From Crossaster papposus (Eukaryota; Echinodermata; Asteroidea; Velatida; Solasteridae), in NCBI GenBank assembly GCA_037893245.1, contig JBAIAA010000433.1, positions 1,728,948 through 1,792,947 of the forward strand: DNA of 64,000 bases. The letters run 5' to 3'. Every line of letters starts with the position of its first letter. Within the stretch, counting starts at the first letter, position 1. The position numbers and the translations under genes are program-made. The notes beneath the pieces were generated by a model. That model was not told the origin of the DNA. It saw nothing but the letters and a program-made list of their open reading frames with translations, and made no database searches. Of the stretch, positions 1-64,000 are shown piece after piece.

Positions 1-110
1 ACACAAAAGACGCCAACTTTTTAAAGGATGGTTGTGTGGATATTTATATCCTACTTGTAAATTATCTTTCCGATTAACATAGTTTTGTTCAATTGGGCAC
101 TTGAAGGACT

Positions 111-474
111 TAGGATCCCTTCAAAAATTGGATACACCATTTGCAGATATCGAGAGAAAAAAAATTACTCCCAAATTATTAAGAAATATCTTACTAGTTA
201 AAATAAATAGTGATTCTACGCATCCATCAAAATGATTGCGCTAGATATCCTGTAATTGTTCCTAAAACGCCAGGCGGCAATCGTAAAAAACAAGAACAAC
301 TGCCCGACGCCAGTTGAAAACGAACGCCGTTTTTCTGGCTTTTTTTCTCGGCATCCATGGTTGTAAAACTTTGGACATGTCGTCTAAACGATATTTACTA
401 TAAATTACAACCCCCAACATCCACACATTCCTGATAATTAAATCAATTACCAAAGGTGTATCCGACCTTTAATG
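111..474 (+). mobile_element. TTAA-type MITE family, copy 1
   Basis: Four copies of one roughly 350-bp dispersed repeat occur in the window (here, 11265-11580 inverted, 27115-27480 and 47939-48300). Shared blocks include TGATTGCGCTA, the GACGCC-GTTGAAAACGAACGCCGTT segment and CATTCCTGATAATTCAA near the right end. The ends read TTAAAGGT followed by GATACACC or its complement, so a TTAA target duplication with an AGGT-type inverted repeat is likely, as in piggyBac or Kolobok derivatives. This copy has a degenerate left end. It has no coding capacity; the short open frame inside is fortuitous. Confidence 0.6.
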
Positions 475-1073
475 TACAGAATCTTATGTATACATTGGGT
501 ATCCAGCTATACAGTGAAAAAAACCATGAAATCAGTCTCAAGGTTACAGAGATGTGTTTCTGACAGTAACAGCATGACCGCTAGGTAACACACAATGAAC
601 AAAGAGCTATACCGAATACTAAATTATCTGTCTGCAAACTTTACGCAAATTATTGTAGAGTTTGATAAGCTCTCTGAACACAAACAATTAATAGCACACT
701 GCATGTCAAAACGAGTAGAAAAGGTATATACCACCGTTAACTATATATTCCATCTTATTGGCACAACACCCAAATTAAAGATATCACTGTCCCCTTAAAT
801 TGTACACAACATTTGTTGGTGTGATGTTTGTAGTTTGGATAATTTCATTAATGTTGAACTTTTTATCACAGTCCACTTTTGCGTGGAACTGCCCAGTATT
901 ATCTAGACGACTAGATTCGATATTTGATTCCCAGTAGCGTATTCTTTTCACGCAGTGCGCGCGCCCGCCGCTAACGACACGGTTATAGACCAGCTCCTCT
1001 AGGGTGGGATTTCACGGAGCACGCAAACGATTTGCCAAGGATGCGAATGCCGAAAAAAATTGAAAAACGGTCC
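475..1073. other. No gene seen; short dispersed repeat at about 930-1012
   Basis: A 67-codon open frame at 595-798 has no recognisable motif and I do not support it as a gene. The stretch around 930-1012 (ACGCAGTGCGC, then a GTTATAGACCAGCTC block) recurs diverged at about 51985-52060, so it is a dispersed repeat remnant. Confidence 0.4.
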
Positions 1074-1103
1074 AACATTCGGAGAAGTTTTTCTCCGAAT
1101 GTT
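1074..1103. repeat. Perfect 13-bp hairpin with 4-base loop
   Basis: AACATTCGGAGAA is followed by GTTT and then its exact reverse complement. No T-run follows it and no gene is adjacent, so a terminator or an expressed hairpin RNA is not supported. It may be the centre of a small foldback repeat. Confidence 0.7.
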
Positions 1104-1201
1104 TCGCGACAATGCATTTTGTGCGTAGTCTTCACAACGTATGTGCGAATGTCGTGTGTAGATTTGCCGAACTATGGCCAGTCTACATACACGAAGAACC
1201 A

Positions 1202-1420
1202 GACTTGTAGTCGAGTCTCTGCAAGTCCGTTCACAAGTCCTTTGGCGAAGCCAGTCACAAGTTCTTTCATAAAGGCAGTCATAAGTAACTGGATGAACAA
1301 TGACAAAAGAATGCTTTTGTCAAAGCTCATTTGAATAGCTTGTGATTTGAATTAGAACTCGATGACTTGTGATGGACTTGCAGGGACTTGTGATGGACTC
1401 GACTACATCCCTGCGAAGAG
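1202..1420. repeat. Imperfect inverted repeat, CAAGTCC-rich
   Basis: The left arm contains CTTGTAGTCGAGTC followed by CAAGTCC and CACAAGTCC. The right arm carries the complement (GGACTTGTGATGGACTCGACTA) in the opposite order. The arms are about 50 bp and flank about 110 bp. This looks like a degenerate MITE or foldback remnant. Confidence 0.45.
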
Positions 1421-2180
1421 CATGCGACTAAAATGCGAACAACACGAATGTTGCACGAATCTCACGAATCCCCCAAATTGGACAAAGTGAACAAAACAGT
1501 TTAAATTACTATTTAAAACAAATTTATAGTAAAATGCTTTTTTTGTATGCAAAAGAATAAAAAAACACTTAATTCAGATTCAACGTCCAAGATAACAAAA
1601 CCTAAACAAATTAGACTACAGAGATGAAAGAGCTGTCAAGTACAGTAACCCTATTAACACGGCGAGCAAACGTTACCATGAGTTCGCTTTGGCCGATTCG
1701 AGTGCTTTGTACACGCTCCAGGCCACGGTCATGTCACTCGCCCCGAAAATTGATTTTACAACCAAAATAAACTGGAGGAGGCTGAGAACATGAAAAAAGA
1801 GAGGCAGTTTGTATCCACAACCTTGTTGACACGGACGCTTCAATGTTGACCTCCCAAACCTTTAAAGGGATACCTAATTATTGTTCAAAAGATTACCTGG
1901 TGTTATATATTACTGACTCTGAACTCCATGTAAAATTCCTCCCTCTGGTCATTTATACGAAAATGAAAGAAAATAACAAAAGTAAAAACATTATTTTTTT
2001 AGAAATTTCCATAAGTAGTTGAATTAAAATCCAGGTTTATTGTCAAGCACCTTTCTTAGATTTTGAGAACTGTTGCTGCTTTAAACGAAACAAATACACA
2101 GATGTACAAATTAATGGTCTACTACAACTTTAAAGAACTCGTCGTAAATGGGAGGAAATTGGATCGACTGTTTGAGACGA
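1421..2180. other. No gene or clear repeat seen
   Basis: AT-rich DNA with short A and T runs. I see no open frame with coding character, no inverted termini and no tandem repeat. Confidence 0.4.
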
Positions 2181-2306
2181 CGAAATCAATTTTGCTCTCC
2201 TGCGTCAGTCTATACCTAAGATGCGATCAGGACTGATAAAAAGAAAATCGTCCCTCTGAATTCCAAGTTGCCCTGGAGTGCCGACAGCACTTTAGAAATA
2301 TTGATC

Positions 2307-2742
2307 CCAATTGGGGTTCAATATAACATGGTGCCGGCGGCATTTCCATGGGACTCGGACTCTCCAAAGATCTGTCAATCGAGTGGGGTTATTGCGGTCG
2401 GTTTAAGCCTCTGCATTTTGTTCTCCACAGGTTTGAGGATATCAGGAATTTGCCTGCTTTGGAGGCAATGCAGGTCAACGGGTAATACAATCAGAGGTTG
2501 TGAAATCAAGAAGCGGGAAAACAAGAACTGGGGTACTGGTACAGCTGGGATAAACACAATATTAGTCAGGGCTTGGTTTAGAATTATTGCAGCAGGGCAA
2601 CGTTGGATGAGGTTACGTACTGTGCATTGGAACCGGGTACCAAAACGCCCGACTGCTGATACCAGAAACCTTTTTCTCTCTATAGCCCTACATCCATTGG
2701 TCATACGTCTCATTGGTCTGATTTCCACTGGTTCAGTTTGAC
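2307..2742 (+). pseudogene. Possible decayed coding sequence, unrecognised
   Basis: The frame running through GGC-GGC-ATT-TCC-ATG (about 2336) reads like protein despite four or five stops. It gives blocks such as MGLGLSKDLSIEWGYCGRF, then HRFEDIRNLPALEAMQV, then DEVTYCALEPGTKTPDC and HTSHWSDFHWFSLTDM before a stop near 2742. These blocks are rich in W, C, Y and acidic residues, unlike the low-complexity translations of the other frames, which include a longer unbroken frame at 2268-2741. I cannot name a family. It could be a relic gene or a fragment of a mobile element, or a chance reading. Confidence 0.25.
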
Positions 2743-3257
2743 TGACATGTAGTAGAATAATGTAGTCTGACTACAATGTGGTGCACATGTAATTTGGTAA
2801 TAACTCAAATGCTATTCCAAGATACATCAACTGGCATCCCATGTTTATGTGCATTCCAACACTAGGGTTCTGAGTTATTTTAGCATATCCCCTTTGCATT
2901 TGTGGGGGTACATGTATATGTATATGTACATCTACATGTACATACGTGTTGTTTTTCAATGCGAATGCTTGAGACCCAGTGGGAGGCGCGAAACCCAGTG
3001 GCACGCGCGGGACCAGTGGCACGCGCGGGACGCATGAGACCGTTGAGGCGCAATGGAGCAAATGAAACGTAGGACCAATAGGACGCGTGTTCTGTGAAAG
3101 TTCAAAATGCCCTGTATTGTATCAGTTCAACGTAGAGCTACTAAACTGGTCCCAGGCCTAAGAGATAAAACCCACAGTGAGAGATTATTTGTTCTGGGTC
3201 TGTCTACCCATTCTTAAATATTGACACCTTTGTGCAGACATGCTCCAGTTCTAGTCC
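2743..3257. repeat. ACATGTATAT microsatellite and short GC-rich tandem repeat
   Basis: About 2908-2946 is a degenerate (GTACATGTATAT)n tract. At about 2994-3030 an 18-bp unit containing CCAGTGGCACGCGCGGGA occurs twice in tandem. No gene is seen; open frames on both strands here only read through the simple repeat. Confidence 0.55.
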
Positions 3258-5862
3258 AGGAAAAATATATTTTGACCTCAAATTGCAACAAATTGCAACA
3301 AAAACTTGTTCACCACAATGCATTTATAAAAGGTCCCCACAATGGTATATTAAAAGTCTATACAAATTCAAGTGGTGGAAATATGACTAATTTGCATAAA
3401 TCGTTAATCCCTGCCGCGTAATATATTTATTCCCATATTTGGGTATATATATATATTTTTAATTTTTTGAAAAGTTTATTATGGTGATTCTACTTAAATA
3501 ATACTTCAATAACATTTTCTAAAGCATATAAGTGACTGAATAATTATTAAAACATAGTAATTATCCAAAATGACAACTTCGTGACCCTATTAATGTGCGC
3601 ACATTACACTGTCTCTAAATATCATCAAGTAGTGACAAGTCAGTATCGGTGAGCTTTAAATTCACCAAGTTGCTTACTGGCAAAGTTATTATATTAGAAC
3701 CTTATGGAAATCATAAAATAAACAATGATAACATTGTGATATTTAGCCCAGCAAACAAAAACTTGGGAAAATTGTGTGTCTATAAATTGGGCGAAAAAAG
3801 TAGTTAAAGGATTGCCTAACAAGGGAGACTTAAACAAGTTGAAGGAAATCCCCAAAATACCTTTTAACCTAGATATGATTATTGTAAGCAACAATTTTTT
3901 TTATATTATTATTATTTATTTTTTTGGGGGGGGGTTCCTTGAACTTGTTCAAGTCTCTCACCCTAGGCAACCATTCATCTGCCTTTTAAGCCCAATTTAG
4001 GGCAACACCGTTTTTTGCCCAGTTTTTGTTTGCTGGGCTAAAATGTCACAATGTTGTCATTGTTCATATGATTTTAAATAAGGAGTTAATGGGATAGGGG
4101 AGAGCGGGGCTAGTCCGCCCTAAGGGCGAGTCCGCCCACCACGTGATTTTCGACCACTACAGCTGTGGAGGAAGTTTTGATGATGTAATTTGATTACGCA
4201 GTACATGATAAAACTCCTATAATAGCTACACGAGCAGGCTCAACAATCTCATAGAATTATCATCGAAACACTGTTTCCATATCATATAAGTAAACATTTA
4301 TTGCATCAATAATATTGTATAAACCCCAATACATAAACAAGTATTGTTTGTATAGTGGTTGCCATTTAGAAGATAATAGACTTGCCAAAATAACTATGCA
4401 GTTATGAACTCGGTTTACTGTGTCAATGACTTATACGACGTGGTAAAACACAATATGAGCTCTTGGGGCACGTTCGCCCGGTATAGAGTGGGACAGGTTC
4501 GCCCTGTGGTGGACTCGCCCCACGGTGATGGGCGGACTTGCCCCATCAAATTTATATCCCTATTATGTATTTAAGCAAGCTAAATATATATATTTAAAGG
4601 TAAAATAAACATATATAGAGATATATTCTTATATATAATAATGTCACGTTGCAAAACTAGTAATACCCATGCTAAGATGTTATGAAACCAGAACACTTTG
4701 ATAAATCAAGTTTTTAAAATGCCATGGCTACAGGTAGATAACATGATGGGTTACCATGACAAGTTGTTCCACGTTGTACTTTACACTCACTAAATAAATT
4801 GTTGATTACAAATTACAAGTTGTGGCTCAAAAATATTTAGTTTGATAGTATTTTCAGTTTAAATTGAGCAGTTTAAATATGAGAAAATATTACCCTCAAA
4901 TATTAGCGAAAACACAACTTGTGATTTATAAATATTTAGTGTATAGCTTTTTCTTGTATTATTCAACAGATTAATGAGACAGAACTGTTGCTAAGAAATA
5001 TCAAGTTGTGGTTCATAACCATTTGGTTTGCTTATATTCATATATTTTAAGATACTAAACGAGACTGAACTTTTAAAGAAACAAAAACACAAGCTATATT
5101 TACATCTAGGTCAAATAGTATCAAATAAACATTTCTAAGTGCAGTTATATTATAATAGTTTGTGCATTGTTTTGACTTATTTTTGAATATGGCGAACTTG
5201 CCCCACCATGTGGGCGAACCTGCCCCAACAGGATGGGTGTGGGGTAAGTTCGCCCGCTTATCTTTATGTGTTACTCCTGATGTTACTGTAAGACATGTCG
5301 TTTTACAAACTGTGTTGGTATTCATCCAAGTAATAGTGCTTTCACATGTAAAAAGTATGGCTTTCTAGCCTGTCAATTTACATCTCCAGGCTAGTGAGAA
5401 AGAAAATGGGGCGGACTAGCCCCGCTCTCCCCTAACTGTGAAAGTAAGCAACTTGGTGAATTTGAAGCTCGTCAATACTGACTACTTGATGATATCTGGA
5501 AACAAGGTAAATGCGTGCAAATTATAGGTTATTAGTGTAGTCATTTTGGACCATTACTATATTTTCATAATTATTTGGTCACTTACATGCTTTAGAAAAT
5601 GTTATTGAAGTAAGGATGTGTAAGTAGAATCACCTAAATAAACTTTTCAAAAAAAATAATAAAAACAAATACCCAAATATGGGAATAAACATATTACACA
5701 GCAGGGATTACCGATTTATGCAAATTAGACATATTTCCACCACTTGGATTTTTAAAGACTTTTAGTATGTCATTCTAGGGACCTTATAGAAGTGCACTGT
5801 GGTGAAAAACAATTTGTTGCAATTTGTTTGAGGTCAACAAAACAAAATTAGGTATTTTGCCT
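3258..5862. mobile_element. Long foldback (palindromic) element, interrupted
   Basis: The region from about 3258 to about 3895 is the reverse complement of the region from about 3930 to 5862 once the 4097-5432 insertion is removed. Matching landmarks are TATTCCCATATTTGGGTAT, GGTGATTCTACTTA, AATAACATTTTCTAAAGCAT, AATTCACCAAG or its variant, and AGCCCAGCAAACAAAAACT. Each arm is about 600 bp and the centre is a short AT tract with a G-run at about 3923-3934. The outer ends share an AGG(C)AAAATA motif and a TTGACCTCAAA block. A third, one-arm copy lies at 52296-52491. No coding capacity is seen. An RNA read through it would form a very long hairpin. Confidence 0.8.
4097..5432. mobile_element. TA-flanked DNA element with perfect 24-bp inverted ends
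   Basis: The left end reads GGGGAGAGCGGGGCTAGTCC continuing to GCCC, and the right end is its exact reverse complement for 24 bp. TA dinucleotides flank both sides (4095-4096 and 5433-5434), the target duplication of Tc1/mariner-like elements. Removing the insert restores the palindrome of the surrounding foldback element, which confirms the boundaries. The inside has several GGCGAACTTGCCCC-like and GGCGAGTCCGCCC-like segments in both orientations, which look like transposase-binding repeats. No transposase frame is seen, so it is non-autonomous. Confidence 0.85.
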
Positions 5863-6529
5863 AAACTATTCTACAAATTTCTCCGTTTGTGTTAATGTGG
5901 AACAAATGTATAAAGCTTACCTTACATCAACAAAATGAAACCATGTAAACGTAAACAGAAATATCAAAACAACCTGAAACTACGGTCGGTTAACTCCGAT
6001 GACACCTACATGACCTTTGACCTCAGTGATCCAAACAAGGACTGCGTCTTCCCTCCCAAGAGTCACAGCATTCAAGTTTCATAAAAACAGCATGAAATCA
6101 TTTAGAAGTTATACATTTCTCCCCAAATACTTAACCTGAAACTGGAACATACATGTACATACGGTCATAATTTATGAACATACACAATTTAGGAATAGTA
6201 AGTGACCCCCTAATACTTTGTTTAGGCGACACAAACATTATATAAACATAACAGTTCGGAAATAAAGTTTTTCACACCACACGGAACAGTCTGCGAGAGG
6301 AATTAATCCAAGCTCCACCCATCACTTTTTTCAACATTATTATCGTAATAATGGAAATTTCACAGCTGCAAATCTAATCCAAGATATTCTTTTTGTTATT
6401 TCCATTCTGTAACCACTTGCCCCTTTTATCAGCTATTTCGTTACTGACTTTTGACGTGGGTCATACACGCCTCAGGTGCTAACTCTTACCTATACATTTC
6501 AAGCAAGATTCAAGTAAAGTAAGAATAGC
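5863..6529. repeat. Dispersed repeat with TGACCTTTGACCT motif
   Basis: About 6003-6260 is a diverged relative of 57235-57440. Both share a TGACCTTTG block, a TACATGTACATACGG segment, AATTTAGGA and TTTAGGCGACACAAA in the same order. It holds no open frame of note. The rest of the stretch shows nothing I can name. Confidence 0.5.
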
Positions 6530-7186
6530 TACACTGCAAAAACTGTGGTGTTAAAATTTTAACACCAATGTTTTTAAAATCTTTTGGAATGAAAATTGGT
6601 GTTAAAATAAAGTAAAATGATTCTTGAAGTATCAGTTTCAAATCAAGTACTGGTGTTACGTACTTTTGGTGTTAAATTTGACCTAGTGCGCATGCGTGTG
6701 TGAAATAAAGCCCTCTGATTGGTCGATAAGGAATTATGGGATATGTTAACAATAGTCGATGTTAAATTGTTGTATTTAGTCCCAAAATTCATTTTTTTAA
6801 ATATAATATGTAATTATTTAAACGATTCCATGATTGAATTTTGATTTTTGTGCAAACATAGTTAAAAATTCGCGTTACATTTTATTCGTTTTCAAATTTT
6901 GACATTATTCATAAAAACTAGTTGTGACATCGTCGTGGACACAAAAGCGTAGTATAAAACTAACAACGGCAATGGCTATGTGTGTAGTACGTATTCAGTA
7001 GGAATAGGTTATTATTGTATAATGTGTAATAAGTCATATTACCATATTACCATATTGGTAATGTTTCATTACGTAATTTGTCCATGCAGTTAATATGTAC
7101 AAAATTGTTAAAAGTGTTAAAACAGTACATCTTTTCGCTAGAATGACGAGCAAATGACGTGATATCCACGTTAAATACAAGGCTGA
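6530..7186. other. Left flank of decayed element, with GGTGTTAAA repeats
   Basis: From 6534 (ACACTGCAAAAACTGTGG) there is a local inverted repeat GGTGTTAAAATTTTAACACC, and GGTGTTAAA recurs at about 6598 and 6679. This may be the terminal region or promoter of the element carrying the decayed gene downstream. I could not find a matching right end. Confidence 0.3.
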
Positions 7187-8289
7187 TTCTTTGAAGAGCA
7201 CAACCAGGCAAAACAGGCAAAACAGGCGAAAAGGAAAGTCCAGTACCAAGTCCGAGATGAGACCAGCATCAGGCACATCACAATGAGTCGATTTCTGTCA
7301 CATGAACAGACAAAGGCTAATCTGACAGAATATTTGGATGAGAAAACTTTGGACTTCAACAAAGATTCAACCTATGTGGTCATCACCTTAGCTGCGGGCC
7401 ACACCAGGAGCAACAAGGAGGTGGGCCCCTTTCCAGATAACAACCACGAGGAAGCAGACACCTTTATGATATGCTTGGGGGTGTCTGCAACAGAGCGAAA
7501 CTCAAGGGATGCATAAATGACATTATTTTCTCCTGATGTCCTCGTCTTGATAATAGCCAGTTATGATTTGTTGCCAAAGAACACCTCAATCTCGATGGTT
7601 TCTGGTGTCCAGCAGATCAAGCCATTATGGACAGCACTGGGCCAGGAGAAAGCAAAGGCCTTACCAGCATTCCATGCATTCTCTGGGGCAGACAACACTG
7701 GAAGGTTTGCACGAATAGGCAAGGCAACCTGGTTCAAGCTGTTCCTGGAGTCTGACGATGATGTCATCAGGGCCCTGTGCATGCTTTGTGATGACACGGA
7801 TGTGACGGAGGACCGCAATCAACCTTGGCCAGGTTTGTGTGCACTGCATACTGTCCAAAGGGCCTCCAGATCTCAAGCATTCCTGATCTACGTTGGCACC
7901 TATTTTGCAAATACATGGCAGAAAGTGAAAAGCTACCACCTACCATGGGTGCCCTCAAGCAGCACATTTTGAGGACGCATGTGCAAGCTAGAGTCTGGGG
8001 CCAGGCTGCCCATCCCCAATAGGTTCCTCTGGACCCACTGCAGAATGGCTATCACAAGGACCGCGATGATGGCCAGCTCAACCCAACCACCACTGATGTG
8101 CCACCAGCACCGAAGGCTATCATTGAGATGGTCAGGTGTCAGTGCAAGGGGAACTGCACATCTAATCGCTGCTCGTGCAAGTCAAATAACTTACCATGCA
8201 CAGATCTCTGCATGTGAAACACACATTGTGAAAATGATGAAGACACATACTACGAGAATCGTGATTCAGATGATGACAGTGATGACTAA
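7187..8289 (+). pseudogene. Decayed mobile-element protein with C-terminal CXC-like Cys motif
   Basis: The reading frame from 7187 gives QAKRKVQYQVRDETSI and later NHEEADTFMICLGVS, an in-frame TAA at 7514-7516, then SPDVLVLIIASYDLL, ALPAFHAFSGADNTGRF and LCMLCDDTDV. A one-base frameshift near 7835 moves to a frame giving FVCTAYCPKG, RWHLFCKYMAES, KLPPTMGALKQHILRTH and, after a TAG at 8020-8022, VPPAPKAIIEMVRCQCKGNC with NRCSCKSNNLPCTDLC. A TGA (8215-8217) then interrupts before a D/E-rich tail ending at TAA 8287-8289. This block order (NHEEADT, SPD-DVLVL, LPAFHA-SG-D, ALK-HI, CXC-like cysteines) matches, from memory, a large family of uncharacterised repeat-encoded proteins in invertebrates. 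The N-terminal half is missing or lost upstream. It is clearly non-functional. Confidence 0.7.
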
Positions 8290-9640
8290 TGTCATTTGCT
8301 TGATATATCTTAATGTCTAGAACCTAGGGGGGCTATTCATTGTTCTAATGTGACGATCCTTTGCATATTATAATTAGACTATTGCGATGAAACATTTGTT
8401 TCTATCAGGTACACAAGCAGTACATTTTGGTCATTTTTTGAGTAAACATTGTGTTTTATACTGTCTTGCATTAAATGTAGTGCATTGTAAGTTGTGCCAT
8501 TAGATTCATTGTCTCTGAAAATGTATATTTAGACACCAAAATCAAAAGCCTAAGATGCTTGGAAGCCGAGATATTGCAAAATGTTAGCAAAAAATAGACG
8601 CAGTTTTAAAAATCCAAGATGGCCGCCATGGAGTGCTCATAAAAAATGTAAACATTAGTTTTCAGGTTCAGTAGGACCTACAGTTTTCAAAAATGTATAG
8701 TTTTGCAAATCTCAAAAAAAAGTGAACGAAATTACACAAGAAACTGGACTATTGCCCAAGTTACTAATGTGGCATTAGCCCTAGGGCTTTCATATTTGAC
8801 GGTGAGGCTCATTTAATCATCATCCTTACAAGTCCCCCCCCCCCCCCCACCACCACCACCACCACCACCACATACATTCCTTTTCCATCATACCATATTA
8901 TAATAAATTGTGTTACCCGACCCTGGACACCTGTTTCCTGCTTAGAGATTGTCCCGAGGCAAAAACGACACTATTCTCAAATCTACACTGTATGTAGCAA
9001 TCCGCCAGCCAGAAAATTCAACTTCAAGGTATTACCTGACCAGAATGACATGGATGTTTAATAAAGCCATGTTTTTTACAAACAGCATAAATGAGCTTGC
9101 TTATTATTCTGAGCTTATGAAAGATCTGTTTGGTCCGTGCAGATCAATTTATTGCTCTTCTTTAAATTGTAAAGGTAAATTTAACTTTTTTGCTAAAACA
9201 ACCAAATTATTGTTCAAAAAATGTAAGATATTAACAAATGACTTGAACTAACTGTGAATATATTTATTTTTGCATGCTGTCATTCTGAAGAAAATACCGA
9301 TAATAGAAGAATACTATATCGGTTCTGGTCATTACCTCTGCCAGGCCCATGAGCCAGTTACCCTTCCAAATCCTCCAAAATCAATATGATTTTGCACTCA
9401 CCCTATAGGAAGTAAGGGTTCCGGTCAACCACATTATGTGACCTGTCACTACGAAATGAGCTTAAAGTCAGAAATTTTCATTTTGCAAAATATATTTAAT
9501 CCTATTTGCCATAACTTCATTTTACTGTAAACACAAAGTCCTGTAGAAATTTAAAGGTCATTTTCTCAAGAATAAGTGTTTCCACTTAAAGTTGTTGAGC
9601 TATATTGCATTACCGAATTCGCTACCCGTTGGAAAGCTCT
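8290..9640. other. No gene supported; CAC microsatellite at about 8836-8872
   Basis: A C16 run followed by (CAC)8-9 lies at about 8836-8872. The stretch AAGATGGCCGCCATGG near 8620 is a common vertebrate and invertebrate promoter-like motif, but no gene follows. A 100-codon open frame at 8949-9251 shows no motif I know and has an AT-rich, Phe/Lys/Asn-heavy composition, so I treat it as unsupported. Confidence 0.4.
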
Positions 9641-9643
9641 GTG

Positions 9644-10806
9644 TTATGGCCCTGTCACACCAGAACGTTTTAGGCCAACGCGTGAGTAGCGCGTTAAAAA
9701 TAGTTGATACGCTGGCAAACGCTGAACTTCTACAGAAAAAGTCAAGTGGAACCGTGATTTCAGCGTGTCCATAACGCGTTGATAACGGGTTCATAGCGTT
9801 CGCCAGCGCGTGAATAACGCGTTAGTAACGCGCTCGACGACTGATGAACGACTGCCCAGTGCGTGAGTAGCGCGGTCCAACGCGCGCCAGCGTACGGCAA
9901 CGACCACATGATTAGTTGTACAAAAAGACGACGCGCTACTACAGTAATGGCCCTGTCACACCAGAACGTTTTAGGCCAACGTGTTGGAATTTTGGCAACA
10001 CGCGGGTAAACGTTGACCAACGCTAGGCCAGCGTTCGCAACGCGCTGAGCGCGTTACCCACACGCTGGAACACGCTGTCACACGCTGAGGCAAAAATACA
10101 TTTTTCAACATACCTAAAAAAATTCAGCGTTTGCCAGCGTGTGACTGCACACGCTGGCGGCGCGCAGGGAGGCCGTTACTGACGCGTCGAACGCGCTAGA
10201 CGATCGTTACCAACCCACTACTCTCACGCTGGCGACCCGCTGTCGTATTTTTACTATAAATCAGTGATGCGTTCCTTACACGCTGAGCGCGTTCCTCACA
10301 CGCTACTCACGCGCTGGCATACGCTATGAACCCGTTATCAACCTGTATGGACACGCTGAAATCACGGTTCCACTTGACTTTTTTTCTGTGAAAGTTCAGC
10401 AATTGCCAGCGTATCAACTATTTTTAACGCGCTACTCATGCATTGGCCTAAAACGTTCTGGTGTGGCAGGGCCATAACCAGCGTGTCGCAAGCGTACGCC
10501 AGCGTGCGCCAGCGTGTGAGTAGCGGTTTGATAACGATCGTCTAGCGTGTTCGACGCGTGAGTAACAAACCTCCAACGCTCTGCCAGTGTGTACAGTGAC
10601 ACGCTGGCAAACGCTGGAAATTGTATGTATGTTGAAAAAAATATGTTTTCCTCAGCGTGTGACAGCATGTCTCAGCGCGTGAGTAACGCTCTCAGCGTGT
10701 TGCTAACGCTGGCCTAGCGTTGGTCAGCGTTTGCCAGCGTGTTGCCAAAATTACAACACGTTACTCACGCGTTGGCCTAAAATGGTCTGGTGTGACAGGG
10801 CCATTA
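9644..10806. mobile_element. PIF/Harbinger-type MITE (outer copy), TTA target duplication
   Basis: TTA at 9644-9646 and 10804-10806 flanks inverted ends starting TGGCCCTGTCACACCAGAAC. A 3-bp TTA/TAA duplication is typical of PIF/Harbinger transposons. The arms are built of many CGTGAGTAACGC, CGCTGGCA and CAGCGTGTG variants, so the element is unusually rich in CpG (GCG, CGC). A second copy of the same family (9948-10474) sits inside. Without it the outer element would be about 625 bp. Non-coding. Confidence 0.85.
9945..10477 (-). mobile_element. Nested copy of the same PIF/Harbinger-type MITE, inverted
   Basis: TAA at 9945-9947 and 10475-10477 flanks a 527-bp element with the same TGGCCCTGTCACACC ends. 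Its right arm, reversed, matches the left arm of the outer copy (GTTGATACGCTGGCAA, then GTCAAGTGGAACCGTGATTT and GATAACGGGTTCATAGCG). Its left arm matches the reverse complement of the outer right arm (CAACGCTAGGCCAGCGTT). It is therefore the same family inserted in opposite orientation. Confidence 0.85.
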
Positions 10807-11261
10807 TGCAGAATACAGATAGGCCTATATCTAAATTCCGACTTTATATCTTCAAAGTGGTTAATAAACTAATTTTGCGGTGACATCAGGTCACATATTT
10901 ATTCCCTAATACTAGTAAGATTTAGACGCCATCATCTAACCTTCCATGTACCAAAAGCCGAATTGAGGCAAGCTGACCCACACTTAAGCAGATATCTGGT
11001 ATGCTAGCGCAGGTTAATGAAACAGTAACGAAGCCCAGCTATGTCAATCATTTTAGACTGAGGACATACACAACTTATGGCAATCCTGATGGATCTTGTC
11101 AATATATGGGAATATCGAATTACCATCTACTCTAAATATTGCCACGATAGCCTTGATCTTGTATTCTATACGGAAGCAATAACGTCATTACATTGACATC
11201 ATTGACACAATGGTTAAATTTAGTCTAAATGACTAAAAACATGCATAGACAAGAAGGAAAA
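10807..11261. other. No gene or clear repeat seen
   Basis: Mixed-composition DNA without a supported open frame, inverted termini or tandem repeat. Confidence 0.4.
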
Positions 11262-11264
11262 TTT

Positions 11265-11580
11265 GATTAAAGGTAGCATACGCCATTGGTAATTGTTTAA
11301 ATTATCATGAATGTGTTGATTTGGGACGAAGAGAAAAGCAAGACAAACGGCGTTCGTTTTTAACCGTCGTCGGGTATAGTGGTTCTTATGTTGTTCTTGG
11401 TTTTTTTCCGCGATTGCAGTCCGGGTTTTTTTAAGTCGATTTTTCGGAACAAATTCCGGATAATTAGCGCAATAATTTTGCTGGATCAATATTTACTTTC
11501 AAATAAGTAAGATATTTCCTAATAATTCGGTAGTAAACATTTTCGATATCTGCAAAATGGTATATCACACTTTTAAAGAG
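11265..11580 (-). mobile_element. TTAA-type MITE family, copy 2 (inverted)
   Basis: Reverse-complement relative of the copy at 111-474. It begins TTAAAGGTAGCATACGCCATT, contains GGCGTTCGTTTTTAACCG and the GCGCAATAATTTTGCTGG block, and ends GGTATATCACACTTTTAAAG. The presence of AAAGG-type termini at both ends supports TTAA duplications. Confidence 0.6.
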
Positions 11581-11604
11581 AATATACAACCTTTGCATAA
11601 AAAA

Positions 11605-11785
11605 CATGTCTTGGTTGTTCAGTCATTCATGGCAATGACATAATGAACCTATACCATTGTACAGAGGGCATTCTACCCTTTCAACATACACTTGTATTTT
11701 TCAAAAACATTCAGTAGTTTTGCAATAATATGAATTTTAAAATGGGTATACTTTTTTTAGAGACGCCATGTATAATATACAGGTA
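11605..11785 (+). repeat. Dispersed repeat, copy A
   Basis: Matches 42885-43065 over about 180 bp: TTGTTCAGTCAT, CAATGACAT-ATGAACC-TATACCAT, GACAGAG-CATTCTAC and a following AT-rich tail. It could be the 3' end of a retroelement; no coding sequence can be identified in it. Confidence 0.5.
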
Positions 11786-11798
11786 TATTATACCTATA
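11771..11798. repeat. Short perfect palindrome
   Basis: TATAATATAC followed by AG and then its exact complement GTATATTATA. It is AT-only and may be a chance or slippage product. Confidence 0.5.
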
Positions 11799-12478
11799 TT
11801 CTAGCAGTACCGTCCAAGATCATATCCGCTCGTTGCACGAACGTCTATGATATACGAGTAGACTCGGTGATTAATTATATAACACACAAATGCATATTAT
11901 GACCTCAAGATACTATCCATTCAGCAGGCGCTTTCTATCGCAATATTGCGTCTTCTGTTAGGCCCCCCAACAAAAGATCTTCTGGTTCTGGTCGGCGCGC
12001 GCGTCGATTTAAACCATGTGAATTGACCTCCACGTGCACGCAAGGAATGGCAAGTTGTGTGCAGCTAGGGCCGGGCAACGTACAACATGCGTGTGTTGTG
12101 CGTGCGTGTGCATGTTTGGGTTTCTCCTCAATTTCTTTGTTTTCCCCTCAATGACGCATCAAAACAAAAGCGTGACCTTTACGTTTTTAAGAATTCGCGT
12201 CTTGGCATGAACAGAAAAAACGTCCTTTTAAACTATTTTTAGGCGGGCTATAAAGACCAATGATATTGCATTCGGTTTGGATCCTTCCATATTTATTTCA
12301 ACATGTAAAATCAGTGAAAACGATTTTTACTTAGAGGTGCTCTTTACTATTTTTTTTTTCCTCCAAAATTGTTTTTTAAAAATAGAAATCATCTGTTGCT
12401 ACAACCAATGACAACAAGTTACAACACTGCTGAACTGCATCAAATTAGGTCAAATGGCAACAAGTTCCAACTAACACA
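11799..12478. other. No gene seen
   Basis: The stretch contains CpG-rich pieces around 11990-12120 (GCGCGCGCGTCG, then GTGTGCGTGC repeats) but no supported open frame or inverted ends. Confidence 0.35.
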
Positions 12479-12583
12479 GGCCGTTTTCAAATTCTAGCTT
12501 GGACTTCGTCTTGCGTCCATTCCCATTGTCAAACTACACGAATGGAGTCTGAACGAAGACGAAGCCGGGGTTTGGAAACGGCC
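12479..12583. mobile_element. GGCCGTTTTC MITE, copy 1
   Basis: A roughly 105-bp inverted-repeat element starting GGCCGTTTTCAAA and ending GGTTTGGAAACGGCC, with an internal GACGAAG segment. Other copies are at 14621-14732 and 27794-27898, and a degenerate one may lie near 30865-31095. Non-coding. Confidence 0.7.
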
Positions 12584-12722
12584 AACAAAGGTCACATCAA
12601 CCTCATTCCAGTGTAATAAATCAGGACGCAGTTGATGTTTACAAACGATAGTTAGCCAATGGGACGAGTTGTTTTCAGCTGATCGCGGTGAAGCTATGCA
12701 CACGCGGGGCCAGGGACGTACA

Positions 12723-13473
12723 TTAAAGGGAAATTCCAGGCTCAATAATATTTTACCTAGTCTAAACGATTATGGAAACATACTGACTCCGCAGAGAATT
12801 TGTTTTGATTTGTTATCAAGAACGACTAACGCGCCTATTATATTCACGATTTTTCGCCGTTCGGAAGTACAAGGGCGCGTCCATATTGTTCGAATTTCCC
12901 GTCTCACCCGGGACATTATGACGTAGTGTATGCACCTCAATGCACATCGCTTACTGTGCACTGGTATCCTATACCTTGACGCAGCCAACTACACTATGCA
13001 GACGTATGTTGTACGGCGCCCGACTATTGCGAGTACATGTATTGCATTTCTGGGCGGAATATCGACTTGACGCGCCACAAACTATCGTTTATTTTTGTAT
13101 TTTCTGAGAAGAATAGTAAATACTACGTGAGCTAGTAATTATGGCATCAGGTCCTTCGTATGATTTTGAGCCCACTTTCACATGTACAGTACACAAAGGG
13201 GTTCACTTGCATTCCGTGCGCGTGCAGGGCCGCTATCGATCGGGCTTCGCGTACTGATGGTGCAGGCACTACGTCACAATTTCTCGAATGTACCAATAAA
13301 CCAGAACAAAATGACGGCTCGCATGACAGTAAGCGCAGTGCGAGAAAATCTCTGTTTTATAATTATATAATTACCAAAACCGATACAAATAAAAAAAAAA
13401 TCAAGTCACATCGGCAATTGACACTCTTTAGCATTATACAATTAAAAACATCATGGGTGGAGTTTCCCTTTAA
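12723..13473. mobile_element. TTAA-flanked non-autonomous element
   Basis: TTAA at 12723-12726 is followed by AGGGAAATTCCA, and the complement TGG-AGTTTCCCT precedes TTAA at 13470-13473. This gives a TTAA target duplication with a roughly 12-bp inverted repeat starting AGGGAA. The inside is CpG-rich with no convincing frame. TTAA duplications occur in piggyBac and Kolobok superfamilies; I cannot choose between them. Confidence 0.65.
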
Positions 13474-14010
13474 CGTGATGTGAGCAACTGTGTTTTGATA
13501 ATATACACACATGACAGCGTGAAATATGCCATTTTTGTCGGTGTCCGTTATTTGCGGGGTAAAAACTATAAAACCGTTCGGTATTGTGTCATGTGACGGC
13601 TCGGTAACTCTTCTTTGTGTGTACGAATCTGTGCGCGATTGGATCAATGAATGGGGAAGGGCACAAAGGCAAATGATGGAAAACACCAAGGTATATTCAA
13701 TTCAAGTCAACATTTATTTCCATATTGCAACAACAAAAGCAACAGAAATGTGATTGTAAGTAAACAAGAATAATTATTGATAAACATACCAGTTTAAACA
13801 TTACACAGTAACGTAAGTACAATGTATTATGACACACAAAAGCAAAACAGTACTCACCTTGTCTGTACAATCCAACTTTAAAGAAAAACAACAAGAAACG
13901 CCAAAACAAATTAAAAACGCGTCGTCGCATCGACTCTGGAACTTTGGTCCGACCAAAGACAAATTACTATTTTTGGGGCCTTACAGTTATGTTACAAAGA
14001 CACGGCAGCC
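13474..14010. other. No gene seen; ATTCA-rich tail near 13697
   Basis: TTCAATTCAAGTCAACATTTATTTCCA at about 13697 resembles the ATTCA-repeat block at 15033-15070, a common tail of dispersed repeats. Two overlapping open frames on opposite strands here lack motifs. Confidence 0.35.
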
Positions 14011-14077
14011 CAATTGGCCAATCAGCAGATCATTCCCCCTTTGCTACTCCAATTGACGTCAGTCGACTCCGATTGGC
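14011..14077. promoter_or_regulatory. CCAAT-box and CRE cluster
   Basis: A palindromic ATTGGCCAAT (14013-14022) carries CCAAT on both strands. A perfect CRE, TGACGTCA, follows at 14054-14061 and another ATTGG at about 14072. Such spacing is typical of animal promoters and of LTR or element promoters. No transcript-like coding sequence is seen on either side, so its target is unknown. Confidence 0.35.
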
Positions 14078-14620
14078 TGGCACACGGGGTTGCTTACGAT
14101 CAACATGTCCGGATATACATCCGACGTTATACCGTACGGGTATAATGTTCGATACTCAGACTACAATGTAGATCACAGATAGATGCTTAAAGTCCTCTGA
14201 CTAAATTAACAAATGACGAGGCATACAAAATGAACTCTCTGTTAATCAGTGCAAAGACGTTCAAATTTACAGCATGCTCAAGGGGATTTCCAGTGCTATG
14301 CTGCTAAATCAGTTTTCTAGCCTTGGAATTGCTGATTACATGATTGGCCACGTACAGTTCGAGTTGTGCAACATAATGCACCAGACGTTTGGTTAAAGTC
14401 GTCATTTTTTGAAATTTGGGGGATTGTAGCGTTTTGAGTTTAATTTGCTCATGGGAACGTTGTTCTATCAAAATGGAATATACTAGAGATCTTGAGATGC
14501 AAGCTTTCTATACATACACGGTTACCATAATACCATTTCAAACAATCGGCTATATTTTTATAAGGGAGTATTTTTTTTAAGCTAGGATGCGCAGGGTTGA
14601 AAGGGTTGAATTCTGACTTA
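14078..14620. other. No gene seen
   Basis: No supported open frame, tandem repeat or inverted termini. Confidence 0.35.
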
Positions 14621-14732
14621 GGCCGTTTTCAAAACCATATTTTTGTCTCCGACTTTGCTTTGTTGATCAATTTGGAAATTGTAATGGACCTAGAGCGATG
14701 ACGGAGCATTAGCTGGGGTTTGGAAAACGGCC
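14621..14732. mobile_element. GGCCGTTTTC MITE, copy 2
   Basis: Begins GGCCGTTTTCAAAACC and ends GGGGTTTGGAAAACGGCC, about 112 bp. The TCCGACTTTG block inside is complementary to the GATGACGGAG side, so the element folds on itself. Same family as 12479-12583. Confidence 0.7.
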
Positions 14733-15416
14733 CCGTTCTAACACAGGGATAAAACAATGAGTCTTTGAGCAATGCTGCAGGCGTATTCGCAAGGATCGAT
14801 GATGCATAGTTTAGAGCGATTCTTGAGGGGCAACTTGAGCCCGTTTACTGCTCAGTATTGAATGTCCGCCTTCATCGAATGATAGCGTTTGCCTATACTT
14901 CAAGTGCGGTCTCCTGTCCGTCTGTCTGTCTGTTATTAGGATATCCATCTGCATCTGCTTGTCTTTAGTGGGCTATTTATTCCATCCACAAGCTGTGCAC
15001 CCTATAATGTTCCTCAGTCTTCAACAATATATCAATTCAATTCAATTCAATTCAATAGAACATTTATTTCCACATTCTTACTCTTAATTACATTGAATAA
15101 TACATGTACATTAAAACAAGTGTGAAGTTGTACTGGCGTATAACTTAGTTGTAGAAGAAGCTTTCTTAATCGCCATGATAAACCCTATCCTCGGCATTCG
15201 TTACACAGTACTACAAAATACTTTTCAATTATCATAGGCCAGTGTGGTGTAAGAGTACTGCATATTGAAGTTTACTTTTTGCATTGGTTGACGTTATAAT
15301 AATAATAATAATATGCAGTTCTTATATAGCGCACGTATTTACCAAGACTGGTAATCAAGGCGTTGTGAGAATTTTCAAAGATAGGTTAATAATGAAGTTT
15401 ATGAAAATATGATACC
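14733..15416. repeat. Simple repeats and a dispersed-repeat fragment
   Basis: (GTCT)n at about 14915-14932, (ATTCA)4 at about 15033-15053, and (AAT)n at about 15298-15313. The last is followed by a piece reading GCAGTTCTTATATAGCGCAC and on to about 15395, a dispersed repeat seen widely in animal genomes. The last part forms the left flank of the transposon that starts at about 15417. Confidence 0.5.
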
Positions 15417-15820
15417 AATTCGTCGCATGTCTGGCGAAGTGACGATTGGTCCAATTTGGTGGTTTTTTTATTAAATGACTATTATGGTTAAAAAACTTCA
15501 CATTTTCAGATTTTTGGGTTTTTAAATCATAAAAACACTTCATTTTTGTAGTTTTGAAACCCACCAAGTGACGAATCGGCGCATCATGATTCGACGTTAT
15601 CTTGCGAAGTGACGAATACATTATTCGACACTTATTCATATCATAACAGCGCCGCCTCATTATCAGACGAAGCGACGAATATCCATGTCTTCGTTGGTTA
15701 CCTACATAATCGTCTTCATAATTAAACGGCCTGTGCGGGAACCAGGAAATTTCTATTTCGCGCGCTATAATTTCTGTAAGCTTTTTTTGTAACTAACAGC
15801 ACTGCAACTTTAAATGAAGT

Positions 15821-15834
15821 ATGACTAAAAAGAG
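15821..15834 (+). CDS. Predicted exon 1 of the transposase-like gene
   Basis: ATGACTAAAAAGAG is followed directly by a strong donor, GTAAGC, at 15835. Joining it to the acceptor after TTTCATTCACAG (ending 16744) keeps the frame and gives MTKKRISYPCKGTDVLVEW, a sensible protein start. The alternative start at 16696 would translate the intron end (MYMYRINVTLFTYF) and is less likely. The intron would be 910 bp. This is inference from splice signals only. Confidence 0.55.
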
Positions 15835-16744
15835 GTAAGCATATCTTTATTAATTGTTTTGTGGGTTTATATATCTTTTAAATGAAGGGAGTACGTACTA
15901 GGCTAGGTACAGCTGCGCCACGATTCGGGCCGCGACGTAGTCGTATACAGATGATTTAGGCCTGTCATTATTACGTGTCATAAGCCTTCAATCTGTGCTT
16001 AACGTTGATAAGAGTTAGGCCTAGCTAGTTGCCTGACGTTATCATAGAAGGCTCCATGTAGGCCTACCACAACCCTATTGTGTAGGTTGCTTCATGTCAA
16101 TGTACTGTTATTTTGCCAAAGTTTGTGAAGACTCTTGAATTTACATTCGATTAATAAAGAGTGGCTTTGAAATCGCAGGCCTCCAGTGCGTAGCCTAACC
16201 TAGCCTATGGCGATTGCGAAATTGTGTCGGTTTAGTTTAATATTATTAGTATGTTAATCCTTAAGATAATAATTTAGATTTGTTTCACTAAATATTTCTG
16301 GGAAATTGAATCAGACTAAGACTTGTTTGGTTAAGATTGTCAATATCTTGTATAAATCATGTCATGTCATAATATATAAATAAAAGAAATTGAAAGTGAC
16401 GTCACTGCAGTGACAGCGTACAGTGTTGTGACACTGCATTTTTAAAGTATCATGAGCCGGGGGCAGAGGTTCGAACCGTCAACTGTATACTATTTTTTTG
16501 CTCCATGTAAGGAGAAGAATTCCAGTAAAAGAAGCATTTGATCACAATGCCAAGTTGAAACCTTTCGTCTAAAATATTATCTTTCTTGTTTAAATCGTGT
16601 ACATGCACACAGTCAACAGTTCAAAAGTATACTCTTCAGTATATTGAGCCTGCACTCGGTGGTTATATTTCTGAAGAGTATTTATTTAAATTATTGTGTA
16701 CATGTATAGGATCAATGTTACTTTGTTTACATATTTCATTCACA

Positions 16745-19154
16745 GAATCAGCTATCCTTGCAAAGGAACCGATGTGTTGGTAGAGTGGGACGATGGTTCA
16801 CAAAATGTCGTTGCTGTTGACGAACTGCGGAGTGAACACGACGGCCCCACATCTCTGAGTGCCGGATCTGAAGTTTATATGTGGTGGCAGCCACAAATGA
16901 AGTGGTGGCATGGAAGGGTCGTCACTTTTGATGGTATCCGGGAGGACATCAGTAGTGAAGATGATGATGAAGACAACATTCCATTGACAACATTGATGAC
17001 TAAACGATCAGCTGATGCGGTAGAGATCAATGATGTATTAATGACTAATGAAGACCAACACCTGTCTCAAAGGTGCGAGACATTTGACTGTGAGCAAGAA
17101 GTATGGGCAGCATGCATCTCATGTATGTGCCTACTGTGTTTTGATCATTTTGAGTCAAGCTCCCCCTGCCATCTTCACAATAAAATGGTTCTTTCTCCCA
17201 ACAATGACATTAGCCATTCAAGACTTACACAAAATGGTCAAATTACTCAAGAAAATATCATTAACATTGATGATATCCCAATCATTGATCTTTTTAGTAC
17301 CGATGAGGCAAATCTTGGCGGATTTTTTCCTCTTTTTAACTCAAGCACTGTGACAGAACAATCTTCGTCATCAGAGAATAAATCGGATTTGATGCCTGAA
17401 AGTTTCACTGTAGAAGGAGAGCGCCGGCAGGAATTGAGCGAAAGTCTTGATAATCCAGTTCTGAAACCTCAAAGTTCAAAGGAACTAAGGAATCATGGAC
17501 TGCCATATACATCTTCCAAGTCCCACAGTAAAATGCCAGGGCGAAGGGGTCTTAAACCTGCCTGTAGTGGATCCTGCTCAAAAACAATGAAGTGTGGTTC
17601 AATATCATCCTCTCACCGTCATGCGTTGCAAGAAGCATACTTTGACACAGGGAACTTACATGAACAACGGACATGGCTTTCCAATCACGTCACTGTTCTC
17701 TCACCGAAAAAAACAAATGGAGAAAGAAAGAAAAGAACATTGAAATACTGTCTTCCGGATGAAAACGGTGACTTAGTGCCCGTGTGCCGTACAATGTTTC
17801 TCAGTACACTAGGCATAAGTGAAAGACAGGTGCGAACTGCTCTCGCAAAAACGAATTCCTTTGGTATTGTGGAAGGAGAAAATAGGGGAGGAGTTCAACA
17901 GGAGCGCCGGAAGAGTACAGAGGACATTGTCAGTTCAATGAAGGCACACATTAACCGATTCCCACGTACTGAAGCCCATTACTGCAGGAAGAACAACAAC
18001 CGGCAATATTTAGCTTCAGACCTGACAGTAAGCAAGATGTATCAGATGTACACATCTGAAAACACCAGCCATAAAGGCTCATATATCACTTATAGTAGGG
18101 TGTTTAGAAAAATGAATCTTAGTTTTCATAGGCCGAAGAAAGATCTGTGTGGTCTTTGCGATTCATATAACAAAGGCGATGAGATTCAAAAGGAAAAGCT
18201 AAAAGAAAAATATGATAACCACACCCAACAGAAAAACAAAGCAAGGGAGATAAAAGAACAACTGAAAAATAAGTCTTTCAATAGCACAAGCAAGCTCAGA
18301 GTCGCCACCTTTGACCTCCAAAAGGTAATTTACCTCCCCCAAAGTAACAGGTGCGAGATATTTTACAGACGTAGGTTGTCGTGTTACAACTTCACTATTT
18401 TTGATCTATGCACCAGGGAATGTAGATGTTACTTATGGCATGAAGGTATAGCTGGACGAGGCTCTAACGAAATTGCGTAAACGATTTTCTCTTAGATTCA
18501 GACAAACGTGGCTTTGAAGAGGTTGCTCTTTTCGTGGATGGTTGCGCAGGGCAAAACAAGAATTCTATTGTCGCATCAATGCTTCTTAGGTCTGTGCAGC
18601 AAGCAAAACATTTAAAAAAGATAACGTTGTACTTTTTTGAAAGTTCACACGGTCAAAACGAGGGTGATTCCGTCCACAGCACTGTAGAGAGAGCCCTTAA
18701 GCGAGGTGGTGACATGTTTGTCCCTTCTCAACTAGTTACTCTCATTTCTCTAGCTAGAAAAATTCCCTATTCAGTTAAACAAGTCCAGAAAGAAGACGTT
18801 GTGGATTTCAAGGAGTATTCCGAACAGATCGGGGTCCTTAGGGTTCGACAAAGTGAAGAAGGGCATGATGTGTGTTGGACAAAATTGAAACAGTTGCAAG
18901 TAAGACAAGATTCCCCAAGAAATTTGTACATCAAACATTCGCACCTGGATCAAGATTTCAATACCATTAAACTTGTACGTCGTCGTTCATCAGACGAGTC
19001 AAGAATGTCAGATTCACTTAGTCCAGCTTATTCAGATGATGCCCCAAAACTTTCTCGGTCAAAATACACTGATCTGATGTATCTTTGCGAGGGGCTAACT
19101 CCTGTGGTTAACCATCCTGAGCATCAGAAGTTTTATAAAGACCTACCCCACTGA
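16745..19154 (+). pseudogene. Transposase-like protein: Tudor-like, Cys/His finger, RNase H-like core; one frameshift
   Basis: This is the main exon, coding for roughly 800 residues. In order: a Tudor-like module (GTDVLVEWDDGSQ, then VYMWWQPQMKWWHGRVV); an acidic stretch; a B-box-like Cys/His finger at about 17073-17185 (CETFDCEQ, CISCMCLLCFDHF, CHLH); a Ser-rich linker; a conserved block (VCRTMFLSTLGISERQVR, then HINRFPRTEAHYCR, then PKKDLCGLCDSYNKGD); a Lys/Glu coiled stretch; and an RNase H-like core with Asp in FDLQKVIYLPQ (about 18313), Asp in VDGCAGQNKN (about 18537) and HGQNEGDSVH (Glu at about 18660) as likely D/D/E residues. From memory this matches a family of uncharacterised invertebrate proteins (a DUF7869-type domain, name to be verified). 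The frame is lost once: after GSNEIA a TAA appears at 18478-18480, and the continuation (FLLDSDKRGFEEVALF) is in another frame, so one small deletion near 18476 is enough to explain it. The rest is open to TGA-free stop at 19152-19154. The copy is therefore young or the break is an assembly error. Confidence 0.75.
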
Positions 19155-19297
19155 ACCAAACAATCAAATACAATCCTAAACCCACGATTCAAATTTGACT
19201 CTACAAAGCAGTCAAACTTTCACATTGATTCTAGACATGTAGGCCTCTAGTACTCAGGTGGAAGAATTATAACATATTTTTTAGTTTCTAGTTTCTA

Positions 19298-19468
19298 CAC
19301 TCTCAAAACGTAATGGATTATTGATGAGTACATCTACCCAATGTTGGTTAAATTTGGTTAAACATAACCAACATTAGGTAAAATGACAACATCGGTCAAA
19401 TTGGAAACAATTACACATTGTTGGTTATAATTTTAACCAAAATAATTTTAATACATGTTTTGGGAGTG
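19298..19468. mobile_element. CACTCTCAAAAC MITE, copy 1
   Basis: Ends are CACTCTCAAAAC and its near complement GTTTTGGGAGTG. The inside has ACCCAATGTTGGTTAAA-like units in both orientations. It lies in the 3' untranslated part of the transposase-like element, so it inserted later. The same family is at 30426-30739. Confidence 0.6.
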
Positions 19469-20397
19469 AAGTTTCTTTTCCAGACCTCAGTATGATAGTG
19501 TGTTTTAACAAAAAATTGTTTTGAATTTTACTTTTACTTTATCAAACCCTGTAATTTTCATAAGATTAAATGATTGATGTATTACAGATATAAATTTATG
19601 TAGAAAGGCATAATGCAGAAAAAGAACTTACAATGCTGTAGAAATGATTGAAATCAACGCATGCACACAATTTCTGGTTGAACTGCCACATTCAATCAGA
19701 TGCAGTAGAAACCTAAAATTAGTTTGATTTCAATCCCTTAATGAATTATTATTATTTATCGGTACGGTAGTATAATTTTAATTGTCATCATAAAATGTCT
19801 TTAACGATACTCTAATGAACTATAATGAACGAATGAACGAATGAATTTATGAATAAATAAATAAATAAATAGTGTTGTTAGTTCACATCATTCAAATGTT
19901 GTTTTCTTATGGTTGTATTTGAATTGTATTCCATTTACAAAAAATATAATTACCCTGCCGTATTTTAAAGCATATAGCAAGTACTCAGATTTTAACATTG
20001 CGTTCTGAAGCGCGTATTATATTCCCTAAAGAAGTGACGAATATAAGATTTGTGATGCGAAAACCCGCGTACAGTACAAAATGTTATCTTACAAAGTGAC
20101 GAATAAGAAATTTCACATGGCGAATAGGCAAAACGACGTTTATTGCTATCTCGCGAAGTGACGAATAAGTTTTACTGTACAAATTAAACAAACCATTACT
20201 CTTACAAACAAAAAACAAAGTAAAATATATAATTGAACAATCAAATTACCAGTTTGCATAACTTAAGACTGTGAACATGGGAAAGTGGCATCGAAAACGG
20301 GCACGTAAAAAGTGTCCAACTTTAGATGCGTTTTTCTCAGAATGGCGTTTCTGCATATTCGCGCGTATTCGTCGGTTCGTCAGATATGCGACGAATT

Positions 20398-21218
20398 ATG
20401 TAGCACCTTTGTAAGTTTATTTAACAAGGTGTTTAGTGTGTATTTGACACAATTGATTTGCGGTTTTTCGCACCAGGATTATTTGTACATTGTAGGTTCC
20501 AAGAGCAAGACTGTTTTTGCACGAAACTCAATCCAAGATGGGTTCAGGCCGGCGTCTTTGGATAGCACACTTGATATTTCCGGCCTTGCTCGCTGCGAGC
20601 CGGTCGCTGACATATATTGTTTACGTTGCTAGTGAAGTGCTTATTTTTCATCTGTTTTGAATTGCTGACAGAACCTTGCTTGCAAACAAAATGCAAAGTC
20701 ACATCACGCCCTTCACCAGTGCATACGTACACAACCACATTTATATAGAGAAAAACCATTACATCAATTGATTTTCCAACAGCTTTCAAGTTTTTTATAC
20801 TGTTGTTTTAAGCAACTGAGTTCAAACTTTACACTTGGTAACACTAAAATTACTGCAATTGATAACAACAAAATAGCTTCCCCTTTCTCTACTGAGAAGA
20901 AGGTTCAAAACCCTGGGTGTCAGCTCTAAGAAATTTGCGGATACTGTTGCCTGGCTCTAGTTTAATTACAGTTAAGTTTGATTCGATTTTGTGTCCAGCT
21001 AGCCAGCTTGGCGGAACCACTAGTTTCGCTGGAAACAGCTGGCTGTTTTAGCGCGTAACAAATCCGAACGGCTATGAGCTTGCGTTACCATGTCGCCATG
21101 GTTACGGGTGAGCGTCCCTGGATGTTCCTATCGACCTGGGCACTACGTATACTTTTAAGGAATTGCTACAATTGATTGGCCTATTGGCTAACGTGGCGAG
21201 TTGAATGTGTATCACTAT
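20398..21218. other. No gene seen; local inverted repeat at about 20996-21045
   Basis: CCAGCTAGCCAGCTTGG and its partial complement CAGCTGGCTG near 21040 form a weak stem. Open frames at 20312-20632 and on the minus strand lack motifs and partly lie in the transposon end, so they are not supported. Confidence 0.35.
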
Positions 21219-22504
21219 TAGACCATGGGACGAAGTCACAAAATCCTTTCAGAAAGACATTTTCGTGATCCCCAACTTGGTACATGATAAAACTTTCACA
21301 AATTGATCTTTAGGGCATACCTAACAACATTTAGGGTGTTCATTTTTGCAAAAGTGGCACTTTGGAGAGTTATTTCACGTAAAAAAATTGATGGGGCGAA
21401 AATAACATGGGGCGAGTTGGTTTTTCTCGCCTAACAAATTCGCCCCAGAGCCAGTTCGCCCCATACTTTTGTTAACCTAATATTGTATTGACTCAAGCCA
21501 ACTCGCCTCATAGAGCATGTACATGACAGGAAAAAGTTGCCAGTGACAAACATGAACTACTACCACCGTTTAAATGTAAATCACTCTTGATGGGTTCCCA
21601 GATGGATCCATTTAAGTGTGTTATTATATAATTGATTGATAAAATAAATGGCTTATATTCAATTTCTATCTGCAATGTTTTTATCTATTTTTTGGGGGAG
21701 GGGGTGGCTCAATCAGCTCAGTGTTTTGTTTAAAGGGGAATTTTAATGGTTTCATGCAAGGCGAGCTTTGAAATGAAATACATAATAATGAAATACATCA
21801 AAAGATAAGATTCACACAATATTTATTGTTTGTCATTTTATTCTTGTCAGCACTAGTACATAAACTTCAGTACTCACTCATGATTTTTTTTGGAACATAA
21901 CTTGCAAAGTGACATTAAAATAAATAGAATCACATGAAAATTGAGAATTAACAAATAAATGTTCACAATTTGTGGCCCTGTACCCACGTTTCGGTGACTG
22001 TGGTCCAAGAGTGATAGTGCCTGACCCAACCCTACAGTTTTATTTTACAATGGACCTGTAACATTACTGGGAGGCTGAATTGTTTGTGATTAAAGTCATG
22101 GTTGTAATAACATTTAAAATTACAGAAATGGTGAATTGTGTGCACCATTTGCAAATAATAATTACATTTAAATTTGTGTAAATGCCGATTTGAGTACCAT
22201 ATTTTCTCAGTAAGAGGGATATTCATACTCCATCATGGATGTTTTGGTATGTAGCTCTAATAAGTTTTAACTAGGTTACACTTTTCAATTAGAAAAAACC
22301 TTGGAAATAGTTGCCCTCATTGGAACAGGGATAGTGGAAGTTAACTGAATGAAACATGTCAGAAAAATGCTCCTGACTTGTCTTAAATATTTAGTCATTT
22401 AGTACACAAAAACCAGTTCCAGCATAATTCTCTCAGCTTTTCCCTATAAAATTAAGAATTATAACAATCACAAAATCACTGAAGTGGGCACATTAATGTT
22501 ACAA

Positions 22505-22693
22505 TTATTCACAACCCATGCGATTTTGGGCAGATAATGCACATAGCCGGTACGACATGCTTCTAATGTTGGGGCTTAGATAGTAGGCTGGCACTGGATC
22601 TGAGTAAACACAAGTCTTCTTTGGAGGTCTGTCATTATCACTGCTCGTCTCCTGATTAGCAACTGCATATAAGGTTAAATCTAGAGAGAAAAA
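22505..22693 (-). pseudogene. Exon 2 of decayed element gene
   Basis: On the minus strand a strong acceptor (TTCCTTCTTTTTTCTCTCTAG) precedes DLTLYAVANQETSSDNDRP and PKKTCVYSDPVPAYYLSPNI. In the neighbouring frame the end reads VPAMCIICPKSHGL, a CxxC pair of the CIICK type found near the N-terminus of many repeat-encoded proteins, so a frameshift is likely near 22555. A stop follows and I see no further exon. Confidence 0.45.
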
Positions 22694-23159
22694 AGAAGGA
22701 AAAAATACAATCAATGATGGAATTTGTAAATGACTTGTTACAAGAATTGTTTTTTAGTTTGTCACTTGTCCCTATTTTCTTTTCTTTTTAAATGTTCTAC
22801 ACAAAAATATGGAGCCAAAGTTGCCCCCCCCCCCCCCCCCCCCCCACAACAAAATTAATTGAAATAAAATTTAGTTGAACGGAATTTTTACGATTTGAAA
22901 TGCAAACTTGCCGTACAATGCATTTTCCTGAGATACCGGTACAAGAAAGAGTTACAGAACTATAATAACATAAAGCGTGTTCGAATGTGTGGCCCCGTAT
23001 ATAAGGTCAATATCATAGTTAAGAGAATGTGGCCTGTTGGCGTAAATGTCATTTAAGAGCATCAGAATCTTTTTCGGAACCACAAACAAACACTAAGGTG
23101 TTATAAGCTTCACCCTGAACGAAGTCTGAAGTCTAGGCCTGAACGTTACTGCAACACCT

Positions 23160-23508
23160 ACCGGTTCCAACGATTTTCCTTTGTCGTTTCTCTTGGACAG
23201 CTGTGACTTGCTCTATCTTATTGATGTCCGTAAACCGGGCGTAGCAAGATCGATAAAATCCAACATGTTTCGGTGGTCCGCCTGCCGATGCTAAACCCAT
23301 CCGCTCTCTGCAACGCAGAGTCATGTTTGGCCAGTAATTCTCTCGCTATATCTGACTGTTTTCCCTTCAAACTCTTCCATTTGTCAGCAAACTCGAGGAA
23401 GCGAGACCAGCTTTGATTAGAAAAAGGTGAAACCCTGCCTTTGGCTCCAGAATCACAGTGCAGAATGCACATAAATAAAGGCTCGGCGTCGTCTTTAGAA
23501 GCCGCCAT
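23160..23508 (-). pseudogene. Exon 1 of decayed element gene
   Basis: The start is ATGGCGGCTTC in a good context (CCAACATGG), giving MAASKDDAEPLFMCILHCDS, then FSNQSWSRFLEFADKWKSL and SDIARELLAKHDS. A frameshift around 23300 switches to a frame giving PPKHVGFYRSCYARFTDINK, then IEQVTAVQEKRQRK. The YRSCYARFT block is a typical H/Y-x2-CY-x-x-Y/F motif of the N-terminal part of uncharacterised element proteins. A donor-like GTAGGT at about 23162 and the acceptor of exon 2 would define a roughly 465-bp intron. The gene may be the N-terminal half of the same protein type decayed at 7187-8289; that link is inference. Confidence 0.5.
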
Positions 23509-23918
23509 GTTGGATTGCTGTACACCGGGTCAGAAACTGTGCGTAACGAGATCGCCGATTGGATGCCGACGGAGATTCACAACACAGTATTTCCGATTGG
23601 TCACAATTTAGGTTTTGTCACGTGAGTGCCGTTTTGTTGAATGAAACTTTGTTTCAGTTTTGGCTTCAGTTATGCAGTTTGGCAATAACGCTGGAGCCAC
23701 GTACGGGCCAAAGCCTAGGTTCATGTAATGGCAAGTTTAAAAAAAAAAAAAATGGGTCCATATTTTCGCCAAAAATACACCAAAAGTGCCACTTTTGCAA
23801 AAATGAACAGTCATTTTTGTATTTAGCAACAACAACTTGAATGAACTTCGATGTTTTCATTTTGTACCAAAATGGGGATCACGAACGAACACAATAATCG
23901 CACTCGTCCCATGGTCTA

Positions 23919-24597
23919 TATGGGTTGTATCTATCAATCAGGCAAGTCTATCACAAGCAAGTCAAGTTGGGTTTCAGATAAAACAGAAAGAAATATCCAT
24001 AAATATACACATCTGGAATTGTAAACTAGAGATTATTAAAGGAGGTGAACAGTTTGAGGCTGTTCAAATAAACCGATGCTTGTAGAGAACAGCCTGACAC
24101 AGACAACCAAAATACAGGCTATATACAGATACTATAGAAATGAACACAAGAATGAACGGACAAGGGGCAGGGAACAAAGACGATACAAAACAATTGGTGG
24201 AACAGTAGAAACTAAGACAATTCCAAGGAGACAATTCCAATGAAGACAAGGATAACACCTATAACACTATGCGGCAACAATGAGAGTAGCTATAGAGGAA
24301 GCTACGTTACATATTGTGACAGGAGCGCCTTTTTATAAGACAATTCAAAACGGCCCACATACGGCATTGTTATAATATCATTGTCATTGGAGTTTCATAA
24401 ACGAAAAAACGGAGAGTAGAATCAGAATATAAGGTGCGGGTGATTGAAACCTATAAACTGTGTCGGGATCTGGTGTTATATTCGTGTATGCTTTGGACTG
24501 ACGAGAAGAATGACGAGAAACTGTTCGGGGAAAAGATTGTGTGTAATTTTGTAGATGAATATCCCTGTGTGAAATGTATTTAAGTTAACAAAGAAAT
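23919..24597. other. No gene seen
   Basis: A-rich + strand with GAACAAAGACGATA-like segments but no supported frame or repeat structure. Confidence 0.35.
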
Positions 24598-24838
24598 TGG
24601 CAAGGTGGGACTCGAACTTTCTACCCCCAGAATACTGGGCCGGTGCTTTATCAACTGAGCTATCTTGCCCTACGTTGGCAGTCTCCCAAATTGTCAGTAT
24701 CTTTGTTCGAGAGCGCTAGTGAGAAGTCCTAAAATCTAGAATGCTGTGCGGCCAGGGATCACGCCTACTGTTACGATACAACCTGGAAAACGACATTTTG
24801 GGGATCACTCAATGAGAATACGACTTTGTATCTTATGA
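24598..24838 (-). repeat. tRNA-like repeat unit, copy 1
   Basis: On the minus strand 24670-24598 folds like a tRNA: GGGCAAGA, A box TAGCTCAGTTGATAAAGC, B box GTTCGAGTCC and CTTGCC. The T stem pairs poorly, so it is not a working tRNA gene. The adjoining 160 bp (24671-24838) matches the 5' flank of the copy at 49400-49554 (GGTTGTATCGTAA, GGCGTGATC, CTGGCC, GATACTGACAATTT), so the repeat unit is larger than the tRNA part. Confidence 0.65.
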
Positions 24839-24894
24839 TACACAATTAAACCACAAGGAAAACTGACTACATACATTGTGCATACATTTCACCA

Positions 24895-25035
24895 AAGAAA
24901 TTAGCAAGGCGGGACTCGATCCTGCGACCTCCGGAATACCGGACCGGCGCTCTACTGACTGAGCTATCTTGCCCTATGTTGGCGGTCTCCTAAATTGTCA
25001 GTATCTTTGTTCGAGGGCGCTAGTCAGGATTGTGT
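24895..25035 (-). repeat. tRNA-like repeat unit, copy 2
   Basis: The minus strand from about 24975 reads GGGCAAGATAGCTCAGTCAG, then GAGGTCGCAGG, ATCGAGTCCCGCC and CTTGC. The anticodon-loop position differs from copy 3, as expected for a SINE or pseudo-tRNA rather than a real gene. It shares both flanks with copy 1: AAAGATACTGACAATTTAGG upstream and AATTTCTTTG downstream. Confidence 0.65.
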
Positions 25036-25689
25036 TTGCTAACGAAGAACCAATGTTAGTGAAGAACATAATTATTAAAAGAGTCGGCGATATATAAGGG
25101 ACTGGTATTAGTGTTTTGTCAATCTGTGAAGTCAGCTGGCAAAGAAGTGTCTTTTTTTATTGTCTAAGGTATTAATAAATACATTAAACCATAAGATGCA
25201 AGAAATGGGACAGAGAAAAAATAACCTCCCTTGAGGTGGTCATTGTGCTTGCGAAATGTTGTGGTTTCTCAATAATTCTTGTTAGGTTTTATGGAACGGG
25301 GGGGGGGGGGGGGGGGGGGGGGGTTGTTAGGTAACAATAGTCTAGAGAGTGTATAGGTATGGAGGACTAAGGGTGGAGTAAGTCGGTCCCATTTCTTGCT
25401 GCGTACACCTTGTACAGTGTATCGTTTCCTATTGGTCGAGAGCCCGTCACGTGGCTGGTTTTAAATGGCTGATAAAACACAAGGGCCAGTTTTAAACATT
25501 TACCCAGTGTCACGTGAAACGTGGACGTTCATGTAATCTGGTCTATTTACCCTTGTATTGGTTGAAACCCCACAAACTGTACCAGCAGCTTGCGTTCTGC
25601 GTAACATCGCCCAGTACATGTACGCTGTGAAAACACCAAATAATTATATCAACTGTAGACAATTAGCTTTATATGATACACCAAAAGAC
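25036..25689. other. No gene seen; G26 run at about 25298-25323
   Basis: A long uninterrupted G tract lies at about 25298-25323. No supported coding frame; the 63-codon frame at 25558-25749 has no motif. Confidence 0.45.
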
Positions 25690-27107
25690 GAATTTGGCCA
25701 AAATCATTATTTTTTTGAAATTCTTTTTTTGGGGGCTGAAATCGATTGAGTGGATAGCAACGAACATTCTGGCGAGGTTAATATTGTCAAAATCAGTTTG
25801 AATCATTAAGATTACAAAAAATCATACAGGGGGAAATTTCACCAAAACAGTATTTTCAGTTTTCACGAAGAGACGAATTATAATTTGTCCCTGCGTAGAT
25901 AGAAATAACGTTGCCTCGAGGGCAAAAACAACGCGTGTACAATGTATAAACATTGTATAGACATTCACGAAGAGACGAATATGGGCAAAACAAGTTTTTA
26001 AGTTTTTACGAAGAGACGACTTCCGTGCGCTATGGGCAAAAAAGCCACCGTCATAGATTTTGAGTTTTTACGAACAGACGAATTATAATTTGTGAATTTT
26101 CACGAACTGACAAATTATAATTTTTCACTGCGTAGACAAAAATAACGTTGCTTCGAGTGCAAAAACAACGCGCGGTACAATTTATACACATTAGGGACTT
26201 TTCGATTTGCACGTTTACTATAGTAGACTGCGACGTATGCGGTCATTTGTGAAGCAGTGCGCATGCGCATCGACGAACTCGTCGTTCGTAGCAGAATTCT
26301 CGAACGCGTTCAACCTTGTTTTGCCGTCGTTGGAAAACTGTGACGACATAGTGTGCATATCACTGGGACTTTTCGATTTGCACGTTTACTAGTAGACTGC
26401 GACGTATGCGGTCATTTGTGAAGCAGTGCGCATGCGCATCGACGAACTCGTCGTTCGTAGCAGAATTCTCGAACGCGTTCAACCTTGTTTTGCCGTCGTT
26501 GGAAAACTGTGACGACATAGTGTGCATATCACTATTTTGTAGAAACGAAACACCACATCAGGAAAGAAACACCACATTTGAAAATGGACCCGATTGACTT
26601 GATTCTTTAAGCAGAGAGTGGTGGAAGCGTAAGTTCGCTAAAATTAACACATTTTCTTGTCTGTAATTTCCCTTAAATACAAATTCTTGTAGAATAATCC
26701 ATTGGGACCGCATACGTCGCAGTCCACGTGTGAACGTGCAAATCGAAAAGTCCCTATTGTACATACATTCACGAAGAGACGAGTATGGGCAAACAAGTTT
26801 TTGAGTTTTCACGAAGAGACGAATTCCGCACGCGATAGGCAAAAAGCCACCCCCGTAGATTTTGAATTTTCACGAACAGACGAATTTATATCTGCATTAA
26901 TTACTCGTCAATTAATTGTTTTAGTGTTCTTTAGTAGGTATACTTTTTTAAGTTTTAAATCTCACCTTTCTGTACGTACCAAATAATAATGTACTTTAAA
27001 AATAGGCGAAATATCGTTTTCAAAAAGTAACCAACTTCAAACCTGATTTTCTTAAAACCAATTTGAAACTCCCCGTGGCCAAATTCGTCTCTTCGTGAAA
27101 ACGCTGA
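25690..27107 (+). mobile_element. CGAAGAGACGAAT-rich non-autonomous element, copy 1
   Basis: Same family as 39184-40659 in opposite orientation: GAAATCGATT-AGTGGATAGCAACG near its left end and GGCCAAATTCGTCTCTTCGTG at its right end match the other copy. A motif close to TTTTCACGAAGAGACGAATT occurs at about 25860, 25964, 25999, 26065, 26098, 26767, 26806 and 26867, and inverted at about 27072. Left boundary is approximate; a target duplication is not clear. A MITE (26194-26754) has inserted inside. No coding frame is supported. Confidence 0.7.
26194..26754. mobile_element. TA-flanked MITE with internally duplicated left arm
   Basis: The ends are GGGACTTTTCGATTTGCACG and its complement, with TA on both sides (26192-26193 and 26755-26756). 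The inverted repeat extends about 50 bp to GACTGCGACGTATGCGGTC. The first 171 bp (26194-26364) are repeated directly as 26365-26533, identical except for one missing TA. The two open frames this creates are products of the duplication, not genes. Confidence 0.8.
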
Positions 27108-27114
27108 CGATTTG

Positions 27115-27480
27115 TAGAAATCGAAAATTTGTTCTACCGAATTATTGCAAAAATTACCTTATTTATTTGAAAGTAAATATTGATTCTAGGCATCCAGCAA
27201 AATGATTGCGCTATATATCATTTAATGGTAACAAAATATATACATATTTACAAATTTACGATTGCCGGACCGCGATCGCGAAAAAAAACAAGAACAAAAA
27301 CACTGACTGTCCGACGCCGGTTGAAAACGAACACCGTTATACTTGCTTTTTTTTCTTGGAATCAATGATTGTAAAATTTCGAACAGGTCAGTTAAACAAT
27401 ATTTACCTAAAAATACAACATCAAAATCTACCCATTCCTGATAATTCAAGCAATTAACAATGGTGTATCGTACATTTAAC
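27115..27480 (+). mobile_element. TTAA-type MITE family, copy 3
   Basis: Matches the copy at 111-474 through GATTCTAGGCATCCAGCAAA, ATGATTGCGCTA, CCGGTTGAAAACGAACACCG, CCCATTCCTGATAATTCAAG and a right end GGTGTATCGTACATTTAA. The left end directly adjoins the preceding element and its terminal repeat is not recognisable. Confidence 0.6.
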
Positions 27481-27793
27481 ACGTCAATTATTTACCCCAC
27501 TGTTGGGACACAATTCCAGGATAACTGGAGGGATGTCTAATTACTAATAAAGTTGGGAATATTAATGAGCGTCTCTGATCTCTCCCTCTAAGCTGGACCT
27601 TTATATAAGAACAGCGTGAAGTCGTGATTGCGGCAACAATAATGGTTTTGCGAGCATTGATGCCTCAGAAGAAAATGGTCTTGTAGAGGTTGACAAATGG
27701 AAAATGTAGAGACGCATGAAGGGGTGAGAACATAGCCAAGTATACGTATGACCGGGGGGGGACGCAGTTTGGGAGATCAAAATTACATATTTA
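27481..27793. other. No gene seen
   Basis: No supported frame, repeat or inverted termini. Confidence 0.35.
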
Positions 27794-27898
27794 GGCCGTT
27801 TTCCAAACCCCAGGTTGGGTTCACATCCAGCTCCATCACCATATATACTGCATGATTAAAGCCAAAACGGAGACGAGTCAGGGTTTAGAAAACAGCCT
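27794..27898. mobile_element. GGCCGTTTTC MITE, copy 3
   Basis: Begins GGCCGTTTTCCAAACCC and ends GGGTTTAGAAAACAGCC, about 105 bp. The GGAGACGAGTC segment on the right corresponds to the GACGAAG segment of copy 1. Confidence 0.65.
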
Positions 27899-28247
27899 CG
27901 TTGTTTTAACACAAACTAAGGAATGGTAAAGTCTCATTTTCAGAACTGTTTTCCATTGCTGAAAATTACACAAAAATCAATGCATGATGTAATGTATACC
28001 TTTAAGAGCACAAAATGAGAGAGGGAAATGATAACAAATGGGTCCAAAAAAGAAACAGCTAAAAGAACAAACAAAAAACACGTATCCAGTTGATGTGGCA
28101 TTGGGAAATATAAAATCACAATTTTACGAACAGTAGGCAACCATGATGTTCTAGGATCAAATCAAATCAAATCAGTTTCCATAAACAAGGGTGGTTCTCA
28201 GGTGAACCACGAGTCTCATCTACTTTCACAATTACCCTCTTTTACAA
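27899..28247. other. No gene seen; (AATCA)n at about 28156-28172
   Basis: ATCAAATCAAATCAAATCAG followed by TTTCCAT resembles the ATTCA-repeat tails at about 13697 and 15033. Nothing else stands out. Confidence 0.4.
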
Positions 28248-28403
28248 CTTGACCTCAAATGACCTGTGACCTCAGTTTGTCACCACCACGTGGAAGTTTC
28301 TATTTTGCATATATGACCTACAGCGTACGTTTTACCGTTCAAGCCTATTTTAGAAATTGACCTCAAATGACCTTTGACCTCTTTAATTGACCTTTGACAT
28401 GAC
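28248..28403. repeat. Cluster of TGACCT half-sites in a dispersed repeat
   Basis: TGACCT occurs at least six times, including TGACCTTTGACCT at 28368-28380, the complement of the DR1 element bound by RXR/HNF4-type nuclear receptors. Related stretches lie at about 6011-6026 and 57238-57250 within repeat relatives, so the motif spreads with a repeat. Regulatory function is not shown. Confidence 0.45.
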
Positions 28404-28706
28404 ATGACATAAAGTTACAACATTGCGTGCAAGTTTGATTTCAATTGGACTTCAGGTTTGCATATAAGACACAATTTTCGAAATTACTAACCAATAAGTT
28501 ATGATATGCATACATAATATGGACTAAGTACAATCTGGCAAAGAGCTATTCGAATATATTTGGTTGATGATGAAATATTTGGTACCCTTAGATATTTGAT
28601 TCTTCTCATTGTCTTTTCTCACTTATCAATCCTGTAATTCGCGCGTTGGATGTTAAATGAAATTAAATAATAGTAATAATAATAATAATTATAATAATAA
28701 TAATAA
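28404..28706. other. No gene seen; (AAT)n at about 28666-28706
   Basis: An interrupted (TAA)n microsatellite runs up to the next MITE. No coding frame is seen. Confidence 0.45.
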
Positions 28707-28709
28707 ATA

Positions 28710-28976
28710 GGCACTTAGGAAGACAATCCCATAGAGATGTACATGTACACAAACTTAAAACAGTCCTAACTTGCTTACTAGGGCCTAACCCTTTTCTCCA
28801 AGATCTTCGAGATTTATGCTATTTAGACCTAAATTTGTCGTTCTAGGACAAAAATAACTCCCAAATATCCTTTTTTAAGGGTAGCTAGACACTTAGGAAG
28901 ACACTGAAATGTCTCCCTAAGTGCCATTGTGTCTTTATTACCTACAAACTTACGCTAATTTGTCTCCCCAAGTGCC
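28710..28976. mobile_element. TA-flanked MITE, GGCACTTAGGAAGACA ends
   Basis: GGCACTTAGGAAGACAA at the left is matched by the complement of TTTGTCTCCCCAAGTGCC at the right, with TA on both sides. A second inverted pair (CACTTAGGAAGACA and TGTCTCCCTAAGTGCC) lies at about 28887-28924, near the centre. Length 267 bp, non-coding. Confidence 0.7.
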
Positions 28977-29484
28977 TATTTGGAAGAATTGATCACATAC
29001 AACAATGGTGATACATCAAACGTTTCCATTTACATATTTTTAAAATAAAGATTTAAAACAGAACAAGGTCGATCATGTTTATACCTAGTACAAAGGTCTT
29101 GTAAATAATTGAACGATGCCAACAATGACGTGTAAAGGAGGGTGTTAACATATTTGAAGTGTTTCGGATCTGCAGAATGTAATATAATTAAAGTGCATTA
29201 TAGTCCATGTTCCCGAACACTTAAAGGCCAGGGCCGGCCAATTCATCAGCCGATCATCCCTGATTAAATCCACTCACAGTCACAGATGCAATTATCCAGG
29301 ACTTGGCGTTTTACCCGAGTTGAATACTACGAGTGCCACTGCACTCCAAGCAATCAAACCAGGTCAACAGGGCAAATCGATAAAGGTTTTTTAATTCGCA
29401 CTAGAAAACAGTCACGTCTACACATATGAAGCAACAATGAAACGAAGAGTGTAGTAAGCGCGGGTTTGGGACTTAAATCACTTA
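28977..29484. other. No gene seen
   Basis: No supported open frame, tandem repeat or inverted ends. Confidence 0.35.
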
Positions 29485-29795
29485 CCTCTACACCTGGACG
29501 GATCATTGCTTATTCTGCCCTGCTAACGCTTGAAGTCGGCACAAACGAGAAGTGCAACATGGCAGACCAACGACGTCACTCTGTGAGCCAATGAAATGTT
29601 CAGGTGTAGAGGTACGTATGACGTAATGTTTATAAATAACAAATGTACGGAGTAAATCCACTGACCTCTACACCTGGACATTTCATTGGCTCACATAAGT
29701 GACGTCCTGGGTCCGCCATGTTGCACTTCTCGTTCGCGCCGACTTCAAGCGTTTGCACTGCAAAATGGGCAATAATCCGTCAGTGGATCAGTGGA
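29485..29795. mobile_element. Palindromic MITE, CCTCTACACCTGGAC family, copy 1
   Basis: Left arm (29485-29613) and right arm (about 29660-29795) are reverse complements: CTCTACACCTGGAC, GATCATTG or CAATAATCC, CTTGAAGTCGGC, AAGTGCAACATGGC, GACGTCACT and GAGCCAATGAAATGT. The same structure occurs at 51428-51694, where the arms also differ slightly. The element is close to a full-length hairpin with a short centre. No coding frame. Confidence 0.75.
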
Positions 29796-30425
29796 CCCAA
29801 TCCTCTTTTCCAGTATAGACTGGGCCTGCAGTCATGCGCGTGCGCGCTGTGATTTTAAATGCCCCTTGACCCCATACATTTGTGCGCGTACATCAGTTCA
29901 TACCGCTGTTTTCAGGGCGACATTAGGTTTGTTTGCTTGTCCGTGCCATAAACCATTTACGACACAAAAATAACTCTCAAGATTTGAGAGATTTTCCTAA
30001 TGTTTGAGAAAATTTACAAAATGCCCCTCGTGTGAATAGTGAGAGTCACCGACGTCCCTTGAGAAATTCTTTCAAACATTGAAAAATGTTGTAGAAGGTC
30101 AAGACCTACGACAATATCTTCTGCTAGCGAAAGGATGCTCGCGAAACCGCCGTGTAAAATAAATCCTTGTCAAATGACCGACGTCCCTTAAAAAGACAGC
30201 TCCTATGCGCATGCGCGGACAACTTCCAATCGCGACATTTGCTTCACGCGCACGCTGCACGCGTTCTAAAGCGGGCGTGCGCTTTAACCATTTTGTGCGC
30301 CGCTGGTACTTGTATAATGATCCATTTCATGTCCAGTAGTGTAGTGGTACCTAGCACCATTTATATACATTTTTATTTATATTTGTATACAAAGACAACT
30401 ATGTGTCCTCTTATGGAGAACTGTT
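29796..30425. other. No gene seen
   Basis: Open frames at 29791-29973 and 30167-30472 have no motif, and the CpG-rich stretch GCGCATGCGCGG at about 30207 is not linked to a gene. Short TTTGAGAGATTTTCC-type palindromic pieces are at about 29980. Confidence 0.35.
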
Positions 30426-30739
30426 CACTCTCAAAACATGTTATAAAGTTGTTGGTTAAACAAGTTTGTTAAAATTGTAACCAACATTGTGTACAATTTT
30501 GCCATTTGACCAACATTCGGTACATTCTACACAACATTGGGCAAAATCTTTACCCAAATGTTTTTACCAACTGTTGGTTTGGTTACCAGTTGAACAACAC
30601 AACAGTTGGTCAAACATCGGTTAAAGATTTTGCCCAACGTTGGGTAAAATGTACCCAACATTGGTCAACTTTGAACGATGTACACATTGTTGGCTAACAT
30701 TTAAACAAAATATTGTAACTAACCCATTGTTTGAGAGTG
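30426..30739. mobile_element. CACTCTCAAAAC MITE, copy 2
   Basis: The ends are CACTCTCAAAACA and TTGAGAGTG. Inside are many ACCCAACATTGG, GTTGGTTAAA and TTTGCCCAACGTTGGGTAAA units in alternating orientation, so the element is built from small palindromes. Same family as 19298-19468. Confidence 0.7.
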
Positions 30740-31906
30740 TTCTCATAGCTAGGCTGGGGCTGCTGTTTGTCACTCACTTATCTTTATTAGATAGTACAGA
30801 AACGCATTGTTCATTTGGTTGGAGAAGACTTGCAACCACTCTCTCATAAGAGATCTGTTGCGACATGTTTTTTTGTAGAACCTTTGCTTCGTCTTCGGCT
30901 CTGGCTTCGCCTTTGACTCTCTAATCACTGAGAAGCAAAGATAAATGGGAGCAAATGAAAATATTTGAACTTTTAGATTCACACCAATCGACTGAATGTC
31001 TCTGAAGCACAAAAGGCACCAGAATGTGGCTGTAGTTCCCGCAGTTGTGAGCCTAGAGACGGAGACGAAGCCAGCGATTCGAAAAGGCTCTCAGTCTGCA
31101 TTGTAGATATGTTCATGGTAAATGTTCCACTGGCTCTTTTTTAGCATGGTTACCCAAGTTAGGTCAGTCGTTTGAGCGTAACTCTCGACTTTCTGCCTGT
31201 TCCAACCAATAACTGTTCCTACAGATGTAGAACAAAAGTCTATGTAAATAGCTTTATTCCTCATTATGTAGCATTGTGAAATTCTTTTGTCTGGTTGATA
31301 TGTTTTCCCTTATCTTATGATCGCTCTTGTTTCAAGAAGAAATCTGAATTTCTATATTTTGCTTTGTTTATATTGTTTTCTTTCTTTGTAGCTCAAGTGC
31401 CCTTTGCAAAATATCTTAATTTGTATGACATTGGCATGTCACGAGTTAGTATTTGTGGCAGACCCATGAGTTTAGGAAGACTGCAGACAAGATATTGAAG
31501 GAGCTCTCTTCGGAGAATTGATGGCGGGAAATCAAGTCTGGCTTCCTGAAATCAATTACTTCCTCTGCCCGTTGACTACATTCACGGCGCACAATGGGTT
31601 TTATTACTCGTGAAGTCATTTCGGGTTGAATTTTACCATTTTGAGGTTTTGGGTTTTTCTGAATCATGAACTATTAATCTACAATTTCCCTACATTTGAA
31701 CATAATCTGTCACCCAAAAGTTTTTTGAAACAATTACAGAAATAATACGCTTTTCTTAAATTCAAAGCTGTTTATCTCAAAATTAGGTTGTCAGGGTTTA
31801 TCACTAAATCCTTCCCGCACAGGAGATGGGATAGGGGTACATATGTAAATAATACATCATTTTAAAGCTGAGAACCTAGTGGATTTTGAACAAAAATATG
31901 AAAAAT
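30740..31906. other. No gene supported; degenerate inverted repeat at about 30880-31100
   Basis: CTTCGTCTTCGGCTCTGGCTTCG (30887 onward) faces GAGACGGAGACGAAGCC (about 31060), resembling a diverged GGCCGTTTTC-family MITE. Open frames in the rest lack motifs. Confidence 0.35.
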
Positions 31907-32556
31907 CAGGGCCGATATTCACAAAAGCCTGCTAACTTAGCAGCCAACTAAGTCTTAGCAGCCTGCTAAATCCGTAGTTTGCTGCTCCGTGGTTACCGAC
32001 TAATTTTGTATTCCTAAAACTTTACTAAGAATGTTGCCAGCTTGTTGGCAGCTAGATTATTTAAGGAATAGCGATACATTTGATACATGAGGCCTAGGTA
32101 AACATGGTAAAGTGATAGTGATAGAAGAAGAAAAAATACTTATTTATAGCGGAAAAGATTGATGAATTGAAAAACGCTCTTGTGAGTAAGCACCAAGATG
32201 TCAACACCAATCGCAAGAAAAAAGATGCTTGAAAAGTTATCCTCACCCAGCATAGGGCTCGATTCCCCACAACCAATAGAACATTAAAAGATCTACAAAA
32301 AATATGCTCTCAAAACTCAAATCTTAATCCAAAACCATGTTATCCAACGTAAAGAGCCACGTAACAAACGATGTAGTTGCAAACTAGTGAATTAGAGACA
32401 CCCCAGATCAACTCTAACGTTAGCAGCCAACGTAGCAATCAATACGCTTAGCAACGTTTTATGAATATCACTCAGCTTCCAACTTGGCTTAGCTGTCAAC
32501 TAGAGGCCATTTTAGCAGCCAAGTAGCTTAGCAGGATTTTATGAATATCAGCCCTG
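31907..32556. mobile_element. MITE with CAGGGCCGATATTCA ends
   Basis: The left end CAGGGCCGATATTCACAAAA, with CCTGCTAACTTAGCAGCCAA, faces a right end whose complement is CAGGGCTGATATTCATAAAA followed by CCTGCTAAGCTACTTGGCTG. Many TTAGCAGCCAA units repeat inside. About 650 bp, with no coding frame. I could not define a target duplication. Confidence 0.7.
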
Positions 32557-33154
32557 CGCTCTATCCGAGTGCCCTTCATCTAGTTATTAAAAACAATTAA
32601 CCTTACTTGGCTGTAAGAGAATAATAATAGTCCCAAGCATTCTGTACAATTTTGAAACCTTGCATGCTGTCATTTTCAAGTAAAGTGGATTTTTGTATCA
32701 ATTGAAATGCCTGACGCAAATTTTGCAATGGGAATTTGTGTACTGGGATGGCAGACTCCACTAAACTATACACGACAATTGAACTTAAAGGCAATTTTGA
32801 CCTTTAAACAGTTTCAACTTGCAGGCTCAGACAATTTAACAAGACAAGACAATTACCAATAATAAAAAACACCAGTAGGAAAACTGCTGGCGCCTTAAAA
32901 ATTCATAGAAATGGCCTAGTAAAGATAATGCCTGGCATTATGTCACTGGGTACTGCCCTTCACTTAAAACACTTATGATAATGCTACCGCGTTCAATTCT
33001 TCGACAACGCACTTGACCAAACATTTGAATATTCAAAACTTGTTGATTAAAGGTCTACGCAGACCTTTCGAGGAGAATTGCTGTTTAATAATTTAAAATG
33101 TGCCTTGGTGTGTAAGTAACAAGACCAGGGGTGATAAAATGGTATAAAATGACA
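32557..33154. other. No gene seen
   Basis: No supported open frame or repeat structure. Confidence 0.35.
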
Positions 33155-33685
33155 TTAATTGGGGTTAATCACCGTAAATGTAATTGGCCCCCTCATTAAC
33201 ATGTTCAAACACTGACAAATGGTGGCGCTGTTCGTGACGAACATTCGGCAACCCCCCAAAAGAAACAAAATTATAGTCTGGTACCTGACAATACGTCTGG
33301 ACACTAGATAAGCCCCGTACGATGCCGCTTCACGGCGTGCGTGTAGCATGCGATCCGCGTACATATACATGTACATATACATGTACATGTACATGCGAAA
33401 TGCCATGCACGCGGCCCGGGTACGCACGCAGCAGATTTTGTGAAGTGAAGACGACAGTTCGGGGCCGGGGAGCGCATATTCCACAGAATCGGACGAAATA
33501 TCCGCACTATCATCAGGTTCGACATCTGAAGAAGATATCCCACTTGACAATTCCTTTGACAATAACTTGAGTCGACCATCGACTGAATGATTTTGCATCG
33601 ATACGCGTGGCACATGATGCATGCATGCACGGGCACGCTGGTCGCGACGTCGAAGTCTTCCCGAACATACGTCACAATTATGCAA
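33155..33685 (-). other. CpG-rich open frame crossing a GTACAT microsatellite, doubtful
   Basis: A 176-codon minus-strand frame gives an N-terminal part with a Cys pair (MHNCDVCSGRLRRRDQ), a Ser/Asp-rich stretch (SSDVEPDDSADISSDSVEY) and then MYMYMYMYMYMY, which is simply the (GTACAT)n tract at about 33358-33395. I do not recognise it. The acidic part is the only piece that looks coding-like. Chance is the likelier explanation. Confidence 0.2.
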
Positions 33686-34374
33686 ATTTTACATGTTAAT
33701 AAGCTACCATTCTAGGGGCGGGGCCGGTCCCCCAAAGCACTGTATTAATTGTTTTCTCATATTAATTATCCCAAAATTAAACTTTTATAAAGTGAAAATC
33801 ACTCCATTAGTTATAATCTTTCATTTAAACTAATAAAAAACACATTTCTAGAACCCTTTAAGTTTACACATGTCAGCTACAGCTGCCTCCTCATTGGTCA
33901 ACAGTTAGCGTGTATACACACTCACCACGTCAATGCGGCATTACGGGAATAATAGCGTGTATAAAAGTCCACCGCGGGTATGCCGGTAATGTCAGGCGTA
34001 TATACACGTGTTGTTGACAGTTCGAAAACAGTTCTATAGCCACTCGCTCTTCCACTGAAACACGCTTAGTTCAATTTCGTTATAAACTAGAACACTGTGG
34101 CAGGCGTGCATTTTTCAGTATCGGCACCCAGTGTATAGAATAGACTTCCTTATTTCTTTCGAAATGCACCTTCTCTCGTTTCTTTTAAGACAGCACTAAA
34201 AACGTATAATTTTCGACAGGTTTTTAAGTAATATTCCAGTGATTGTGATTTTTAATGTATTTTATTAATGAATCTTGTCATGTCATGTATTTTAAGACGT
34301 GGGTGGCTAATCATTGCAAGGGGCAGCATGACTGCAAAAAACTTGAAGTTCTGATTTCATTAAAAACATTTTAG
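33686..34374. other. No gene seen; weak inverted repeat at about 33897-34018
   Basis: GTCAACAGTTAGCGTGTATA and the complement of GTATATACACGTGTTGTTGAC face each other, with a TATAAAAG at about 33959 between them. It may be a diverged MITE. No coding frame. Confidence 0.4.
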
Positions 34375-34545
34375 GTTGTTCCTTGCGCGTGGCCGTACAT
34401 ACGCAAAATACATATTGTATTGTTATAAACCATCACTGTAGGCTGTGTAATCAACTGCAAGTATTAAGCATTTTACTATTTCTTCAGTTAGCAAATGCTG
34501 AACAGTAAAACTGTATTCTTGCAAACGGAAGCATTTGCTTTTTTT
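34375..34545. repeat. Dispersed repeat shared with about 41300-41370
   Basis: GCGTGG-CGTAC-TACGCA-AATACA and GTTATAAACCATCA match 41305-41365 in the same order. AGCAAATGCT (34492) and AGCATTTGCT (34529) form a small inverted pair. Confidence 0.45.
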
Positions 34546-35455
34546 ATAATGCCTTTCCTTTTTTTCCTGTACTTGTTTTTATATAAACAGCCCGTTGATC
34601 CACCCTGCCTCTTGAAATGGTACAGCCGTCTAGGGATCCAGACATACGACGAGAGGACGTTAGTGACTGCGACACAGTGTGCTAACAAGAGCCCGACTTA
34701 ATGCAATCTGCTACGTGACGGGACTAGGCCGATAAGGTGCTGATGAAACGCAGTTTGACGTATTGGGGAGTCTCTCTTGTTTTCACTTCCTCTATCCTTC
34801 TTGTGGTGGGGCAGAGAGGGGATCAGTTTGTCCAGGTGTTTAGAAGGAAGACGGGAGAATGACGTTGATTCTCCTGTCCTGTAAGACGGAGTAAGTGGGA
34901 ACTTACTCGGAGTGGAGAGGAGTCGGGGTAAGTGGATTTGGCTTCTTTTACGTGGGGGAAAGAGGGAAGGGGAATGACAAGAAATTGGATGCGTCTTTGG
35001 GTAGATTACAAAGCAAGACTCTGTTTGTACGAAACTTTGCTAACATCGCCACGTGATACGTGATTTGGTTTTAAAGAGCTGATTGTTTACAAATAACCGT
35101 CTGAGGAATAAGAAAAACGGTGTAAATTGTTAACTGATAATAAAACAAATCTGTGTTGGTGAATATGGAGAGAAAAAAAATTGGGATATTCTTGGCCATT
35201 GATATATTAGGGAGACAGAACCCGACTGCTGGGTCACAGTTTTTACACTGTACAAGGAGTGCACTTTAATTAAAGGTAGAGTTTACCATTATAAACTATA
35301 TAAAAATAGTAACCGGCGCAAATACTGATCAAAGAGTTTGTTTTAAAGGGGTGCGTATGTTCCGCAGTCACTACGTTACCTAGTCTCTACGTTCCACAAT
35401 CCCTGTGTCCAGTGGTGCAAATCTGTTTCGGCGAGGGGGGTGATGACCAATGAGA
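34546..35455. other. No gene seen
   Basis: Two overlapping frames at 34488-34701 on opposite strands lack motifs. G-rich + strand at 34800-34980. Nothing else stands out. Confidence 0.35.
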
Positions 35456-35520
35456 GTGGGGGGGGGGGGGGGGGAGGTGTGTGGGGGGGGGAGGTGTGTG
35501 GGGTGGGGGGGGGGGGGAGA
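35456..35520 (+). repeat. G-rich tract (potential G-quadruplex)
   Basis: Several runs of 8 to 19 G separated by AGGTGTGTG-type spacers. It could form G-quadruplex structures on the + strand. It may also be collapsed or error-prone in assembly. Confidence 0.7.
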
Positions 35521-36402
35521 AAGCTTACGTTGTGGGCCTTCCAACAATGTACATAATACCCCTTTTTGTGGAGTGGGTCGAATAATAATGTTTTACATAC
35601 ACCATTTTCTAGCCATGAAGAACTCCAGTATTGGAACACATTGCACATGTAGTCGAGTCATGCTGATAGCTCTAAGAAGGTGACTGGCCCTTCCATGTGT
35701 GGAGTCACAAATACAAAGAAAACGAGACAACCATGATGTAACAATACTTTCATTTGATTTTCACTTGTGGGTGTGTACGAGCCTCCACCTAGTTGTGGGG
35801 ACAGGCTCTTTTGTTTGGAAAAAAACAGACCGAGTAGTGGGGACATTTCCGGGTCCCCATAGCGCGTTGGGTCTTCAGTAAAAGTAGAACAAGGTAAAAG
35901 GTAAAAATAAAAGAAAATGTAGAAGAAGACAAATTAGGGTGATGTTGAACATTTTTGAATTTTAGAGTGTTTTGAGTTTGAGTTTAGGAATAATTGATGA
36001 GTTTGTAGGCGACAAAAACATAACGTCCTAACACTGTGCTCAGTGTAGCTAACGCTAATTTAAAGCCTATGATTCCTAGGTGGGTCATTTGTACCCAGAA
36101 GCGCGCGCTCATTGTAATTGAACGTTGAACTTGCCAATAACTCACACCGACTTAAAAAAAAAAGAGAGACAACCCAGACAGATTTACATAGAGTACTCAG
36201 GGATGAAACAGTTTAAGTTTATTTAGCCTGGGGTCTCCTCACTTGGAAGACAAAAAAATACAGGAACCGCTTTTGAATACTGCACTGTAAACAAACAAAC
36301 CATCGCCGTATTTTAGTTCACGGATTTTGAACGTAAAATTACGGTACTGCGACCTAGAAAATATCACGCATCCGTATAGTATATTACAATAGTATATAAG
36401 TT
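35521..36402. other. No gene seen
   Basis: No supported coding frame or repeat structure. Confidence 0.35.
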
Positions 36403-36715
36403 TGCTTCCGATAGCGACAACGTATTTCTATCATGTTTTAGTTATTTACCAAAATAACATAAAACACCATGATAGCACCAGCACTAATCATGTCCTCGCA
36501 CTTTACGAAAACCCAATAATTAGCGCTGTACCGATAGCGACATTAAACGTATCGCTATCATGTTTGAGTTATTTACCAAAATAACGTAAAACCCGATAAC
36601 GGCGCCCATACCATCATGTCTTCGCACTTCACGAAAAACCAATAATGGTATCGCCATCATGTTTTAGCCATTTACCAAAATAACACCAAACCCGACAATC
36701 CGAGTATTTTGTAAC
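36403..36715. repeat. Degenerate tandem repeat, about 100-127 bp unit, three copies
   Basis: The block ATCATGTTTTAGTTATTTACC followed by AAAATAAC starts at about 36430, 36557 and 36657. Each is followed by CGCACTT-ACGAAAA-CCAATAAT-type sequence. Units differ by small deletions. It lies just 3' of the DIRS-like gag fragment (minus strand) and could be part of that element, but this is not shown. Confidence 0.55.
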
Positions 36716-36804
36716 TCCAGAATTGGGTCCTGATGGCAGCTAAACCACGATCAATTGAACTTATTCATTACACAGGTGGCAGTATACAGGGGGTAGGTGG
36801 CGGG

Positions 36805-37721
36805 CTTCGAAATTAAATACAAAAAGTATCCGCATACTTCAGAAGTTGCCTAGCACGATTTCCATGACGCATCAAATAGATTGACGCAAAATTAATAATG
36901 CCGAGGTCCATTGCTCAACAGACGTTATACGCACATTTTGGGCCGCGTGGGGGCGAATTTGCCAAGCGGGTGAATCGGGCGAGCCGACCATAAACACGCA
37001 TTCATTTGGGGTGCCAGTATTGCTATGGCCCGGCCGCATTAGAGAACCAAATTCAATAAACGCCCCATTCCAAATTTTGTTCTGAATATGTTTAGGAAAC
37101 CCCATCCCCAGATCGTCACAAACTCTAGTCAGTGGGGTGTAGTCTTGAACAGGCGCAAGACTAGAAGAATGAGTGCTAGTATTGGCCGTAGTGGAACATG
37201 TAACGGAAATTACGTTTGGAGCGGGTGGTAAATTTACCGGCATCTGAACAATATTATTAACAACAGTGGACTCACCAAACCCCGAAGTTATGAGCGGTGC
37301 ATAAGCACTGGGCAGATCCAAGGGGGCGGCAGCGTTAGGGCGGGGGGCGGCAGCGTTAGGGCGAGGGGCAGCGAACGTCGGCGGGGCAAGAGGCACGACA
37401 ACAGTCGGCGTCGCATCCACAGCTGGCACCAATCGTGCGGATCCAACACCATCAGCCACAAGGCTTCGACCAGACCGTGAAGAACGGGGTCTGCCGCGTG
37501 TTTTTCTTCCCTCTGAAGCGTTTCCAGATGTAGATGCAACCGCTTGCTTCTTGGATTTAGGCATTGTTTTCGGCGAGAATTGATGCCGGTCGGTTAAGTT
37601 GAACTCGACAAGAGCGTGAAAAACTTGAAAATTGAGGAATGGCTACGGTAGACGAATTGCGAATCACGATTATTCTGACTATGCAAACATGTATTAAAAA
37701 CTTCGAAATTAAATACAAAAA
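36805..37721. repeat. 21-bp direct repeats bracketing the gag fragment
   Basis: CTTCGAAATTAAATACAAAA plus one more A is identical at 36805-36825 and 37701-37721. The gag reading frame is cut exactly where the left copy begins. This suggests an insertion with a long target duplication, or a deletion between short repeats. Confidence 0.7.
36826..37564 (-). pseudogene. DIRS-like retrotransposon gag fragment
   Basis: The start gives MPKSKKQAVASTSGNASEGR, a basic N-terminus, then a Pro/Ala-rich stretch with APRPNAAAP twice. The C-terminal part (GMGFPKHIQNKIWNGAFIEF, then ITSVEQWTSALLI) fits the ORF1 pattern of DIRS-type and related elements, in which I..I-G-FI-F and W--A blocks recur. The frame stops at 36872, but a neighbouring frame continues with YLMRHGNRARQLLKYADT to about 36826, so one frameshift occurred. 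No reverse transcriptase or tyrosine recombinase follows. A 21-bp direct repeat brackets the segment. The family call rests on remembered motifs. Confidence 0.5.
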
Positions 37722-39036
37722 CTGATAACTACTGTTTCTTCAACCTACTCGCAATCACTGCTACGACATGAATGGGGGGCTATAGCTCTGACCACAACGT
37801 AGATAAAGGAGGCCTAATTGTTTGTTCCCAACTCAGGGCCATAAAACAGCGTCCCAACTACCCGGTGACCTCCATATAGCGTGGGAAAGGGGAATTGGGC
37901 CAGACCCCTGCATACCAAGCTGTCTCGAGGCAATAAATTATTTTAAGTTTTAATTAACTTAAAAGTGGTTATTCAAACAATTGCATGATACAATTTTTGG
38001 CAAGCATAGGTTTATAATCGCATTAGATCTCTATTCGTATTCAAAATATTGAAATCAATCATGGGAAAGCGTGACTTCATTATGGCATGAAAATTGGAAT
38101 ATAAAACCAAATCAAGACATGTTTGTGGTTAGCAGGTTTATCATAGCATTTGTACACTATCTACTATCTACTGTCTATTGTTAGTGTGTAATATGTGTAA
38201 TAAGTTTAACCTGAAGTTACTTTGTGTCAATCTAGCCGAATTTTAGTAACGTACTGGGTTCATGTTGTATACCCCGTCTTTTTACAGGAAAAGCCCCAAA
38301 ATAGCCAAAAAAAGCCACTGTTTGTTTACAGGACGGTCCTGGCGTCCCGACTGCCATGCAGGACTTTCCCTGTACAATTACGGTTTTATTGTGTATGAGC
38401 TTCAGATGATTATTTAGGTACTTATTTTATTCGAGAAGTTGAGCCAATTAGAGCGTGGTCGCCGGCGGCCCGATGATGAACTGGGTCAATTTGGTGTCCA
38501 GTTCTGAATAAGAAATGCAATTTGGTTAGAAGCGGTTTGCTAGGACACAACAGATTTTGTAAAGCGTTCTGACACAATGAGACGAAACAGGGCACAGTGG
38601 GAAAAACTGCAAAATAAATAAAAGGATGATTTTTATTCTTCTCAGATTTATAGATTATGTAATCTTTGGTATGCCTAATAACCATATTTTGTTGAGAAAT
38701 AGTATGGAAGTAGTATAATACAGGGGAAACAATGGACATTTTCCATATCACATGGATACAATTAAAAACTTTAAAGGCCTTTTCTTAATATTTATATTTT
38801 GCGACATGTTGATAAACGCCAATTCTAAACAGCCACAACTTTTTCTTGAAAAGTCCAGTTGAAATGCAAGAGACAGCAATGTAAGGAGAATGTTATCCTA
38901 TTTTATAATACCAGAGAAGCCTTATTTCAACATCTGCCCAGTTCCCACTAATTTTGCCAGAACTCCTAACGAATACCTGGAACAAGATCAGTAGTTGATA
39001 TTGTTTTGCAAATTTGGATAGTATTGAATTGAAATC
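37722..39036. other. No gene seen
   Basis: A 109-codon minus-strand frame (38422-38751) has no motif. No tandem or inverted repeat stands out. Confidence 0.35.
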
Positions 39037-39183
39037 TACACCCTAAAAACAGATTTGTTGAAATAACCGATTGATTGGTAGATATGTGTCCAACTAATAA
39101 TATTGGTCAATTTTAACCAAAATAGTAGTCGAAATAACCAATATTTTGGTTAAAATTTACTAATAAACTGATTGGACGCATAT

Positions 39184-40659
39184 TTTCAGCGTTTTCACGA
39201 AGATACGAATTTGGCCACGGGGAGTTGCACATTGGTTTTAAGAAAATCAGGTTTTAAGTTGGTCACTTTTTGAAAAAGAGATTTCGCCTATTTGTAAAGC
39301 ACATAATTTGGTACGTACAATGTACAGAGAGGTGATATCTAACACTTTAACAATATACCTATGGCGGGGCCGTCCAAAGTTTTCAACATTTTAATGGTCG
39401 TACAAAGCGTACGACAGGGGGGAGGGGGGAGGGGGGTCGGAGGCCGCGTACGACTTTAAATTGTGAATAAAATGTTGATTTTGTACCGTACAATCAGCAA
39501 AAGATAATTATATAATTGGTTTTGTTTCCTTCTTTTTATATCTCGAAAGAATTTTCAACGTTAAAATCATAAGCGATACAAAGTCCGCTGTTCAAAAATG
39601 ATTGCTTCGGCAGGTATGGTTATACCTTGTTAACAGCTATTGTGCAACTCCGAGAAAAAAAAACCGATGCGTCCCTGGCTAGCTATACGTAGCTTGCGAG
39701 GATGAGATACTTTTGACGCCGCCCGCACTACATGCCGCGGAGACCGATTTGTCAATGATTTCGTATAGCGCAACGTTAACCATGCGGTGTACATACACAC
39801 ATTGATGCCCTAGCCCTGAATAAGCGCGCGAATGTGCCAAACGTGAATGAATAACCTTTGACACGACTTTACTGCGACTCGTTCCCACAGCTGTGCATGG
39901 ACATCGTGCACGCAATGCCCCACCGCGCGCTACCGGTGTTTGGACTAAATGTTGAAAAGTACTACTTTGGGGGGAGGGAGGGGGGTCTTGAAAAGTAGTA
40001 CGCTCTGTACGACATTAAAAATGTTGACAACTTTGGACGGCCCCTAAAGAACTCTAACAAATTTAATTTACGAGTAATTAATGTAGATATAAATTCGTCT
40101 GTTCGTGAACATTCCCAATCTACGGTGGTGGCTTTTTTGCACATAGCGCACGAATTTGTCTCTTCGTGAAAACTTAAAAACAAATTTTGCCCTAATTTGT
40201 CCCTTCGTATATACATTGTATATACATTGTACGCGCGTTGTTTTTGCACTCGGAGCAACGTTATTTCTATCTACGCAGGGAAAAAATATAATTCGTCTGT
40301 TCGTGAAAACTTACAAATTAGATTTCGTCTGTTCGTGAAAATTCCAAATCTACGATTGTGGCTTTTTTGCACATAGCGCACGAATTAGTTTCTTCGTGAA
40401 AACTTAAAAACTAGTTTTGCCTTAATTTGTCCCTTCGTGAATGTATATACATTGTATATACATTGTACGCGCGTTGTTTTTGCACTCGGAGCAACGTGAA
40501 AACTGAAAATACGATTTGGGTGAAATTTCCCCTGTATGATTTTTGTAATCCTAATGATTCAGACTGATTTTGACAATACTAACCTCGCCAGAATGTTCGT
40601 TGCTATCCACCTAATCGATTTCGGCAAAAAAACGAATTTCGAAAAAAAAAACGCAGACG
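39184..40659 (-). mobile_element. CGAAGAGACGAAT-rich non-autonomous element, copy 2
   Basis: ATAT at 39180-39183 and 40660-40663 is a 4-bp target duplication, confirmed by comparison with the uninterrupted host MITE. The ends share TC(A/T)GCGTTTT, with CACGAAGATACGAATTTGGCC next to the left end. Many TTCGTCTGTTCGTGAAAA-type motifs lie inside. It is a reverse-complement relative of 25690-27107. It carries a further insertion at 39362-40044. No coding frame. Confidence 0.8.
39362..40044. mobile_element. GGGGCCGTCCAAAG element nested in copy 2
   Basis: GGGGCCGTCCAAAGTT and CAACATTTT-AATG-GTCGTACA-AGCGTAC near the left end face the complement at the right end, about 50 bp of inverted repeat. TA flanks both sides (39360-39361 and 40045-40046), and the host sequence known from 25690-27107 is continuous without it. 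G-rich tracts (GGGGGGAGGGGGGAGG and GGGGGGAGGGAGGG) lie just inside both ends. Non-coding. Confidence 0.75.
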
Positions 40660-40709
40660 ATATGTACCAATCAATTGATCATTTTCAACCAATCTGTTAT
40701 TAGGGTGTA

Positions 40710-41929
40710 GCCAATTTTTTGAAATAGGCCTATACTACAACCTTGCAGTATTCCTTCTACTTTTCAGAGACCAGCCGCCTTCAGGGAAAACCCCCCTAAT
40801 TGTTCTTAAATGTTCTCAAATTATTATGTATAACATCTTTCTTTGGACACCGATTTGGGAAAGTGCCCCAAAAGACAAGGGACGCAAACGCAGGCCAGTG
40901 GGTGTTTAAAATGTTGCGAGAGGCATCCCTATAACATGGCGAAACCCATCTTAAGATGCATTCTTTGACTAAACAGATGAACGGCATGGAAACATTAAAG
41001 CAAGAAAGCGAAGACGTATAAAGAAAACTAGCATTTGCTTTTACTATCAGTCTTAAAGCATTTACTAGCATCTGTATGAATAATATACTATAATATTAGC
41101 ATTTGCTATGTGAATAAATAATGCAAAATACTAGTATGCAAAATAGGAGCTTACATGTGTGTAATCAGGCAGATAATGTATAAACATGGAAGAGGGAGTG
41201 TGTAGGATCAAAATACAAGCAGTTTGTACCTGGTTTGGGAAAAGAAATGAGACGTGGATTGCTAATAATTTCTTGCAACATTCTGGGGATGGAAAGAGGC
41301 ACTGTTTTGTGTGCGTGGCAGTACCTACGCACAATACAGACTGTGTTGTTATAAACCATCATTAGGTTTATAAACTTGATAACCCAATTTGCTACATTAT
41401 GAAACATGCAGCTTTTCACACAAGTATATACTTTCTTGTCGACAGGTCCCTAAGCTTTTTCGGTCAATTTCGAAAAATAAGTAACCAGTTTAATCGTCGT
41501 TCGGTTTCGCGCAAAATGAAATACTGCTCCAAAATCTTCATTTAATTTCGTTTTCTGCGTCATGCGATTTAAACAAAACAACCTTCCAAATTAAAAATTC
41601 GTAAACTCAAACAACATTCCGATTTGCAAACAAATTTACATTTCAAACCAAATTGAATGTCTCTAAACGAAACTGAATGCCCTGAAAGTGAAAAAGAACC
41701 ACAGACATTGCAACATGAAAACAATTTGCTTGAATATATACATCCAACAACGAATGTTAGTGCTTTCCTATTACGAACTTGTCGAGAAAACGTTTTGATC
41801 ATGTTGGTAGGCCTACTGATACAGTTATACACAGCACGATATGAGACCAAGGGACTCTCTCCTTAGTACCCCCAGACTATTGTTACCTAACGCACAATTC
41901 TCACGATTTTCCAAACCTAATTCTCTGGA
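40710..41929. other. No gene seen; dispersed repeat at about 41300-41370
   Basis: About 41300-41370 matches 34375-34440. Short AGCATTTGCT and GCATTTACTAGCA units lie at 41025-41070. Open frames lack motifs. Confidence 0.4.
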
Positions 41930-42095
41930 TGTCTATAAATTGCTCCGTTTTGTCTTAAGGAAGACAAGGAACCAGACTACAAAAACAGCATCACATTTCT
42001 TGTATTTTTCCCTATAAACACAAAACTTTACAAATAGGTCAGCGTCACAATATTTACTTTAAATACACCCCCCCCCCCCCCCCCCCCCCCCCCAC
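41930..42095. repeat. Dispersed repeat fragment and C29 run
   Basis: GGAACCAGACTACAA-AA-AGCAT followed by AACACAAAACTTTA and GTCAGCGT-ACAA matches 44052-44160, so both continue from a GTCTGGTTCCC MITE. A C run lies at about 42066-42093. Confidence 0.5.
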
Positions 42096-43980
42096 TCCCC
42101 CAAACATCCATTTAAAATACATCGAATGCAAATGGTGTAACTACCTTTAACTTTGAAGATCTAAGTTCACCTTCGGGAGAATATTTACATATTCAATCAA
42201 CTTGGAGTCCCACATTCAAATACATTGCGTTATTTGCACGAGCTCCTCCCAAGAAGAGACCATTTATGTCGAGAACTTTCATTTAAACCCTCTACTACTC
42301 GATCTAAGGGTGATGGGACCGTTATTAAATAAAATAAATCTAGGAAATTAGGCCATACAAGCCCGGAGTGTTTTCTGAAACCAGATTCTGCACACATTCG
42401 CGTTGCTCAGGGGGAGTGCGCACAATGGACATTGAGGGTTTCGAAGAACATATGGCTTCCCATATGGATCTCTCACATATTGTCTACAGGGTTTGGCCAG
42501 ATTAGTACATTTAAAAATTCATATTATCGCAAGATATTTACGAAAAAGATAAATATCCGTGGAAAGGATATAATGTCCCCTTATTGCCATGGGTGACTGA
42601 ACAAACAAGAGTTATGAAAGGTGCTGAAATCAGCACTGACAATTTGTCCACTTTAATAACAAAGCTCAGGCAAATTAGGTTGATGTTTGAACAGATTTGA
42701 AAAGTTATGACAGGGTTGATGAGTCAATTTTTCTGATCCCTTTCTTTTTGTGGTACATTTGCCTGACAAATCACCATCATCACCATTCATGTTAATGCAT
42801 AGCTGGCATCTTCGTCTCCTGTCTCTTAATGCCCGCCTTAAAATCCCAACTTGTCACAGTCCTGATTCCAGTGCCTTTCATAACTGTCTTGTTTGTTCAG
42901 TCATCAATGCCAATGACATTATGAACCTTATACCATCGGACAGAGAACATTCTACTCTTTCCACAAACATTTGTATATATTTGATAGTCTAATTGCGACA
43001 ATATATGTATTTAATAAAATTGGGTTATACTTATTTTAAAGAATACCATTTTTTATACTACATTGCGTATTAAAACAAAATGGAACACATTTTACACACA
43101 TTTTTTGTAAACACATTTTTTGATGGGTTTAACTTGCTCCATAAATATAAAAAACATACTTTCTCATATCCTATATACTTTTGTTTCTGTATCAATGAAC
43201 TTTTTGGCCAAACACAATAGCCTAGGTAAAGTTAATGTTAATATGCTTCCATCCACTTTGCTGCCAAATGAACCACATTGACATATCATCTCTTTCATTT
43301 ACGTGACTATTTATGTGGATGCAGGTGTCCAAATGAGATGGGGGAAAAACTATTGTGTTGAGAAATAAGAATTTGTTCAATGTATAAGTTATTATTTAAA
43401 AACAATTGCTAGTATGTGTGTGTATTTATTCATACTACACACTGTAATTACCATGACATCTTCGACAATTTTTGCCGAGCAGTAGACATTTCTAGAATTG
43501 TTGTCTTCATGACATGCAGTTGTACCTGGTTTTTTTAGCTAAATCTTTACTATCTATAAAGAAAACAAATATTGAAGCAACAGCATAACAGTATATGGTG
43601 GACACGATTTGGAGGTATTTTGATTTGTATCCAATATCGCATTTTGTAAATCCCTTGGGGGGGAGGGGGGTAGGTGGACAACAATTCCCCTCCCCCTATT
43701 CATTATTCCAAATGCCTTATTATTTCAAAGCTTAACTTGAAATAAATGCCCAATTTAATATGAAATATCTTACTTGACTGTACATCAAGTACATGTACGT
43801 CTCAAGAATCCTTGTGTCCTGCCATATTCGAAAAAGTCGAACATTTGTATCAATTTTCAACGATGGTCGGGCAGCTATCGTTGGAAAAACGGACTTATAT
43901 TGCCCCCAAATACCAAAATAGTTAGTCCACACTTTGCTTGCAAATCGGTTACGCATCCGTGAATGAGTGCAAGCGAGCTA
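42096..43980. other. No gene supported; dispersed repeat copy B at 42885-43065
   Basis: 42885-43065 matches 11605-11785. The open frame at 42750-42992 reads across this repeat (FHNCLVCSVINANDIMN) and could hint at a decayed element-coding region, but no motif identifies it. The rest shows nothing. Confidence 0.4.
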
Positions 43981-44063
43981 TAGTCTGGCTCCCTGACTCG
44001 ACGATTCCCCGACGTCTACAAAAAGCGTCCTTTTGTCAGAAGTAGGGTTAGGGAACCAGACTA
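43981..44063. mobile_element. GTCTGGTTCCC MITE, copy 1
   Basis: Begins TAGTCTGGCTCCCTGAC and ends GTTAGGGAACCAGACTA, about 83 bp. A second copy is at 63790-63870. Internal GACGTCTACAAAAAGCGTCC is not conserved. Confidence 0.65.
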
Positions 44064-44199
44064 CAAGAAAAGCATTTTTTTTAAATTGGTTTTCCAACAT
44101 CGTGAACACAAAACTTTAAGCGGATCAGTGTTACAACATTAATTTGTTATAAAATATTAATCCCCAAACACATTCATTTCTTCAAAATTGCACCAAAAG

Positions 44200-44330
44200 C
44201 AAATAGAGTGCTTATACCTGTGTTCCACAATACCTGTGTTCACTAATCCCTATATTCCCCAATCCCTTAGTTCCCCAATCCTGGTGTTCTCCAATGCCTA
44301 TATTTCCTAGTTCCTATATTCCTCAATCCC
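44200..44330. repeat. Degenerate TTCCCCAATCCCTATA minisatellite, block 1
   Basis: About seven imperfect 16-18-bp units such as CCCTATATTCCCCAAT. The same repeat makes up 46848-47105. It ends exactly at the start of the TACACCC MITE. Confidence 0.6.
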
Positions 44331-44566
44331 TACACCCGAAAACAGATTGGTTAAAAATAACCACTTGATTGGTAGATATGTGTCCAACCAATATATTGAA
44401 AAATGTTACCCAAAATATTGGATATTTTGATCAAGACTTTTTGTTAAGATAACCAACATCATTGGTTATTTTGACAACTATTTTGTTTAAAATTGACCAA
44501 TATCATCGGTTAGACACAAATCTACCAATCAGTTGGTTATTTCCACCAATTTTGTTTTAGGGTGTA
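44331..44566. mobile_element. TACACCC MITE, copy 2 (intact)
   Basis: Starts TACACCCGAAAACAGATTGG and ends CCAATTTTGTTTTAGGGTGTA; TTGGTAGATATGTGTCCAAC on the left faces its complement GACACAAATCTACCAATCAG on the right. About 236 bp. It gives the uninterrupted reference for the split copy at 39037-40709. Confidence 0.75.
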
Positions 44567-46847
44567 TACTGTTAAACAAATATATGTTAATTAACAATAC
44601 ATTATATTGTCAATTGGCATTACAGAAGTTACTGTTTTTTAACAGTACATTCTACTGTGTTTTTTATCTCTGTTTATTAACATAGATTCTACTGCATTGG
44701 GTGCTGTACACCTACAGGGATTCTCCTGTTTTGCAACAGTGATTAAGCCGTTGTTGTTTTGTTAATATAACAGCAAGTTTTATGTCGAAGTTTTGTCCAA
44801 AAAACAAACGCTCCTGTTGAAGTACAGTTCTCTGTTGTTATACGTATTGCGGCAATTTACACTAATGAATGAAGTAGGAATGGGAACCAGACTTATATTA
44901 GGCCTATAAAAGTTATTACACATTACACATTAGACAATACTATTTGTCACAAGAGGGCGCAATTTCTCATTTATAAATATTCATTATTTGTCACGATTCA
45001 CCTCCCCTTATGTAAAACCAGTTGATGAATGCTAATAGCTTGCGATTGATTTCTAGGTGTGGTATCCCAAATAAGAGAATAGCGAGAACGTTTGAAATAG
45101 TTTGAGTTTCTTACTTTGCATAACATTGTTTTCTATAGATCGTGGAACGTTTAGGCTGGTTAGATTTTGTTTGGGGCAGTTCTTGTCAGAGACTCGAGGA
45201 GATCGGTGGTGCGGTAGCACAGTTTTATGGAGCGTTAGCTCGAGATTATTTGTGGGAAAGTTTGTTTCCTCCCCCAAAGGAGTGGCGATAGCCAAGTTAT
45301 TTGATCAGCGATAGCTGTATACAAAAAAATTGATAAACATTATACCGATCGAGCCTGCCTGATTTTACAGCCAAGGGAGTCAGGCTTTTAGGACAGCTTT
45401 CGTCAAAAAAAATGTAAGTTTCATATATTATATGCATGTTTAATTATTGATAGTTTTGCTTAGAATATGTCTATTTTCTGGTATTTTCTGCAACGCCCCG
45501 TTGCAACGCATTACTATTGTGAAACATGCATATGCAGATTGGTCATATCGCACGATATTTGTACTCAGTAATAGCCGCAGTAATATTATACAGGTTTATT
45601 GATTTTTAAACCTATATTGCACAATTTGGCAATACCCTTATTTTTTTAAATGTATAATTTCCAGGGCTCCCTTTAGTGGAGTTACAGTTACAGTTTATTC
45701 TGCCAAACACTGAGGAAAGGGTTTATACTGGGATCCCCAACGGTGACGGCGAGGGACACCCTCCTAAGGAACCTCCCTCTACGGGCCCACATCATCATCG
45801 GTACATCGGCAACGCCCCAGCGGTTCGCCTCCGATGTATGTGCACGTACCCGTAAAGTTGAAACATTATAGACATTATACAAACATGTACTGTACCAAAT
45901 TGGCAGATTTCAGTTGTAGTTATCTAAAGTAAATCGCTCGTAAAGGGCACTAATTAGTGTTATTAGTGTTGATAGAGTTGTGTGTGTGCCAGTTTGTTCA
46001 AGATTGAACAGATTAACACTTGTATTTAATTGTTATTGTAAATAAATAATAAGTTTTTTTGTTTGATGAATATAAACGTTCGTTTCGGAAGATTTGTTTT
46101 ATTTTAAATTGTCAGTGGCGTGTTCCACAAGATACATTACTCGCTAGATAGAACCCAGGTTGTGACACTATTACTATACACAGTACACAGTACAAATGCT
46201 ACGATAACCTGGTAAACGCTACACTTTAACCATTGTCGTGAGTTTCTTTTATAATCAGCCGTTCCCGCCATGATAAAGTCACGCTTTTAAATGAATAATT
46301 TCAATATTTCAATGCGGCGGAAGATGTGATGCGATTATTCAGCTTTTTTTGCTAAAAATCAAAAAAAATTCAGGGAATTCCTTTAATAATTACAAAAAAG
46401 TGGTCAAACAAATGTGTTTCATGGTAAAACAACACAGTTTAACATGACCTTTGTGAACACCAATTTTCCTCAGCTCTGATTGGTCAGTTGCTGCTTAATG
46501 ATATTTGGTGTAGAAGAACAGTGGATTCCCTCTAAATAAATACTTCGTTGGCGTTGCTGTATATTTACAGCAAAATGTGTTGTTATGAAACAGTGATGTT
46601 GCTGTATCTTGACAGAGACGGGTTGAAATGCTTGTTTAAAACGTGATGTTTCTTGTTCCATTACAACACATCTTAATTTATCAGCGAACATTCTGTAACC
46701 AAACAGAGAAATTCAGAAAAATGTATATACAGTACTAGTCTGGTTTCTATACAAAGAAATCCTAAAACAGTAATATCTACTGTTATATTTTGACATTTTC
46801 AACAGAAAAACAACTGTGCCGGTACACAATTTTTAACAGTGATATCC
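44567..46847. other. No gene clearly supported
   Basis: About 45140-45314 (+) is preceded by an acceptor-like TTGTTTTCTATAG and gives a 58-residue frame (RLVRFCLGQFLSETRGDRWC, then KFVSSPKGVAIAKLFDQR), which might be a terminal exon of something unknown. ACAGTA-type units (CTGTTAAA, ACAGTACATTCTACTG) recur at 44570-44830 and 46740-46830. Nothing else is recognisable. Confidence 0.25.
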
Positions 46848-47150
46848 ACCCCAATCTCTATGTTCTCCAATGCCTATATGTTTCCCTGTTCCTATGTTTT
46901 TATATCCCCATTTTCTCCAATGCCTATGTTTCCCCATCTCTTTGTTCCCAAATCTCTATGTTCCCCAATCCCCATATTCCCCAATCCCTGTCCTTTCAAT
47001 TCATATGTTCTCCAATGCCTATATTTCCGAATCCCCATGTTCCCTAATACCTATATAGTCTCTATATTCCCCAGTCTCTATATTCCCCAGTCTCTATATA
47101 GGGACTTAGGAATATAGGGACTAGGGACTACAGTGACTATAGGGAACATT
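46848..47150. repeat. Degenerate TTCCCCAATCCCTATA minisatellite, block 2
   Basis: Some 15 imperfect units with CCCCAATCCCTATATTCC and CTCCAATGCCTATGT variants, and from about 47098 the complement (GGGACTTAGGAATATAGGGACT), so the array inverts near its end. All three plus frames stay open over parts of it (Pro/Phe/Met-rich peptides); these are repeat artefacts. Confidence 0.75.
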
Positions 47151-47938
47151 TGGACTGGGGAACATAAGGGTGACCCCAAGCAAATGTATATGTTGTACTT
47201 TCTGTCTGTGCCACCCTAAGTAAAAATCCGTATCAGAAGTCCTAATCTTAACACCTTTTAATTAATATGTTTTGTTTAAACGCAGTGGTGTTTCAGGATA
47301 GCTATAGGTCTTAGTTTTGTCTGGCTTCATTTTAACTGAGAAATGAAGAGAAATCGTTTCGAAAACTTTTTTTTTAAATTTCAGTCTTCAATTACAAACT
47401 GAATATAGTAACACTAAACGAAATGTCTAAACAGATACGCCTATGGAAATAAACTGTTAATGTTGCGTACAGTCTGTATTTGGGTAAGAGGGATAACGAA
47501 TGACGTCGACCATGCAGGTAAATACCCAGAGCAACATGCCGTTGTCATGCCATTTTGGTTGGTCATTTATCTTCCGTTACCATGACAACGTTTCCAGGTG
47601 TGATATCAACATGTGTACAACCGTTTACAGATGGAGGACTTTGGCAATTTTGCGTGAGGTTTCGCAACGAGCAAAGGGCCGGGAAGAATGATTTCGGCGT
47701 CATGGAAACTACCACTACGTGGATATTTGTTTTGGCATAGATACAATGTGATGCGATTAAATAAAATGAGTCTTAAGTCAACCCTGATCAACTGAGCTTC
47801 TTATATTTACATTTCCAGGGCACTTTAAGCTTTAATTCGGTGAAAACTCCATGTTAATGCCACTTTCGGTTAAACAATTACGACATGTTGAGTAACGACA
47901 CAAATGGAGAAAAGCCAGGTTTAAAATTAAAGTATTTA
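47151..47938. other. No gene seen
   Basis: Three overlapping frames at about 47500-47790 on both strands lack motifs. No repeat structure. Confidence 0.35.
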
Positions 47939-48300
47939 AAGGTAGCATACACCATTATCAGATATCGACATTTTTTACTACCTAATTATTAGGAAATATC
48001 TTCCTTTTTTTAATGTAAATAATGATTGTAGTACACCCAGCAAAAGGATTGCGCTAAATGTCCTATAGTTGTTCCGAAAAATCAAATAATATTAAACAAA
48101 CGAAAACAAAACCGCAAGAACAACAAAAGAACTACTGCCTGACGCCGCCGGTTAAAAACGAACGCCGTTGTTCTTGCTCTTCTCAGCATTCATGATTGTA
48201 AAACTTCGGAAAGGTAAGTTAAACTATATTTACTATAAAATATAACCCCCCAAATCCACCCATTCCTGATAATTCAAGCGATTAAAAATGGAAAAGCCCA
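47939..48300 (+). mobile_element. TTAA-type MITE family, copy 4
   Basis: Begins TTTAAAGGTAGCATACACCATT with the inverted-repeat end best preserved of all copies. It contains GCAAAAGGATTGCGCTAAAT, CGCCGGTTAAAAACGAACGC and CCCATTCCTGATAATTCAAG. The right end is degenerate near 48290. Confidence 0.65.
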
Positions 48301-49399
48301 CTTTTAATGCATGGCAGAACAAAGTCCGTATAGCAACGTTTACTTTAGTGCAAGGTATGGAAACGAAACTTGCCACGTTAATATAACAATACATAAAGAA
48401 CAAAACTGCATCAAATGCGGACTTTTCTTGACTTTATTTTTTAATTACTTTGCAATTGTGGGGTGATGATTAATAAACTCGTGGTTAAAATGCATTTTTT
48501 CACCTGTTCCCTTTTGAGTTTCAGATTGTTTTCCTCACTGTGTGAAAGATAATTAAATAGTTTTCTGTTACTTTTGAAAAAACAGATACACAAATTTAAA
48601 TTGAAAAATTCACCCTCAGCACATATTGTGGACCGTAGTTCAAAATCAGATATTGTCCGACTTAATGCTCGTTTTGCTTGATGGCATCACAACACAGACA
48701 CTTTCTGAAAGAAATTCCTCTCTGTCTGCGGATATAAGGCAATCCGCCATGCCACCTGCCCAGTTTGACGGAAGGCTTGAATCAATGTACTACACCGCCA
48801 GTGGCCACAATGTGCTGGGCGTAACTCAATTTTTCATCGAGATTTCCCCTTGATCACAAACATTTGTCAGCCCGAAGGCAAACTTCTTTTTTTAACTGGG
48901 GCAATTATTGGGCTGGGCAGGCACTTGAGGTGACGCGAATCCCACAAGACAGGATATTGTACTGAGCCTAACTCAACAGTCTCGACACCGGGAGCTTGGA
49001 ATAACGATTGACAAAACATTTATTTCAATGTTGTCATTCATTACATTTTAGGGGGTTATTTTTGAGTTGTCAAAAGTCGTTGTTATCAGATTGCATTAAC
49101 ATCCAACATACTTCTGTACAGAGGATTCAGGTAAGAACATTCTCTGAATTGTACAGATGTAACATGGGACACCAAGTTACATCCGAGTTCATTTTGCTCC
49201 GGTTTTGAACAAGCAGGCTAATATACTGACTCCACAAGTTAATCACTTCAGACTTAATTTGATGAAAAGTAAGGAAGCTAAACATGCTAACAAGATGTAA
49301 CAAATTATGAAAGAGTGGGACAACATCCGTTACATCCGAGTTAATTGATTTGTAAGCCACATAACATTAAAGATGTAAGCGATACTTAAGATATGATTT
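48301..49399. other. No gene supported
   Basis: A 75-codon frame at 48626-48853 (MWTVVQNQILSDLMLVLLDG at its start) is not recognisable. Nothing else is seen. Confidence 0.3.
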
Positions 49400-49640
49400 A
49401 TTAAATCTCATTGAGTGATGCCTACCATGTCGTTTCCCAGGTTGTATCGTAAAATCGGGCGTGATCGCTGGCCACACGGCATTCTGGTGTTTAAGACTGC
49501 TGATTAGCGCTCTTGGTAAAGATACTGACAATTTAGGAGACCGCCAGCTAGCATAGTGTAAGATAGCTCAGTTGGTAGAGCGCCGGTCCAGCATTCCGGA
49601 GGTCACAGGTTCAAGTCCCGTCCTGCCGATTTTTTGTTCA
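49400..49640 (+). repeat. tRNA-like repeat unit, copy 3
   Basis: 49554-49628 carries a good A box (TAGCTCAGTTGG) and B box (GGTTCAAGTCC), a D stem GCTC/GAGC, a T stem with four of five pairs, and a T6 run at about 49631 that could stop RNA polymerase III. The acceptor stem is poor and position 33 of the anticodon loop is not T, so it is more likely a tRNA-derived SINE than a tRNA gene. The 150 bp upstream match the flanks of copies 1 and 2. Confidence 0.65.
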
Positions 49641-51427
49641 TTTTGGAACTTACCTAGCAAATTACCTAGTAAGTTTCCCTTGGAGTTTATTTTGAAATGT
49701 ATGATTTATTTTTGTGCAGTTTTGCGCAACCTCTCATGTAAAATAAAAAATAAAATGATTTCTTTTTTACTCTTGGCCTATTTGTACTTGTTAATTTAGC
49801 CTGGGACACCATCTCATTTGGTGGCAAAACTAAAATATATCACGTATACTATCGTCATGCCCCATAAGCCTTTTCTTCACCTTTAAATTACGACTATTAA
49901 CATCTTTACATTAATTTGGTTTAAACAAGAAAAACAATTACATGATTACAAAATGCCAAAAGATGTGCGTGTCTCAAAGTCAGGGAAGAAAGAATAATAT
50001 GTACAATCAAAGAGAAATCGCAAGAGAAATTAACAACTTATTTGATATAAAGTATATTGACACACTCAGTTAAAGGTTAAGCAAATTAAGTGACAATATA
50101 AATGTATATGGTGAGGCGTATGGTTAAGCGTTGTGCTTTATAACTTATGGACAGACAAACATACAACCAAGTAACCAGGTTTGATGTTTTCCACTTACAG
50201 AAATTATTACAAGGTACCATGTTGTTGGTTAACAAAACAAAACACTGACATTTTATTTACAATTATTCCATAAAAACTAGCAAGTGTAGGACTCAAATGC
50301 AACTTTTAATTTCTAGTATGAAGCCAACAAGAAAAAGGGGCTTGACTTTGAAGGAAATGATCATTAAAAAAAATTATATCCAAGATTACCTCGGTCCTCT
50401 AAATTTTGATAAATTGATAAAGCCGCGAAATTAATGCCTGTGCACTTATCAGGACTAGGGCAGCAAATTGCTGAAAATCAAAACTAATGGGGGATAGTTT
50501 TTCGGAAATATGTCCTGGGGGAAACTAAATCTACTTTTCCCAACAATTAAATTCCCACCGTGGGAATCCTGAATGCCAACTGGAATTAGTGTCAATTCGC
50601 TGTATAATCCGGCGTCTTATTATAGATCGGCCACATTTTGTATCATTCCGTTTCTTTCTTTCTTCTTAGTTTGGTTCGGTTCTTGATTTGTCGGCGGGCG
50701 TGGGAGAAACATTCGGCGAATGTGGTCAGAATGAAAAAAGTAAAAGCGAAAGAGAGCGAGAGTCTGTGGCAGACACAGTGGGGCCATCAGCAATTGGGGC
50801 TGCTTCAGGGAAAGGATGAATAGTGTGTGCTCATACATTAGATGGGCTGTTTGATCGGCTGTTATGATCTTTTAGCCGACGTTGGTTGCTGTTATAGCGG
50901 GTCTGCGATTTGCTGGATGAGTGTTTGCAGTGGTGGCGGTTAAGCAGGAGAATAAATCACAAGTGGGTTTTTTGGGTTTTTCTTTTTTGGGGGGGAGCAT
51001 CGTATGGGCTCCGTGCACAAGTACATGTACCCCCTCAGAAGATTTGGGAGTCAATATCGATGCAATCTTAGGCCTAATCCAAAATCTTATCTAGGGCTAT
51101 TGTCTTGTTGTGTGTGCCCATTACAACTACGTAGGGAAATGCTTACAATATCTGCAGTTGTGTAGCTCTTGAATTCAAACGTCTGGTTCCCGCTATGTTA
51201 TTCTAAAAACGCAAGCCCTAATTGATTTTTAAATTGTGTATAGCTACTAGATTGTGAGCTCTCAGGTCTGATGTCATGTATTATCTAAAGTGGATAAGCA
51301 TAGTCACCGGGAAAAATTGTATGGGGCTCGCTGTTCACATAGCAACCGTACTTCACATAGGTAATATGTCGCTAGTATTGCGCACCGCGCTCCTCGTTGA
51401 TTTCATACTCATACACCATCATACACA
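49641..51427. other. No gene seen
   Basis: A CT-rich stretch at about 50645-50690 and a T/G tract at about 50963-50997. Open frames on both strands at 50620-50838 lack motifs. Confidence 0.35.
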
Positions 51428-51694
51428 CTGACCTCAACACCTGGACGGATCATTGTCCATATTCTGCTGTGCTAACACTTGAAGTCGGCGCGAACTGGAA
51501 GTGCAACATGGCGTCACTGCTGTGAGCCAATGAAATGTCCAGTTGTAGAGGTCAGTGGATTTACCAACCAACTGAACTCTACACCTGGACATTTCATTGG
51601 CTCACAGCAGTGACGCCATGTTGCACTTCTCTGCATGCCGACTTCAAAATGAAACAATGGATGATCTGTCCATGTATAGAGGTCAGTGATCATA
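51428..51694. mobile_element. Palindromic MITE, CCTCTACACCTGGAC family, copy 2
   Basis: Arms 51428-51556 and about 51570-51694 are reverse complements and match the arms of 29485-29795: ACACCTGGAC, ACTTGAAGTCGGC, AAGTGCAACATGGC, GAGCCAATGAAATGTCC. The centre is only about 15 bp, so nearly the whole element forms one hairpin. Confidence 0.75.
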
Positions 51695-52295
51695 CACCAG
51701 TGAGATTGCTTTGTCTGTTCGTGAACTCTCCTGAGAAAACATTTTCTGGTGATGAAAACTTCAACTTGATTTTCTTTCGACAATTAAAAGATGTTTTCTT
51801 GGGTTTTTTGGAGGTAGGCATATCAATGAAATTAACCCACTGTACATCACTATGATCATTATTTGCATGCAACTTGGGTTGCGTAGCTCACATAGGTCAA
51901 CACAATTAGGTTAGCCCCGGGTCGTTCAATAAGCTCCGACGTCATGCTCGGGACTCACCTGAATCAGCCACTATAATACCTACTCTTTGCCTAAGATGAC
52001 AGTAATATATTTACGCAGTGCGCCCGCAAACGACAGGGTTGTAGACCAGCTCTCCTGCTCTTACTATCGTTTTTGCAAACTTGCTAAAATGGGAAGTGGC
52101 CTTTTCATGCAAATTTGACCATAAATGTATCTGCATAGCGGCTTCACACAGTCAACTAACCATTCAGTCGCGCGGGCCTGCATTGCATATCTAATTAGCG
52201 CTGTTTCACAAAGGGATTTTGTGCGTCGCATAGTTATACCCAGCTAGATATGGGACCGACGGACTCCCCCTTAGTCCCCCATACCTATGTATTAC
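51695..52295. other. No gene seen; short repeat at about 51985-52060
   Basis: About 51985-52060 matches 930-1012. The open frames near 51690-51870 on both strands lack motifs. Confidence 0.35.
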
Positions 52296-52491
52296 AGGCA
52301 AAATACTTAATTTTGTTTTGTTGACCTCAAACAAATTGCAATACAAACATTTCCACCGCAATGCATTTCTAAATTGTGCCCACAATGACATATTAAAATA
52401 TTTAAACAATTCAAGTGCTGGAAATTCGACTAATAAATCGTTAATCCCTCTTGCGTAATATATTTAGTCCCATATTTAGGTATATTATAGC
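52296..52491. repeat. One arm of the foldback family seen at 3258-5862
   Basis: AGGCAAAATACTTAATTTTG, TTGACCTCAAACAAATTGCA, ATTCAAGTGCTGGAAAT and TTAATCCCTCTTGCGTAATA-like segments run in the same order as the left arm of the foldback element. No second arm follows. Confidence 0.7.
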
Positions 52492-52879
52492 CTATTCGCG
52501 CTTGGGTCGACCGTTCGCAGTAATTTTACGCCATTAGGATGACCACCGTCGTTAGGACGACCGTTTGGTGGTCGTCCGAGCGCCCAAGTACTCGATAAAA
52601 TTACATTTTTTTACATGTTATCGAATATGTCGATAGATTAGGGTACATTATCCTATAGATTTTAAATTTCGTGGCAAAAGCTCTAGGTAAAAAAGGGTTA
52701 GGTTACAAACAAAAACGTAAAATTGTGCGCACGTCTCTATGGAGTGGTTGCGCTAATGATGGTTTTTCGAGGTTATATATATATATATAAAATCAATCAC
52801 AAACTAGGATAGGTTTTAATTCACCATATATGTTATTCCGACAAATCTGTTTCGTGGATTCCTCCACTCGTCAGGGAAT
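52492..52879. other. Local inverted repeat, no gene
   Basis: GCGCTTGGGTCGACC at about 52500 faces CGTCCGAGCGCCCAAG at about 52572, a weak stem. A (TA)n tract lies at about 52777-52788. Confidence 0.4.
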
Positions 52880-53725
52880 GGACCGATCCGGATTTGACCA
52901 TAAGCCCCGCCCACCTTAGCAACGGCATGGCGACGCCATTACCTCGGTCAAGTTGCCCACGTATGGTTGTATATGTACGTGTAGGCTAGGCGTAGAACAC
53001 GTACAACGAAAATGTTGATTTAAACTTTAGGCGGGGACAAAATTACTATCAGTAAGCTAGCGGGCGAACTACAAGGATGACCATTATTTTAAGGAACGGT
53101 ATGAACAGTACATGGAGGATGGTTAAGTTGAAGTTGGGGGAAATGAAGCATGCATGCATGTCAATTTGTATGGACGGTGTACATGATGATGTAAGTGTTG
53201 CTTGGTGGAGTCACCAGTACTGGAATAAATCGCGTATTTTGTCACAACAGGATTAAACCATAGCCTAATTAATAGACTGCTATACATGTAGAGCATTACT
53301 ATTAACTCTACATAGGCCCCTATCCTACCTTAGACTACACTGTCCTTGTTTATCTTCTTGACATTCCCGCCGTTCACGTCACACGAGTTCAACGGTAATT
53401 CTCATTTTCGAGATTTGTTTTGGTACTTAACGGGAAAAAATGATGTCGTAATCCGAGTACCAGCGTGTTATTTACGAATTTCATGACCATTTCATGCATA
53501 TTTTTGACAATTTTTTTAACTCCAAACAGCCGTATTTTGATTGACAAATACGGTGCTTTTTCGTACCGAAGCCATTTGTTTGTGTACACGTTTCTAACCA
53601 CATGTGATAGTTTGACCGAGCTAATGGCGGACAACGCCTGTAGCAACCGTTGCTAAGTTACCTGAACAAAACTCGTAATCTCAATGGTCAATGCGCGCGT
53701 AGTGATTGACAGGCCGGATCGGCCC
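52880..53725. mobile_element. Inverted-repeat element, GGACCGATCCGG ends
   Basis: GGACCGATCCGG at the left faces CCGGATCGGCCC at the right. CTTAGCAACGG and GCCATTA-CTCGGTCAA recur inverted about 30-80 bp inside each end. About 846 bp, with two short frames (for example on the minus strand 53389-53646) that I cannot identify. ATGGCGGACAAC near 53622 is start-like but is followed by a stop after ten codons. Confidence 0.5.
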
Positions 53726-53901
53726 ATTGTAATGGTGTTCTCGAAACATTCTACCTGTACACCAAGTTAGGGGAACGCGCGAACGCAAAAACACGCGCTA
53801 GGATTGCGCGATGACGCGGGCGTGGGGAAAATATATGGCCGTGTCTGAATTACACGGCCGCGGCTTGACATCACACACGAGTCCATGGAAAGTGGCTGCA
53901 G
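53726..53901. other. CpG-rich stretch, no gene
   Basis: GCGCGAACGC and GATGACGCGGGCG segments precede the 3' end of the Penelope-like copy. Confidence 0.35.
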
Positions 53902-55682
53902 TCACCACCATAGACCTGCGTGCAACTTGAAGCCGCAGCCAAACAGTTCGGACACGGCCCAGCATAACACTTTGGGCGTGGTTTTGGCGTGCTTTACTAG
54001 TTTGAATTTAGCCGCGTGCCGGCATGCGCTAGTTAGCTCAGATCTTTGGTTTAGATTAGCCATTTCTGGGTGGCAGATAATATAGAATTTCTCCATAGTG
54101 CATAAGTTGCATCGTTTACTGATGTTAGAGTACGGTTGAGCATTGCTCAAGATTTTCTTAATTGTGTATTCAGTGTTTTTGTCTTTTAGCGTCCATACAT
54201 GTTTGGATAGTTCTGTCTGGTTCCTGTGCGCTTTTTTCTTGAATGATTGTCGGTGGTTTCCGAATATTTGTTTAAACTCGGTGCTTGTTAGGCCTACAAA
54301 CGTCTCTTCACTCGTGTTGGTTTTCACAGTGGCTTGGTAGGCGATGTTCGGTGTTCTGCATTTTCCATCCGGGGGCATTCCTTCTTTACCCTGCAGTTGC
54401 AAGGTTTGGTTTCTGGTTCTGGTGCCTGCTTCTTTATTATATTTTTGTTGTGAGCGTTCAAAGTTGACTTCATGTTTGGCATACAACTGTATGACAGCTT
54501 CAGTGTGTTCTTGTTGAAGATTTGTTGCAGTGCGTGTGCTTTGGGGAAACTCTCGTTAACAATCTTTAAGAATTGGCGTCCAACGTTGGTTTTTACTCTT
54601 AAGTCAAACGGCGGGTTGTACCATGTGACGTTTCTTTTTCTGGATCACTTCTTGTACTTTGCTCATTTGTTACGTTTGTTTTGAATTCAAGCTTGTGGTC
54701 GTAGCCGCTTTCCTTCAATGCCTTTTGGTATACGCTGGTTGACTTCTTGAATTCGTCTTCGTTTGATGAAATGTCAGAGAGTCTGCGATTGATGCCTTGT
54801 GGAATTGCACGAATGACGTTCTGCGGGTGGTTGCTCTTTGCGTTTACGTATATTGGGGCGTTTCCTGGTTTTAGGTATGGCCTATGTACTCCGCGATTGA
54901 GCTCGAGCGTGACATCAAGATAGTTGACAGTTTGTTTTTTTGCTTCAATATTTATGCGAAGTCCGTTTATTTTGAATATTTCGCATATCCTCTTCTTGAT
55001 GCGCTCTACTACGTTTGGTGGCTCGTGGAAGACGGCCAACCCGTCGTCCCTGTAGAGGCCAATTACATTGCCGTAGTGGGGTTTAAGTTGGGACAGCAGG
55101 TAGACGACGACCAGTTCACAGCATTCTGCGCTGTCATATGATCCCATGGTGACGTCAAATAGACTACTGCTTTTCTTTACCCATGGTTCGTTACGTCTGA
55201 AGAGCAAAGTTTGCTTGGCATGAAGAATAGTTTTACTGTCCAATTGGGCGATCTCTACGTATTGTGATGCGTATAGTCTACTGCGTCATTTAAGAGTTTA
55301 TCGGTGATTGACGGGTATAATTAAACAATGTCAAAGCATATAAACGCACCTTCGTTGGTAAAAATTGGCTTGAATGTGGTCCTTTAGCGTGGTAAATGGT
55401 TCGCGCTGGGCAATCACGTCCATTCGGTCATCCAGTTGGAGCTCCCCGGTGATCTTTTTCGCTTCGTCGTTGATTTTGTTAACTTGTCTGTTAGTGCCTT
55501 TTTTGCACGTTTTGCAGATGTTTTTATCAACCAGTTCATCGTAGTCGTTCGGTGTCATTTTGTAAAAGTTAGTGGTTTTATCCGCTTTTACTATCAGCTT
55601 TGGCTCTTCATTGATCTGTTCGATGTCATTCTTTAATTGGCATTGGAAGTCGTTGGTGTTCTTGTCAAACTCAATGTTTTGT
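53902..55682 (-). pseudogene. Penelope-like element, RT plus GIY-YIG, decayed
   Basis: On the minus strand the first part (DLIQNIEFDKNTNDF, then IVKADKTTNFYKM and FTTLKDHIQANF) is the N-terminal RT region. A deletion of about 165 bp near 55345 removes the next 50 residues. The RT core follows: FDIV, a stop, YPSIT, a one-base insertion near 55262, then TLLFRRNEPWVKKSS and the catalytic YRDDG at about 55043-55057. After a frameshift near 54650 comes KRNVTWYNPPFDLRVKTNVG, then a Cys motif (PCNCRVKKECP), another shift near 54380, DGKCRTPNIAYQATV and a GIY-YIG-type endonuclease (FVGLTSTEFKQ, then NHRQSF). RT plus C-terminal GIY-YIG defines Penelope-like elements. At least five lesions make it dead. 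Confidence 0.85.
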
Positions 55683-56386
55683 ATTAAGTCCCAACGTTCC
55701 TACTTGCCGCCTCATCAATCCCTGCAAGTCGGAATTGGGCAGAGCTAGCAAACATATCACAGAAAAGATCGTTAAAGAAGAAGCGGAAGCAAGTAAAGTA
55801 AACTTGTGGCGAAACACTAATGCCGTACTTGAATGGTTCAACGACATCCCGAACAAGACTGAAGGTGCGTTTATATGCTTTGACATTGTTGAATTCTACC
55901 CGTCAATCACCGAGAAACTCTTAAATGGCGCACTAGACTACGCATCACAATACGCAGAGATCGCCCCATTGGACAGAAAAACTATCCTTCATGACAAGCA
56001 AACATTGCTCTTCAGATGTAACGAACCATGGGTAAAGAAAAGCAGTAGTCTATTTGACGTCACCGTGGGATCATATGACGGCGCAGAATGCTATGAACTG
56101 ATCGTCGTCTACCTGCTGTCCCAACTTAAACCCCACAACGGCAATGCAATTGGCCTCTACAGGGACGATGGATTGGCCGTCTTCCATGAGCCACCAAACG
56201 TGGTAGAGCGCATCAAATATTCAAAAGAAACGGACTTCGCATAACCATTAAAGCAAACAAAAAAACTGTAAACTATCTTGATGTCACGCTCGACCTCAAT
56301 CGCGATACCTAAAACCAGGAAACACCCCAATATACGTAAACGCCAAGAGCAACTACCCGCAGAACGCCAGACAGGAAGGAACCCAT
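55683..56386 (+). pseudogene. Penelope-like element, RT fragment, second copy
   Basis: Starts inside the RT domain with NVPTCRLINPCKSELGRASK and reads through FDIVEFYPSITEKLL, DVTVGSYDGAECYELIVVYL and YRDDGLAVF. A short deletion and frame change near 56215 follow, then NGLRITIKANKKTVNYLDV and, after a stop, NTPIYVNAKSNYP. Truncated on both sides. It differs from the minus-strand copy at several percent of residues (for example GSYDGAECYEL against GSYDSAECCEL), so the two are separate insertions, joined head to head at about 55682. Confidence 0.85.
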
Positions 56387-57060
56387 ACAATATCCCGAGT
56401 GACCACCCTCCACTAATGTCCAACCAGCGATATTAAGTTTGGCAAAAACAAATTTGCTAGCGCTGCTCTTACAAGAAGAACTGAATTGTTTATATCTGGA
56501 CCTTCCTTTTCTGATCAGATTTGTATCTCGGGGTTCAAGTACGAAGTGCATGTAAATATTAGATGGGCGACTCGGTTCGAAACTGAGATGTATATCGGGA
56601 TCTGCTATAAGTGTTGCCATTGATCTTTGCACGGACTGTGTTGCTCTTTATTTCTGTTTCGATCAGTGTTGGATGTTAGTCTTGGGTCGCACGGTCCACA
56701 TTTGGTATTTATACAGCAGCAATAAGTGAAGTATGATTCAGATGCTCACAACAAAACGCTAAATCAAAGGTGGGTAAGGATGGCTGCAATCTAAACGATC
56801 CTTATCTTTACTCCCCCCCCCCCCCCCCCCCCCCCACCCTCCTGTAGCTTATTTTAACTGTACTTCTGTCACTGTCAATAAAACAAAATTGTACTGGAAT
56901 TTACGTCAGAAGGAGGATCTCTGTCCAAGCCTACCGTAAATGCAAATTGCTCAGGGACCATCACAATTCTTAAACAAGTTTCATCTTGATTTAATCAAGT
57001 TATCATCTATTGGCGAGTCAAGCTACAGATTTTCCCCGGAACATGCCCAGGAGAAATGCC
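56387..57060. other. No gene seen; C23 run at about 56814-56836
   Basis: A homopolymer C tract and otherwise no recognised structure. Confidence 0.4.
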
Positions 57061-57584
57061 GAGTCAATAATTTTTGAAAGTCAATGATTTTTGTGACTCA
57101 AGTCGAGTCGAGTCATTTTAACAAGTGATCCTCCAATCGCGAGTTTTCTTGCGGTCGATTCATGTATTTTTTTTTTTTATTTTTTTTTTAAGTCAAATTG
57201 TGTGCTTCTGTAAACGTCATCAAAGGACCCCATACTTGACCTTTGCCCTCAATAATCCGATGAATAATAGTTTTTTTCACCATAAGGTCACTACATCCAA
57301 GTTTAATCAGGTTACATGAAAACATACGTATACGTTTTTGTTTTACAAAAACTGAAGCTGAAACTTTAACAAACATGTACATACGGATAATTTAGGACTG
57401 GCTTTAGTGCCATAAAGAATGTGTTCAGGCGACACAAAAAATGACTTAAGTCGAGTCATTAGTTAGGAAGTCAGGTCTAGTCGTGCAAAGTATTGCTTTT
57501 TTTCTGGGAGTCGAGTCTTTTGATGAGGGACTCGAATCTAGTTGAGTTGAGTCATTTATCTGTCGGGACTCAAGTCGATTTGAA
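57061..57584. repeat. Degenerate GAGTC-rich repeat and dispersed repeat relative
   Basis: Irregular AAGTCGAGTCGAGTCATT units at 57095-57120 and 57440-57580 look like the ancestor of the adjoining minisatellite. Between them, 57235-57440 is a relative of the 6003-6260 dispersed repeat. Confidence 0.6.
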
Positions 57585-59185
57585 TCGAGTCGAATTGAAT
57601 CGAGTCGAGTTGAATCGAGTCGAGTTGAATCGAGTCGAGTTGAATCGAGTCGAGTTGAATCGAGTCGAGTTGAATCGAGTCGAGTTGAATCGAGTCGAGT
57701 TGAATCGAGTCGAGTTGAATCGAGTCGAGTTGAATCGAGTCGAGTTGAATCGAGTCGAGTTGAATCGAGTCGAGTTGAATCGAGTCGAGTTGAATCGAGT
57801 CGAGTTGAATCGAGTCGAGTTGAATCGAGTCGAGTTGAATCGAGTCGAGTTGAATCGAGTCGAGTTGAATCGAGTCGAGTTGAATCGAGTCGAGTTGAAT
57901 CGAGTATAGTTGAATCGAGTATAGTTGAATCGAGTATAGTTGAATCGAGTATAGTTGAATCGAGTATAGTTGAATCGAGTATAGTTGAATCGAGTATAGT
58001 TGAATCGAGTATAGTTGAATCGAGTATAGTTGAATCGAGTCGAGTTGAATCGAGTCGAGTTGAATCGAGTCGAGTTGAATCGAGTCGAGTTGAATCGAGT
58101 CGAGTTGAATCGAGTCGAGTTGAATCGAGTCGAGTTGAATCGAGTCGAGTTGAATCGAGTCGAGTTGAATCGAGTCGAGTTGAATCGAGTCGAGTTGAAT
58201 CGAGTCGAGTTGAATCGAGTCGAGTTGAATCGAGTCGAGTTGAATCGAGTCGAGTTGAATCGAGTCGAGTTGAATCGAGTCGAGTTGAATCGAGTCGAGT
58301 TGAATCCAGGCGAGTTGAATCCAGGCGAGTTGAATCCAGGCGAGTTGAATCCAGGCGAGTTGAATCCAGGCGAGTTGAATCCAGGCGAGTTGAATCCAGG
58401 CGAGTTGAATCCAGGCGAGTTGAATCCAGGCGAGTTGAATCCAGGCGAGTTGAATCCAGGCGAGTTGAATCCAGGCGAGTTGAATCCAGGCGAGTTGAAT
58501 CCAGGCGAGTTGAATCCAGGCGAGTTGAATCCAGGCGAGTTGAATCCAGGCGAGTTGAATCCAGGCGAGTTGAATCCAGGCGAGTTGAATCCAGGCGAGT
58601 TGAATCCAGGCGAGTTGAATCCAGGCGAGTTGAATCCAGGCGAGTTGAATCCAGGCGAGTTGAATCCAGGCGAGTTGAATCCAGGCGAGTTGAATCCAGG
58701 CGAGTTGAATCCAGGCGAGTTGAATCCAGGCGAGTTGAATCCAGGCGAGTTGAATCCAGGCGAGTTGAATCCAGGCGAGTTGAATCCAGGCGAGTTGAAT
58801 CCAGGCGAGTTGAATCCAGGCGAGTTGAATCCAGGCGAGTTGAATCCAGGCGAGTTGAATCCAGGCGAGTTGAATCCAGGCGAGTTGAATCCAGGCGAGT
58901 TGAATCCAGGCGAGTTGAATCCAGGCGAGTTGAATCCAGGCGAGTTGAATCCAGGCGAGTTGAATCCAGGCGAGTTGAATCCAGGCGAGTTGAATCCAGG
59001 CGAGTTGAATCCAGGCGAGTTGAATCCAGGCGAGTTGAATCCAGGCGAGTTGAATCCAGGCGAGTTGAATCCAGGCGAGTTGAATCCAGGCGAGTTGAAT
59101 CCAGGCGAGTTGAATCCAGGCGAGTTGAATCCAGGCGAGTTGAATCCAGGCGAGTTGAATCCAGGCGAGTTGAATCCAGGCGAGT
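57585..59185. repeat. 15-bp minisatellite in three variant types
   Basis: Base unit CGAGTCGAGTTGAAT. Blocks in order: about 21 units of the base form (to 57900); 9 units with TATAG in place of TCGAG (57901-58035); about 18 base units (to 58305); about 59 units of CCAGGCGAGTTGAAT (to 59185). Block borders are sharp and units within a block are identical, which points to recent expansion of founder variants. Because 15 is a multiple of 3 and the unit lacks stops, very long frames open on both strands; they are not genes. Confidence 0.95.
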
Positions 59186-59360
59186 TACCACAAATTGTGA
59201 CTCCAGTCGAGTTATTAACTCGAGTCATAACAACTTGCAACCCTTGACTTTGGTCAGCAACATGTAACTAGCTACATAGGAAGTGTTGCAATCCCCCCCC
59301 CCCAAAAAAAAAAAAAAAAAAAAAAAAAAAAGATGGCAGCATCTTTGTTAACCCAGCTGC

Positions 59361-59413
<53 letters not shown>

Positions 59414-59420
59414 GTATATA
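59186..59420. repeat. Homopolymers and CT/TA microsatellite
   Basis: C10 then A29 at about 59294-59331, (CT)n at about 59361-59395 and (TA)n/(TG)n to 59420. Confidence 0.8.
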
Positions 59421-60825
59421 TAAAAACAGCATCAGGTTGCTCGACGGATCGCACCGGAAATCATCCAAGCACCTCTGTGGGTAGCAGCTACAAGGCACGG
59501 TATGAAGATCCGCATAAGACAACACATGCGCATAAAATGAGTGCCTGATGAGGATGACTGCATGCCATAGTATTGTTTAACCGCCGGACGTACGCATTAA
59601 TGATGGTGATCCAGATTGTGTGTACACATGTAGCCTTAGTCATGTATGTATTCTGAGATTACCCGCGGCAAACTTGGTACGCATTATCTTAAAGACGACC
59701 TATATTATGCATAATCAAATCGTTTTTTCCACCTGGGGATGTCGTAACCGTACCCCGTTAGTACACGTCCTTACAATACATGTATCACGACCAACCAAAA
59801 GTGAATTGAAATACAAAGTCTCAGCTCAGGCCATAGTATTTCATCAATAGCTCCTCAAAACAATATTGATTTTTGTTTTGCTTTCCCCATCCGTAGTTTT
59901 TAGGTTTTTGTTGTTTTTGCGGGACTGCAAGAACATTTCTTGCGTTTGATGTAGTGTTGAAGTGTTAGCTGACTGGGGGATTGTGAAACGAATTGATGTA
60001 GAGATATAAACCGGTATTCCAACATTTGACATTATGGGAACGTCAGCCCACAACAACGTGTGTACACTGAAAATGCTGAAAGCTATTTTCCTTTATTTTC
60101 CCTAAGAGCTGCCCCAAAACATGAGAACTGGTTCACGTCAAAAGCCCGATAACAAGCGAAAGCTGCAATATCGAGATTGACAGTTTTAGAATGGTGACCT
60201 AGATTTCATGCTGCCACACTAAAAAAAAAGGGTTGATGAACGACAACTTATTCATTTTCAGTGACGAGCAGCAATGTATTCTATGAATAAGGCTCAAAAA
60301 CTTATTTGAATTCGAGGAAAATGTAGGAGTTCAATGTAGCGATATCTGCAAGCATTATTTCAAGTGTATGAATGTCTGAGATGTTTACTTGGTACCGTGC
60401 ATCTCAAAACGAAATGAAAAGTTATAACTTTCGTCCATTTGTGTGTACTGTACACAATATTTGTATAGACTTTATCACAGCGTTACGTCATATAATAATT
60501 AGACTCCACTCATGCATACTATGCTCTGAAAGAGAAAAGTGCTACTGTAAACATGACTGAAGTTTTTCCCCATTTTTGTGTGTCTTTTATATTTAGGTGA
60601 AAAGAAATCCACAAGGTTTTCACAAATTAGATTATGAATAAGTCTAAAACTGCCTGAAATATACAAATCAAATAAGTTAAGAGGGCCTGATATTTTGATC
60701 TTAACAAGATCTTCAGAGACAAAATGGCTGTGTACGTGAAATAAACATATAAGGGGGACATAATAAGCATGATACATAACATGGTTGGAATAAGAAACGC
60801 AAAAGAGGGATACATAAGTTGGGTG
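59421..60825. other. No gene seen
   Basis: Open frames on both strands (for example 60499-60828 minus) are AT-rich and lack motifs. No repeat structure. Confidence 0.35.
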
Positions 60826-62294
60826 CACTCTAAAAAAAAATTGCTCAATATTGAGTAAAATTACTACCTTTTTGAGAGTAAAAAGGGAACATAGTCGTCC
60901 ACTTGTGTAAACGGTTTACACAACAGCTAGAGTGTACAAAAGTACTAATTTCGGCGTAACTTTTTACCCATAATTGTGTTACACTATTTGCACAACAAAG
61001 TTGTGTAAGAAGTTTACCCATGTGACGACCATGTTCCCTTTTTACTCATTACTTGTGTAAACTGTACCCAACCCTGATTTTACCCATGTGTTGTGTCATT
61101 TTCTTACCCAGATATTGGGTTTTAATTCCTACCCCTTACTGTTGTGTTATTGATTTTCCCCTTGACTTGGGTTGTTTTTTATCACCTATTGTGCACCTTT
61201 GTTTTGTGATCTTTGAGGTTTATTTAACTTTGGCCTGTGTAATTTGAATTGCCCGAGACAGCATTCGCGGGGCTTGACAACCTAGAGATTTTAATAACCG
61301 ATTCATAGTTTTGAAAGTCAGTGAAAACGAATTAAATTTTGATCAAATTTCCCAATTTGATGAAGCTGTAGGGTTTGATTTTAATAGGAAAGGGGCGTTA
61401 CAATTTCCATCGTTATTCAAATCATTTAAAATCGTTCAAATTTCGGTCACTTGCGGAGAACGAAGTGGCTATCGTTACGGTAGTTGACGATCTGATTCCC
61501 CGGCTTACCCAGCCTAACATTGACAATACCCTGGACCTTTCACTCTTGTCACCCGACTAAATAGTCTTGTTCCAAGATTGAAAGGTCCAGAGTATTGTCA
61601 ATGTGAGATCGGGCAAGTCGGGAATCGGATCGTAAACTGTATAACGACAGCCACCCGATACGTGCAATATACAGGGTAGGAATACGTACACACATGTGCA
61701 ATTAAACGCAGCGTGACGTTTATTTTACAAATAATGCATAAATAATAAGTGTGTCACTTTTTCAAACCCCCTGATTTGTATGCTCATACACCAGCATCAC
61801 ATAAACAAACACCACGGAAATTCATTTCACTGACTTGCCCTGAAACCTACGAATACGGTTTCAAAATCCCAGAACTTGTCGAGGTCTATCAAACGGCAGC
61901 CATTTTGTAGATAAATGACACGCGTACACAATGTTGGGTAAACGTTGCCACGTGCATCAGTTTACCATTCACACAGTGGTAACATTTTACTAATGTTTGG
62001 TAATATTGATCTTTTCAAAGTGTACATGTCAGAATTATGGCACAGCTGTGGGGTAAACACAGTTTCTTAAACCCTTCACGTGTGTAATAATATTGTGATT
62101 TGAACTCTTCACCTATGTAGCTGGAACTTGTAGCCAACGTTGGGTACTATTTTACCCATTTGGTGTGTGTTAGATGTGACACAAGTAGAAGGTACAATCG
62201 AAAATTTTGTTTTGCTCAATATTGAGCAAAAATGACACAATTTTTGTACCCAACGGTTTTACACAACAAGAGTTTACACTTTTTGTTTAGAGTG
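60826..62294. mobile_element. Inverted-repeat element, CACTCTAAA ends
   Basis: CACTCTAAAAAAAAATTGCT at the left and AAAAAGTG-TTTAGAGTG at the right give short inverted ends. Near both ends lie TTGCTCAATATTGAG(T/C)AAAA and many GTGTAAAC, TTACCCA and GTTGTGT units, like the small-palindrome style of the CACTCTCAAAAC MITEs. It holds a large internal hairpin (61465-61654). No coding frame is supported. Confidence 0.55.
61465..61654. repeat. Long internal hairpin
   Basis: GTGGCTATCGTTACGG, GACGATCTGATTCCC, ACATTGACAATACCCTGGAC and CTTTCACTCTTG in the left arm are matched in reverse complement by the right arm. Each arm is about 85 bp with roughly 80 percent identity and an 18-bp loop. Confidence 0.8.
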
Positions 62295-63789
62295 TGGAAG
62301 AACCAACAAAAAGAGGATTAGGCCAAGGAATGAAAGAGGTCAGAGTGGGTAGGATCAAATACAGAAGGGGTCTGTATTTTGGGATATATATGTTTTTTTA
62401 CTAAAACAAAAACAAGGGTTAGAATTAGGGTTCTGTTTGGGTTAGGGTACAACATAGAGAATATTCAGTCCAAATTTAGTTTTGGACAGTGAAAGACATG
62501 TATCCACAAAGATACAAATTTCGGATGGGTGAAGTCACGCATGACGTCTGATGTATTATATATGATAGGTGTTCACATAATGTGTCCGATTTGTATACAG
62601 TGCTAAAATGATATGCTTAAGACGTGAACAAACACATTTTTTGTTGCTTTCGTTTGGGCTTTTTGGCAAATTTTAGACTGTTAATGCTTGAATATTACCA
62701 CATTATCTCTATGAAAACACTCCAAAACCTATCGCTATTATCGCTAAAGCATAACGTTGTGATGACAATAAAGGTTACAACATTTATTGTACACTAATAG
62801 TACAATATGGATATTTTTAAAACATTACTGTATTACGTAACTTTTTTGTTTTAATTTCTTCACCTCTACATTTTCCACTGATACATTTTCCTACCTACAA
62901 ACTTTACAACTCCACCCAGCAAGCGGGTGTTGCGCCAAGCAAAGCATTTCACTAGTTTCTGAAAATTACAGCAAAAACAAATGGCGTATAATTATAACTT
63001 TTAAAGGGAACATGTAATAAGTTTTGCTTCAATCAATAACGTTTAATGTTGACAACAACGTTATGTGTGTGGTTGTGTTTATTTTCTGTGATAAATGGGG
63101 GGAAATATTTTTTTTAAATTTTGGTCAAACCACTTCGCCCCTCGAAGGAAAGCCTCATTAACATAAAACCTCGTGAGGATAAAAATGGTGTCATTACAAC
63201 GTTGAAGGTCAGGCCTTGCATACAAAATAAAATCAAATGTCACGTCCATGTCATGTTTGCTTTGTTTTTCAAGAAGCGGGGTCTTTAGTACTCAAGTTCA
63301 GTTGGGGTCATTGAACGCTATGCAGACTCGTCTGTCCTTCACTTGACATCTGTTTGTTCTTAGAAAGAAGAAGCCTGTCAATGAGGCTTTTATCTCGCCT
63401 CTACGCTTTCCAAGTAGCCCACGGAATTCAGATTTTTGAAATATAGACATGGTATATGTTACAAAAAAGACGATTCACTCTCAGTGTTTGCTATCTTAAT
63501 GTCAAGTCAGCCAAGCCCTTTTATCAGATAACTCGCAAAATACGAATGGGGGATTTAACGCGAACTGTAAGCCGACTCTGAAGAGGGATGCAAATTCCTT
63601 TCATAATTTCTTGTACATGTGTTTATTAATTTGTTTTTGTTTAAAGGGATTAAACATTATTTTCATTTGCTGTAATTTTTGTAATGGTAATTAGGGGGTT
63701 ACTGTTGAGAAAATATTATTACACTGACTTGTTTGAAAGTTCGTGTTCATATAGATGCTAGAAAAAACAAGAAAACTATATTTGTCTTG
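62295..63789. other. No gene seen
   Basis: GGGTTAGAATTAGGGTTC at about 62416 and GGGTTAGGGT at about 62440 are a few TTAGGG-like units, too few for a telomere tract. No coding frame or inverted ends. Confidence 0.4.
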
Positions 63790-63870
63790 TAGTCTGGTTC
63801 CCAGGCACCACTTGATGAAACCGAGCAATTTATAAACGTCGGAAAATGTTACGGTCAGGGAACCAGTCTA
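63790..63870. mobile_element. GTCTGGTTCCC MITE, copy 2
   Basis: TAGTCTGGTTCCC at the left and GGGAACCAGTCTA at the right, about 81 bp, with TA at both ends as expected of a TA-type MITE. Same family as 43981-44063. Confidence 0.65.
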
Positions 63871-64000
63871 GCTGGCTAATACGCGCATATTGATTTCTAA
63901 TGATAGGTTCCCACTGTCGTGCGATTCGTTACGAAAGCCTCGATTGGCCATTCGTAGCTGATCGTGGGATTTTCGGGATTTTTTCTGAAATTTCACTTTT

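Follow-up and report, generated by a model that had tools for sequence, protein, structure and literature searches.

Sola transposons, as described in the part of the literature available to us, make 4-bp target-site duplications, are mostly 2-9 kb long, have ends of 11-1124 bp and carry a DDD transposase (PMC10741241). For Sola2, the corresponding passages give AT-rich 4-bp duplications of the form AWWT (ATAT, AAAT, ATTT) and short imperfect inverted repeats (PMC3627910). Among retrotransposons, Gypsy-10_Ec32 of Ectocarpus is an LTR element with a C-terminal Tudor domain, to its authors' knowledge the first mobile element with such a domain to be reported, and the same excerpts report chromatin targeting for chromodomain- and Tudor-carrying Gypsy retrotransposons (PMC12477816). 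The locus described here resembles Gypsy-10_Ec32, as portrayed there, in being a mobile element that bears a module of the Tudor chromatin-reader type. In contrast to that retrotransposon, it is a DNA transposon, and its Tudor-like part is N-terminal. We conclude that positions 15421-20393 very probably constitute a cut-and-paste DNA transposon encoding its own DUF7869-type transposase, present here as a broken copy.

The element lies in the window, by which we mean the whole 64,000-nucleotide stretch analysed (C433:1728948-1792947). The initial annotation had described an element with inverted ends, motif clusters and a gene, and this observation proved real. The inverted ends (15417-15445 and 20369-20397) are identical at 25 of 29 positions, including the 18 of the outermost 20 already claimed. 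When 15001-20900 was shuffled 20 times with dinucleotides preserved, and only inverted 29-mer pairs at least 3 kb apart were counted, the best pair reached 22. Alignment of genomic copies with their flanks, which had been proposed as a check, gave exact ends and 4-bp duplications, and the similarity between copies stops at the ends instead of running past 15417 or 20397. The annotation had, however, placed the outermost AATT on each side (15417-15420 and 20394-20397) within the element. AATT stands on both sides here and at an independent insertion, C693, and AAAT or ACTT is found at other insertions. Since AAAT and ACTT are not palindromic, the four flanking bases are a target-site duplication outside the inverted repeat, and the element therefore begins with CGTCGC and spans 15421-20393. 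The left terminal inverted repeat (15421-15447, forward strand, 5′-CGTCGC) includes a terminal motif at 15435-15447, and the right one (20367-20393, reverse strand) includes the inverted terminal motif at 20367-20379.

A search of the 1.02-Gb assembly (1841 contigs) with the element returned at least 72 match rows, with 40 of 288 candidates scored. At least three full-length copies are among the matches listed: the window copy, C381 (99%) and C693 (98%). C381 matches the window's left flank at 99% and its right flank over the first 86 bases, and so represents a duplicated or allelic version of the window locus. At C693 the ends are those of the window element and the flanks are unrelated. Across the window family and two divergent families, identical 4-bp flanks were found at eight of nine independent insertions with two legible ends. 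Within the window family, AATT flanks the window element, C693 and C510, and AAAT flanks C604, with C798 (CATT/GTTT) the sole exception. The L042-family insertion at C251 is flanked by AATT, and the L052-family insertions by ACTT (C45) or AAAT (C28 and C17), giving AATT four times, AAAT three times and ACTT once. Left out of this count were C381, which has the window's flanks, C283 (a single end), C53 and relative A (one end degraded), and relative B, which has one mutated terminus and ATAT on both sides. At further single ends, AATT adjoins C260 and AAAT adjoins C500 and C630, the last two having a common flank. A pattern built on the terminus matched 51 rows across the genome, compared with 9 for a backward-read control, and 23 rows had at most one mismatch. 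The two-mismatch rows inspected were C175, C789, C8, C53 and C798; the first three, together with the one-mismatch row C605, were dismissed as chance because no 13-mer follows the terminus. The insertion at C510 measures 76 bp and consists solely of a right end and a left end.

Two non-autonomous relatives lie elsewhere in the window, both carrying a sister motif, CGAAGAGACGAAT, arranged much as in the element. Relative A (about 25680-27109, forward strand) has the same strand layout and a right end reading GACG followed by ATTT; its left end is degraded, so that its start is approximate, and it holds a nested insert. Relative B (39184-40659, reverse strand) has the ATAT flanks mentioned above and one terminus reading TTTCAGC in place of CGTCAGC. 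Neither contains a stop-free frame longer than 111 residues. Introns, SINE-like tRNAs and retroelement pieces are also found in the window and point to an animal source.

The observed duplications (AATT, AAAT and ACTT) differ from the TTAA expected of piggyBac and Kolobok. The likeliest home is the Sola superfamily, and the element is probably Sola2-like, although we stop short of assigning it to Sola2. As described in the excerpts of PMC3627910 and PMC10741241, Sola2 has in common with the present group 4-bp A/T-rich duplications, short imperfect ends, a kilobase size and one large transposase. The group shows the 4-bp duplication at the eight of nine insertions, ends of at least 11 bp and sizes within 2-9 kb, with element lengths of 4973, 5209 and 5770 bp. 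AATT, AAAT and the ATAT of relative B fit AWWT, but the single ACTT does not, and those excerpts mention neither a Tudor-like front nor recurring subterminal sites for Sola2. We lean towards the simplest version of this placement, in which the element is a Sola2 transposon and nothing more, with the Tudor-like module and the arrays of binding sites as ordinary Sola2 features that have gone undescribed. The A/T-rich duplications, size and short imperfect ends agree with it, and Sola2 is counted among ordinary elements in the portion of a bivalve survey available to us (PMC10294476). Against it stands ACTT, and the agreement is one of described features. This alternative is a matter of naming and leaves the mechanism proposed below untouched.

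The element's ends carry arrays of a 13-mer, CGAAGTGACGAAT, as expected from the subterminal motif clusters that had been claimed at both ends. Seven sites have at most one mismatch and eight have at most two, whereas 200 shuffles gave averages of 0.015 and 0.09. The sites lie at 15435, 15564, 15605, 15668, 20030, 20092 and 20154 on the forward strand and at 20367 on the reverse strand, and the seven that differ from the motif at no more than one position are all within about 365 bases of an element end. The left subterminal array (15564-15680, forward strand) comprises the sites at 15564, 15605 and 15668 with a weak opposite-strand site at 15623-15635; the right array (20030-20166) has its three sites at 62-bp spacing on the same strand as the left. 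Most subterminal sites face the same way at the left and right end. The ends therefore lack mirror symmetry, and with the unequal spacing the enzyme could distinguish them.

We compared site positions between families by measuring from the CGTC end and calling a site weak if it had three mismatches, a level at which about 16 chance hits are expected per 64 kb. The left array reads +15, +144, +185, weak -203 and +248 in the window element, weak +15, +184, -202 and +247 in L052, and weak +185, -202 and weak +248 in L042. The last three left sites (15605, weak 15623-15635 and 15668) therefore have counterparts at near-equal end distance in two other families. In the C604 derivative the left sites stand at +15, +133, +174 and +236, which is 11-12 bases nearer the end, but the steps of 41 and 62 bp are unchanged. 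At the right end, the window element shares with C604 three sites at distances of 364, 302 and 240 and the inverted terminal site at 27; the distances are 338, 298, 237 and 27 in relative A and 294, 231 and 27 in L052, and L042 has a single site, at 200. Compared without gaps, the families are 35-38% identical in the left 300 bp and 28-34% in the right 400 bp. Thus, left-end site positions recur across families while the intervening DNA has changed, with less regularity on the right. The recurrence rests on the tabulated positions and a gapped alignment. An ungapped column test, as performed, does not bear it out for L052: motif columns of L052 and the window element are identical at 8 of 44 positions versus 71 of 216 elsewhere, a comparison spoiled because the L052 sites are one base closer to the end; with L042 the agreement is 20 of 44 versus 68 of 216.

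Between the inverted ends lies the two-exon gene that had been annotated, on the forward strand. Its first coding exon is 14 nt long (15821-15834, MTKK plus 2 nt), with a donor, AG/GTAAGC, that is the same in three full copies. A GT..AG intron (15835-16745) with borders identical in those copies separates it from exon 2, which begins at 16746 and ends with a stop at 19152-19154. L052 has a comparable short M-S-R-K exon candidate at a comparable distance; no first exon of the M-S-R-K or MTKK kind was recognised in L042. The window copy has a single frame break near 18.47 kb, where a short stretch present in the other two full copies is deleted. The count of only one frameshift therefore holds for this copy, and C381 and C693 are broken too, at other places.

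The N-terminal domain with its acidic tail (16746-16989, forward strand) had been called Tudor-like, a label that profile and fold matches support moderately and Pfam does not confirm. An AlphaFold2 model of the N-terminus has four strands, in a block of pLDDT 62-88 covering residues 11-60. In a PDB profile search, 14 of the 23 matches listed were BAHCC1, PHF1 or KDM4A chains (E 0.011-0.55), and the first 12 of 50 matches listed in a fold search were Tudor regions of KDM4A/B/C or ARID4B. Pfam Tudor models fell below cut-off, with best E values of 0.031 for Tudor_3, 0.039 for BAHCC1-like_Tudor and 0.16 for PcrA_UvrD_tudor. Compared with the hybrid or double Tudor of KDM4A/B/C and ARID4B, the element's N-terminus has only about one lobe, at 16-21% identity. 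It is plausible, though we would lean against it, that the barrel has an SH3-like fold serving to bind DNA or protein and does not read histone marks: SH3 domains (E 0.039 and 0.07) and TOBE_2 (0.035) gave weak matches, and GreA/Gfh1 and EF-Tu barrels come next in the fold list, but Tudor regions of KDM4A/B/C or ARID4B head that list and BAHCC1, PHF1 or KDM4A chains make up most of the profile matches listed. The 50 fold matches listed include no transposase and no chromodomain, a result that excludes nothing.

Downstream of the Tudor-like module is a Cys/His finger, C-x4-C-x7-C-x2-C-x-C-x2-C-x2-H (17074-17148, forward strand), which is kept in the window protein, L013, L042 and L052. It had been described as B-box-like; the Cys/His pattern is indeed conserved, but the Pfam matches listed from filtered scans include no B-box model, and the one lead, Transp_Tc5_C, is weak and below cut-off. 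A partly conserved central region (17569-18290, forward strand) with HYCR and FHRPKKDxC..C motifs, which matches PF07848 (PaaX) below cut-off, is possibly DNA-binding. The candidate catalytic core (18298-19151, forward strand), which contains the frame break, carries the motifs FDLQ (D1), DGCAGQNKN (D2) and HGQNEGD (E/D3). D154, D231, E272 and D274 are invariant in all four sequences of the transposase alignment, and these acids, in fitting order, make the core a candidate for an RNase H-like fold. A PDB sequence profile search with the core listed one match, not a transposase, and searches against NCBIfam and PHROGs profiles gave nothing credible. About 100 core residues match Pfam DUF7869 (PF25273), at 26.7 bits for the window piece and 28.3 bits for L014 against a curated cut-off of 26. 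Three of the four alignment members match, and the family is not among the Pfam matches listed for the whole L042 protein. The earlier remark that the only relatives known are proteins without an assigned function agrees with this Pfam name, but a named home, Sola2, is likely. We think it unlikely that the DUF7869 transposase defines a separate superfamily outside Sola. Pfam assigns DUF7869 no function and the word was not found in the literature searched, but in its size, and in the length and A/T preference of its duplications, the element is as described for Sola2.

Relatives of the protein are numerous in the genome. L042 (C251) has an unbroken frame of 884 residues, which shares 44% and 52% identity with the two pieces of the window protein, in an element whose inverted ends match at 23 of 24 positions. 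L052 (C45) has an 806-residue frame with 57% identity in the core. A genome search with the L042 protein gave at least 60 match rows at 40-100% identity (52 of 382 candidates scored), some of which are two pieces of one locus. Among four lineages compared, pS was 0.84-0.90, near saturation, and pN far lower at 0.27-0.36, which argues that the protein is maintained by selection between families. Open frames of relatives reach 2107 aa. An extra domain considered in one long frame, L053, was rejected, the extension being a coding minisatellite in a linker; no convincing inverted ends were found within the 9.5 kb read there, and one element end was seen at each of L043 and L044. Viral contigs searched by protein, pattern and profile held no relatives, and a degenerate HxQNEGD DNA pattern hit 11 stretches in prokaryote genomes, where by our own estimate about 8 are expected by chance. 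It is highly improbable that this is a host gene or domesticated transposase with coincidental inverted ends, for although two of the at least three full-length copies sit at one duplicated or allelic locus, the independent C693 insertion refutes this for the window family and duplications occur in three families. Single-copy conserved loci without inverted ends were not seen for the window family; some of the many L042-protein relatives could be domesticated.

Independent copies, exact ends, 4-bp duplications and several families thus support the transposon reading well, and the initial interpretation stands in this part, with some of its domain labels less secure. We propose that the central region and the Cys/His finger would let the transposase bind the terminal site as well as the subterminal array. 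An RNase H-like D-D-D/E core would then cut at 5′-CGTC, and the ends would be joined across a 4-bp stagger at A/T-rich targets, which read A-N-W-T in the observed cases. Target choice may be biased by the hybrid-Tudor-like N-terminus, which may hold the complex on modified histones. More tentatively, we suggest a transposase lineage in which an N-terminal hybrid-Tudor-type histone reader chooses the chromatin for insertion, combined with left-site positions held across families that cannot otherwise be aligned.

A literature search returned no title on a Tudor-bearing DNA transposon, from which we do not claim absence (Tudor is mentioned once or twice in PMC9976928, PMC7325037, PMC9219625, PMC7093834, PMC8472432 and PMC3212892). 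The element is an ordinary kind of cut-and-paste transposon with two uncommon features, the Tudor-like front and the recurring left-end site positions. Many animal genes are labelled uncharacterized. A Pfam family of unassigned function is now tied to complete transposons with exact ends, and this tie would aid the labelling of such genes. Should the N-terminal module prove to read histone marks, the element would be a DNA transposon that brings its own chromatin targeting, an idea that lends itself to testing in a relative whose frame is naturally open.

The 3′ part of the transposon copy that carries the DUF7869-type transposase gene includes a short AACCAA-rich repeat (window positions 19324-19468). 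This stretch (query 3908-4052 in the search with the element) matches many places in the genome and has further copies in the window, and because of this wide distribution we consider that it is probably a small element nested within the larger one. The non-autonomous relative on the forward strand (~25680-27109) also holds an insert, at 26190-26756, with inverted ends beginning GGGACTTTTCGATTTGCACG. Self-comparison of the window revealed a 171-bp tandem repeat inside this insert, the two units of which (26194-26364 and 26365-26533) are 98.8% alike. Elsewhere in the assembly, a 76-bp element on contig C510 (L061:41-116) consists of the right and left ends only, with AATT flanking each side.

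Among the transposase relatives, the linker of one (L053:942-7262) has grown into a coding minisatellite, resulting in an open frame of 2107 residues. The own-genome search with the L042 protein returned further relatives with open frames of 1100-2000 residues.

The window also contains a long minisatellite (57529-59213) with self-matches shifted by 60 bp, where the open-frame scan found several frames open, on both strands. Two pieces in opposed orientation, 88% alike, occupy 53905-56241 and have the look of what we take to be a Penelope-type retroelement. Finally, tRNA matches at 24902-24973 and 49557-49629 each lie within a stretch that is repeated in the window, and these repeats are probably tRNA-derived SINEs.
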